DNA from: a virus
Length of the DNA: 39,523 nt
Strand: one strand, 5' to 3'
Virus record (IMG/VR): IMGVR_UViG_3300028024_000179
Coordinates: 1-39,523 of that record
Shown: positions 1-39,523 of the stretch, piece by piece
How the letters are laid out: every line of letters begins with the position of its first letter
Numbering within the stretch: position 1 is the first letter of the stretch
Program-made: the position numbers and the translations under genes
Notes under the pieces: model-generated
What the model saw: the letters and a program-made list of their open reading frames with translations, nothing else
The model's database searches: none
Told to the model about the DNA's origin: nothing

Positions 1-1257
1 TTATTTTTGGGCGGAAAAATTCGCGACGCGGACCGGCGCGGGCCGGACGGGAGATGGAGCGAATCCCTGGTACGGGTTCGGCTGGCTGGGGGCCTCGGGC
101 GCGAGGCGATGGAATCCATTCGCGTGCTCCATCCAGCGCCGTTGCGCCGCCGAGGAGATATGCGTGTAGTGGCGGCGCATTTTCTCGCTCACGTGTCCCG
201 CCCGCGCCATGATGATGTCGATCGGCACGCCCGCCTCAGCCAGGCGCGTGATCGCCGTATGCCGGCAGTCATAGCACCGGAACCAGGTGAGCCGCGAGGT
301 AGAGCGCACCTCGTTCCATTGCCGTTTGATGCCGCTCTCGGACATCGGCGCGGTGGGATCCCAGTCGATCGACGAGTTGCGCCGGGGAAACAGATAGTGC
401 CCCATGTCTCTCGCGCCCAGCATCCGCGCCCGCTCCAGCAGCCGCTCCAGCGCCCAGAGCACGTCCGCGCCCACCAACTCGATGGTGCGCGCGCGATGGA
501 TGTTTTTCGCGCTCTTGCGCGGGACGACGAGGACGCGCTGAAACAGATTGACGTCGCCCAGGCGCAGGCCGCGCAGCTCGTCGGTACTCATGCAGGTGGA
601 AAACGCAAGCAGCGAATACCAGTAGACGATATCCCAGCGGGTCTGCAGGCGGCTGACGTCGAGCCAGTGCTGCTGCTCCTCCGGCGTCAGCGCGCGCGGA
701 ATATCCTGCTCGTCATCGTCGATCAGCGTGTGCATCTCGTAGATCTCGCGCATCTGATCGGTCCAGCAGTCGACCTGCTGCAGCAGGTGGATCAGCAGGC
801 CCAGCTCCTGCCGCACTTTTTTCGCTTTGGCCGGGCAGGAGGTTTTCCCCCTGGCTGGAACCTCCACGCCGCCCACCCGGCGCGGCTTCGCATCCTGCGG
901 CCGGCGATAGCGAATGAACGGCTCCGCACCGCGCACGCGCGCCTGTTGATAGGCAATGATGTTCTCCATGCCGATCTCGCCGAGTTGCATGCCGCCGAAA
1001 AAGAGAGTGAGGGACGCGATGTATTGCCCGTAATCCTCCGCTGTCCTCTCCCGTATATACCGCGCGGACAGGGCACCTGGCCGTACATCGGTGATGGACC
1101 GCGACTGCAGCCAGCACTGGGCCGCAACCTCAAACAACGAACCAGCAGAAATCGACATCAGCAATTGAGCCCGCAATTCCCCACACAGGGGACAATCGAT
1201 GTGCCCCGGCGTGTGCCGTTTGGATTCGTCTAATTGAGCGCGATCATATGCAGCCAT
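1..1257 (-). CDS. int: Tyrosine site-specific recombinase (phage integrase), 418 aa
   Basis: Integrase of the tyrosine recombinase family, expected to join phage and host attachment sites. The C-terminal catalytic domain is clear: YDCRHTAITRLAEAG with Arg332, AGH with His355, and RRHYTHI with the nucleophile Tyr364. The segment that normally carries the first catalytic Arg reads CMSTDELRGLRLGDV, so Ser224 (codon AGT) stands where Arg is expected. The N-terminus has a single CPLC pair and an arm/core-binding-like region. Length is normal. The stop codon is the first three bases of the window, so an attachment site may lie just outside. The gene is divergent from the RHH genes and separated from them by two inverted repeats. 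The family is certain; activity is doubtful. Confidence 0.93.
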   Translation of the reverse strand: MAAYDRAQLDESKRHTPGHIDCPLCGELRAQLLMSISAGSLFEVAAQCWLQSRSITDVRPGALSARYIRERTAEDYGQYIASLTLFFGGMQLGEIGMENIIAYQQARVRGAEPFIRYRRPQDAKPRRVGGVEVPARGKTSCPAKAKKVRQELGLLIHLLQQVDCWTDQMREIYEMHTLIDDDEQDIPRALTPEEQQHWLDVSRLQTRWDIVYWYSLLAFSTCMSTDELRGLRLGDVNLFQRVLVVPRKSAKNIHRARTIELVGADVLWALERLLERARMLGARDMGHYLFPRRNSSIDWDPTAPMSESGIKRQWNEVRSTSRLTWFRCYDCRHTAITRLAEAGVPIDIIMARAGHVSEKMRRHYTHISSAAQRRWMEHANGFHRLAPEAPSQPNPYQGFAPSPVRPAPVRVANFSAQK

Positions 1258-1269
1258 GCGACACCTGTC

Positions 1270-1316
1270 GAGTACCCTTTGGTACTCTAAGAGACGCCGA
1301 TGAGGTGTCTCTTAGA
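1270..1316. promoter_or_regulatory. Two adjoining inverted repeats between integrase and RHH genes
   Basis: GAGTACC (1270-1276) and GGTACTC (1281-1287) form one inverted repeat. TCTAAGAGAC (1286-1295) and GTCTCTTAGA (1307-1316) form a second with perfect 10-base arms and an 11-base spacer. They share two bases. The position between divergent genes suits an operator for a ribbon-helix-helix regulator or integrase arm sites. No T-run follows either, so a terminator is less likely. Confidence 0.55.
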
Positions 1317-1344
1317 TACACAACGCTGCCAATAGCATGGCCAC

Positions 1345-1506
1345 ATGACCAAAATGCAGCACACCACCCTGCGGCTCAGCAGCGTCCAGATCCGCCAGGT
1401 CAACCAGCTCGCGCAGAAGCTGCAGCTCGATCGCGCCAACGTCATCCGACTCGCCATTGCACGCCTGGCCGAGGCCGAAGGCATTGTGATTCCGCACCGC
1501 TCCTGA
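1345..1506 (+). CDS. Small ribbon-helix-helix DNA-binding protein, 53 aa
   Basis: Begins MTKMQHTTLRLSSVQIRQVN and ends IVIPHRS. A short beta-strand-like stretch (TTLRLS) is followed by two helices (VQIRQVNQLAQKL and RANVIRLAIARLAEA), the plan of Arc/MetJ/CopG-type ribbon-helix-helix repressors, which bind DNA as dimers of dimers. No strong Shine-Dalgarno sequence precedes ATG 1345, and the ATG three codons on (1354) is an alternative start. It lies 29 bases after the inverted repeats at 1270-1316, its likely operator. It may control the integrase, the moron block or itself; this is inferred from position. Confidence 0.65.
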   Translation: MTKMQHTTLRLSSVQIRQVNQLAQKLQLDRANVIRLAIARLAEAEGIVIPHRS

Positions 1507-1668
1507 GATGACCTGCCGGCAAACTACCCACGTATCTACTTCGCCAACAAAAATGCAGCGCAGGTAACATGTACCCCCTTTTGCACTGGATTGCAATACA
1601 TTTCCGATATTTTTTCTTGCGCAGCGGAGGAGGATTGACTACATTGGGTGTCCCAACAGGAGACACAC

Positions 1669-1851
1669 ATGGCGGCAGGCGAGCAAAAAACACCATCCAA
1701 ACGAAACGAACGGGCGCAGGCGCGCACTATCAGCCTGCGACTGCAGGGACCGCAGCTGGCCGCGCTCGATCGCCGCGCGGAGCGCATGGGCATGACGCGC
1801 AGCGCCGTGATCCAGATGGCGCTGGCGTTGTTTTTGCAGAAGGAGTTATAG
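1669..1851 (+). CDS. Ribbon-helix-helix DNA-binding protein, 60 aa
   Basis: After a basic N-terminus, RTISLRLQGPQLAALDRRAE and MTRSAVIQMALALFLQ give the beta-strand plus two-helix RHH fold, with the typical 'G(M)TRSAVIQ' second-helix start. ATG 1669 is preceded by AGGAG (1658-1662), six bases upstream. A GTG at 1648 lies before that site and is less likely. The inverted repeat GTGTC/GACAC (1648-1652 and 1662-1666) overlaps the ribosome site and could serve autoregulation. This is a second RHH gene after 1345-1506, not closely similar to it. It is followed 16 bases later by the membrane protein gene. Confidence 0.75.
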   Translation: MAAGEQKTPSKRNERAQARTISLRLQGPQLAALDRRAERMGMTRSAVIQMALALFLQKEL

Positions 1852-1867
1852 AGAGAGGAGCTGCAGG

Positions 1868-2368
1868 ATGGGCGCGACTACGGGCAGGATGATCCGGTGT
1901 TCGGCGTGCGGTGCGGAGGTGGCTCCAGGCACGGAGTATTGCAGCGGCTGCGGCCTGAGACTCGCCGCCTATGCGGTGCCGGTGGTGGCGCGGCAGCGAA
2001 GAGGTCTGCCGATCCTGCTCTGGATCGCCATCTTTGCCGCCGGGCTCTACTGCCTGAGCTACTTCCTATATCAATCGGATGAGCATGCCCATGAGGCGCA
2101 TCGTGCGGCGCTGCTGGTAGCCCTGCACGATGGCTCGCTGGCCACGCCGGAGGCATTCCAGCGGAGCTGCGGCCAGGCCGACGCGATCGCCACAACGCCG
2201 CTGCGGCAGGGGCCTGTCCTGGAGTATCGCGGGCTCAATCTGGCGGTGGCATTTTCCGGCCGCGATGTACTGTTCGCCGATCGCGATCGCCTGCTGACCC
2301 GCTCGCATCCGATCTGGCTGCCGGCGGACAATAGCGCGATCGAGCCGCACTGCTCCACATCGCGATGA
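1868..2368 (+). CDS. Zinc-ribbon membrane protein of unknown function, 166 aa
   Basis: The N-terminus has a zinc ribbon (CSACGAEVAPGTEYCSGCG, four cysteines). One transmembrane helix follows (ILLWIAIFAAGLYCLSYFLY, about residues 50-69), then a probable extracytoplasmic domain of about 95 residues. A GAGAGGAG ribosome site precedes ATG 1868. The stop overlaps the start of the acyltransferase gene by four bases, so the two are probably co-translated. I recognise no family for the C-terminal domain. In a lysogen it may act at the envelope together with the acyltransferase. Confidence 0.6.
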   Translation: MGATTGRMIRCSACGAEVAPGTEYCSGCGLRLAAYAVPVVARQRRGLPILLWIAIFAAGLYCLSYFLYQSDEHAHEAHRAALLVALHDGSLATPEAFQRSCGQADAIATTPLRQGPVLEYRGLNLAVAFSGRDVLFADRDRLLTRSHPIWLPADNSAIEPHCSTSR

Positions 2369-3447
2369 ATCGCATCCCCACTCTCGACGGCTGGCGTGGC
2401 GTCGCCATTCTGCTGGTGCTGATCGATCACGCGATCTGGGGAATTACCGGAGCAAACCCACTCGGGCGAGTGAGCCAGCACGGAGTTGCAATTTTTTTCG
2501 TCCTGAGCGGCTACCTCATCACCTCGCGATTCTGCGAGGAGTTCGACAGGACAGGCAAGCTCGATCTTGGGCGCTTCTATGCACGCCGATTCTTCCGCCT
2601 CATGCCCGCTGCGTGGCTCTATCTCGCAATCGTCGGCGTGGTCCTTCTCAGCCAGGGATTTTTCTATACGCGGCGCGAACTGCTCGGCAGCCTGCTATTT
2701 TTTCGCAATTTCATCTACAACGAGGGAACCAGCCTCACCGGCCATTTCTGGTCCCTCTCACTCGAGGAGCAGTTTTACCTGACCTGGCCAGCGGTTTTGC
2801 TGTTCGCAGGATTCAAGCGTGCGCGCTGGATCGCCGGCGCAGCGATTGTGCTGCTGGTCGCCTATCGTTTCAGCCAGCGCGACACGCTGCTGGCACTGCC
2901 GCTGTGGGCGACGTTTCGCACCCAATTTCGCGCGGATGGATTGCTGATCGGATGCCTCGCCGCGCTTCTCCTGCCGGGCCTGTCGAGGCGGTTTCAACCA
3001 TGGATGATATGGCCGCTCCTGCTCGCATTCGGATTCTGCCTGCATCGCTACGATCAGATTATCCCTGCCGGCGAGTCTCTCATCATCGCGCTCCTGCTGC
3101 ATGCGACCACGCTGTTTCCACAGACCATCGCGGCCCGGCTTCTCAGCTGGAGAGCGCTGACCTTTCTCGGCGCGATCTCCTATTCGCTCTACCTGTGGCA
3201 GCAGCTCTTTCTCCTCACGCGAGTGACGCATCCCCTCGATAGCCTGGTCCCGATCGCGCTGCTCTTCGCGATCGCAATTCTCAGCCATTTCTACCTGGAG
3301 CTGCCATTGATCCGCCTCGGGAAAAACCTCAGCCCTTCGCGAGCATCACGATGCTCATCTCCGCGCTCGTCGTACTCAGCGACGAGTCCGCATAGGCGTA
3401 CATCTCGATCGTCGAGCCCTGCGATAGGTGAACCACCCGCACGTTGA
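2365..3447 (+). CDS. Acyltransferase-3 family membrane protein (OafA/YrhL type), 360 aa
   Basis: Integral membrane acyltransferase that in this family acylates surface polysaccharides. It opens with the family signature RIPTLDGWRGVAILLVLIDH, containing the conserved Arg and His, and has GHFWSLSLEEQFYLTWP near residue 130. About ten hydrophobic segments follow. Start ATG 2365 overlaps the preceding stop. The natural family ending is at about LELPLIRLGKNL (near 3330). The last 35 or so residues (SPSRASRCSSPRSSYSATSP and on) are Ser/Arg-rich and are read from the antisense of the tail fibre gene, with which it converges and overlaps by 119 bases. Probable role: O-antigen modification, i.e. lysogenic conversion or exclusion of related phages. 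Confidence 0.85.
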   Translation: MNRIPTLDGWRGVAILLVLIDHAIWGITGANPLGRVSQHGVAIFFVLSGYLITSRFCEEFDRTGKLDLGRFYARRFFRLMPAAWLYLAIVGVVLLSQGFFYTRRELLGSLLFFRNFIYNEGTSLTGHFWSLSLEEQFYLTWPAVLLFAGFKRARWIAGAAIVLLVAYRFSQRDTLLALPLWATFRTQFRADGLLIGCLAALLLPGLSRRFQPWMIWPLLLAFGFCLHRYDQIIPAGESLIIALLLHATTLFPQTIAARLLSWRALTFLGAISYSLYLWQQLFLLTRVTHPLDSLVPIALLFAIAILSHFYLELPLIRLGKNLSPSRASRCSSPRSSYSATSPHRRTSRSSSPAIGEPPAR

Positions 3448-4747
3448 TCGAGCCATTGCGTTTCACAGCCGTGACGAACCACGAGAACCACGAGCCGTCG
3501 ACCGCCGTGGAGTTTGCTCCCTGCCCGTAGCTCACGCCCGATGTCGCGTTATCGACAATGCGCAGCTTCGTCGTAATCATGTAGGTGCCGGAGATCGGAA
3601 TCGTATATTGATTCGTCGAGGAGTTCCATCCATTATTGTTATCCGCGACGACCGTCCCAAACGTAATTTTGCTGAACGCATTCGAGACCGATTGCGTGCT
3701 GCTATCCGTCACATCCAGCACCACCGATTGCGGCACGCCGATCATCACCACGACTGCCTGAAAATAGCCAGTGCCTGGCGAGCTATAACTGAAGTTAGGC
3801 GAGACCGTTCCATTGCTGGTGGCAGCTTCCAGGTAGAGACAGCCCGAAGCCCCCGCCCCGTCGTTTGCCGTTTTCTGCAGCGTGCCGCGATCGACCGTAT
3901 CGGTCGAGGCACCGCGATTCATCGTGAAATACAAAATGGAACTGCCGGAGGATACGGAGGCACTCGGACCCGCGACCGGAGAGGTGAACGCCCCTCCAAA
4001 TTGAGCGACGTATGCGTTGTTGAACGCTACAGTGCCGGCGCTGATATACGCGGCGAGCGCCACCACTCCCTCTCCCGATCCGATGAACGTCGCGGTGACC
4101 GATCCCGCGGTGATGTCGCTCGCACTCAGGATTTTGTACGCGACAAATCCATTGACGTAGGACAACCCGGATTCCTGACTCGCGAACGTCCACGGAGATC
4201 CGGACAGAGAACTCAGGCTCTGCCAGTGGCCACCGCAACACACAATGAAATCGCCGGCCAGCGCTCCCGACGGGAGAGAAACCGCGACGGAGGTGGTGGT
4301 CGTCGTGGCGATCGCAGTCCCGCGCAGCGTCGGAATGGTGCTGCCACCACCACCACCGCCCGTTCCATTTGCCGCCGCAGTGACGCGCCCCTTGGCGTCC
4401 ACCGTGATATTCGCGCTCGTGTAGCTGCCAGCAACTACTCCCGAGGAGGCAAGGGTCGCCGCGGCGCTTCCAGGCCCGCTGGCCGTGACGTCGCCCGTCA
4501 GCGCAGTAATCGCGTTGCCTGTCGCTGCGCTGATTTTGCCAGTAGCGTCGACGGTGATGGTGGATCCATCGGGCTGGACCGCGCCCAGAGCCACAGCGGT
4601 AGCCGCAGGCACGTTCGCGGAGGTTGGGTTAACCGGCCAGCCGGTAGCAGGATCGGTGCCCGTGCTCGTGCCCTTTTGCCAGCGCACATTCACCGCGGCC
4701 GCCGGCGCTGCCGGCGTGGTGTTGTTCAGATTTACGATCTCCGACAT
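3329..4747 (-). CDS. Tail fibre/receptor-binding protein with C1q-like C-terminus, 472 aa
   Basis: Last gene of the tail operon. The N-terminal third is made of fibre-type repeats (TGDVTASGPGSAAATLA, ITVDAKGRVTAA) common at the ends of phage tail fibres, followed by a poly-Gly linker (residues about 129-134). The middle is beta-rich. The final 130 residues (VVLDVTDSSTQSV, ISGTYMITTKLRI, GSTIEMYAYADSSL) resemble a C1q/TNF-like trimeric jelly roll. It abuts the tail tip gene (TAAATG junction). Its 3' end converges with the acyltransferase gene. Receptor binding is inferred from domain type and position. Confidence 0.8.
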   Translation of the reverse strand: MSEIVNLNNTTPAAPAAAVNVRWQKGTSTGTDPATGWPVNPTSANVPAATAVALGAVQPDGSTITVDATGKISAATGNAITALTGDVTASGPGSAAATLASSGVVAGSYTSANITVDAKGRVTAAANGTGGGGGGSTIPTLRGTAIATTTTTSVAVSLPSGALAGDFIVCCGGHWQSLSSLSGSPWTFASQESGLSYVNGFVAYKILSASDITAGSVTATFIGSGEGVVALAAYISAGTVAFNNAYVAQFGGAFTSPVAGPSASVSSGSSILYFTMNRGASTDTVDRGTLQKTANDGAGASGCLYLEAATSNGTVSPNFSYSSPGTGYFQAVVVMIGVPQSVVLDVTDSSTQSVSNAFSKITFGTVVADNNNGWNSSTNQYTIPISGTYMITTKLRIVDNATSGVSYGQGANSTAVDGSWFSWFVTAVKRNGSINVRVVHLSQGSTIEMYAYADSSLSTTSAEMSIVMLAKG

Positions 4748-7700
4748 TTATGCTCCGTTGACCTGGAAGCCCTGGCCGCCGCCGCCGGCACTGGCGGCCG
4801 CGCCCGTGGGCGTGTAGCTGTACACGACGACATCGGCGAGCGATTGCAGGCCGCCGCCAAAGGAATTAAAGCTGCAGATTTTAAACTTGAGAGTCTTGCC
4901 GATCCAGGTTGGATCCATCGTCAATTTCAGCAGCCCGCTGCCATCCGGAGAGAGGAACGCGAACCGGCTGCCCAGCGGATGGTCGACTCCGGCGCCCGTC
5001 GCAGGCGCGGCATAGACTGCGCGGCGGAGCTTGTTCCCCGTCCCCGTCGCCTGCAGCGTGTATTTGTTGGCCGCGGTCAGCGTGGCCGCGGCATAGCTCA
5101 TCAGCTCGTACGCGATGGCATAGGATCCCCCGCCCGCGATATAGCAAGGGTAGAGAAAATTGTCCTCGTCGCTCACCTGGTAGCTGAGCAGCGTTCCCGC
5201 CGACTCGGTGAGATCGAGCGCGAGATTGTTCACCGTATCTGGATCGGCGGCCGCGGGCCAGTCGGCAGTGCTCACGCCGGTGATCGCGCTCGCCGTCAGT
5301 GGATCGCCGACCGGGTTGTAGGAGCTGCCCCCATCGGTCGACAGAAACACCTGGGCGCCGCCGTAGTTCGCCGCCGGCGACGAGACCGCCAGCCAGAGCT
5401 GCGCCTGGGCGGCGTTGCCATAGAGCCGCGGCACCGGCTCGAAAATCACCGGGGCATTCACGTTGCCGGCGCTGGCATTGGTGTCCACCGTGTTCTGCGT
5501 GGGCGTGGTGGCCGCGAGCAGATCGGGAGAGCACATGCCATAGACGAAGGGCTCCGCCTCGCAGCGCAGCGATCCATCCTGTTCCTCGGCCGTGCTGGTG
5601 ATCCGCACCGGCACCTGGACGATGGATGCCGCGCGATCGGTGACCGTGACCAGATCCATGGGCGCGAGCAGCGACCACCTGGAGTTGACCGTAAACACAT
5701 AGGTATCGCCGCCGAACTGTTTGCGCCGCGCCTGGATTGCCAGCAGTTTGCGCGCGATCGCGGCATCCTGCACCGCATTGTTCACCACCGGATCCGCCTT
5801 GCGCACGCCATAGAGCGCGATGGCCGCGGCCTCCGGCTGCTGCACCACGACGGGCGCATAGTTCGCCGCGCGGGAGATGCATTGCATCTGCAGCACATTG
5901 GGCTCATCGATGCGCGAGACGGTGGTGAGCTGGACGGGCGGCCCGCTGCCGACGAAATCGCCATTGTCGGCATCGAGCGCGGCGACCGGCCCGGAGGCCG
6001 TGGGCGCGGTATAGTTTGCGCCGTTGCCCGCCGTCGACTGCTCCGCGTAGGGAAACGAATACAGTTTGCTGCCGAGATAAACGGGCGCGGCATTGGCGGC
6101 GGCATAGAGCGTTTTGAGCCACTCACCGGCCGCCTGCTGCGCGTTCATCAGCAGCGAGCCCCAGAGCCCGTAGGCGCGGCACTGCCGGCGCACACTGTCG
6201 AGCGAGGGCAGGTCGAGGAAATCGCCCAGCGGCCGCGGCCCAGGCGCAGGATCGACCGCTTTGAAGGCGAGCATGCAGATGCCATCGGGCGCGCGCGCGC
6301 CGGGCTCGACAAACGTATAGCTGCCGCCGCTGCGCACCTGGCGCTGATGAATATGCTGTCCGCTGGCGGGCATCTGCCCGGAGAAATTGACCCGCGTCAG
6401 ACAATCCCACTGCGCGACCACGGGATTGGTGATGATTGTTCCGCCGCCGTTCTGATAGAGTCCGATGGCGAGCAGGTAGGCCGGCAGATCCTGCAGGTTG
6501 GTCGTCGTCCCCGTCACCCGCGCTGCGCTGCCCACCGCGACCGAATCCAGAGTATCGACTCCCGCCACCTCGAGCAGCGTGGTGCTCCAGCTGTAGCTCT
6601 GCCCGGTGACGGTGACGGTGTTCGCGCCCGAGGCCGCGCATTTGGCGTACCACACCTGGTAGCCTGGCGTGCCGGAAAACACCGGCGTCCAGACGTTGCC
6701 CGCGGTATCGCTGATGCTCATCGCACCCACGCCGCCGTTGGCGATGACGACGAGAAAATTTCCCGCAGTATTCGGCTGGTTGTAGGGGATCGGCGCGAGG
6801 GTGAACGCCTCCGTGCTGGTCTCCGATTTCTGCTGCACGCATCCCGGCAGGTCGTAGCAGGAGAGCCCGCGTTCGAGCGGCGTATAGGCCGTGCCGGAGC
6901 CGATCGCGGCCTGGGTGATGCCGCTCTTGACCACATCCTCGATGATGTCGGCGAAATCGCAATCCCCGCTGGGGTAGATGCCGAACTTGCCCCGCACCTC
7001 GCAGAGCAGATGCGGAATCGCGGCGCTCGATCCGAGGTCGAGACTCGAGCTGCCCATGCCGGCAAACTGGGGATAGACGATCTGCTGCGCCGCCAGGCCC
7101 GCATCGGAATATTCCGTCCCCGAGCCGAGCTGGCTCTCAAACGCCAGGCGCAGGCGCTGCTGCGGCGGCTGGTAGCTGGTCGCCGCTTTGAGCCGCGCAT
7201 AGTAGATGTTGATGTTGCCGGTCACGAACGCGCCGCCGGCGTCATATTGCAGGGTCGCGCCATAGCTCGGCTGCCAGCGATAGCAGTGCGGCCAGTAGCG
7301 GAATGCGGCATTGAACGTGGGATCGGGGCCCTGCTCCAGCTCGTTCCACATCGGGATTTCGTAACTGCCGGTGAGCGTGACGCTGCCCTGACCGCCGTAA
7401 TCGTTGAACGTGACGTTATAGGTCACCGTGCGCGTGACCGCGATGACTGCGTAGAAATGCGCGTCGCTCACCGTCCACGAGCTGCCGCTCTGCACCGCGA
7501 AATCGAGCGGATAGAGATGGCCATTCGACCACATCTGCAGCACGCCCATGAGCGGGTTGTGCCCAATGCAGAAATCGACATTCTCGACGTAGGCCGTGAT
7601 CCCCTTTTTCATTTGTTTCAGTTTTTTCGTGCTGCCGCCGCGGCGCAGGTTGGCCGCCCAGATGGCGAGCAACGCCGATTGCGTCTGCCCATAGATCTGC

Positions 7701-7783
7701 GGGATGGTGCTGCCGTAGGTGGAGGACTGCAGCAGCGAGCCCAGCGCGGTGGGACGGGTGGTGGATTGCGATTTTCCCTGCAT
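4748..7783 (-). CDS. Tail tip/host-specificity protein, 1011 aa
   Basis: Large tail-tip (gpJ/baseplate hub-like) protein. The N-terminus TALGSLLQSSTYGSTIPQIY is typical of siphophage tail-hub proteins. The middle contains hub-like beta domains (TVSRIDEPNVLQMQCISRAA, PMDLVTVTDRA) and the C-terminal part has fibronectin-like beta segments. It lies between the NlpC/P60 gene and the fibre, the standard place in lambda- and gene-transfer-agent-like tails. It probably caps the tail, holds the fibre and opens the tail tube at infection. The assignment rests on size, order and sequence style, not a single diagnostic motif. Confidence 0.8.
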   Translation of the reverse strand: MQGKSQSTTRPTALGSLLQSSTYGSTIPQIYGQTQSALLAIWAANLRRGGSTKKLKQMKKGITAYVENVDFCIGHNPLMGVLQMWSNGHLYPLDFAVQSGSSWTVSDAHFYAVIAVTRTVTYNVTFNDYGGQGSVTLTGSYEIPMWNELEQGPDPTFNAAFRYWPHCYRWQPSYGATLQYDAGGAFVTGNINIYYARLKAATSYQPPQQRLRLAFESQLGSGTEYSDAGLAAQQIVYPQFAGMGSSSLDLGSSAAIPHLLCEVRGKFGIYPSGDCDFADIIEDVVKSGITQAAIGSGTAYTPLERGLSCYDLPGCVQQKSETSTEAFTLAPIPYNQPNTAGNFLVVIANGGVGAMSISDTAGNVWTPVFSGTPGYQVWYAKCAASGANTVTVTGQSYSWSTTLLEVAGVDTLDSVAVGSAARVTGTTTNLQDLPAYLLAIGLYQNGGGTIITNPVVAQWDCLTRVNFSGQMPASGQHIHQRQVRSGGSYTFVEPGARAPDGICMLAFKAVDPAPGPRPLGDFLDLPSLDSVRRQCRAYGLWGSLLMNAQQAAGEWLKTLYAAANAAPVYLGSKLYSFPYAEQSTAGNGANYTAPTASGPVAALDADNGDFVGSGPPVQLTTVSRIDEPNVLQMQCISRAANYAPVVVQQPEAAAIALYGVRKADPVVNNAVQDAAIARKLLAIQARRKQFGGDTYVFTVNSRWSLLAPMDLVTVTDRAASIVQVPVRITSTAEEQDGSLRCEAEPFVYGMCSPDLLAATTPTQNTVDTNASAGNVNAPVIFEPVPRLYGNAAQAQLWLAVSSPAANYGGAQVFLSTDGGSSYNPVGDPLTASAITGVSTADWPAAADPDTVNNLALDLTESAGTLLSYQVSDEDNFLYPCYIAGGGSYAIAYELMSYAAATLTAANKYTLQATGTGNKLRRAVYAAPATGAGVDHPLGSRFAFLSPDGSGLLKLTMDPTWIGKTLKFKICSFNSFGGGLQSLADVVVYSYTPTGAAASAGGGGQGFQVNGA

Positions 7784-7792
7784 AGTGTCTGC

Positions 7793-8281
7793 CTAGCCGA
7801 ACGGGTTGAACACGTCCATCTCGCGATAGCCGGTGAGCGGATGCTGCGTCAGATCGGTCTCCTGCACGCGATCGTCGGCGGCATGGATGCCGAGCGGCCA
7901 TGCGGTGACGATCGCGCCGTGGTTGTGGATCCTGCTGCCCGCCACGCGGAACAAAACCAGGTCGCCGGGCCGAGGCTGGGCATCGCCACGGCAGAGCGTC
8001 TCCGCCACCTGGCGCGCGTGCCGCATCAGCCGCAACAGATAACGCTCGCTGCTGGCGTGACAGAACCAGTCGTGACTGTAGATGCCAAGATCCTGTAAAT
8101 CCTCCGCCGCGGCCGCGCCGATCTCGATCAGGTATTCGGCGAGCAGCGTGGCGCAATCGCATCCAGCGCCGCGTACACGGCCCCGCAGCACGTAGGGCGT
8201 GCCAATCCATGCCCGCGCACACACGATGGCCTCTGCGCGGCACTGCGGCGTATCAGACAGCGGTCTGTGGACTGGGCACAT
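7793..8281 (-). CDS. NlpC/P60 cell-wall peptidase, tail-associated, 162 aa
   Basis: Cysteine peptidase of the phage NlpC/P60 type, which cleaves peptidoglycan stem peptides during DNA entry or tail assembly (gpK-like). The core AIVCARAWIGTPYVLRGRVR is followed by GCDCATLLAEYLIEIG with the catalytic Cys, and RIHNHGAIVTAW carries the catalytic His. The frame stays open upstream to 8464, but that stretch overlaps the DUF2163 gene and looks non-protein-like, so the start is placed at ATG 8281. ATG 8305 is an alternative. Neither has a strong ribosome site. It overlaps the upstream gene by 29 bases. Confidence 0.85.
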   Translation of the reverse strand: MCPVHRPLSDTPQCRAEAIVCARAWIGTPYVLRGRVRGAGCDCATLLAEYLIEIGAAAAEDLQDLGIYSHDWFCHASSERYLLRLMRHARQVAETLCRGDAQPRPGDLVLFRVAGSRIHNHGAIVTAWPLGIHAADDRVQETDLTQHPLTGYREMDVFNPFG

Positions 8282-9179
8282 AGGGGAATCCGTAGTAGCT
8301 CTCATCGCCGAGGTTGATGGGCGCCGCCTTCGAGACGTAGAACGTATCCACGCCGGGCGTAGGCGGCCAGGGGAGCGGCGAATAGATCGTGAATGCGGAG
8401 TGGCTGTTGCTCGAGCCGTCGGTATATCTCCCGTTGCCGCCGATCGCCGACCAGGCCCCGGCAAGCGTCGCGCCGGGCCCGTCGAGAAACACCATGTAGC
8501 CGTGCTGGAACTGGTTGCCGGAATAAATTTTGTTGGCTGTCGGCGTCAGGCAGTCGGCATAGATCTGGTTGACCGTCGAGCCGGTAAAACATTTGAAAAC
8601 CGGCAGCGAGGGATCGCCCGGCACCCGCGATGCGCCTGCATAGGCGGCGAGCGGATTGGTGACCTCGACGACGGTGGAGGGAATTTTCTGCGTCACCACA
8701 TTGAGGAAACTCTTGAGGCGGAAAACGAGTTGGCCGCGATCGACGATGCAGGTATCCACCCGGCCGCCGAACCAGTCGGCGCAGCCCAGCGTATTCGCGT
8801 CCCCTGGCGCCGGCATGAATGCGCGGAACAGATGTACCGGCCAGTTATCATAAATGTGCAGCCTGGCGCGTTGCCGAGGCGATGCGGTGGCCATGCTGGC
8901 GGTCGCGGTGGCGGAGCCCGGCGACCAGGTGACCTCCAACTGCTGCACCTCGAGGCCGATTTTGGCGGTCACGCCGCCGCGCGAGACCACCGCCGGCTGA
9001 AACGTGCCCCAGGGAGAATAGAGCACCGGCGCCTCGTGATTCGTGAGCCAGATGGAGCGCGGATCCTCCGGCGCGCCGATGAGATAGAGATCGCGCAGCA
9101 ACAGCTTGTTGTTCGTCGCGAGATAATTTTTCACCGCGGCCGTGTTGTCCTGGCCGGTGCCGCCGATTACTGTACGCAT
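8253..9179 (-). CDS. Distal tail protein, DUF2163/BR0599-like, 308 aa
   Basis: Resembles the phage BR0599/DUF2163 family that precedes the NlpC/P60 gene in many siphophages and gene transfer agents and occupies the gpL position. Supporting features are an N-terminal segment on loading positions (LYLIGAPEDPRSIWLTNHEA), a middle with RVDTCIVDRGQLVFRLKS, and a Cys/Tyr-rich end (FKCFTGSTVNQIYADCLTPT). The two cysteines may suit the family's metal-cluster-binding tail role, but that is not shown here. AAAGGA precedes ATG 9179, and part of that site lies in a dispersed repeat. Confidence 0.75.
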   Translation of the reverse strand: MRTVIGGTGQDNTAAVKNYLATNNKLLLRDLYLIGAPEDPRSIWLTNHEAPVLYSPWGTFQPAVVSRGGVTAKIGLEVQQLEVTWSPGSATATASMATASPRQRARLHIYDNWPVHLFRAFMPAPGDANTLGCADWFGGRVDTCIVDRGQLVFRLKSFLNVVTQKIPSTVVEVTNPLAAYAGASRVPGDPSLPVFKCFTGSTVNQIYADCLTPTANKIYSGNQFQHGYMVFLDGPGATLAGAWSAIGGNGRYTDGSSNSHSAFTIYSPLPWPPTPGVDTFYVSKAAPINLGDESYYGFPYVPSPQTAV

Positions 9180-9186
9180 CGCATCC

Positions 9187-9212
9187 TTTCATCCTGAGCG
9201 CAGCGACGAATC
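9187..9212. repeat. Dispersed host-type repeat, copy 1
   Basis: TTTCATCCTGAGCGCAGCGA and the next bases match the core of the repeats at 19331-19361, 26713-26779 and 29497-29600. It fills the short gap between the distal tail protein stop and the DUF2163 start and contributes to the latter's ribosome site. Confidence 0.6.
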
Positions 9213-10098
9213 AGAGCGCGCTGGGCCGCGACTGCTGCAACCGGATCTTGCCCGAGCCCTTGCCTGCCGCGGATCCGCCGATCGTCCAAAACTGATTGGA
9301 GAATTTCTCCATATCCTGCGCATCGCTCGCGAAGCGCACACGGAAATAAAAATTAAATTGCGCCGTCACTGGCGCGGCCGGTCCGGGATTATAGCCCTGA
9401 TCCGTCCAGGTAACGGTGCCGTCGGTGGTGGTTCCTCCGGCATCGTTCCAGCTGGGCGCCGTGCTGCCGGTCGTGCCCGCCGTGGTCACCTTCTGCAGAT
9501 GCCCGGCGGGGTCGAGGATCTGATAGCCCAGCGCCCGCGCTGCTCCCGCGCTCCACCCCGGCGGCGAGGGCCATTTAATCACCAGCCCCATGTAGGAAGC
9601 GCCGGGCAGCGCCAGCCCCGGCCCCTGCACGGTATACGAGGAGGAGGATTGCAGCACGCCGTTGCAATACACGGTGAGCGCGCCATTGAGGTCCGTGACG
9701 TCCTCGTAGAATAGCCCGCCCAGAGTGCGCTGCACTGGCGAATAGTAGTTGCCCACACCATCGTTGACGAGCTGCAGCTGTGCCAGCGGCGTATTCGGCG
9801 CGCCCGCCAGCATCGCCGGGCCCACCGAGTTGTCGTCGGGATCGAGAAACAGGAAATCGGCTGCCTGCCCGCCGTGGTAGAGAAAAAAGTCCTCGAGCGT
9901 GCGCAGCTCGCTGACTGTAAAACTCCCCGCCGGCCAGTCGCGGAGAAAATCATAGACCAGCTCCCAGCTCCATTGCGGATTGACCGTCTGCGGCAGGCGC
10001 ACCTCGTATTTATTGGGCGCGGCCTGCACCAGGGTATCGAACTGCACCGTGCGCAACACCGGCAGCGTGAGCCCCGGCAGCGTGGGAAATATTTTCAT
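9211..10098 (-). CDS. Distal tail protein, DUF2460-like, 295 aa
   Basis: N-terminal 130 residues resemble phage distal tail proteins of the DUF2460 type: VRLPQTVNPQWSWELVYDFL, then ELRTLEDFFLYHGGQAADFL and FLDPDDNSVGPAM. The rest is beta-rich, with VTDLNGALTVYCNGVLQSSS. The start at ATG 10098 gives a four-base ATGA overlap with the tape measure stop. An in-frame extension to 10458 would run through the tape measure gene and is rejected. Lying between the tape measure and DUF2163 genes, it should sit at the end of the tail tube as the adaptor for the tip. Confidence 0.75.
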   Translation of the reverse strand: MKIFPTLPGLTLPVLRTVQFDTLVQAAPNKYEVRLPQTVNPQWSWELVYDFLRDWPAGSFTVSELRTLEDFFLYHGGQAADFLFLDPDDNSVGPAMLAGAPNTPLAQLQLVNDGVGNYYSPVQRTLGGLFYEDVTDLNGALTVYCNGVLQSSSSYTVQGPGLALPGASYMGLVIKWPSPPGWSAGAARALGYQILDPAGHLQKVTTAGTTGSTAPSWNDAGGTTTDGTVTWTDQGYNPGPAAPVTAQFNFYFRVRFASDAQDMEKFSNQFWTIGGSAAGKGSGKIRLQQSRPSAL

Positions 10099-12698
10099 GC
10101 GAGTGCCCCGGCGCGATAGCCCTCGCGCACAATGCTGAGGATGTCGTCGGCATGGGCGCGCAATGTGCCACGCATCCCGCTGCGATCGTAGGCATTCACC
10201 TGCCCGTTGTAGTGCAGGTTGACTGTAGTGCTCTTGTGCTGCGAGCTGCTGGACTGGTTGACCAGCGACTCGAAATTCTGCGTCTGCGTCGGCGTCAGCA
10301 CACGTTCGCCCGCTTTCGCCAGCACCGGCACATGCATGCCGCCGCCGGCAGTCACCACGCCGCCGCGGTCGAACATGGCCATCGGCATATAGGCGAGAGT
10401 CATGGCGGCCTGCGCCGCGGCCATGGCCGGGGCGATCGGCGGATTGATGGCCGACCAATAGGCCATGGCGCCGGCGGCCGCGACGCCCGCATCGCCGGTC
10501 ACCGTGGCCGCATTGCTGGCCGCCACGGCGGCGTGCTTCCTGGCCCGGCCGGAGACCTCAAGCACCTCATCCATCACCCACATCTCGGCTTTTTTCAGCA
10601 GCCATTGCAGCACAAAATCGGCAAGGCCGGTGAGAATCGAATTGAACATCCGGGCAAATCCCTGGGCCAGCGACTGCGTGCCCTGCATCATGCCCTGCAG
10701 CACGTTGCGGAATCCCGCATTGATCTGCTGGAACGACTGCTGCCATTTTTTCTGCTGCTGATCCTGCATCTGCTGCTGTTGCTGTTGCAATTGCTGATCG
10801 AGCTGCAGCATCTGGCGATCGTGCTGCCGACGCAGCTCCAGTTGCTTGTTCAGATCCTGCTGGTAGCGCGCGCCGTCGGCCACATCGAGCACAGCCTCCG
10901 CCTGCAGCGCCTGCATGCGGATCTGAAACTCCTGCTGCGCGGCCTGGCGGAGGATGGCGAGGCGCTGCTCCGCCGTCATGCGATGCATTTTGACCTCGAA
11001 AGCACTGTCGGCCTCGAGGTCCCTGTAGTTCTCCTGCGCGATGCGGCCCTCCTCCTCGCGCGCGCCGCGATAGATCTCGACGCCCCTGCGGGCGACCTCC
11101 TCATTCGCGCGAATCTCGCGCTCGCCGGCCTGGATGAATTCGTCAACATCGCTGTTGACCTTGGGCTGCGTAGTCTCGATCCGCGGCGGCTCTTTGCCTG
11201 CCCTGGCCGCCCTTGCCGTTTTCTCTTTCCTCCCTTTGTCCTCGGGATGCAGATCCGAATCGAGAGTGTTTTCGATTTTCTTGCGCTCGGGGCGCGCGTC
11301 CGGAACAAAATTTTTATAGACACCCTGCCAATCACTGGCGATGTCCTTGAATCCCGCCTTCCAGGTGTCGACGAAATTATCCTTGAGCGCCGCCGTATCC
11401 GCCTGGATCGCGGAAAAATTCCCCGTAATCGCGTCATAGAACAGCTTGCCCACGCCCCCCAGGGCACGGGCATTCGCCACGATGATGGTTGCGATTCCCT
11501 CGAATACGGTGCGGAACGTAGCCTCGGCGAGATGCAGCGTGCCCACGATCCCCATGACCGCATCTTCCGCATGCTCGAGCACCGGGATCATCCCGTGGCG
11601 GAACTCGGCCGACAGCCGCGCGGTATCCTGCGTCCAACGGCGCGAGGCTTCGATGCTCTCCTCGGTGATGCCCGTCAGCTCGGCGGCCTTTCGGGTATCG
11701 TCGGCGAGCGCTGCACCCTCCTCCATCAGCACCGGGATGAGCGCCATGCCTCCCCGGCCGAAGAGCAGCCGAGCGGCGTGGGCGCGAGTGGCAGCATCGC
11801 CGGTACTGGCCATGCCCGCGGCCACCTTCTCCAGCAGCTCCTGCGGACGCGAGTTGCGCACCTCTTCGATCGAAACCCCGATCTCGTGAAATCCCTCGGC
11901 GGTCTTCTTGTTGCCGGTCGCTGCCTCGACGCGCGCAACGTTGAGCTTGACCAGTCCGGTGGCGACCGCATCCCAATCGCCGCCCATCTCCTTCACGATC
12001 TGCTGCAGCCCGGCCAGCGGCCCCACGGCGATCCCGGTTTTGGTGGCGAGGTGGTCCAGCTCCACGTTGACCTTGGCCAACTCGTCGAGAAAATGCGTGG
12101 CAAACCCGACGGTCATGCCAGCGCCCAGCAGCGAGCCCAGCCCGGCAAAACCAGCAGTCATGCCTGCGCCGGAGAGTTTGGCCGTCTCCGCCGCCTCGAT
12201 CATGCGCTCTTTAACCACCGTCGTGGCCTCGGAGACGCCGGCGGTCAGCCGCTCGAACGCGGCCAGCACGCCAGTGGTTGCGACCACCTCCTCGGCGGCA
12301 GCCTGGGTCACAGAAGCGGCCTCGGCCTGTTTGGCCGCGGCAACCTCGGCAGCTGCGGCGGTCACCTTCTGCTGAGCGGCCGCCAGCAACGCGCTCGATT
12401 GCACGCCGCCCATCGCGCCATCGCGGGTGAGAATCATCGCCCGCCGCAGATCCTGCATGGCGGCGGCCTGCGCCTTGGTGGCCTCGGCCACGCGCAGCGA
12501 TTCCTTGGAGATATTCAGCGCGGACGCTTTCACGTCCTCACTGAGACCGCGAAACGCAGCCTTCGCTTTGGTGCTGGCCTGCTCGAAGGACACAGCCATG
12601 CCATTGGCCGCGGTCCTGGTGATCTCCTGGACACTGGCCATTCCGTCGTTGATTGCGCCGACATCGACGGTCGCGCCGATTGCGAGATTAGCCCCCAT
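10095..12698 (-). CDS. Tail tape measure protein, 867 aa
   Basis: Long helical protein that sets tail length. It starts MGANLAIGATVDVG at ATG 12698 behind a good AGGGGAGG site. Helical Ala-rich segments follow, then a hydrophobic stretch (LGSLLGAGMTVGFATHFLDE), charged helices (EEVARRGVEIYRGAREEEGR), a Gln-rich coiled coil (QLDQQLQQQQQQMQDQQQ) and Ala-rich hydrophobic segments near the C-terminus. The end carries VLAKAGERVLTPTQTQNFES, a common tape-measure ending. It is the largest gene after the tail tip and follows the chaperone genes directly, as in lambda. The length predicts a tail of roughly lambda size. Confidence 0.93.
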   Translation of the reverse strand: MGANLAIGATVDVGAINDGMASVQEITRTAANGMAVSFEQASTKAKAAFRGLSEDVKASALNISKESLRVAEATKAQAAAMQDLRRAMILTRDGAMGGVQSSALLAAAQQKVTAAAAEVAAAKQAEAASVTQAAAEEVVATTGVLAAFERLTAGVSEATTVVKERMIEAAETAKLSGAGMTAGFAGLGSLLGAGMTVGFATHFLDELAKVNVELDHLATKTGIAVGPLAGLQQIVKEMGGDWDAVATGLVKLNVARVEAATGNKKTAEGFHEIGVSIEEVRNSRPQELLEKVAAGMASTGDAATRAHAARLLFGRGGMALIPVLMEEGAALADDTRKAAELTGITEESIEASRRWTQDTARLSAEFRHGMIPVLEHAEDAVMGIVGTLHLAEATFRTVFEGIATIIVANARALGGVGKLFYDAITGNFSAIQADTAALKDNFVDTWKAGFKDIASDWQGVYKNFVPDARPERKKIENTLDSDLHPEDKGRKEKTARAARAGKEPPRIETTQPKVNSDVDEFIQAGEREIRANEEVARRGVEIYRGAREEEGRIAQENYRDLEADSAFEVKMHRMTAEQRLAILRQAAQQEFQIRMQALQAEAVLDVADGARYQQDLNKQLELRRQHDRQMLQLDQQLQQQQQQMQDQQQKKWQQSFQQINAGFRNVLQGMMQGTQSLAQGFARMFNSILTGLADFVLQWLLKKAEMWVMDEVLEVSGRARKHAAVAASNAATVTGDAGVAAAGAMAYWSAINPPIAPAMAAAQAAMTLAYMPMAMFDRGGVVTAGGGMHVPVLAKAGERVLTPTQTQNFESLVNQSSSSQHKSTTVNLHYNGQVNAYDRSGMRGTLRAHADDILSIVREGYRAGALA

Positions 12699-13023
12699 TC
12701 TGCCTCCCCTTCCCTCGCAGCCTGTCCTGCTGCTCGTCTGCCCACTGCGCCATCTCACGCAATTCCGGCGGCATGGATTGTTGCGCGAATCCTGGTCCCA
12801 TCTGCTGAACGGCCAGCAGCTGGTCGCGCGCCTGGTCCTCGCTCACCGGCTGCCGCTTGCGCTCGCCGAGATAGCGCAGCGCAAGGATGACGTGGGTGGG
12901 CGGCTCCTCGATCCAATAATCGAGCAGCTCGAAAATATTGACGACCGGCTCCTCATCGATCGCCGACGGCAGGCAACCGAGAGCGGTGGCGACGCGGCCA
13001 TAGACCCAGCGCCAGTCGGCCAC
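12688..13023 (-). CDS. Tail assembly chaperone, second frame (gpT-like), 111 aa or frameshift extension
   Basis: Reads VADWRWVYGRVATALGCLPS, then FELLDYWIEEPPTHVILALR, and ends in a charged helix. It lies just before the tape measure gene, overlaps it by 11 bases, and corresponds to the lambda gpT position. Two ways of making it are visible. GTG 13023 has a perfect AGGAGG nine bases upstream. The frame is also continuous with the upstream chaperone by a -1 shift at a G5 run (13061-13065). Lambda-like tails use such a shift; here both remain possible. Confidence 0.7.
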   Translation of the reverse strand: MADWRWVYGRVATALGCLPSAIDEEPVVNIFELLDYWIEEPPTHVILALRYLGERKRQPVSEDQARDQLLAVQQMGPGFAQQSMPPELREMAQWADEQQDRLRGKGRQNGG

Positions 13024-13055
13024 CGCCGCGGTCCTCCTCTGCGTGCCGCCGGCGC

Positions 13056-13067
13056 CTATTCCCCCTC
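13056..13067 (-). other. Candidate -1 ribosomal frameshift site
   Basis: On the minus strand the first chaperone frame ends GAG GGG GAA TAG. A glycyl-tRNA on GGG can slip one base back within the G5 run (13061-13065) and still pair. The next codons are then GGA ATA GGC, leading into the second chaperone frame with no stop. The product would be the 99-residue body joined to about 122 residues ending at 12688. The heptamer is not the classic lambda GGGAAAG. Confidence 0.45.
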
Positions 13068-13358
13068 GGAGACCGGAGCCATGCCGGAGGCCGACTGCAC
13101 CGCCCGTATCGCAAGCTGAAACGTGTGCAGGTCGAGCCACTCGGCGAGCTGCTCATCGGTCACCTCGGGATAGTTGCGGCGCACGGCCAGGCCGATGATG
13201 GGGATGTAGGCATCGAACGTTGCGAGCGCATCCTGCGGCTGCTCATCCGCGCGGGTGAGCGTGGCATATTGCGCGCGAAAATCGCGGGTCGAGAGAGAGG
13301 GGATGTAATAGTTCTGCCCGTTCATATAGACGGGCACGCCGAGATATTTCAATTTCAT
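13056..13358 (-). CDS. Tail assembly chaperone, first frame (gpG-like), 100 aa
   Basis: Small acidic helical protein starting MKLKYLGVPVYMNGQNYYIP and ending APVSEGE. Size and place between the major tail protein and the tape measure match the lambda gpG-type tail chaperone that coats the tape measure during tail assembly. ATG 13358 has GAGGAG-like purines upstream (GAGGAGCTGCATCC). A longer in-frame start at 13385 would run into the terminator region. The last sense codons GAG GGG GAA before TAG contain the candidate frameshift site. Confidence 0.75.
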   Translation of the reverse strand: MKLKYLGVPVYMNGQNYYIPSLSTRDFRAQYATLTRADEQPQDALATFDAYIPIIGLAVRRNYPEVTDEQLAEWLDLHTFQLAIRAVQSASGMAPVSEGE

Positions 13359-13388
13359 GGATGCAGCTCCTCGAGATAGAAACACACA

Positions 13389-13419
13389 ATGAGCCGCGGC
13401 TGGTTGGCGCGCGGCTCAT
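13389..13419 (-). terminator. Hairpin terminator between major tail protein and chaperone genes
   Basis: ATGAGCCGCG (13389-13398) and CGCGGCTCAT (13410-13419) pair perfectly over 10 bases with an 11-base loop. On the minus strand the stem is followed by TGTGTTTCT. It may reduce expression of the chaperone and tape measure relative to the major tail protein. A run of nine G (13427-13435) lies beside it. Confidence 0.65.
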
Positions 13420-13442
13420 CTTTTGCGGGGGGGGGTAACTGT

Positions 13443-14210
13443 TTAGTTGACGTCGGCGTAGATGGCGCCCACGGCTCCGGTGACATCGGCCGAGGCGTCG
13501 AACGTGATATCGGCCATCCAGAAATCCTCCTGTTTCGTGGGAATGCTGATCGATCCCATGGTGCAGGAGTTGAGCTGCAGGGCAAAATATTTGGTGCGGA
13601 ACACGTTGTACAACAGCGCGCTGAACTCGGGCGCATATCCCATGAGCTGGCTCGTGAGATTGATGGTCACACCATTGGTTGCGTCGGAATAGAGATAGCT
13701 GAGCAGCACCGCCGAGGCTGTCTCTGCGGCATTGAACGTGTAGCTGGCCGCGGTGGGCGTGCCGCCCGTGGTGGCCTGCACAAACGTGTATTGTCCGACG
13801 AGGGGCGCCGTGGCCACCCGGATCATATTCAACCCGGTGTCCTTGTTGATGACGCCGTAATCGGTCAGCAGCGATCCAGCAACGGCTTTCGTGGGCGCGA
13901 TGGTCGCCGCCGGCACGTGCGATTCCAGATCGACGATGCGCTGCACCCCGGCCGCCGAGGCGAGGCCGAAATAGAGCTGGTTCATCATCGTGGGATCGAG
14001 CGTCGCAATCTTTCCTTTGCAGGTGACGTCGATCTTGCCGCGCGCCTTGGCGGCCGCGAACTGGTTTTGCCCGTAGAGCTTCTTCAAATCCGCCTTGAAT
14101 TCGACCTGCACCTCCTGCAGAATGCCGAACCTCTGCGGCGTGGGATTGGTGGCGGTGTTGCCGGCGTTGGGGTTGCCAAAGAGCACCCCGGAACCAAACT
14201 GCAGGTTCAT
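13443..14210 (-). CDS. Major tail protein, 255 aa
   Basis: Beta-rich protein starting MNLQFGSGVLFGNPNAGNTA. The segment VQVEFKADLKKLYGQNQFAA is typical of tail-tube subunits, whose hairpin packs around the tube. Length, position between the tail terminator and chaperone genes, a strong AGGAGGAG ribosome site and a terminator just downstream all fit a highly expressed tube protein. The C-terminal half (YLYSDATNGVTINLTSQLMG, WMADITFDASADVTG) is also strand-like. No extra Ig-like domain is fused. Confidence 0.82.
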   Translation of the reverse strand: MNLQFGSGVLFGNPNAGNTATNPTPQRFGILQEVQVEFKADLKKLYGQNQFAAAKARGKIDVTCKGKIATLDPTMMNQLYFGLASAAGVQRIVDLESHVPAATIAPTKAVAGSLLTDYGVINKDTGLNMIRVATAPLVGQYTFVQATTGGTPTAASYTFNAAETASAVLLSYLYSDATNGVTINLTSQLMGYAPEFSALLYNVFRTKYFALQLNSCTMGSISIPTKQEDFWMADITFDASADVTGAVGAIYADVN

Positions 14211-14248
14211 AGCTGTCTCCTCCTGGCGCTCTCTGTAGCGCGGTTATA

Positions 14249-14264
14249 GCGCTCGCGAGAGCGC
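14249..14264. terminator. Short hairpin upstream of the major tail gene
   Basis: GCGCTC (14249-14254) and GAGCGC (14259-14264) pair around GCGA in the 86-base gap between the tail terminator and major tail genes. No T-run follows on the minus strand, so it may be a leader or mRNA-stability hairpin rather than a terminator. Confidence 0.3.
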
Positions 14265-14296
14265 GGTTGTGGTTGTGGGGTTTGCGGTGAGCGAGA

Positions 14297-14773
14297 TTAC
14301 GGCACGAGAATTTTGAGAGGCAGGATGGCCGCGGCCTGCGCGCCGAAAATGCCGGGATCGAGGCTGGTCTCGCCCTCGATCCAGCAGTGCGAGAACCGGC
14401 CGCCCAGGGTGAACACTCCATCCACCAGGTTGTCCGGCTGCAACGCGTCATCGATCGCCTTGAGCATGGCGTTGAGCTGCGTAGCTGCGAGCGTCGTCTC
14501 CTGGCCGACATCCTCGTCGACCACCGGAGCCTGGCAGTATAGAATGATGTAGCCCTCGAGCATCAGCCGAGTCGGCACGCCGCGCGGTTTGGGCAGGTGC
14601 TGCTCTTTCGTCTGGATGAGAAACAATGCAGGTTGCTCGGCGATGCCCAGATCCGGCGGCGGCTTGTGTTTACGCCCTATGCTCACGAACATCCCCGCCG
14701 GCAATTTGCTCTGGAACCAGGCGAAGAGCGCGGCCCACAGCGCCTCGCGATCGACACTCTGATAGGGATTCAT
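14297..14773 (-). CDS. Tail terminator/completion protein, 158 aa
   Basis: Starts MNPYQSVDREALWAALFAWF and has the mixed alpha/beta pattern of tail terminator (gpU-like) proteins, including a central RLMLEGYIILYCQAP strand pair and a helix TLAATQLNAMLKAIDDALQP, then GVFTLGGRFSHCWIEGE. These cap the tail and join it to the head. The place between the HK97-gp10-like gene and the major tail protein is the standard one. It is coupled to the upstream gene by an ATGA overlap. The assignment leans on order and fold pattern. Confidence 0.7.
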   Translation of the reverse strand: MNPYQSVDREALWAALFAWFQSKLPAGMFVSIGRKHKPPPDLGIAEQPALFLIQTKEQHLPKPRGVPTRLMLEGYIILYCQAPVVDEDVGQETTLAATQLNAMLKAIDDALQPDNLVDGVFTLGGRFSHCWIEGETSLDPGIFGAQAAAILPLKILVP

Positions 14774-15249
14774 TCGGCGATGGCCTCCGCAACCGCATCC
14801 GCGAGGATCTGCAGGATCGAGTCCTGATATTTCTGGAGCGCGGGATTCATAAATGGCCGCGCCCTGACCTGGAACGCCGCATGGCCATGGCTATAGAGGC
14901 TCTCCGCATCCGGCTCGGCAAACTCGAAGATTTTGCCCTCGACCGCGGGAACATTCGTGCCCTCCTCCATCCAGAGGCCGACGTGTTTCATACCCACATC
15001 GGCGGTGACGTTGCCGCGCAGGATCAGCGGCGTCTCGCTCACCCAGGGACTGCGCACGATCGCCCCTTTCAGCTCGCCGGAGCGATTCTGGATGCCCGCC
15101 TCGGCCATCTCCTCGACCGCCGCGCCGGCGAGGCCAGCCATGGCCCGCTGCATGCCATCGCGGAGCGATGCCAGGATCCGCTGGCGCACCGCGTCGATAT
15201 GCTCGACAGCCTGGTCGACGCTCTCCGGCTCTACTACGAGGCCGATCAT
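14770..15249 (-). CDS. HK97-gp10-like head-tail joining protein, 159 aa
   Basis: Matches the HK97-gp10/minor tail Z-type pattern: an N-terminal helix, then GIQNRSGELKGAIVRSPWVS, VGLWMEEGTNVPAVEGKIFE and the hallmark ending ARPFMNPALQKYQDSILQIL. These proteins act at the head-tail junction. ATGA overlaps couple it to genes on both sides. Length is typical. Confidence 0.85.
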   Translation of the reverse strand: MIGLVVEPESVDQAVEHIDAVRQRILASLRDGMQRAMAGLAGAAVEEMAEAGIQNRSGELKGAIVRSPWVSETPLILRGNVTADVGMKHVGLWMEEGTNVPAVEGKIFEFAEPDAESLYSHGHAAFQVRARPFMNPALQKYQDSILQILADAVAEAIAE

Positions 15250-15887
15250 CGCTGCGGCCTCTGCACCCGCGATTGCATGCGGGCCTGCTGCTCATCGCGG
15301 CGGCGGTTGACCGAGGGCAGGCAGCGGCGATAGCGCTCGATCACGGAGAGCGTAGTCGGCGGAGCGTCCACCTGCTCCACCTGCACATCCTCGCCCTCCG
15401 TGCTGCGGCGGCGAACGGTGCCGGTATTGGGCCGCCCCTTGTAGCGGTAGACGACCCAATCGATGACCGCCTGCTCGATATCCGCGGGCACGGTGGCGTA
15501 GCCCGCGCTATAGCTGATCGCAATCGGCGCGCCGTCGGTAAACGTCTGGCCGATGAGGTACAGCTGATAGATGCGCTCCGGATCGATGTCCTGATCGATG
15601 TAATAGCCGGGTGCCATCTTGTCAATGCTGGCGGGAACCGCGACACCATTGATTTTGAGCGTAGCGACGGCCACGATCGGCCAGTGCCAGAGCGTGATCC
15701 GCGTGGCTCCGTCGCCCATGTGCACCTCGCTGTAGCTGGTCTCCAGCAGATCCGGGCGCAGCGTGGCGCGCAGAAAATCCTGACTGCAGGAGCTGATGAG
15801 GCGGGTGAGCAGCGCGTCATCGCTCACCGTGGTGGTGGCGATCGGCGCCCAGCCCTTGACGTTCGCGAGTGTGGTCAGATCTGCCAT
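15246..15887 (-). CDS. Head-tail connector, gp6-like, 213 aa
   Basis: Begins MADLTTLANVKGWAPIATTT and continues DALLTRLISSCSQDFLRATL, the helix pair typical of HK97 gp6-type connectors, then PAPGYYIDQ-like strands and PADIEQAVIDWVVYRYKGRP. Such proteins form the ring under the portal. It abuts the gene upstream (TAAATG) and overlaps the gene downstream by ATGA. It is a second connector in tandem with 15888-16772, a common arrangement. Confidence 0.75.
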   Translation of the reverse strand: MADLTTLANVKGWAPIATTTVSDDALLTRLISSCSQDFLRATLRPDLLETSYSEVHMGDGATRITLWHWPIVAVATLKINGVAVPASIDKMAPGYYIDQDIDPERIYQLYLIGQTFTDGAPIAISYSAGYATVPADIEQAVIDWVVYRYKGRPNTGTVRRRSTEGEDVQVEQVDAPPTTLSVIERYRRCLPSVNRRRDEQQARMQSRVQRPQR

Positions 15888-16772
15888 TTATGCCACCTGG
15901 TTCCGGTAGGGTTCGAGGAAATTCGCGACGACGCGCGGCAGCTGCAGATCCTCCGCTCCGCCGTGGTCGTAATAGAACTCGACCAGCATTTTGACTGCGG
16001 ACAGAATCGGCCGGGGCACAGGATCCCCCAGCCATGCGGTCACGCCACTCACCGTGGTAGAGCCCGCGGCCGCCAGGGTTGCGTTGCCATTGCTGTCGAC
16101 GCTCGCGATATTGGTCACCAGGGTTGCGCCGGCAGGTCCCGCGCCCGGAATCGAGACGGCCAGCCCGCGATCGCCGGGGAGCAGTGGCGCATCCGCCGGA
16201 TTGAATTTGTATCCCGGTATGGTCAGCGCCGCCGATCCCGCCGCCAGCGAAACCGCGAGCGGGCCGCCATAGCCGCAGCGAAACTGCACCAGTACATTGC
16301 TGGGCACCATGCGCGTCGGCGGCCAGGGCCGCGCCCAGGCAGAGAGCAGGCGTCCCGGCTGCGTCTCACTGCCGCGCTCCAGTTGATAGCCATATTGCAG
16401 CCCACCATTCCCGTAGGTCGTGTCCAGCAGCAGATCCTGCACCGCGCCGAACGTGTCGACGTAGCGCACAAACTCGATCGACTGCACCGGCGGCTGCGGC
16501 AGATCGATCTGCGGATAGCCTCTCCAGTTGTAGCGCGAGGGCGTTCCGGGGAAACCATCGAGGCGCAGCAGCCAGGTCTGCGTGAGGAATGCTCGCCGGC
16601 AGTGGTTCTCGCAGGCGACGCGCGCGGCAACGATAAATCCGCGCAACTTGTCGGCGAGGATCTCACTGGCGAGCCGGTCAGAATCCTCGACGGGGCCGAA
16701 ACCGAGCTGCAGTTTGACCTCGGCGAGCGTGACCGGCTCCGCGGCCGGTGGCGTGATGAGGACGAGGCTCAT
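15888..16772 (-). CDS. Head-tail connector, phiE125 gp8-like, 294 aa
   Basis: N-terminus VLITPPAAEPVTLAEVKLQL followed by acidic helices (EILADKLRGFIVAARVACEN) and RRAFLTQTWLLRLDGFPG is characteristic of phiE125 gp8-type connectors. The C-terminus ends in a helix (AVKMLVEFYYDHGGAEDLQL). The beta-rich middle (residues about 160-250) is longer than in short gp6 proteins. It should sit in the neck next to the portal. ATGA overlap with the upstream small gene. Confidence 0.78.
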   Translation of the reverse strand: MSLVLITPPAAEPVTLAEVKLQLGFGPVEDSDRLASEILADKLRGFIVAARVACENHCRRAFLTQTWLLRLDGFPGTPSRYNWRGYPQIDLPQPPVQSIEFVRYVDTFGAVQDLLLDTTYGNGGLQYGYQLERGSETQPGRLLSAWARPWPPTRMVPSNVLVQFRCGYGGPLAVSLAAGSAALTIPGYKFNPADAPLLPGDRGLAVSIPGAGPAGATLVTNIASVDSNGNATLAAAGSTTVSGVTAWLGDPVPRPILSAVKMLVEFYYDHGGAEDLQLPRVVANFLEPYRNQVA

Positions 16773-16954
16773 TTCAATTTCCTGCGTTTCGCGGCGGGCG
16801 GCGGTTGCAGCGGTTGGGGCTGCGCCTCAGCTGCAGGCGCAGGCTCAGCATACGGATCCTCGGCGCGGCCGGCGGCCAGCAGCGCCAGCCCGACATCCGA
16901 GGGAAATTCGCGGATCTGGCCCGCGTAGTAACCATCTAATTCGCGCAGAAACAT
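16769..16954 (-). CDS. Small head-region protein, 61 aa
   Basis: Reads MFLRELDGYYAGQIREFPSD, then DVGLALLAAGRAEDPY and a Pro/Gln-rich, basic tail ending KRRKLK. ATG 16954 has GGAG upstream. Short proteins with a 'FPSDVGLALLAAGRAEDPY' style core often sit between capsid and connector genes in HK97-like phages and may be minor head or assembly components. Coupled to the connector by an ATGA overlap. Exact role unknown. Confidence 0.65.
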   Translation of the reverse strand: MFLRELDGYYAGQIREFPSDVGLALLAAGRAEDPYAEPAPAAEAQPQPLQPPPAAKRRKLK

Positions 16955-16984
16955 GGGAAACTCCAGAGCCTGATTGTTTCGGGG

Positions 16985-17033
16985 AAAAGAAAGGCGGGGC
17001 AAGACTGCAGCCCCGCCTTTGCGCGGAAAATCA
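16985..17033 (-). repeat. Duplicated terminator, copy A
   Basis: A 49-base block identical but for one base to 17335-17383. It contains AAAGGCGGGGC (16990-17000) and GCCCCGCCTTT (17010-17020), a perfect 11-base stem. On the minus strand the stem is followed by CTTTTCC, so it is a good leftward intrinsic terminator after the 81-aa gene. Confidence 0.85.
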
Positions 17034-17044
17034 CACACTTCAAC

Positions 17045-17071
17045 TCCCGCGAGCTGCGTTAACTCGCGGGA
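17045..17071. terminator. Hairpin at the end of the 81-aa gene
   Basis: TCCCGCGAG (17045-17053) and CTCGCGGGA (17063-17071) pair perfectly, with the gene's stop codon in the loop. It precedes duplicated terminator copy A by about 12 bases on the transcript, giving two hairpins in a row. Confidence 0.45.
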
Positions 17072-17304
17072 ACCTCCGTGAAATCCAGGTAGAGATATAA
17101 CCCAACCAGCTTCTCGAAAAACTCGGCAGCAGCGGGGTTGGTGATCGTCAATTCGCATGCGCCTGATGGCGTCGAATTGGAAAAACTCTCGTTCTCAGGG
17201 GTGTGTTCGTCACCCTTGTAAACGGCGTATAGCTTTACGACCGTAGTGCCGTAGTTGTCTTTCAAAATCTGGCCCACACAGAACTTCGCTCGTACACGTT
17301 CCAT
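17059..17304 (-). CDS. Conserved small head-region protein, 81 aa
   Basis: Starts MERVRAKFCVGQILKDNYGT, continues ENESFSNSTPSGACELTITN, and ends GLYLYLDFTEVPAS. I recall this pattern (VRAKF, ENxxFSxxTPSG, NPAAAxFFE, YYxDFT) from small conserved proteins in many phage head operons. Function is unestablished. ATG 17304 has AGAAGGA upstream. The gene is flanked on both sides by near-identical terminator blocks, suggesting it entered or moved as a cassette. Confidence 0.75.
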   Translation of the reverse strand: MERVRAKFCVGQILKDNYGTTVVKLYAVYKGDEHTPENESFSNSTPSGACELTITNPAAAEFFEKLVGLYLYLDFTEVPAS

Positions 17305-17334
17305 CGTCCTTCTCCATTCCCGTCGTAATTCCCA

Positions 17335-17383
17335 AAAAGAAAGGCGGGGCAAAACTGCAGCCCCGCCTTTGCGCGGAAAATCA
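17335..17383 (-). repeat. Duplicated terminator, copy B
   Basis: Same 49-base block as 16985-17033 (A for G at 17353). Stem arms lie at 17340-17350 and 17360-17370. The last three bases supply the stop codon of the 160-aa gene. It terminates leftward transcription between that gene and the 81-aa gene. Confidence 0.85.
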
Positions 17384-17863
17384 GGCCGTTGCCGTGGGGT
17401 TCTGGTCGCCGGCAAACCGCAGGCCGGAGAGGATTGCCACAGCACTGGCGATGCAAGAGTTGACGCCGTTGGCGAGTGCCAACTGCACATATTTCAGTCC
17501 GGCAGGCAGCGCGTCGGCATCGACCTCGATGACGTAGAAAATGCCGTCGTTGGGAGAGGGCACGAAACCCGCAGCGGGGACCGGCGTGCGCGTGGTGAGC
17601 ACGTCGTTCGCGGCGCCGGCGGTCTCCTGCTTAAACACGTCGAACGGGATCGCCGTAGGATTGCTGCCGAGGTTGTCGGAGCAGGCGTTGAGGGTTACGG
17701 CGCCGGGCGCGGCTGCGCTGACGCCGATCTGCAGCAGAATGGAGGCATGGCCGGCCAGGGCCATGGAAAACGGCTGACCGGTTTTGCCGCCGGTGATATC
17801 GACCGGGGGCAGAACATTGACCACGTGCCCCGACTGGGCAACATAAAATCCCTTTGCGCTCAT
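17381..17863 (-). CDS. Probable capsid-associated (decoration-like) protein, 160 aa
   Basis: Starts MSAKGFYVAQSGHVVNVLPP. It is small, beta-rich and Ala/Gly/Val-rich, with GHASILLQIGVSAAAPGAVT and FYVIEVDADALPAGLKYVQL. It directly follows the major capsid gene and is bracketed by terminators, so it is a separately controlled, probably abundant product. Position and composition suggest a decoration or head-stabilising protein, but I recognise no family motif. GGAAAGGA precedes ATG 17863. Confidence 0.55.
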   Translation of the reverse strand: MSAKGFYVAQSGHVVNVLPPVDITGGKTGQPFSMALAGHASILLQIGVSAAAPGAVTLNACSDNLGSNPTAIPFDVFKQETAGAANDVLTTRTPVPAAGFVPSPNDGIFYVIEVDADALPAGLKYVQLALANGVNSCIASAVAILSGLRFAGDQNPTATA

Positions 17864-17905
17864 GGATCATTTTCCTTTCCGGGCCCGCAGGCCCAGGACG
17901 AAAGA

Positions 17906-17940
17906 GCTAGGGCGGTGCGAAGCAACCGCGCCGCCCTAGC
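17906..17940 (-). terminator. Terminator after the major capsid gene
   Basis: GCTAGGGCGGTGCG (17906-17919) pairs with CGCGCCGCCCTAGC (17927-17940) over 14 bases with one wobble. On the minus strand CTCTTTCG follows. It lies in the gap after the capsid stop. Confidence 0.75.
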
Positions 17941-17946
17941 GGTGGA

Positions 17947-19200
17947 TTACGACAGGGCGACGAAGGGCGCCAGAGTGTTGGCGCCGTTCTTCGGCGTGAG
18001 GGGTTTTTTCCAGGCAGCCTGACCATCGAGGCGCGCCTTCCAGCGGAAAGCGGCCTGATCGGTGAGGAACTGCACGTGGATCGAGGTATCCATCTGCACG
18101 CCGCTGCGCCGCGCGAGATAGTACTGGCTGAGATCGGCCAGCACGATGTCGCCGCTGGTTCCGGAGGTAGCGGCATATTCCACCGGGATCACCGGACGGC
18201 CCATCATGACGCCATAGTTGGAGTTGTTGCCCCGCTCGCCGGGCGCAGTGTAGAGCAGCTCCACTGCCGTGCCCGAGCCGCGGGTGAGGTTCCAGAGCAG
18301 ATCCTCAACATCCTGGTTGATAAACCAGCAGGCATTTTTCCGCGAGGGAGCCCAGCAGCGTTTCCACATGGCGAAAATATCGGTGTTGACCACCGTGCCG
18401 CCGGTAGTGCGGTTGAGTTTGAGCAGCGCGCCCGATTTGGTATAGCCAAGCGGCATGCCCGCGCCGGTGCCGTTGACAATCGCATCATCGATGCGGAAGG
18501 CGAACTCCAGCGGGACAACCTTGTCCACATACGAGGCGAACGCTGCAGCATCGGAGAGCTGCTCATCCGTCGCATACGTGATCGCGATGAGTTTTTTCGC
18601 GATGAACTCCATCTGGCGGAACTTGGGCTGCGAGGCGGTGTAGGGCTGCGATTCTCCCAGCCAGAACGACTGGATGCCGCCCCAGCGGCTGCCATCGGCG
18701 CGGCTGTCCTCGTCGACCGCATTGACCACCAGGCGATTACTCGTCGTCATCGGCTGGTCAAAGCAGCGCTGCGCCAATTCCGAGGCATCGTAGGCACGCT
18801 GCCAGACGCCGGGAGCGAACTCCGGAGCGATCAGGAAACCGCCCTCGGCGTCCACTGACTCGTTGCCACCCAACCCGGCGGCCATCAGCCGCGGATCGAG
18901 CTGCGCCCCCTTGCTGACCGAGTGCTGGCGCACTGCCTGCAGCTGCTCAGCGAGCGAGGCCCAGGGCCGTTTGCTGGCCTCGGGCGCGCTGACCTCGATA
19001 GCCGGCGAGTTGCGCTCGAGATCGAGCAGCGCCTCCTGCGAGGCGATCTTGCCCTGCAGGGTGGTGCACTCCGCGATCAGAGCATCGAACTCCTTCTGCT
19101 CATCCGCGGTGAGGATGCGATTCTCTTTTTCGGCCAGGGCATTCAGAGCGTTGGCTTTCGCACGCGCGTCTGCAAGCTGCTGCCGCAGTTTTTTCAACAT
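17947..19200 (-). CDS. Major capsid protein, HK97 fold, 417 aa
   Basis: Two-part HK97 gp5-like protein. The first 80 or so residues are charged coiled coil (MLKKLRQQLADARAKANALN, DEQKEFDALIAECTTLQGKI), the scaffolding delta domain usually removed by the protease. The shell domain follows with GGFLIAPEFAPGVWQ, FIAKKLIAITYATDEQLSDA, GTGAGMPLGYTKSGALLKL and IPVEYAATSGTSGDIVLADL. AAGGAG precedes ATG 19200. The upstream S49 protease is its expected processing enzyme. Strong terminator downstream. Confidence 0.95.
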   Translation of the reverse strand: MLKKLRQQLADARAKANALNALAEKENRILTADEQKEFDALIAECTTLQGKIASQEALLDLERNSPAIEVSAPEASKRPWASLAEQLQAVRQHSVSKGAQLDPRLMAAGLGGNESVDAEGGFLIAPEFAPGVWQRAYDASELAQRCFDQPMTTSNRLVVNAVDEDSRADGSRWGGIQSFWLGESQPYTASQPKFRQMEFIAKKLIAITYATDEQLSDAAAFASYVDKVVPLEFAFRIDDAIVNGTGAGMPLGYTKSGALLKLNRTTGGTVVNTDIFAMWKRCWAPSRKNACWFINQDVEDLLWNLTRGSGTAVELLYTAPGERGNNSNYGVMMGRPVIPVEYAATSGTSGDIVLADLSQYYLARRSGVQMDTSIHVQFLTDQAAFRWKARLDGQAAWKKPLTPKNGANTLAPFVALS

Positions 19201-19369
19201 TGCGTTCTCCTTTTAGGGTTGTGTCGGGTGGGACTGCTGTGCGCTGCGGCAGGCTGCCATCGGGCAGGTTTGCATGCGCGATGCGGGATGGCGTCGGCCT
19301 CCCCGGAAAATGTTTGGATCTGAGCGGTAAAGCAGGTCCTCGCTGCGCTCAGGATGACAAGGGCTTCAC
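19201..19369. other. Gap between protease and capsid genes
   Basis: No gene is seen in this 169-base gap. It holds the capsid ribosome site and, at 19331-19361, a copy of the dispersed repeat in the opposite orientation to the other copies. Confidence 0.6.
19331..19361 (-). repeat. Dispersed host-type repeat, copy 2
   Basis: Reverse complement reads CTTGTCATCCTGAGCGCAGC followed by GAGGACCTGCT, matching the repeats at 26713-26779 and 29497-29600. It sits in the intergenic gap just after the protease stop codon (19370). Confidence 0.75.
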
Positions 19370-20470
19370 TTACAGGCCCGCGAGCAAAGCCTTGCGCCGC
19401 TGGGCTGCCTGCTGGATGCCGATCGCGCTGGGGCAATCGCAACCCTCGCAGTTACAATTCACGTGATCGCAATCGTCGCAGTCGTCATTGCTCTGGCAGG
19501 GCTCGCAGGGGCAGGTGCAATCGCCGTCCTCGGCATCTCCCTCGGGGCCTCCATCTGCCGACGCCAACGGCGCCTCCACTCCAAGCGCGGCGCGGGCCGC
19601 GGCCCCGCTGTTGCGGGTGACGCCATACTGGCCGAGCACGTCATCGAGCGTGGCGACGCGATCGGCGAGGCCCAGCGTCACCGCCTGCTGCGCGGGAAAC
19701 ACGCGTCCCTGGCCGAATTTGCCGGTCACCTCCGCCAGGCTGACGCCGCGGCCGCGCGCCACGGCTTTATCGAACATCGCGCCGGGGCTGTCGACCATCT
19801 CCTGCAGATGCTCCAGGGCAGCAGGCGTCAATGGCTGATACGAATTGCCCTCCGTTTTGTTTTCGCCGTGCTTTACGAAGGTCATCCGAATGCCCTCCTC
19901 ATCGAGCCGTTTCGAGATGTCCTCATGCAAGATATAGACCCCGATGGAGCCGGTGAGCGACGACGGGCTGACCACCACCTCCGAGCAGGAGCAGGCGATC
20001 CAGTAGGCAGCGGAGGCCATCAACGAGTTGCTGACAGCGATAACTTTCTTGGTTTTGCGCGCCGCATAGATCTCGTCGGCCAGCTCAGGTACGCCGCTGA
20101 TGGTGCCGCCGGGCGAATCGACGTCGAAAACAATAGCCCGGACATTGGGATCGTTGCGCGCCTGGCGGAACTGCGCCGTCAATTGCTCGGTCGAGCAGCC
20201 TCCGGAATATTCGCTCATGAGCGTGGCGCGCTGCACGATGGTGCCATAGATGGGAATGACCGCGACCGCGCCTTTGGCCGAGGCGCTGGCATTCTGCACC
20301 CTCGCCGCGCGCACCTGCTGCTCTGCGCGCAGCGTGGCCAGCTGGGCCTCGCCGGGGCCGCCGCCGGTCGCCTTCATCTCGAGGAATGCTGCGATCTCCT
20401 GCAGTTTCTCGGGCAGGATGGCCCAGGGCATGGCCGACAGGGCCGCGAGAATGCGCGTGTATGTTTTCAT
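19370..20470 (-). CDS. Head maturation protease, S49 (SppA-like) family, with Cys-rich tail, 366 aa
   Basis: Serine peptidase expected to cut the capsid scaffolding domain. SppA/GpC-type motifs are AVIPIYGTIVQR, RAIVFDVDSPGGTISGVPEL, SNSLMASAAYWIAC with catalytic Ser153, SLTGSIGVYILHED, and VKHGENKTEGNSYQPLTP with catalytic Lys205. The order portal-protease-capsid is standard. Oddly, residues 318-346 hold ten cysteines in 29 residues (CTCPCEPC, CDDCDHVNCNCEGCDC) before a short basic end, a metal-binding-like tail I do not know from this family. ATGA overlap with the portal gene. Confidence 0.9.
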   Translation of the reverse strand: MKTYTRILAALSAMPWAILPEKLQEIAAFLEMKATGGGPGEAQLATLRAEQQVRAARVQNASASAKGAVAVIPIYGTIVQRATLMSEYSGGCSTEQLTAQFRQARNDPNVRAIVFDVDSPGGTISGVPELADEIYAARKTKKVIAVSNSLMASAAYWIACSCSEVVVSPSSLTGSIGVYILHEDISKRLDEEGIRMTFVKHGENKTEGNSYQPLTPAALEHLQEMVDSPGAMFDKAVARGRGVSLAEVTGKFGQGRVFPAQQAVTLGLADRVATLDDVLGQYGVTRNSGAAARAALGVEAPLASADGGPEGDAEDGDCTCPCEPCQSNDDCDDCDHVNCNCEGCDCPSAIGIQQAAQRRKALLAGL

Positions 20471-22083
20471 TGAATCACCCCTTGCACTGCAATGGTTGCG
20501 AGCCGGACCGGCTCATGGATCGCGACCTGATCGAGCCAGGCGGACGCGCGGACCCGATCGCCCGCGACGATAAACTCCTCGAGCCTGCCGGCGCGCTCCG
20601 CCATCTGGGAGCGAACCGCGGAGACGGTCTCCGCCGGCAGGCGCAGGACGTCGCAGATGAAACGCTCCTGCTCCGAATAAAACTCGGCAACCTCATAATC
20701 GTTGGCGTTGCGCTCCACCAGTTTTTTTGCGCCGTTGACCTCGCGGCGCACGCAGCGCGAGGCCGCGTCGCTGGCCAGCAACAGCAGCCGCGCAGAGGCC
20801 GGATCCTGCTGCGGATCCGCAGTGTCGGTGCTCCCAGGAGTGGCCGGTGCAGGCGCGGCCGGCGACTGCTGGATCTGGTCGAGCGGCAGCCAGTTCGACG
20901 GCCGCCAGTAGGTTTTTCCTTTGCCGCCGGGAATCGGATTCAGATCCTCCAGCTCGCGCACATCGTCCTGGCACATCCAGCCGTTCTCGACCGCGACTTT
21001 GTAGGCTGCATAGCGGCTGGCCGTATCGCCGCGCAGCAACGCGGCCATGGAGAATTTGGCGAAATAACGCGGATTCAGAATCAGGTCGCGCTGAATGGCC
21101 TGCTCCCACATGACCAGACGCGGCAAAATGCACTGCACGGCAAACATGATGTTGAACTGCTCGACGCTCGCATAGGTCGCGGTTTTTTCCGTCTCGCCGA
21201 TGAGGTGCGGCGGCACGCCGAAGATGCTGCAGATCTCGATCCGGCTGAATTTGCGCGAGTCCAGGAGCTGGGCGTCGATGGGCTTGACGCCAAGCTCCTT
21301 AATGGTGAGCCCGAGCGGCAGCAGCGCGGTTTTGTGGCGATTCTCTCCGGTCTGCGAACGCTGCCAGCTCTCGCGGAAGCGCAGCTCGTCTTCCTTGGTT
21401 TTGAAATTGGTGTTCTCGATGACGGTGCCGGGCTTGGCATCGTTTTTTAGGAATCGCGCCGTGTAATCCTGCTGCGCCAGGGCCACGCCAAACGTATCGA
21501 CCGCCATGGCGATCGTCGATTGGCCCGTCATGCCATCATCGGACCAGCCGCGCAGATGAAACACCTCGTCCTGCATCAGGTTGCGCGTCTGGTTGACTAG
21601 CGGATCGTTGTAGACATAGCGCAGGCGGCCGGAGGGCAGGAGTCGCTCGACGCGCACGCGATCGGGATGCAGCGGGATGAGCTGATCGACCGCGCCACGC
21701 GGGCCGGGCACGATCTCGGCATAGGCGTTGCCGCGCAGCTCGAAATGGCCCTGCATCATTTGCTTGAATTCGTAGGCGGTCTGCTGTGCATTGGGCTGCG
21801 AATAGAGCAGATCGTAGACGGGATGATGCACGACAACCTTTTTCCCATCGCCCGCCATGGAGGTGTAGAGGCGGCAGGGCATCATCGCTATATTTCGGCT
21901 GATGATGCTGACGCAGGCGTGCACGGCGGCGAGCCGCTTGGCGCTCTCGGGAGAGACGCGCATGCCGGTGGCGCTATCGTAGCCCAGCGGGCTGTACCAG
22001 TAGTCGTCCCAGGGCGCGGGCGTCCCGCTCGCGTCCGCGCGGAAACCGATGGCTCCGCGAGTGATGCTCTCAATCAGGCTCAC
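20467..22083 (-). CDS. Portal protein, HK97 family, 538 aa
   Basis: Dodecameric DNA gate and packaging-motor dock. Family features are VSPESAKRLAAVHACVSIIS near the start, then MPCRLYTS, HPVYDLLYSQPNAQQTAYEF, HLRGWSDDGMTGQS and FGVPPHLIGETEKTATYASV followed by EQFNIMFAVQCILPRLVMWE. All are typical of HK97-type portals. The 120-residue C-terminus after PSNWLPLDQ is helical and charged and longer than the minimal portal. It is coupled by ATGA overlaps to the membrane peptide upstream and the protease downstream. Confidence 0.95.
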   Translation of the reverse strand: MSLIESITRGAIGFRADASGTPAPWDDYWYSPLGYDSATGMRVSPESAKRLAAVHACVSIISRNIAMMPCRLYTSMAGDGKKVVVHHPVYDLLYSQPNAQQTAYEFKQMMQGHFELRGNAYAEIVPGPRGAVDQLIPLHPDRVRVERLLPSGRLRYVYNDPLVNQTRNLMQDEVFHLRGWSDDGMTGQSTIAMAVDTFGVALAQQDYTARFLKNDAKPGTVIENTNFKTKEDELRFRESWQRSQTGENRHKTALLPLGLTIKELGVKPIDAQLLDSRKFSRIEICSIFGVPPHLIGETEKTATYASVEQFNIMFAVQCILPRLVMWEQAIQRDLILNPRYFAKFSMAALLRGDTASRYAAYKVAVENGWMCQDDVRELEDLNPIPGGKGKTYWRPSNWLPLDQIQQSPAAPAPATPGSTDTADPQQDPASARLLLLASDAASRCVRREVNGAKKLVERNANDYEVAEFYSEQERFICDVLRLPAETVSAVRSQMAERAGRLEEFIVAGDRVRASAWLDQVAIHEPVRLATIAVQGVIQ

Positions 22084-22259
22084 TGATTACGCCCCCTGAA
22101 ACGGGTTGCTCCATAGCCGAGGAAAAAAGAGGCTGCCGACACGAGCAGGCCGCCCACGACGAAGCCGAGCGGCGGCCAGGCCAGCCACAAGCCATACACA
22201 AAAACGCCCGCGCCGGCGATCACGCCCAGGTCACAGAGAAATTTGACGAGCTCCTTCAT
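22080..22259 (-). CDS. Small two-helix membrane protein, 59 aa
   Basis: MKELVKFLCDLGVIAGAGVF begins a first hydrophobic helix, and PPLGFVVGGLLVSAASFFLG is a second; it ends GYGATRFRGRNQ. ATG 22259 overlaps the terminase stop by ATGA, and its own stop overlaps the portal start. Short membrane proteins at this place occur in other HK97-like genomes with no firm role. It is not near the lysis cassette, so a holin role is possible but not favoured. Confidence 0.65.
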   Translation of the reverse strand: MKELVKFLCDLGVIAGAGVFVYGLWLAWPPLGFVVGGLLVSAASFFLGYGATRFRGRNQ

Positions 22260-24043
22260 ACCACTCCCACGTCGGTCGAGGTGTACGCGTTGACTGCGGA
22301 GGCCGCCATCCAGCGATTGATGGCGAGGATGATGGCCACAGCGCCATCGATTTTGCGTTCGATATTTTCCCGCACGGGATACCAGTTTTCGCGCAGGCTG
22401 ACCCGGCAGATAGTGTTCGACACCATCCACGTCAGGAGTGGATTGCCGTCAAAATGGAATCGCCCGCTGAGAACAATTCCCTCAAACTCCTTCATCGCTG
22501 CCGAGGTGTTCTCCTCGCACTGTTTCAGCTCGGAGATCTCGACGCCCTGGTTCCAGTCATCGCGCACGCGCAGAAACTGGACCAGCGGCGCGGCGTGCAG
22601 CGGATCGAAGACGAGCTCGCGCAGCAGCAGCTGCTGCGCGTCGGCGGCCAGATCGTCGTTGACGTGCAGGTAATCGGTAATGTCGCCGGGCGTCTCGATC
22701 AGGAAGCCCTGCCTGGACCACTCGAGGAAATGCACATTCCTGGGATCGCGGATCTGCTGCTCGTTCAGGTAGTGCCGCGAAAAACAGTAGTAGTGATCCT
22801 CCCCATTGATGCGGCGTTGGAAAACGCGCACGCTCGAAACCGTGTCGCGCCGCGAGGCGAGATCGATAGCCTCAATGCAGGGCTCCGCCAGGAAGTCCTC
22901 GATCCGCAGCGTGGGATCCGCGCAGGCGTCCCATTTGACCATGTTCATCCAGGCCACCCGCTGGTTGACCCAGATGTTGAGGTTCTTTGTTTTGAATCCG
23001 TTCTGCCGCGCCGCCGACTGCGCGGCCTGGAACTGATCGGCCTCGATGATCTCCGGATTGACCGAGACCCCAAAATTCGGATTCGCCTGCAGCAGGGCTT
23101 TTTTCGATTTCCAGTCGATCCCCTTATCGACGGTGAAAATGATGGTGAAGAGCCGGTCATTGATGCGGCGGCCGGCGAGGACCTCCTGCGCCTCCAGGTG
23201 TTTGTTGTAGCAGGGCGATGCGGTGTTGCTGCCCGCCGTGGTGATCTCCAGCAGCAGCGGCTGCCGACGCGCCTGCATGCCGGTGCGCGCCCAATCGAGC
23301 AGCGCATCGGTTTTGTATTCGTGATACTCATCCGCAGTGACGCAATGCGGCGAGGGTCCATCTGCCGGTTTGCCCTTCAGCACCTTGAACGACGCGCCGC
23401 GCGACTGGATGACCAGGCTGGCGGCGTTGACCCAGATGCTGTACGCCTTGCGAAACTCCGGCGAGGCCTCGACCATCGCCCGCGCGGTGCGAAATACCTC
23501 GCCCGCCTGGTCGCGCGAGGCTGCGCCGGCAAAAACTTCCGCGCCGAACTCGCCATCGGCTGCGAAGCAATACAGCGCGAAAGCCGCGGCCAGCGTGGTC
23601 TTGCCGTTCTTACGCGCGACCTCGATGTAGGCTTCCGAGAAGCGCCGGAAGCCCTCCACGCGATCGACCCAGCCGAAGATCGAGCAGCCGATGAAGATCT
23701 GCCACGGCTCGAGCTGGATCAGCTCGCCATGCGAAGCATTGCCGCGGAAATCGTCCTTGATATGCGGCAGCGCCTCGACGAATCGGCAGAGGCGATTCGC
23801 TTTGGTCTCGTCGAAACGCCAGCGATAACTTTTCCGGCGGCTGCGCTTCAGGTCATCGAGATGACGTTTGCAGGCCTGCCGCACCTCCGTGCAGGCCAGG
23901 ATTTTTTTGCGCACGACATCGCGCGCATATCGCTCGGCGCGCTCCGCGTAGGTGAGGCTATTGGATGCTGGCCTCCTCGGCGGCAAGCTCCTCGAATACG
24001 TTACTGTGGCCGCTGCGCTCACTGGTGCCTGCTGCGCCTGCAC
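22256..24043 (-). CDS. terL: Terminase large subunit, 595 aa
   Basis: Packaging motor ATPase and nuclease of the HK97/Terminase_1 type. EAYIEVARKNGKTTLAAAFA (about 138-157) contains the Walker A-like loop, VTADEYHEYKT (about 236-245) the Walker B acidic residues, and LLEITTAGSNTASPCYN the coupling motif. EAIDLASRRDTVSSV carries the nuclease-domain aspartate. The frame opens at ATG 24043, which overlaps the small subunit by 86 bases. A start further in (GTG or TTG) cannot be excluded because no ribosome site is obvious. Coupled to the membrane peptide downstream. Confidence 0.95.
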   Translation of the reverse strand: MQAQQAPVSAAATVTYSRSLPPRRPASNSLTYAERAERYARDVVRKKILACTEVRQACKRHLDDLKRSRRKSYRWRFDETKANRLCRFVEALPHIKDDFRGNASHGELIQLEPWQIFIGCSIFGWVDRVEGFRRFSEAYIEVARKNGKTTLAAAFALYCFAADGEFGAEVFAGAASRDQAGEVFRTARAMVEASPEFRKAYSIWVNAASLVIQSRGASFKVLKGKPADGPSPHCVTADEYHEYKTDALLDWARTGMQARRQPLLLEITTAGSNTASPCYNKHLEAQEVLAGRRINDRLFTIIFTVDKGIDWKSKKALLQANPNFGVSVNPEIIEADQFQAAQSAARQNGFKTKNLNIWVNQRVAWMNMVKWDACADPTLRIEDFLAEPCIEAIDLASRRDTVSSVRVFQRRINGEDHYYCFSRHYLNEQQIRDPRNVHFLEWSRQGFLIETPGDITDYLHVNDDLAADAQQLLLRELVFDPLHAAPLVQFLRVRDDWNQGVEISELKQCEENTSAAMKEFEGIVLSGRFHFDGNPLLTWMVSNTICRVSLRENWYPVRENIERKIDGAVAIILAINRWMAASAVNAYTSTDVGVV

Positions 24044-24422
24044 CTACAGCGCTGGGCGCGATGTTGACCTTGCTGCGATCGGCCGGATTCATCCCCATTT
24101 TCCCCAGCAGCTCGGCCAGGCGGTTGAAGTCGCCGATTTTGGCATTCGGGTTGGTGCGAATGCGATAGTAGAGGCGGCATGCGAGCTCCAGATGCGCGCG
24201 ATCGGCCGAGGTCAGCACACCTGCGGGCGCCTGCGACACCAGCTCGTGCCAGATGGCCAGCAGCCTGGATCCGCTATAGCCGTCAGGATCAAAGCAAGCA
24301 GGCGGCGGCCCCAGCGGGCCATCGGGTTTGGGCTCATTCGCCCTGGCCGCACGACGCTCCGGATGTTTCTCGAAGCTGCCAGAACGCTCATGCTCGGCGG
24401 TAGATTTTCGCGGACGGCCCAT
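23958..24422 (-). CDS. terS: Terminase small subunit, P27 family, 154 aa
   Basis: DNA-recognition subunit. MGRPRKSTAEHERSGSFEKH is the typical P27-family opening. Later PPPACFDPDGYSGSRLLAIW, HELVSQAPAGVLTSADRAHL and NRLAELLGKMGMNPADRSKV follow the family pattern. It recruits the large subunit to the packaging start site, usually close to this gene. The upstream gap (24423-24686) and the HNH gene beyond it fit a cos-type packaging region. Confidence 0.9.
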   Translation of the reverse strand: MGRPRKSTAEHERSGSFEKHPERRAARANEPKPDGPLGPPPACFDPDGYSGSRLLAIWHELVSQAPAGVLTSADRAHLELACRLYYRIRTNPNAKIGDFNRLAELLGKMGMNPADRSKVNIAPSAVGAGAAGTSERSGHSNVFEELAAEEASIQ

Positions 24423-24686
24423 TGTGTTTTCCTGAGACGCATCGCGCCATGTTTTCCCGTCGGACGCCTGCTGCGAGGCGGTCCTATGGGCATTTCTGCG
24501 TGACGAGTGACAAATCTATAGAGGTGATTGACTATGGCCTAACGGTGCTCGGTTTGACCCTAAAATCGTGATTTTGGAGACGCACGTTTGCTATGCCAAT
24601 CGGTCTAAGCTGGCCGGCTTCCCAGAGATTTTGCCCCCCCCACCCTCGCCCCACACGCCGACCGTAACCCCTTGTTATCCATGCAT
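24423..24686. other. Noncoding gap between terS and HNH genes, candidate cos/promoter region
   Basis: No gene is seen here. On the minus strand TATAGA (around 24518-24525) could be a -10 box for terS, without a clear -35. The inverted repeat AAAATC-GT-GATTTT occupies 24562-24575. A run of eight C occurs at 24634-24641. In HK97-like phages the cos site and HNH gene lie next to terS, so this gap is the best place for cos. No known cos sequence is recognised. Confidence 0.35.
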
Positions 24687-25040
24687 TTACCGACGATGGC
24701 CAAAGCCGCCGTCCTCCATCGCAGTCTTGCGTGAGTGGCACCGATGGCACAGCGGCTGCCAGTTGCTGCTATCCCAGAAGAGCCGCATATCCCCGCGATG
24801 CGGAATGATGTGATCCACGCAGCTGGCTGCCACCTCCACCTCCCCATGCTCCCCCACGCACAGCGGATGCGCCGCCAGATACGCCTTGCTGACCCGCTGC
24901 CAGCGCGCACCATAGCCACGCTGCGCCGCAGTGGGACGCTGATCCTCGCCCCGCCCCCGCGCCCGGCATGGCTCGCAGTAGCCATAGCTAACCAGACGCC
25001 CACACCCTCCAGGGCACGGCCGCTTGGCCGCAAACGGCAC
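24687..25040 (-). CDS. HNH endonuclease, 117 aa
   Basis: Zinc-binding HNH nuclease: CPGGCGRLVSYGYCEPCRAR, then GARWQRVSKAYLAAHPLCVG, CVDHIIPHRGDMRLFWDSSN and WQPLCHRCHSRKT. The DHIIPHRGD...N...LC..CH arrangement is the HNH core with the CxxC zinc pair. In HK97-like phages this type assists terminase in cos cleavage. Start is GTG 25040, overlapping the preceding TAG as TAGTG. Confidence 0.9.
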   Translation of the reverse strand: MPFAAKRPCPGGCGRLVSYGYCEPCRARGRGEDQRPTAAQRGYGARWQRVSKAYLAAHPLCVGEHGEVEVAASCVDHIIPHRGDMRLFWDSSNWQPLCHRCHSRKTAMEDGGFGHRR

Positions 25041-25276
25041 TACTCCACCGCCGCAATTGCATCGTGGATCTGCGCCGCGAACGCGTCCAGCGAATGAAAC
25101 ACCGGAGCACTGCGCACCGTGATCGTCAGCGCCGGAGCCACATACGCATAATGCACGCGCGCGCCATAGCCGCAGATGTCGCCCTCCGTGCCCTCCAGCC
25201 GAAATCCCCTGGCCGCCATCGCCTCGCGAATCCGCTCCAGCCGATCCGGCGTGACATCAAACGTCAATACCTGCAT
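25040..25276 (-). CDS. Small conserved-looking protein, 78 aa
   Basis: MQVLTFDVTPDRLERIREAM, then AARGFRLEGTEGDICGYGAR and VHYAYVAPALTITVRSAPVF; ends HDAIAAVE. The alternating strand/helix pattern suggests a compact alpha/beta fold, but no family is recognised. It sits in a run of short genes joined by 1-base overlaps (TAATG upstream, TAGTG downstream), so it is translated with the HNH nuclease. Confidence 0.6.
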   Translation of the reverse strand: MQVLTFDVTPDRLERIREAMAARGFRLEGTEGDICGYGARVHYAYVAPALTITVRSAPVFHSLDAFAAQIHDAIAAVE

Positions 25277-25494
25277 TACGCTCTCCCCTCATCCAGCGCT
25301 GGCAGAATGTCGTGGATGGCGGAGTTGATCTCGCGCGTCTCCCGTATCGACCGCTCCCACCACGCGCCCTTGATCGTCTGCACCTGGGCGTCCTGCATAG
25401 CGGGAAACCTCGTGCGGATCGCGCTGTCCATCCGCGCATCCATCCTCATGCTGTGCAGTATCCGCGTATCCATCCTGATCGGACTCATCCCCAT
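25276..25494 (-). CDS. Small protein of unknown function, 72 aa
   Basis: MGMSPIRMDTRILHSMRMDA, then WWERSIRETREINSAIHDIL and ending PALDEGRA. Met/Arg-rich N-terminus with an amphipathic helical C-terminus. A G-rich ribosome site (AAGGGGGCGGGG) lies before ATG 25494. The stop overlaps the next start by one base. Unknown role. Confidence 0.5.
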   Translation of the reverse strand: MGMSPIRMDTRILHSMRMDARMDSAIRTRFPAMQDAQVQTIKGAWWERSIRETREINSAIHDILPALDEGRA

Positions 25495-25506
25495 ATCCCC
25501 GCCCCC

Positions 25507-25671
25507 TTATGGCCACATCTCATTGCGCGCAATCTCCAGCAGGATCAGCAGCACCTGCTCGATCTCGCGCGTGTCGTGCAGCGCCTCAATGACCCGCGGC
25601 GCATACCGCGCAAACAATTGCCGCTCCGCCGCGGCCTTCGGGCTGTAATCGCGTGTGGCAGCTCGCGCCAT
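25507..25671 (-). CDS. Small helical protein, 54 aa
   Basis: MARAATRDYSPKAAAERQLF, then ARYAPRVIEALHDTREIEQV and a hydrophobic helix LLILLEIARNEMWP. ATG 25671 has GAGG nine bases upstream. It is the first gene after the terminator at 25695-25725 and heads the small-gene run leading to the HNH nuclease. A promoter should lie between, but none is clear in the short space. Function unknown. Confidence 0.55.
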   Translation of the reverse strand: MARAATRDYSPKAAAERQLFARYAPRVIEALHDTREIEQVLLILLEIARNEMWP

Positions 25672-25694
25672 ATCTGCCCTCGCAGGATCGCCGC

Positions 25695-25725
25695 AAAAAA
25701 ACGGGAGCCGCTTTCGACGGCTCCC
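25695..25725 (-). terminator. Strong intrinsic terminator after the lysis cassette
   Basis: GGGAGCCG (25703-25710) and CGGCTCCC (25718-25725) pair perfectly, and on the minus strand seven T follow directly (25701-25695). It separates the lipoprotein and lysis genes from the packaging genes. Confidence 0.9.
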
Positions 25726-25784
25726 AACTCACCTTGACTACTCACTCCTCCGTGGTTGAGCCACGGGGACCCAATAGAGCCGCG

Positions 25785-26408
25785 CTACATCCCCAGCGCG
25801 TGCTGCTCCGCAGCAAATGCCGCATAGGTTGTTCCCTGCGTCACCGCTGCCCGTTCCAGAATTCCATGATCGAGATAGCGATCGATCTCGGCCAACTTCA
25901 CCGCACGACTCGCGGCATTGGCCTGGATCACCCGCTTCGGCTCGACCTGCTGGATGAATCCGTCGATCACGACCAGCACCGCATTCAGGCTCCCCAGCAT
26001 CGCCAGTGCCTGCTGCTGCGCCGCCTGAGCCTTAATGCCGAACGCCCGCAGCGCCTGCGTGTTCTGCGTCAGCAGATTGTTGATCGCGCTCTCGATGCGA
26101 GCCAGCAGGCTGGCATTCGGATTCGCCAGATAGGCGCGAATATCCGACTGCAGCAACGGCAGCGCCGCATCCACCGCGGCCACTGCAATCCCCACGGGAA
26201 TCGCGATCGCCGGATCGAGCGCCGCCACCACCGGCCCAACCGAATCCGCCAGCGCCACCGCCTGCGGGATCTCATCCGCGATTTTCGTGAGCACGTCGTT
26301 TACCTGGGCGTTCGTGCAGCCCACGGATCCTACCGTGACAAACGTCGCACTCAACAACAGCGCGATCGCTGCCCAGCCCTGCAGCCTGCGTTGCAGATTC
26401 CAAATCAT
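25785..26408 (-). CDS. Putative phage lipoprotein, 207 aa
   Basis: Basic N-terminus (NLQRRLQ), hydrophobic stretch WAAIALLLSATFVTVGSVGC and then Cys: a lipoprotein-type signal with a slightly unusual lipobox (SVGC). The mature part is long, Ala/Leu-rich and helical (AQAAQQQALAMLGSLNAVLV). Start: GAGAGGA lies directly before ATG 26414, too close, and at a good distance from ATG 26408, so the latter is chosen. It follows the holin-like gene in the lysis cassette, so an outer-membrane spanin-like or exclusion role is possible. It is much longer than usual spanin lipoproteins. Confidence 0.6.
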   Translation of the reverse strand: MIWNLQRRLQGWAAIALLLSATFVTVGSVGCTNAQVNDVLTKIADEIPQAVALADSVGPVVAALDPAIAIPVGIAVAAVDAALPLLQSDIRAYLANPNASLLARIESAINNLLTQNTQALRAFGIKAQAAQQQALAMLGSLNAVLVVIDGFIQQVEPKRVIQANAASRAVKLAEIDRYLDHGILERAAVTQGTTYAAFAAEQHALGM

Positions 26409-26453
26409 CGCCATTCCTCTCGCCCTGCTCGATTTTTTACCGCGCGGCCCGTC

Positions 26454-26672
26454 CTACTTCGCATCCCGCTGCAGCACTCCCAGCAGCACGCGGCCCAGCC
26501 CGGCGACCACCGCGCTCCACAGCGCCATTTTCTGCGGCACCACCGGCGACGATACTGTCGCCAGATACGTGCCTGCTACGGTTACAGTTGATAAAATCCC
26601 CGCCAGCGTCGTCAGCGGATTCGCCAGCAGATGCGACAGCGCATCGCTCAACGTCGTGCGTAAATTGCCCAT
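26454..26672 (-). CDS. Holin-like small membrane protein, 72 aa
   Basis: MGNLRTTLSDALSHLLANPL leads into hydrophobic TTLAGILSTVTVAGTYLATV, then MALWSAVVAGLGRVLLGVLQ and a charged end RDAK. Two membrane-spanning stretches, small size and place after the lysozyme-like gene fit a holin. ATG 26672 has AAGGGGG upstream. The in-frame region further upstream consists of the dispersed repeat and is not counted as coding. Confidence 0.6.
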   Translation of the reverse strand: MGNLRTTLSDALSHLLANPLTTLAGILSTVTVAGTYLATVSSPVVPQKMALWSAVVAGLGRVLLGVLQRDAK

Positions 26673-26692
26673 GCGTTCCCCCTTGTTTTTAG

Positions 26693-26780
26693 AGCGCCAT
26701 TTCGCCCCTGCGAGCGCCATTTCGCTTGTCATCCTGAGCGCCATTTCGCTTGTCATCCTGAGCGAAGCGAAGGACCTGCT
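26693..26780 (+). repeat. Dispersed host-type repeat, copy 3, with tandem 24-base units
   Basis: Two exact 24-base units (26713-26736 and 26737-26760), each starting AGCGCCATTTCGCTTGTCAT, follow a partial unit at 26693-26712. The array ends in the full core AGCGAAGCGAAGGACCTGC at 26761-26779. It fills the gap between the lysozyme-like and holin-like genes. Confidence 0.85.
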
Positions 26781-27266
26781 TTATGCCGGCATCGCCGTGG
26801 TGTCGTAATATCTGCGGCAATCAGCGATGTACCTGTCCGGAACCAGGCGGTCGCGCCAATCGCCGGAGTTATATGCATCGGCGATCGCCTCCACCGTGGG
26901 CGCGTGCTGCCCGCGCAGAATGCGCGTGTTGAGAAACGAGGCCGTCTCCATCGCGCAGCGCCCCAGGCGGACGAAATCCTCCGGAGTGGTGAACGGCGAG
27001 CAATTCACGAGCAGGATCTGCCACGGCCCGAACGAGCAATGCGCATCGTGTCCAAACTCGCGCGTCAGCTCGACCACGCGCGGATTCTGCGAGTAGCGCC
27101 CGGTGCAATACGCCTGCTCATGGCGCGGCGTGCAGTTGGCTCCGAAACTACTCTCGCAGCCGCTCAGCGCCCACAGCAGCCGGGGGCCATCGATTCCCAT
27201 CGGCAGCCAGAGCTTTGCGCCCCAGACGCGGCAGACCTCCGCGACCTGCTCCGGTAGATAGCTCAT
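26781..27266 (-). CDS. Lysozyme/transglycosylase-like endolysin, 161 aa
   Basis: Lysozyme-fold enzyme likely to cut peptidoglycan glycan strands at lysis. LLWALSGCESSFGANC carries the catalytic-type Glu. HCSFGPWQILLVNCSPFTTP matches the family's 'S.G.WQI' segment, and AIADAYNSGDW with YIADCRRYYD matches the transglycosylase 'YN.G...Y...V' ending. No signal peptide is seen, so export would rely on the holin. It overlaps the upstream membrane/coil gene by ATGA. Confidence 0.78.
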   Translation of the reverse strand: MSYLPEQVAEVCRVWGAKLWLPMGIDGPRLLWALSGCESSFGANCTPRHEQAYCTGRYSQNPRVVELTREFGHDAHCSFGPWQILLVNCSPFTTPEDFVRLGRCAMETASFLNTRILRGQHAPTVEAIADAYNSGDWRDRLVPDRYIADCRRYYDTTAMPA

Positions 27267-27514
27267 CCCCGCACCCGCGTGTGCAGTTGCGACTCCATCA
27301 CCGAGAGCCGCTCGCCGTGATGGTTCAGCACGTCGTCATGCCGTTCGAGTTTGAGCTGGATGCGATCGAAATGCGCATCGTGGCCCGTGATCCGGTTGTC
27401 GTGCTCGTCGACTTTGCCGACGAGCTTGCCATAGAGGTAGATGTGCCCCGAAACGGTAAACAGCAGTAACGCCACTCCCACCAACGCCGAGATCATGGCC
27501 CAGTTCACGAGCAT
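27263..27514 (-). CDS. Membrane-anchored coiled-coil protein, 83 aa, lysis cassette
   Basis: N-terminal membrane helix WAMISALVGVALLLFTVSGH followed by a charged heptad-like region VGKVDEHDNRITGHDAHFDR and LKLERHDDVLNHHGERLSVM. This plan (N-in membrane anchor, periplasmic coil) resembles inner-membrane spanins and some holin accessory proteins. It directly precedes the lysozyme-like gene and is coupled to it. Which of the two roles applies is not decidable by sequence. Confidence 0.6.
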   Translation of the reverse strand: MLVNWAMISALVGVALLLFTVSGHIYLYGKLVGKVDEHDNRITGHDAHFDRIQLKLERHDDVLNHHGERLSVMESQLHTRVRG

Positions 27515-27562
27515 CGATCCTCCCGGACTGCAATGGCTGCCTACTGACTGGATTCCTGCGAT

Positions 27563-27757
27563 TCAGCGGCAATAACGCCGCTGGCATGCGGGACACAACT
27601 TTTCGCCCGACCGGACATCCTCGGGCACGGGCCGATAAAAATAATTGGGGCAGCGCTCGCACATTTTGCGCTCCACCCGCATGGCGTCGCGCGGAAACAT
27701 CTGCGCCCGCCCGGAATAATCGATGTCGACGTGACCCCCGCCACCGTTGCCTAGCAT
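27563..27757 (-). CDS. Small zinc-cluster protein, 64 aa
   Basis: MLGNGGGGHVDIDYSGRAQM, then CERCPNYFYRPVPEDVRSGE and CPACQRRYC give a CxxC...CxxC cluster. ATG 27757 follows AAGGGGG and overlaps the upstream gene's stop. It may bind DNA or RNA; nothing more specific can be said. The gap to the next gene (27515-27562) holds nothing recognisable. Confidence 0.55.
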   Translation of the reverse strand: MLGNGGGGHVDIDYSGRAQMFPRDAMRVERKMCERCPNYFYRPVPEDVRSGEKLCPACQRRYCR

Positions 27758-28242
27758 CCGCGTGCCCCCTTCGGACTCACCCGCACTGCGCGGCGATCGC
27801 CGATCACCGGCCACAGCTCCACCTTGGCGCGCACCCGCTCGATGCTGTCCTCCATCGGCAGCGGATGGCCCATCAGGTCGCGCCGCATCGCGCGCAGCTT
27901 GCGGCGGTCTTCGCGCAGATGCGCGGTGCGCGAGGCGCCCGCCTCGCCGGCATTTTTGCGGCTCTCCCCTGCACTGATTGAGGTACTCGATGGTTGCGAC
28001 GGCTGATCGTCGTCGAACTGTTTCGGCGGCGCCTGGATCGGCTGGTAGCCGACGAGCTCACCGCGCTCATCGACCACGTGGCACAAACGCCCCTGCTCCA
28101 CACCACGCTCCCCTTCGACCAGGCTGATGATGCGAGCCCGGCGCCAGCCTAGCGTAGTAATGGCGGAATAGAGATAGAACGATGTGCTGCGTGTACGCTC
28201 GCTGCGCGATTTCGGCATAGTGCACGATTCGCGAAGCGCCAT
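27751..28242 (-). CDS. Hypothetical charged protein, up to 163 aa
   Basis: First gene after the promoter at 28425-28466. SFYLYSAITTLGWRRARIIS and LCHVVDERGELVGYQPIQAP form a small folded N-terminal part. An Asp/Ser-rich linker follows, then a basic helix (REDRRKLRAMRRDLMGHPLP). ATG 28242 has no clear ribosome site, and ATG 28218 (MPKSRSERT) is an equal alternative. It overlaps the zinc-cluster gene by seven bases. No family is recognised; it could be a late regulator given its place. Confidence 0.5.
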   Translation of the reverse strand: MALRESCTMPKSRSERTRSTSFYLYSAITTLGWRRARIISLVEGERGVEQGRLCHVVDERGELVGYQPIQAPPKQFDDDQPSQPSSTSISAGESRKNAGEAGASRTAHLREDRRKLRAMRRDLMGHPLPMEDSIERVRAKVELWPVIGDRRAVRVSPKGARGC

Positions 28243-28442
28243 CCGTGGGCGTTTCAGCCTGAACGCAACAACACCGGCGCGAGGCCGGTGGAGGAATGCT
28301 GCGTTAGCTGCTTTTCGTTACTGCGGGGCGAAACGATTGTATATGGAAACAGTGCCGCGACCTGGTACTACTGCACCTATCGCGGGCCGAGCTCTTCGGG
28401 AGAGCAACGCTGCTTGCGCAGATCGATTCGTGACGAATCATT
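28243..28442. other. 200-base leader/intergenic region
   Basis: No convincing gene on either strand. It contains the operator-like palindrome at 28425-28439 and the hairpin at 28272-28290. If the promoter at 28437-28466 is real, transcripts have a leader of about 190 bases before the first gene, long enough for an attenuator or small RNA. Confidence 0.4.
28272..28290 (-). terminator. Leader hairpin, possible attenuator
   Basis: CACCGGC (28272-28278) and GCCGGTG (28284-28290) pair with a 5-base loop, and on the minus strand TTGTTGCG follows. It lies between the candidate late promoter and its first gene, so it may act as an attenuator or antitermination target. Confidence 0.4.
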
Positions 28443-28466
28443 TCAGGAGTCCAAGCATTTTGTCAA
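28425..28466 (-). promoter_or_regulatory. Candidate leftward late promoter with overlapping operator
   Basis: On the minus strand a perfect TTGACA (-35, 28466-28461) is followed by 18 bases and AATGAT (-10, 28442-28437, 4 of 6 matches). The palindrome GATTCG-TGA-CGAATC (28425-28439) overlaps the -10 box, a classic repressor or activator arrangement. The -35 lies inside the last codons of the upstream sigma-like gene. Confidence 0.55.
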
Positions 28467-28763
28467 GCAAATGTTTGGAATTTTACACAGCCCCCTGTCT
28501 CCCGTGCGCGGCAACGCAACCAGCAACTCCAGCGGCAGCGCCTCGCGCAGCTCGCGCACCCGCCGCACCATGGTGCGCAGGCTCACCCCATGCATCCAGG
28601 CCAGCTCGCCCTGGGTGTAGCCCATCGCCATCTGGTAGAGCAGCTCGCGCTGGCCGGAGCTGAGCGACCGCCCCAGATAGCGCTCCAGGTCAATCGCAGC
28701 CAGCGCCCTGCCCGAATAGCGCGGATCCGCGCGATGCGTCAGGTACGCCTCCACCGTCAGCAC
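28443..28763 (-). CDS. Sigma-region-4-like HTH protein, candidate late regulator, 106 aa
   Basis: YLGRSLSSGQRELLYQMAMG followed by YTQGELAWMHGVSLRTMVRR and VRELREALP looks like a sigma-70 region 4/LuxR-type helix-turn-helix, as in phage late-gene regulators. The best start is GTG 28763, behind GAGAGGG and overlapping the upstream TGA as GTGCTGA. The frame extends further upstream but overlaps another gene. It ends in the -35 box of the promoter facing the lysis and packaging genes, which makes it a good candidate to control them. The hydrophobic end (LELLVALPRT) is unusual. Confidence 0.6.
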   Translation of the reverse strand: MLTVEAYLTHRADPRYSGRALAAIDLERYLGRSLSSGQRELLYQMAMGYTQGELAWMHGVSLRTMVRRVRELREALPLELLVALPRTGDRGLCKIPNICLTKCLDS

Positions 28764-28975
28764 TTCGCCCTCTCGCGCTCGAGAGCGGCGACCGCGGCTG
28801 CGATCACTGCCTCCAGCCGGCGCACATCCGGCGCGATCGCAGGATCGAGCGTTGACCGGATCGGATGGCGATCGGCATCCAGCAGGCAACTGCACTCCAA
28901 TGTCGACTGCAGATCTGCGCGGAGAATCTCGATACAGACCGCCAGCACCCGCACCAACTCAGCTTGCTCTTTCAT
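28757..28975 (-). CDS. Small helical protein, 72 aa
   Basis: MKEQAELVRVLAVCIEILRA, then DRHPIRSTLDPAIAPDVRRL and EAVIAAAVAALERERAKC. Two long helices and no catalytic motif. GGGAGGG precedes ATG 28975. It overlaps the sigma-like gene downstream by seven bases, so the pair is probably co-translated. Unknown function. Confidence 0.55.
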   Translation of the reverse strand: MKEQAELVRVLAVCIEILRADLQSTLECSCLLDADRHPIRSTLDPAIAPDVRRLEAVIAAAVAALERERAKC

Positions 28976-28990
28976 CGTGCCCTCCCTCTC

Positions 28991-29188
28991 TCATCCCGCG
29001 CGTTCCACGGCCGCAAACGATCTGCCGCCGCGCGGCTCCGTGCACATCATTCCCGAGCGATAGCCGCTGTTGCCGAATCGCTGCTCCATCTCGTAGGCCT
29101 GCTGCACCCGCTGGCTCTCCTCCGCGGGCAGCGCCTCGGGAACCGCCAGCACGCCCCGCCGCAACGTCGCCACCACGCGCCAGTTCAT
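28991..29188 (-). CDS. Small protein after the initiator gene, 65 aa
   Basis: MNWRVVATLRRGVLAVPEAL, then PAEESQRVQQAYEMEQRFGN and ending GGRSFAAVERAG. ATG 29188 forms an ATGA overlap with the initiator stop; GTG 29197, three codons earlier, is an alternative start. No family is recognised. Confidence 0.5.
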   Translation of the reverse strand: MNWRVVATLRRGVLAVPEALPAEESQRVQQAYEMEQRFGNSGYRSGMMCTEPRGGRSFAAVERAG

Positions 29189-30255
29189 CTCCAGCACCCC
29201 ACCCGCGCGCCCTGCTGGCGGCGCAGCTCCTCGAGATCGAGCGGCCAGCTCTCAGGCTGCAGCCAGTGTCCCTGGCGAAAAAATTTCACCGGGCCCCACA
29301 CGTAGGCGCGCAGCGTGCCCAACTGCTGGTACTCGAGCCAGGCGGCAATCATGCGCTCCGCAATCTCTCCGGCCGCGCCGGCACCGGCCTCCATCTGCTG
29401 CACGAGCACCGCCAGCAGCACCCGCTCCATCCGGCGATCCCTGACCATGCCGCAACCCCGCATCGCCTGCTCCACCGCCGCCCGCCTGTCATCCCGCTTG
29501 TCATCCTGAGCGCCACATGGCTTGTCATCCTGAGCTCCACATGACTTGTCATCCTGAGCTCCACATGGCTTGTCATCCTGAGCGAAGCGAAGGACCTGCT
29601 CGTCTTCCACCGCGACCTCCGTCTGCTCTGCGAGATCCCCTTCCCGCGGGGAAGGGGTAGGGGTTGGGATTGTAGTTTTGTTGTTTTGTGTCTTGTTATC
29701 TAATGCGTGTCCTGCAGGAGCGACAGACGCGCCGCTCAGAGCGACAGATCTGTCGCTCCGTGCATCCGCCGCACTGTCGCTCTGAGCGACAGACGCCGTT
29801 TTGCTCCGCTTGCGTTGCGCACTGCGCAGCAGTGTGGCCACCTGCTCGCGCAGCCTCCCGCTGACATCCTCCGGAAGCGCATACGCCGCCCGCTGCCGCA
29901 CAAACACTCCGCCTAGGTCGATGGTGAGCAGTTTCAGATCGGCCAGCAGATAGCGTCCGCAGGCCCGCGGCCCTCGCCCCCGCGTGCGCACCATGCCCAG
30001 GTGCAACAGCACCTGCAGCGCCCGCGAGACGCTGTCCTTGCTCATGCAAGCCAGCTCGGCCAGCTCGCGCAGCGAGGCGTCGACCTCGGCCCCATAGCTC
30101 ACGCGGGTCATCGTGCTCCAGACCAGCGTCGCATCGCGCCCGATGATGGGCAGATACACGTCATAGAGTTCGTTCTCCTGCCAGGCGTGGCCGGGTTTGC
30201 GCACCGTCCGCGTCCCTGGCCCCTCGTTCTCTAGCCCCTCGTTCTCTAGCCCCAC
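29185..30255 (-). CDS. Winged-helix replication initiator-like protein, 356 aa
   Basis: The N-terminal winged-helix part (GHAWQENELYDVYLPIIGRD, ASLRELAELACMSKDSVSRA, LQVLLHLGMVRTRGRGPRAC) resembles phage replisome organiser and lambda O-like DNA-binding domains. The C-terminal helical part (RRMERVLLAVLVQQMEAGAG, IAAWLEYQQLGTLRAYVWGP, VKFFRQGHW) resembles helicase-loader-interacting ends. Between lies a low-complexity linker with iteron-like DNA (29718-29793) and a repeat-encoded stretch [PS]CGAQDDK x3. Start GTG 30255 lies in a 15-base tandem repeat (LENEG twice), so a later start is possible. Replication initiation is inferred. Confidence 0.65.
   Translation of the reverse strand: MGLENEGLENEGPGTRTVRKPGHAWQENELYDVYLPIIGRDATLVWSTMTRVSYGAEVDASLRELAELACMSKDSVSRALQVLLHLGMVRTRGRGPRACGRYLLADLKLLTIDLGGVFVRQRAAYALPEDVSGRLREQVATLLRSAQRKRSKTASVAQSDSAADARSDRSVALSGASVAPAGHALDNKTQNNKTTIPTPTPSPREGDLAEQTEVAVEDEQVLRFAQDDKPCGAQDDKSCGAQDDKPCGAQDDKRDDRRAAVEQAMRGCGMVRDRRMERVLLAVLVQQMEAGAGAAGEIAERMIAAWLEYQQLGTLRAYVWGPVKFFRQGHWLQPESWPLDLEELRRQQGARVGCWR
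29497..29600 (+). repeat. Dispersed host-type repeat, copy 4, tandem 24-base units inside a gene
   Basis: Three 24-base units at 29497-29520, 29521-29544 and 29545-29568, each starting CTTGTCATCCTGAGC, are followed by a full core at 29569-29600 (AGCGAAGCGAAGGACCTGCT). The array is in frame in the initiator-like gene and encodes the 8-residue repeat [PS]CGAQDDK. Confidence 0.9.
29718..29793. repeat. Iteron-like cluster, candidate replication origin
   Basis: Five copies of GAGCGACAGA or its complement lie in 76 bases: direct at 29718-29727, 29739-29748 and 29784-29793, inverted at 29749-29758 and 29773-29782 (the last with one mismatch). The middle pair forms the perfect palindrome GAGCGACAGATCTGTCGCTC. 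It lies inside the initiator-like gene, as lambda ori lies inside gene O. Confidence 0.55.
30221..30250. repeat. Tandem 15-base repeat at the initiator start
   Basis: CCCTCGTTCTCTAGC occurs twice without a gap (30221-30235 and 30236-30250). In frame it doubles the residues LENEG at the very N-terminus of the initiator-like protein, so the true start may lie after it. Confidence 0.7.
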
Positions 30256-30449
30256 TGCTCTGCCCTTTCCACCGCTACGCTATGCCCGGCCCTGAACCCT
30301 GTGCCCCGTCTACTCTCCGCGCTTCTCCGCCTCTGGCGCGACGCTACCGCATCGCGCGCAGATCTCGGCGCATACCGGCTCGTAACTGCCATCAGGTCGT
30401 CATCGAACGGACTTGCAGGGATAGAACACCGTGCTCTATCTGGGTTCAT
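30246..30449 (-). other. Doubtful small reading frame or frameshifted zinc-ribbon remnant
   Basis: A frame from ATG 30449 (MNPDRARCSIPASPFDDDL) runs to a stop at 30246, but its last 40 residues are Arg/Ser-rich and unlike a folded protein. A neighbouring frame ending at 30310 reads YEPVCAEICARCGSVAPEAE, a zinc-ribbon-like stretch, but lacks a start. One frameshift near 30390 would join them into a plausible small Cys protein. An 18-base stretch here also matches the duplicated block at 31347-31435. I treat the region as a remnant, not a firm gene. Confidence 0.3.
30420..30440. promoter_or_regulatory. Operator-like palindrome
   Basis: GATAGA (30420-30425) and TCTATC (30435-30440), with CAC and GTG inside, form a 21-base palindrome with one mismatched pair and a central base. 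It lies upstream (on the minus strand) of the initiator-like gene, in a gap between early genes. A likely regulator-binding site. Confidence 0.5.
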
Positions 30450-30494
30450 CGTGCGTGACGTCTCTGCCCCGCATTTCCATCGTTATCGTCTTTT

Positions 30495-31193
30495 TCATCT
30501 CTCCCCTTCCTGCACCGCGGCGCCTGCTACGCCGACCGGTACGCCATTCTGCGCGACAAACATCAGGATTTTGCCGTATTCCTCGATCTGCTCTGGCGTG
30601 TAGCCGTTTTCCTCGCCGATCTCGCGGTAGTTCTCCAGCCAGTGCTCGACGGTGTGTATCAGGCAGCCGATTGCAACCTTCCCGAGGCTGTGCTGATTAA
30701 CGAGGTGCATCGTGCCCTGCACGGCGAGCGGCGATTGGTGGAATATGGCCCGTTCACCGATGATTGCCCTGCCGGCGATGCTCGTCTCGTTGCCGATGCG
30801 TGCATGGTTGCCGATGCGCGTCAGGGGCCCAATGCTCACGCCGTCGCCGAGGCTCGCCCCGTCGCCAATGCTCACCCCCTCGCCAACCACGTTCAGCCCG
30901 CCAATGCGTACATGGTCGCCGATGCATACGCGGTTGCCGATGCGTGTCTCGTTGCCAATGCTCAGCCCGTCGCCGAGGCTCACCCCGTCGCCAATGTCTC
31001 CCCAGCCGCCAATGCTCGTTTCGTTACCGATTCTCACTTCGTCACCGAGGCTCACGGAGATTCCGAAATGCGCACCATGGCCGATTTTCACCTCGTCACC
31101 GTCTGGTAATACCCGCCAGCCGTATTCATCGACGGGGAGAGCAAACAGCTCCTCGTTTGTCAGGATGTTTCCATTCCTCAGCAAAATGCTCAT
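30495..31193 (-). CDS. Left-handed beta-helix (hexapeptide-repeat) protein, 232 aa
   Basis: From about residue 40 to 150 the protein is an almost unbroken run of hexapeptides (IGNETSIGGWGDIGDGVSLG, VRIGGLNVVGEGVSIGDGAS, IGPLTRIGNHARIGNETS), the signature of a left-handed parallel beta-helix as in LpxA-type acyltransferases. The C-terminus is helical (LIHTVEHWLENYREIGEENG, YTPEQIEEYGKILMFVAQNG). No catalytic His context of the acyltransferases is clear, so it may be structural. It starts at ATG 31193 and overlaps the upstream gene by ATGA. Such a protein in a phage early region is unusual. Confidence 0.8.
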   Translation of the reverse strand: MSILLRNGNILTNEELFALPVDEYGWRVLPDGDEVKIGHGAHFGISVSLGDEVRIGNETSIGGWGDIGDGVSLGDGLSIGNETRIGNRVCIGDHVRIGGLNVVGEGVSIGDGASLGDGVSIGPLTRIGNHARIGNETSIAGRAIIGERAIFHQSPLAVQGTMHLVNQHSLGKVAIGCLIHTVEHWLENYREIGEENGYTPEQIEEYGKILMFVAQNGVPVGVAGAAVQEGER

Positions 31194-31384
31194 CTCTCCC
31201 GTCCCTCTGCGCGCTGCCTCGCGCGCAATTGTGACTGCCGTTGATACATATTCGCGTAGAGCTGGCGCACGTCGTCGGGCAGCGCGAGAAACTTGGCCGC
31301 GCCGCCGAACGAATGCAGGAACCTCTGCGTCACTCCGTAGCGCGCGTAGATCTCGGCGCATACCGATCGCCTGGGCCGCCGCAT
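31190..31384 (-). CDS. Small early protein, paralogue A, 64 aa
   Basis: MRRPRRSVCAEIYARYGVTQ, then RFLHSFGGAAKFLALPDDVR and QLYANMYQRQ before a basic end. It is closely similar to the gene at 32822-33010, with the same start context after a TAG stop. Helical and basic; function unknown. It overlaps the hexapeptide-repeat gene by ATGA. Confidence 0.65.
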   Translation of the reverse strand: MRRPRRSVCAEIYARYGVTQRFLHSFGGAAKFLALPDDVRQLYANMYQRQSQLRARQRAEGRER

Positions 31385-31435
31385 CTATCCCCGCCTCCAG
31401 CTGCACAGCATGCAGCGCTGCCCGTCGTCGCCGAT
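31347..31435. repeat. 89-base perfect duplication, copy 1
   Basis: Identical to 32973-33061. The wider similar block is about 31190-31435 versus 32822-33061, at lower identity. It covers the start of paralogue A and the end of the truncated ASCH gene. Confidence 0.9.
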
Positions 31436-31570
31436 CTCGTCGATCTTCCAAAACTTGCTGGCGTGCAGGAAGATCCGCCCGCGCACCGGGGTATACCAGT
31501 CGCGGTTCTCCACCGGCTTGCCATGCAGGATCGCCCACCACCATGGAGCGCGCACGCTCAACGCCTTCAT
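31385..31570 (-). CDS. Truncated ASCH-domain protein with foreign C-terminus, 61 aa
   Basis: MKALSVRAPWWWAILHGKPV and ENRDWYTPVRGRIFLHASKF are the characteristic start of ASCH domains, a PUA-like fold thought to bind RNA or modified nucleotides. The family is about twice this length. After WKIDE the sequence switches to IGDDGQRCMLCSWRRG, the same end as the membrane zinc-ribbon protein at 33011-33181, whose DNA is duplicated here. It is therefore a chimera keeping only the first part of ASCH. ATGA overlap with the gene upstream. Confidence 0.7.
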   Translation of the reverse strand: MKALSVRAPWWWAILHGKPVENRDWYTPVRGRIFLHASKFWKIDEIGDDGQRCMLCSWRRG

Positions 31571-32220
31571 CGCTCGCCCTCCGCGATGCAACCAGGGGAT
31601 GCCTTCCGCTTCACAGGATTCCAGCCAGCAATGACTGCCCACCAGTAGTGGGTTTCGCACAGGGGAAATCCGTCACCGGAGCGACTATCGGCAACAGCGG
31701 CGCGCCCACAATTAAAGCATTTATCTCTGTCCTTCTCTTTGTTCCGATCGTCTACCATTTCATCCTTCTCCGCGGGGGTTCTGGCGCTGGATGGGGAGCA
31801 GTGTGTTGCCCGCTGGACGAACTCGGCCACTTTGAAGCCCATCTTGTTCCAGCGATAGGCAAAGCGAATACGCGCCATTTCCACCATCTGCTCGAATGTA
31901 AAATCGCCCTCCGCAAAGTAGTTACTGTTGCAAGCTCCGCGAGAGTCTACGCTTCGATCCCAGAAGCTCAGTGCGGTCCATCCACCCCTGTGATGAACTA
32001 ACGCGACGCCTTGCGGAGCCTCTTCCTTTCTGCGGTAGCCACCTTCATGTTTGCTCCCGAATGTGCCATCGCTCCACGGCTGGAGGCTGCCGTCTATATC
32101 GCCCTCACTCCAAGGGAAGTTGCCGCGCCGAGCTCCATAAACACCGTCCCCGCGCTCGCCAACAAGATAATGCCCCGCCCTATCCCACGGTCCGAAATAA
32201 AGCATTCTTGGTTCTGCCAT
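31567..32220 (-). CDS. Phage early protein of unknown function, 217 aa
   Basis: MAEPRMLYFGPWDRAGHYLV, then RGNFPWSEGDIDGSLQPWSD, GGWTALSFWDRSVDSRGACN and FEQMVEMARIRFAYRWNKMG. Near the C-terminus CFNCGRAAVADSRSGDGFPL ending CETHYW gives a zinc cluster. 'LYFGPWDRAGHYL' openings occur in other phage early proteins of unknown role. Start ATG 32220 is chosen for its AAAGGAG site; a GTG at 32280 is less likely. Confidence 0.65.
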   Translation of the reverse strand: MAEPRMLYFGPWDRAGHYLVGERGDGVYGARRGNFPWSEGDIDGSLQPWSDGTFGSKHEGGYRRKEEAPQGVALVHHRGGWTALSFWDRSVDSRGACNSNYFAEGDFTFEQMVEMARIRFAYRWNKMGFKVAEFVQRATHCSPSSARTPAEKDEMVDDRNKEKDRDKCFNCGRAAVADSRSGDGFPLCETHYWWAVIAGWNPVKRKASPGCIAEGER

Positions 32221-32276
32221 TTCCGCTCCTTTCGCTCCCCAGCCAGTTATCGTGGGGCTTCCCGCATTTGCATCGC

Positions 32277-32825
32277 TCACTCACTTCGCCCTCCGGTTCC
32301 GCGCTGCTTGGCGCGGGCTTCTGCCTTGGCTCTCTGCAAGCGGTCGATATCAGCCGCGATCAGTGCGGCAGCTTTGACGCGGTTGCGCACCGGATCGGTT
32401 GAGGGCTTCCACCACTTCGCATCCCACGGCCAGCACGCTGGGATGCACGATAAATCAACGTCCGCATACCTCTCCTGTAATACGGCAATTCCCGCGTATG
32501 CCTGTGCAGCGTTGGTCAGGCTGGGAGACCAATGCTCTTCGTCGTCGTGCTCGGAGGTAAATCCCTCAACCTCTATCTGGCGTCGGCGCTCTGCTGCTAT
32601 TAGCCCTATCGCGGATGCGCTTGAGTTCGCGGCACGGGCGGCGAGGAGTTCTCGGGCCATCTCCTCGATGTCGTGCAGTTCCGATAGGCCTGTTGGCGGC
32701 TCCATCACATATGCGCAGAAATACGCATACAAGCCGCGTGGCAATGGGATATTCGCTCTGTCCAGAAACGAGATTGCCGTTTGGCTCAGCCTCGTGTACT
32801 CTTCCAGCTTCTTGTTATCGATCAT
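32277..32825 (-). CDS. Conserved phage early protein with ER.RQ..EG..SEHDDEEH motif, 182 aa
   Basis: MIDNKKLEEYTRLSQTAISF begins a helical N-terminus. AAERRRQIEVEGFTSEHDDE then EHWSPSLTNAAQAYAGIAVL, and PWDAKWWKPSTDPVRNRVKA then AALIAADIDRLQRAKA, form a domain I recognise from many phage early proteins; its function is not known to me. ATG 32825 lies after purine-rich AGGGGAGCGGGGG. It overlaps paralogue B upstream by ATGA. Confidence 0.7.
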   Translation of the reverse strand: MIDNKKLEEYTRLSQTAISFLDRANIPLPRGLYAYFCAYVMEPPTGLSELHDIEEMARELLAARAANSSASAIGLIAAERRRQIEVEGFTSEHDDEEHWSPSLTNAAQAYAGIAVLQERYADVDLSCIPACWPWDAKWWKPSTDPVRNRVKAAALIAADIDRLQRAKAEARAKQRGTGGRSE

Positions 32826-33010
32826 TTCCCCCGCTCCCCTACGCGCTGCTGCTTGGCGCGCAATTGTTGGTACATCCCTGCGTAGAGCTGGCGCACGTCC
32901 TCGGGCAGCGCGAGAAACCGGGCCGCGCCGCCGAAGGCATGCAAGAACCGCTGCGTCACGCCATAGCGCGCATAGATCTCGGCGCATACCGATCGCCTGG
33001 GCCGCCGCAT
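32822..33010 (-). CDS. Small early protein, paralogue B, 62 aa
   Basis: MRRPRRSVCAEIYARYGVTQ, then RFLHAFGGAARFLALPEDVR and QLYAGMYQQLRAKQQRVGER. About 80 percent alike to 31190-31384 over the first 50 residues, and the underlying DNA is a recent duplication at the 5' end. It starts directly after the TAG of the membrane zinc-ribbon gene. Confidence 0.65.
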   Translation of the reverse strand: MRRPRRSVCAEIYARYGVTQRFLHAFGGAARFLALPEDVRQLYAGMYQQLRAKQQRVGERGK

Positions 33011-33061
33011 CTATCCCCGCCTCCAGCTGCACAGCATGCAGCGCTGCCCGTCGTCGCCGAT
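32973..33061. repeat. 89-base perfect duplication, copy 2
   Basis: Identical to 31347-31435. It covers the start of paralogue B and the last 16 codons of the membrane zinc-ribbon gene. This copy sits in an intact gene context, so it is probably the parent copy. Confidence 0.9.
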
Positions 33062-33181
33062 GCCCCGATCCCCACAGAGCGCGCAGGGCTGGCGATGCCG
33101 GTCCTCATAGACGCCGAGGCCGCCCATCACCGCCAGCAGCAGCGCCAGCAGCGATAAAAAGAACCACACCGTATGCGTCAT
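33011..33181 (-). CDS. Small membrane zinc-ribbon protein, 56 aa
   Basis: Membrane helix THTVWFFLSLLALLLAVMGG, then CALCGDRGIGDDGQRCMLC, a complete CxxC...CxxC ribbon, and SWRRG. ATG 33181 overlaps the preceding stop as ATGA. Its last 16 codons are the ones copied onto the ASCH gene at 31385. Function unknown. Confidence 0.65.
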   Translation of the reverse strand: MTHTVWFFLSLLALLLAVMGGLGVYEDRHRQPCALCGDRGIGDDGQRCMLCSWRRG

Positions 33182-33612
33182 GATTCATCCCCCAGATCGT
33201 CGTCGTACTCGTCATCGCTATCTGGCTCGAAGCTGGCATCATCCCCGGATGCAATCTGTTTGCCTTGGGGAAACGATATGATGGCAATCTCGCGCGGCGC
33301 ATTCTCCTCGAGCGCTTCACGGGCTACTGCCTCCGTACAGGGATTGAGCGCATAGATCGCGCTTGGTCCAACCAGGCGAGTGCGCCCAGGGACTGCCGAC
33401 TTCGTCACGATCGCTCCGGCTGGCACTAGGACATCTCCCGCCCAGCTCGCCCGCTTCATCACAACTTCCCGCTCGGGGAGTTCGGGCACATCGATCTGCA
33501 AGAGGGCTGCACCTCCGAAATATTGCGTGGTGACGAATCCGACTTCCTTCTGATGGCCGAATAATTCGACTACGGCCCATCCTTCGAACTTCGCACTTTG
33601 CGTATCACTCAT
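33178..33612 (-). CDS. Conserved phage-type early protein, 144 aa
   Basis: KFEGWAVVELFGHQKEVGFV, then TTQYFGGAALLQIDVPELPE and RLVGPSAIYALNPCTEAVAR. I recognise the 'F.GWA.VELFGH....G' and 'G.A.L.Q.DVP' pattern from hypothetical proteins in many phages and mobile elements; function unknown. A very acidic C-terminus follows (DSDDEYDDDLGDES). ATG 33612 has GAGGAG upstream. Confidence 0.75.
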   Translation of the reverse strand: MSDTQSAKFEGWAVVELFGHQKEVGFVTTQYFGGAALLQIDVPELPEREVVMKRASWAGDVLVPAGAIVTKSAVPGRTRLVGPSAIYALNPCTEAVAREALEENAPREIAIISFPQGKQIASGDDASFEPDSDDEYDDDLGDES

Positions 33613-33637
33613 TTCCGTTCTCCTCGATTGATTGGGA

Positions 33638-35461
33638 TCACCCCTTGCCGCCTTTCCCGGTCGACTTCCGGGCGGCCCAGCGCTTCTTCTGCACCGCGGC
33701 GATCCGTTTCTTCGCGGCAGCCGTCAGCCCCTTCTTTTGCTGTGGCGCCTTTGCCTTTGCCTTCGCCTTCGCGGGTTCCGCGGGCTCCGGCTGCACCTTG
33801 CCGGCGGATTCCGCGCGGATCCGCTTTACATCGAGGCTCAAACATCCGGCGAGCTTCTCCAGGTCCTCCGGCTTGGAGTGCAGAGCATATTCATTCACCG
33901 CCAGCTCCCCGGCGTGGGCGGCCAGAAGAGCCACGCGCAGCCGCTCCGTCGGCGCCAGCCCGGCCATGCCCTCACGCAGCTGCCTCGTTCCGCCCCAGCC
34001 GAAGATGTCCGCCGGCCAGCCCAGCGCCTCGGCGACCTTTACCCCATACTGGCCAGGCCCGCGGCCGATCGCATACAGGCAGACCTCGAGATTCAGATCC
34101 GACGCGTAGAGCGCAACCAGCGGCGCCTGGGCCACGGCGGCAAACAGAGCCATGCGATATTTTTTCTCTGCATTCACCTTTTCGAGCAGCTTCTTGCGCT
34201 CGGCCTTCGCCTTCTCCGGATCTTTCGCCGGTCCTGTATAGTGACTCTGCCCCTTGTGCTTCTTGCATTTTTCGTCGCGGCAGATCTGCACAGCATGCCC
34301 GGCCCGGCGACCACTGATCCAGATCGCCTCCTCCTGCGACGAGCAGGGAAGATTCTGTTTTTCGATGAGCACCACGGAATAGTCCGGGATCGCGCCGGTC
34401 GCCGAACTGTAGCCATCGCTGAGCTGCAGCAGGGGCCGTTTCTCCAGCTCGGCATTGTCGAGCTCGTGACGGATCCAGGCACGCACTTTGCCGCTGAAAC
34501 AATCGCCATCGGTGCACGTGTCCTGGGCGACGTCCTCGAACAGCAGCGCCGCATTCGTGCTGCGCCGCGGGCATACCGTGCAGGCCATCGGCGCCCAATC
34601 CAGCCCGAGCGGGAAAGGGGCATCGCTCAACACGCGCAGCGTCCTCTCGGCGATTCGCGAGCGGAGCTCCGAGAGCGACCAGCGCGTCGGCCGCCAGGCC
34701 GTCACACCGCGATCTGCATTCCACTGCTCCACGCATCCCGGACGGTTGCAGACCGTCCGCTCCGCATTTGCCCAGGAACATGGCGCGCCATCCACCTCGC
34801 ATGCCCCGCACGCATTTTCCTCCGTGCAATCGCAATATCTGCAGACGCCGGCCTCCGCAAATTCCTCAGCCTCATCGTCCTCGTCGTCATCATCCGTATC
34901 GCGAGGGTTGAATCCCACGTCCAGCCAATCGAGCATGCGCTGCTGCTGCTCCGGGCTCAGGCGCGCCAGCTCCAGCGCGTGGCCCACGTCGATTGCGCCC
35001 GCCGCGAGCGCCTCGCGCACCGGCGCGATCGCATCCAACAACTTCAGCCGGCGGCCGACGAAGCTCGCCGACTCGAGCGGCGGCAGATCCTCGCGCTGCA
35101 GGTTGCTGACAATGCCCAGCTCGCGCGCCTCCGCGTCCGCCATCTCGCGCACGATGCACGGGCAGCTCGCTTTGCCCGCGAGCCGCGATGCGGCATGCCT
35201 CCGTTGACCCGCCACGATCTCGTAGGCGTCGACGCCGATCGGGCGTACCAACAGCGGCTCCTGCACACCATGCGCCGCGATCGATGCAGCCAGATCCCTG
35301 AGCGCAGCCTGGTCGATCGTTCGCCGCGCCTCCTGTGCAGAAACCGATAACTGCTCGAGCGGGATCTCGCGCACCACCGTGCTCCCGTCCGGGTTGTTTT
35401 TGGCGGTCGTTGCCGCCGTGCGATTTTTTCCGTTCCGTATCCGCGCAACCTGCTCCATCAC
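33638..35461 (-). CDS. ParB/Spo0J-like protein with inserted zinc cluster, 607 aa
   Basis: The N-terminal ParB-type domain is clear: VREIPLEQLSVSAQEARRTI, GVQEPLLVRP, YEIVAGQRRHAASRLAG (83-96) and SNLQREDLPPLESASFVGRR. After an acidic linker (182-200) a cysteine cluster follows (CRYCDCTEENACGACEVDGA, then CSW...CNRPGC, 207-243). More Cys pairs (CTVCPRRSTNA, CTDGDC) precede the helical C-terminus, which ends in an AKKRIAAVQKKRW basic tail. It is about twice the usual ParB length, and no ParA is in view. It may act in replication or gene control rather than partition. Confidence 0.8.
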   Translation of the reverse strand: MMEQVARIRNGKNRTAATTAKNNPDGSTVVREIPLEQLSVSAQEARRTIDQAALRDLAASIAAHGVQEPLLVRPIGVDAYEIVAGQRRHAASRLAGKASCPCIVREMADAEARELGIVSNLQREDLPPLESASFVGRRLKLLDAIAPVREALAAGAIDVGHALELARLSPEQQQRMLDWLDVGFNPRDTDDDDEDDEAEEFAEAGVCRYCDCTEENACGACEVDGAPCSWANAERTVCNRPGCVEQWNADRGVTAWRPTRWSLSELRSRIAERTLRVLSDAPFPLGLDWAPMACTVCPRRSTNAALLFEDVAQDTCTDGDCFSGKVRAWIRHELDNAELEKRPLLQLSDGYSSATGAIPDYSVVLIEKQNLPCSSQEEAIWISGRRAGHAVQICRDEKCKKHKGQSHYTGPAKDPEKAKAERKKLLEKVNAEKKYRMALFAAVAQAPLVALYASDLNLEVCLYAIGRGPGQYGVKVAEALGWPADIFGWGGTRQLREGMAGLAPTERLRVALLAAHAGELAVNEYALHSKPEDLEKLAGCLSLDVKRIRAESAGKVQPEPAEPAKAKAKAKAPQQKKGLTAAAKKRIAAVQKKRWAARKSTGKGGKG

Positions 35462-35503
35462 GATTCCTCGATTCTGTGAAATTTCCTGCTGAGCCCAACC
35501 TCT

Positions 35504-36361
35504 CTACACTGCCGATCTCCGTGGATCATCGCGAGCGCAGGCAGCACGCAGCGCCCGCGCTTTTTGCAATAGCGGCAACGCTCTCCACACGAAATCCGCC
35601 ATCGCCTCATCCATCTCGATCGAGACCGTCTCCGGCAATGGATCGGCCGCGACGCCCGGCTTCTCAGGAGCCATGCCGACGAGCTGCGGCGGCAGCTCGA
35701 ATATCTCGCAGATCTCGGACTGGCTGAGTTTGCATGCGTCGCATAGCTGGGCCTCGCTCTGGCTGAGTTTGATTGGATCGCATAGCTGAGCCTCTGACCG
35801 GCCGCTGGCGGGCGCCTTGATGGCGACCGGCGCGACCTTCGCCGCCCTCTTCGCTGGCGTCCGGGGCCGGGCGGTTGCGGCCTGGATGCCGGCCGCTCTG
35901 CGGATGGTGCCGACCGAGACCGCGCTGATGTTGAACTTGCGGCCGAGGTCCGCATGGGAGATTGCGCTCGATTCGGCGAGGATCGCGTCTTTCACAATTT
36001 CCGGGATCCGGCCGCTCGGCTTTCTGTCTGCCTTCATTGCTGGGAGCTCCTTTCGTTTTTGCTGCACAACTTCCGGGGACGGCGCCGGCATGGGCTCCGG
36101 CTCGAAACTGCCTGCGAGATCCGCGGGTGTCCGCGAGATGACGGGAGCAGGAGCAGAGATGGGTCTGCCAAATACATCCACGTCCTCGACCGCCACGCGC
36201 CGGCGCACGCGATCGTACGAGCAGGGCTCCCCATCCGCGCAATCCAGGCAGAGCGGCTCCTCGTCGACAAAAATCTGTGCCGGGCAGAGATGCCCGCGGC
36301 GGCTGCATTCGATGCATGCGGTATTGCGATCCGGACGGCTCAATCGTTTCCCCTTCAGCAT
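35504..36361 (-). CDS. HTH protein with N-terminal Cys cluster, 285 aa
   Basis: The N-terminus has CIECSRRGHLCPAQIF and LCLDCADGEPCSYDR, a zinc-type cluster resembling fungal-like C6 spacing but not assignable. A helix-turn-helix follows (IPEIVKDAILAESSAISHAD, LGRKFNISAVSVGTIRRAAG), like short transposase or regulator domains. Near residue 200 the 14-residue unit SEAQLCDxxKLSQ is repeated. The C-terminus is helical (EMDEAMADFVWRALPLLQKA). Probably a DNA-binding regulator. ATG 36361 has only a weak ribosome site. Confidence 0.6.
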   Translation of the reverse strand: MLKGKRLSRPDRNTACIECSRRGHLCPAQIFVDEEPLCLDCADGEPCSYDRVRRRVAVEDVDVFGRPISAPAPVISRTPADLAGSFEPEPMPAPSPEVVQQKRKELPAMKADRKPSGRIPEIVKDAILAESSAISHADLGRKFNISAVSVGTIRRAAGIQAATARPRTPAKRAAKVAPVAIKAPASGRSEAQLCDPIKLSQSEAQLCDACKLSQSEICEIFELPPQLVGMAPEKPGVAADPLPETVSIEMDEAMADFVWRALPLLQKARALRAACARDDPRRSAV

Positions 36362-36475
36362 GTAGAGATCTCATCTGTACTGCTGAGCGCGCGGTGTTTC
36401 ATGCGGGGTATCCCAGCCCTGACCGGAGATCTCCTCCGGCACCATGCCGCGCGCCCAACCCTCAGGCAACCGCCA

Positions 36476-37231
36476 TCACGCGATAACCGGAACCTCTGGC
36501 AAATTCTGTTCGAAATACTTTTTGATCGCGTGCTTCGTTTCGAGCGGCCACTTGGCATCGATCTCGAAGAGCGCAATCTGCGGCAGCGAGTCCTTCACGC
36601 CTTTCATGCGCAGCAAGAATTTCGATTCGACTGGATGTGCATCGCGGAAGGTTCTCCAGGGAATCAGCGGCACTCCGTCGGCCGGAAGCGCGATCGAGGC
36701 GCGGGTGACCGTTCCTGACTTGATCTGCACCTCCTGCGAGATCCCGTCATCCAAAACCAGCACCGCATCTCCGCTGCCTACGCTGGAGCAGAGCTGCTGC
36801 ACCTTCACCGCCTCGTCGTTAAAGAGGAAGCTGGCGCGGAACTTAATCAGGAAATCTTCCGGCTGCTCATACTTGCCGAACACGAAGGGCGTCTCCTGAC
36901 GATGCGACGCACGAGCCCACAGATGGCGGCGGCCAAAATCATCCGCCTCCAGCGAGAGCAGATCGACAGTCAGAGGATCGACGATGTGCAATGCGGTGCG
37001 GTGAGTTTTAATCGAGTCCAGATCGCCATGCACAATATCGACCAGCGCGCCCAGGGTGCTGACCTGCAGGCTGGGCTTGGTGAATTGCGGCGCCAGTTGC
37101 AGCACGGGCTTGTCCAACGTGCCATCGGCCTTGAGCGCGTAGGGCTGCCCGTCGACAACCTGCACCGCCGATTTCTGTTTCGTCATGCGATCGAGCATGC
37201 CGTTGATAAACCTGTCCATTTCTTCCCACAT
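36476..37231 (-). CDS. Phage early protein of unknown function, 251 aa
   Basis: AVQVVDGQPYALKADGTLDK, then LQVSTLGALVDIVHGDLDSI, FGKYEQPEDFLIKFRASFLF and RMKGVKDSLPQIALFEIDAK. This 'TLGALVDI...F......F.I.L...F' layout is reminiscent of DUF2303/YfdQ-like phage proteins, but the match is not firm. ATG 37231 has GAGGAG upstream. Its neighbour at 37269-37673 suggests a shared replication-region role. Confidence 0.6.
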   Translation of the reverse strand: MWEEMDRFINGMLDRMTKQKSAVQVVDGQPYALKADGTLDKPVLQLAPQFTKPSLQVSTLGALVDIVHGDLDSIKTHRTALHIVDPLTVDLLSLEADDFGRRHLWARASHRQETPFVFGKYEQPEDFLIKFRASFLFNDEAVKVQQLCSSVGSGDAVLVLDDGISQEVQIKSGTVTRASIALPADGVPLIPWRTFRDAHPVESKFLLRMKGVKDSLPQIALFEIDAKWPLETKHAIKKYFEQNLPEVPVIA

Positions 37232-37268
37232 CGCGTTTCTCTCCTCGAATGAAATTGCGTGATTGGTT

Positions 37269-37673
37269 TTAGCGCTGCACTCCGGCGCCGTCGAAGTTGA
37301 TTATGGCCGGAACCTCCTTGGGCTTCGGCGCGCTCCAGAGCGGCATCTGGCGCGGGTCCGCAGTGAACGCGAGCATGCCCCCGTCCTCCCCCTTCCCCAT
37401 AAAGCACTTCGCTTTATGCGTCTCGATCGGCGCCAGCTTGGAGCTGACCTTGAATGGCGCCAGCTTGGAGCTGACCTTGAATTCGGTTTCGATGGTGACG
37501 CGATCGGAATGCGGTTTGAGCACCAGCTGCAGCGTTACCGCCCGCGTCGCCGTGGCCGGGGTATTGAGATCTGCGATGTTCTCGAGCGCCTTGCGGAACT
37601 CGATATCGAAACCCTCGATCATCGCGCCGTCATTGATATTCCCGATGTTGATCGGGATCATCTCGTCTGCCAC
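37269..37673 (-). CDS. Phage 'replication terminator'-like protein with 9-residue duplication, 134 aa
   Basis: INIGNINDGAMIEGFDIEFR, then KALENIADLNTPATATRAVT and LQLVLKPHSDRVTIETEFKV follow the pattern of small phage proteins often annotated as replication terminator ('NL..GA..E.F....K..ENI.D.NT', 'SKLAP'). KVSSKLAPF is followed at once by KVSSKLAPI, from an exact 27-base tandem duplication. GTG 37673 is the start, behind GAAGGAGGAG. The biochemical role is unproven. Confidence 0.7.
   Translation of the reverse strand: MADEMIPINIGNINDGAMIEGFDIEFRKALENIADLNTPATATRAVTLQLVLKPHSDRVTIETEFKVSSKLAPFKVSSKLAPIETHKAKCFMGKGEDGGMLAFTADPRQMPLWSAPKPKEVPAIINFDGAGVQR
37429..37482. repeat. Exact 27-base tandem duplication
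   Basis: Two identical 27-base units (37429-37455 and 37456-37482), each starting GGCGCCAGCTTGGAGCTGAC, add nine codons in frame to the conserved SKLAP segment of the gene at 37269-37673. Confidence 0.95.
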
Positions 37674-37685
37674 TTCTCTCCTCCT

Positions 37686-37817
37686 TCACACCTGAGCAGG
37701 CAACATTTGCGCGGCGGAGCTGGCCCGCCTGGGGAGCCTGGTATCAGCCGATGTTTTAGCCCACCCGCAGCCCGCCGCACAGTTCCCGCACGTCTCGCAG
37801 TCGTGCAGGAAACTCAA
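37686..37817 (-). CDS. Tiny Cys-rich protein, 43 aa
   Basis: MSFLHDCETCGNCAAGCGWA (start TTG), then KTSADTRLPRRASSAAQMLP. Four cysteines in CETCGNCAAGC suggest metal binding. TTG 37817 has GAGG six bases upstream, while an earlier TTG at 37877 has none. It ends inside the ribosome-site region of the next gene. Confidence 0.4.
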   Translation of the reverse strand: MSFLHDCETCGNCAAGCGWAKTSADTRLPRRASSAAQMLPAQV

Positions 37818-37873
37818 ACTATCCCTCGGAGAACTGCGGCATCCGAGGGCACACAGCCCGCCGCATCGGGATG

Positions 37874-38209
37874 TCAAAACGAGTGCGGGAACCAGCGGTG
37901 CAGGCCCCAGGACAGCAGCATCCAGGCGCCCGCGATGCAGAGCGTGCCGATCGCCGCGCAGATCATGGCCGCGGGCAGCATCCTGCCGTCCATGCCGCTG
38001 TCGTCCTCATCGGCGGCGATGCGGGGCAGCGAGCCCAGCAGGCTATCGGTGCGCTCGGCAATGCGCTTCCTCTCCGCGTAGCGCGCCTCCATCTCCGCCT
38101 GCAGCTGGCAGCAGCTCGCGCAGTAATCGGTCGCGTCCCAGGTCGCCATCTCGCAGCCAGGACAGATATGCAATGTGCTATCGGGAAAATGCAGGATCGG
38201 TTCGCTCAT
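37874..38209 (-). CDS. Zinc-ribbon membrane protein, 111 aa
   Basis: HICPGCEMATWDATDYCASC gives an N-terminal zinc ribbon. A charged linker (MEARYAERKRIAERTDSLLG) and a C-terminal membrane helix (ICAAIGTLCIAGAWMLLSWG) follow. ATG 38209 has AGGGGG upstream. It is a third membrane/zinc-ribbon gene in the window with this plan, after 1868-2368 and 33011-33181. Confidence 0.6.
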   Translation of the reverse strand: MSEPILHFPDSTLHICPGCEMATWDATDYCASCCQLQAEMEARYAERKRIAERTDSLLGSLPRIAADEDDSGMDGRMLPAAMICAAIGTLCIAGAWMLLSWGLHRWFPHSF

Positions 38210-38211
38210 CT

Positions 38212-38298
38212 CTAATTCCCCCTCCCCGCATCGATTGCGAGAGACATCGCCGGCAAAGCGACCATCACGACAAACAGAAACGTCCAGAGTCCGCCCAT
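38212..38298 (-). CDS. Very short membrane peptide, 28 aa
   Basis: MGGLWTFLFVVMVALPAMSL followed by AIDAGRGN: one membrane helix. ATG 38298 follows directly on the TAA of the upstream zinc-cluster gene, and the stop lies just before the next start, so it fills an otherwise empty slot in a tightly packed operon. Real but unproven. Confidence 0.4.
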   Translation of the reverse strand: MGGLWTFLFVVMVALPAMSLAIDAGRGN

Positions 38299-38577
38299 TT
38301 ACGCCACCCGGCCTTTCCGGCTCCGCTTCCGCTTGCCCTGGATGAGCGCATGCACCTCCGCCGGCGTCCGCCTGCGCTTGATGTCGCGCGCCGCCTGGTT
38401 CCGCGCGGCCAGCTCGCGCTCGCGGGCACGGATGCAGCCCGGCGCGGTGCAGCAGTTGCGCTGCGTGTTGACCCAATAGGGGCCCTCCTGGCGGTGCCAG
38501 CTGCAGGGCGACTCCTCGGAGCAGGAGCAGAACCGGCAGGTGCCGGGCTCCGCCAACAATTCGCCAAAATATTTCAT
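38299..38577 (-). CDS. Zinc-cluster protein related to the ParB-like insert, 92 aa
   Basis: CRFCSCSEESPCSWHRQEGP and CCTAPGC match the layout of the Cys cluster in the ParB-like protein at 33638 (CRYCDCTEENAC, CSW, CNRPGC). A basic helical C-terminus follows (ERELAARNQAARDIKRRRTP). Probably nucleic-acid binding. Overlaps its upstream neighbour by ATGA. Confidence 0.65.
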   Translation of the reverse strand: MKYFGELLAEPGTCRFCSCSEESPCSWHRQEGPYWVNTQRNCCTAPGCIRARERELAARNQAARDIKRRRTPAEVHALIQGKRKRSRKGRVA

Positions 38578-38831
38578 CCCCTACCTCCTTTGGGTTCGAG
38601 CGACCTGGCGTACTCCTCCAGTGCCTCCGTCGCGACGCCGGCGCAGGCATTCACGCAGGCGACGATCCGCCGCATATAGCGCGCCTCCTCGGAGAACTCC
38701 TCCAGCGTCGAGCCGTACGGATCGACCACTACTACGCCGCGGCCGTCCAGAATCTGGCCGGTGGTGTCCGATGCGAGATCCATATCCATTCGCCAGGGCT
38801 CGTGGCAGTGCAGTGTCGTGGTCGCGGTCAT
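38574..38831 (-). CDS. Conserved small phage protein with RRIVACVNAC motif, 85 aa
   Basis: DPYGSTLEEFSEEARYMRRI followed by VACVNACAGVATEALEE matches a short phage protein family known to me only as hypothetical ('A.RIVACVNAC.GI.TE.LE'). ATG 38831 overlaps the upstream stop as ATGA. Function unknown. Confidence 0.7.
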   Translation of the reverse strand: MTATTTLHCHEPWRMDMDLASDTTGQILDGRGVVVVDPYGSTLEEFSEEARYMRRIVACVNACAGVATEALEEYARSLEPKGGRG

Positions 38832-39523
38832 TGCGCTCCCCCAAACTGGAACCACGCGCGGATTGTCTCGGCAGAAAGCGAGGGCCGCGGCTCCTCAACC
38901 GCGGCCTCACTGGATGGCGCTTTCGCGGATTCTCCTTTCGTCGGGGTTATTGGGGTAGATATTGGGGCAGAAACAGACGGGGTTTGCAGGTGCTCGAGCG
39001 AGCGCAGCACGCGCCCCACGCGGCAGACCCGCGCGTGAGCCAGGGGCAGATGCGGATTCGCAGCGCGACACTCGGAGCAGAGGCGCATGCCATAGCGGTC
39101 GCGGGTAAAGCTCGCCTCCGCCAGGTCTCGGGCGGCAAAGAGGAGCGTTCCCAGCTCCCCCTGCAGCTCCGACCAGCTCGGGGCCGTCTGGACGGATTCG
39201 CGACGGGGAACCCGATGCGCCCTAAACTCGTCGTCGGGTCGCTCGCGCTGAACGCGATGAAGAACAGCCCATGCATCTGCACGGGTCATTATGCCTTCGG
39301 GTGTAGGGACGTCTTCGTATTGGAGTTCGCTACCAACCCATTGCTGAGTACAGCGCTGGATGACCCACTCTGGCGCACGGTTGGCACACGCGCGGCAGAG
39401 CCCGTGGTCGATATCGGATCCGCCGCAGATTCGGCAGGTCAATGTATGCGATGTTTGCCCGGAATTGGGCGTGGCTGGCTGGGACTGAGACTGGGACGAC
39501 TGGATGCTGCGAGATCCATCCAT
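38828..39523 (-). CDS. Zinc-cluster early protein at the window edge, 231 aa or longer
   Basis: CRICGGSDIDHGLCRACANR near the N-terminus and CSECRAANPHLPLAHARVCR in the middle are Cys clusters; the C-terminus is Ser/Thr/Pro-rich and then helical (LSAETIRAWFQFGGAQ). The ATG coincides with the window's last base, so a longer upstream start or a promoter may lie outside. No family is recognised. Confidence 0.55.
   Translation of the reverse strand: MDGSRSIQSSQSQSQPATPNSGQTSHTLTCRICGGSDIDHGLCRACANRAPEWVIQRCTQQWVGSELQYEDVPTPEGIMTRADAWAVLHRVQRERPDDEFRAHRVPRRESVQTAPSWSELQGELGTLLFAARDLAEASFTRDRYGMRLCSECRAANPHLPLAHARVCRVGRVLRSLEHLQTPSVSAPISTPITPTKGESAKAPSSEAAVEEPRPSLSAETIRAWFQFGGAQ

Follow-up and report, generated by a model that had tools for sequence, protein, structure and literature searches.

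The 39,523-nt virus-derived stretch of DNA analyzed here (the window; positions 1 to 39,523 of IMG/VR record IMGVR_UViG_3300028024_000179) carries, at 30495..31193 on the minus strand, a gene for a 232-aa protein made of an N-terminal cap, a hexapeptide beta-solenoid, and a conserved C-terminal cap domain (C-domain). We propose with moderate confidence that the protein is not an enzyme but a modular product of an early phage gene, with a variable rod that presents a constant, partner-binding C-domain in a replication or recombination setting. The observations underlying this modular reading are the architecture itself, a C-domain that is conserved and that sits on both hexapeptide and pentapeptide rods, the fast change in rod length, and the early genomic setting.

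The window is an intact-looking siphovirus prophage located on contig 9 of a 3.9 Mb host genome. Up to 24 kb it holds an integrase (1-1257), tail proteins, tape measure, head-tail adaptor, major head protein, portal, and terminase; the solenoid gene lies in the early region at 30-35 kb together with a gene for a ParB-like protein (33638..35461, minus strand; PF02195, 4.7e-22). The solenoid gene starts with an ATG at 31193 and stops at 30495-30497, and the GC content of its frame by codon position (0.64/0.42/0.75) agrees with genuine coding sequence in DNA of 63% GC. A 64-aa ORF (31190..31384, minus strand), which sits within a DNA stretch duplicated upstream, overlaps the solenoid gene start with its stop, and the next gene downstream (29185..30255, minus strand) encodes a winged-helix or replication O-like protein by a weak match. 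A direct repeat of 196 nt, 92% identical, was found at 31240-31435 and 32866-33061, 1,626 nt apart; a 62- to 64-aa ORF begins within each copy and is followed by differing cargo (the solenoid gene in one), which suggests module exchange via homologous recombination. The C-terminal half of the ORF at 32277-33032 matches the C-terminal domain of numerous PHROG families that have no known function (phrog_6628, 11504, 9434, and 3956) and is another mobile end domain of phages.

The N-terminal cap (residues 1-32, EELFALPVDEYGWRVLPDGD type; 31098..31193, minus strand) is common to the window protein and relatives L050-L052 in an alignment designated A3; confidence of the structural model is low there. 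It is followed by the hexapeptide solenoid (residues 33-150, about 20 hexads; 30744..31097, minus strand), in which 15 of 19 hexads fit the pattern [LIV]-[GAED]-x2-[STAV]-x in phase, a count attained by none of 20,000 shuffled sequences (maximum, 6). Pfam Hexapep (PF00132) matches five stretches (4e-18; 64.7 bits against a cut-off of 27), and an 18-nt spacing in the DNA matches the hexads. The C-domain (residues ~154-216; 30545..30734, minus strand) was modeled by AlphaFold2 with 42 relatives as four strands and two helices (ββββαα) over about 60 residues, at pLDDT 90-98, with the helices at 182-195 and 200-216. A sequence-only reading of this locus had described a hexapeptide repeat followed by a helical C-terminal domain in a phage early operon; the repeat, the C-terminal helices, and the early placement all hold, but that reading missed that the C-domain is the conserved, telling part, borne on hexapeptide and pentapeptide rods alike.

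A glycine, a tryptophan, a tyrosine, and an EY pair of the C-domain are invariant across the 42 sequences (alignment A2). The cysteine of an IGC motif is nearly invariant; some Leptospira copies have tyrosine in its place, so this cysteine is not strictly catalytic. Outside identities for the domain were sparse. The profile phrog_32789 matches it at 1.2e-4 over residues 162-214; no Pfam family covers it, and the Pfam matches of individual members (HTH_23 and others) are weak and scattered. The best PDB match by C-domain sequence, a methyltransferase (0.023 over 36 residues), was taken as chance, and two structural matches, PURA (Z 6.1) and a large-subunit ribosomal protein, fell below the noise level of 7-8. 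Foldseek with the C-domain model returned nothing under 0.78 from the PDB; against predicted viral structures it listed phage proteins named hexapeptide, pentapeptide, beta-solenoid, and polymer-forming cytoskeletal, of which the first two matches have E <0.001 and the remainder are supportive, not proof. We found no description of the C-domain/rod family in the literature.

How widely the family appears to be distributed depends on which part of the protein is used as a probe. With the whole window protein as query, matches were obtained in 82 of 150 relatives; phrog_5353, used as a profile, hit 297 of 297 genomes and also 14 of 14 controls. Because hexapeptide proteins occur everywhere, neither is usable as a probe. 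The solenoid is thus uninformative, and the ~60-residue C-domain is the informative part. Phage homologues, which the sequence-only reading had proposed to look for, were recovered with a C-domain profile, which found 52 viral contigs (a viral scan with the single window protein sequence gave no match), with further carriers in one Vibrio phage, gut phage contigs, and a few phage-like plasmids from the genera Leptospira and Promineifilum. Within the phylum, the profile matched 1 of 396 genomes, the window's own, and two C-domain profiles run against 84,980 genomes, in scans limited by one short pattern, found none. The Leptospira mayottensis plasmid p2 (L046 3097-6027) carries five solenoid paralogues in tandem, three of which have the N-terminal cap and rod without the C-domain, and one of which has a C-domain with the cysteine changed to tyrosine.

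This one domain recurs in numerous unrelated bacterial viruses, and the rods that precede it are of several kinds. Hexapeptide rods of the IGDGAS, VSGNAQ/VYGDAR, and LGDGCK types stand before it in some relatives and pentapeptide rods in others (ADLSG, together with the five-residue FNGGE and GTILG); in L078 there is hardly any repeat at all. Autocorrelation gave a rod period of 6 in 33 relatives, of 5 in 6 (including L059, L066, L085, and L094), and of neither in 4. On a tree of the C-domain, where the window protein clusters with L049-L052 (support 99/98), the rod period changes five times (four to five in bootstraps), with at least two changes forced by supported branches and a single origin of the period in 0% of bootstraps; the alignment has few columns and the tree many open forks, and the exact number of swaps is uncertain. 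Rod length varies even between close relatives. L071 and L077 match at 100% in C-domain and flanks, with rods 42 residues (7 hexads) apart in length; L106 is 99% identical to phiRM10, an isolate phage, over the last 210 nt, with a difference of 6 hexads; and the C-domain DNA is 95% shared between L044, which has about 4 hexads, and L087, which has about 14, although repeat number in some pairs could have been altered by metagenome assembly. The longest perfect run spans 6 to 31 hexads depending on the relative, with 45 in L081. Since the number of hexads is not a multiple of three, the two caps do not stand at a set angle to each other; rod length is loose in evolution, and neither length nor cap angle is conserved. 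Repeats are near-identical within one protein and different between proteins. For Vibrio phage 1.139.A (L102 3162-3301), GenBank lists the repeats within a related coding gene as CRISPR spacers, a call that is apparently false.

A larger set of proteins (phrog_20532/7964) combines a VSGNA-type rod with a C-domain that has GCF in place of IGC. Carriers of this GCF type include Streptococcus thermophilus phage Sfi19 (orf229), Ruminococcus phage phiRM10 (gp34), and many viral contigs. An earlier hhalign comparison of six GCF sequences with the window C-domain was not significant; with 78 GCF sequences, 60 columns aligned at a pairwise E of 2e-4 and a probability of 45%, GS, GC, and EY fell in register, and none of 200 column-shuffled controls attained the score. 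In addition, Foldseek with the window C-domain lists proteins of phiAGATE and Bp8p-T, both of which were also found by BLAST with a GCF-type C-domain. Common descent of the IGC- and GCF-type C-domains is probable, not proven. The phrog_7964/phrog_20532 proteins resemble the window protein in having a hexapeptide-period rod, a phage early region, and an alignable C-domain, and differ from it in the GCF motif, another N-terminal cap, and a shorter helix link. YdcK, an enterobacterial protein of unknown function (PDB 2F9C and 2PIG), has an N-terminal cap and rod homologous to phiRM10-type proteins (7e-20), but the match to phiRM10 gp34 ends before the gp34 C-domain, and YdcK is not close to the window protein. 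Solenoid proteins of the GCF group in L207 (3995-4771) and other Streptococcus phage records are labeled glycerol kinase, apparently a misannotation. The family is already catalogued (phrog_5353, phrog_32789, phrog_7964, and phrog_20532) and functionally undescribed, and the C-domain itself is undescribed: phrog_5353, to which no function is assigned, covers the rod and C-domain of the window protein (7.1e-30 over residues 33-214), phrog_32789, likewise of no function, is the C-domain alone, and neither records the same C-domain on pentapeptide rods.

Early DNA-metabolism genes adjoin the solenoid gene repeatedly in both the IGC and GCF groups. Neighbors (called by a simple longest-ORF rule) include Erf annealing proteins, exonucleases, DnaB, DNA methylases, and a PD-(D/E)XK nuclease; Gam, Rad52, NinB, and NinG in phiRM10; a helicase in Sfi19; and, at other loci, RecT, a recombinase with an exonuclease, or a primase/helicase. 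One neighbor scan returned NinB, Sak4, RecE, and helicases. No structural family was among the 25 commonest neighbor families in either scan, and endolysins were present in one. Since phage early regions house accessory genes of every kind, such a neighborhood is weak evidence for function. At L088 4275-5318, a protein combining DUF7666 with pentapeptide repeats adjoins the solenoid gene and represents a second rod-type phage family.

If the modular reading is right, the N-terminal cap and hexapeptide solenoid would make up a stiff rod whose length is evolutionarily loose, carrying the constant four-strand, two-helix C-domain; the C-domain would perform the specific task, most likely through binding to a protein or nucleic acid in the replication or recombination compartment of the phage. 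The rod would then act as a spacer and probably as an oligomerization platform, trimeric if it is a true left-handed beta-helix. As a counterpoint, the rod may be functional by itself, given the Leptospira paralogues that retain the solenoid and lack the C-domain.

Among other roles, the protein could serve in anti-defense or host takeover, with the rod surface binding and blocking a host factor and the quick turnover of repeats reflecting an arms race. The early accessory position, the patchy distribution of the C-domain within the phylum, and the rapid change of the rod are consistent with this, but the likeness of repeats within a protein looks like concerted repeat turnover and not like selected binding surfaces. 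PADLOC, which covers defense and not anti-defense, gave no match for the solenoid protein or nine other early-region ORFs. On balance, we regard an anti-defense role as unlikely.

A related proposal is that the protein mimics DNA, acting on gyrase or another DNA enzyme in the manner of MfpA and Qnr. Pentapeptide-type DNA mimics are known (PMC10886550), MfpA and Qnr are beta-solenoids like the window family, and the same C-domain occurs on some true pentapeptide relatives; the window protein also has a net charge of -15. However, its rod has a period of 6 and contributes a charge of only -6 over 118 residues, and net rod charge per 100 residues spans about -19 to +10 among relatives, varying in sign. 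MfpA and Qnr gyrase inhibitors dimerize via C-terminal helices (PMC10886550), whereas the window C-domain is a four-strand, two-helix domain. A DNA-shaped surface, as the sequence-only reading had suggested, is not supported as a family trait, and DNA mimicry seems quite improbable.

We likewise doubt strongly that the protein is a bactofilin-like, self-assembling filament inside the infected cell, a role suggested by some relatives annotated as polymer-forming cytoskeletal and by the predicted rod, which superposes on the right-handed Thermus bactofilin at 1.9 Å rmsd over 101 residues (Z 12.8). The rod portion of the model is of moderate confidence (pLDDT 70-81) and its handedness may be wrong; the same moderate-confidence solenoid model superposes on left-handed LpxD at 12 Å. 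Foldseek with the whole model gave no match under 0.02. A left-handed rod is suggested only by the sequence family, and the handedness of the model is doubtful. PF04519 is not among the Pfam matches at E up to 0.1, and a capped C-terminus should hinder end-to-end stacking.

An enzymatic role as a sugar or amino acid acyltransferase of the LpxA/LpxD/GlmU kind is very unlikely. PF00132 repeats are common to these enzymes and the window protein, there are weak matches to LpxD and LpxA, and relatives bear database names such as putative acyltransferase, but the best NCBIfam score is 57 bits against a cut-off of 207, and there is no conserved histidine (alignment A3), no inserted loop, and no fixed number of coils; histidine is absent from the longest perfect hexad run in 14 of 33 hexad-type relatives. 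A gamma-carbonic anhydrase was also rejected: three conserved zinc-binding histidines are required, the rod has no invariant or nearly invariant histidine, and the score lies below the model cut-off. Clear orthology to a catalytic acyltransferase, which would have spoken against the sequence-only reading, was not found, and the low scores, the missing histidines, and the recombination and replication neighbors support a non-metabolic use in the phage early region.

It is extremely unlikely that the DNA repeats are themselves the functional element (origin iterons or a recombination site) and the protein incidental: the 18-nt spacing does lie beside replication genes, but the DNA copies are only 60-75% identical to each other under a strict protein pattern and the codons of the fixed Ile and Gly vary, so selection appears to act on the protein, and the C-domain is conserved at the protein level.

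Returning to the modular reading, a broader form of it, which we offer only tentatively, is that the IGC and GCF types make up a widespread, undescribed domain superfamily, a dedicated effector or adaptor of phage recombination and replication complexes, mounted on freely exchangeable, slippage-tuned beta-solenoid rods; such an architecture would be new for phages. Because repeats dominate searches, many phage proteins are named acyltransferase, YdcK-like, pentapeptide repeat, polymer-forming cytoskeletal, or even glycerol kinase. Some members occur in phages of laboratory hosts, such as S. thermophilus phage Sfi19 and, going by the rod that gp64 bears, M. smegmatis phage Boilgate, and the role is therefore directly testable. 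A common C-domain beside recombination and replication genes gives these orphan early proteins a shared identity and a specific, testable part.
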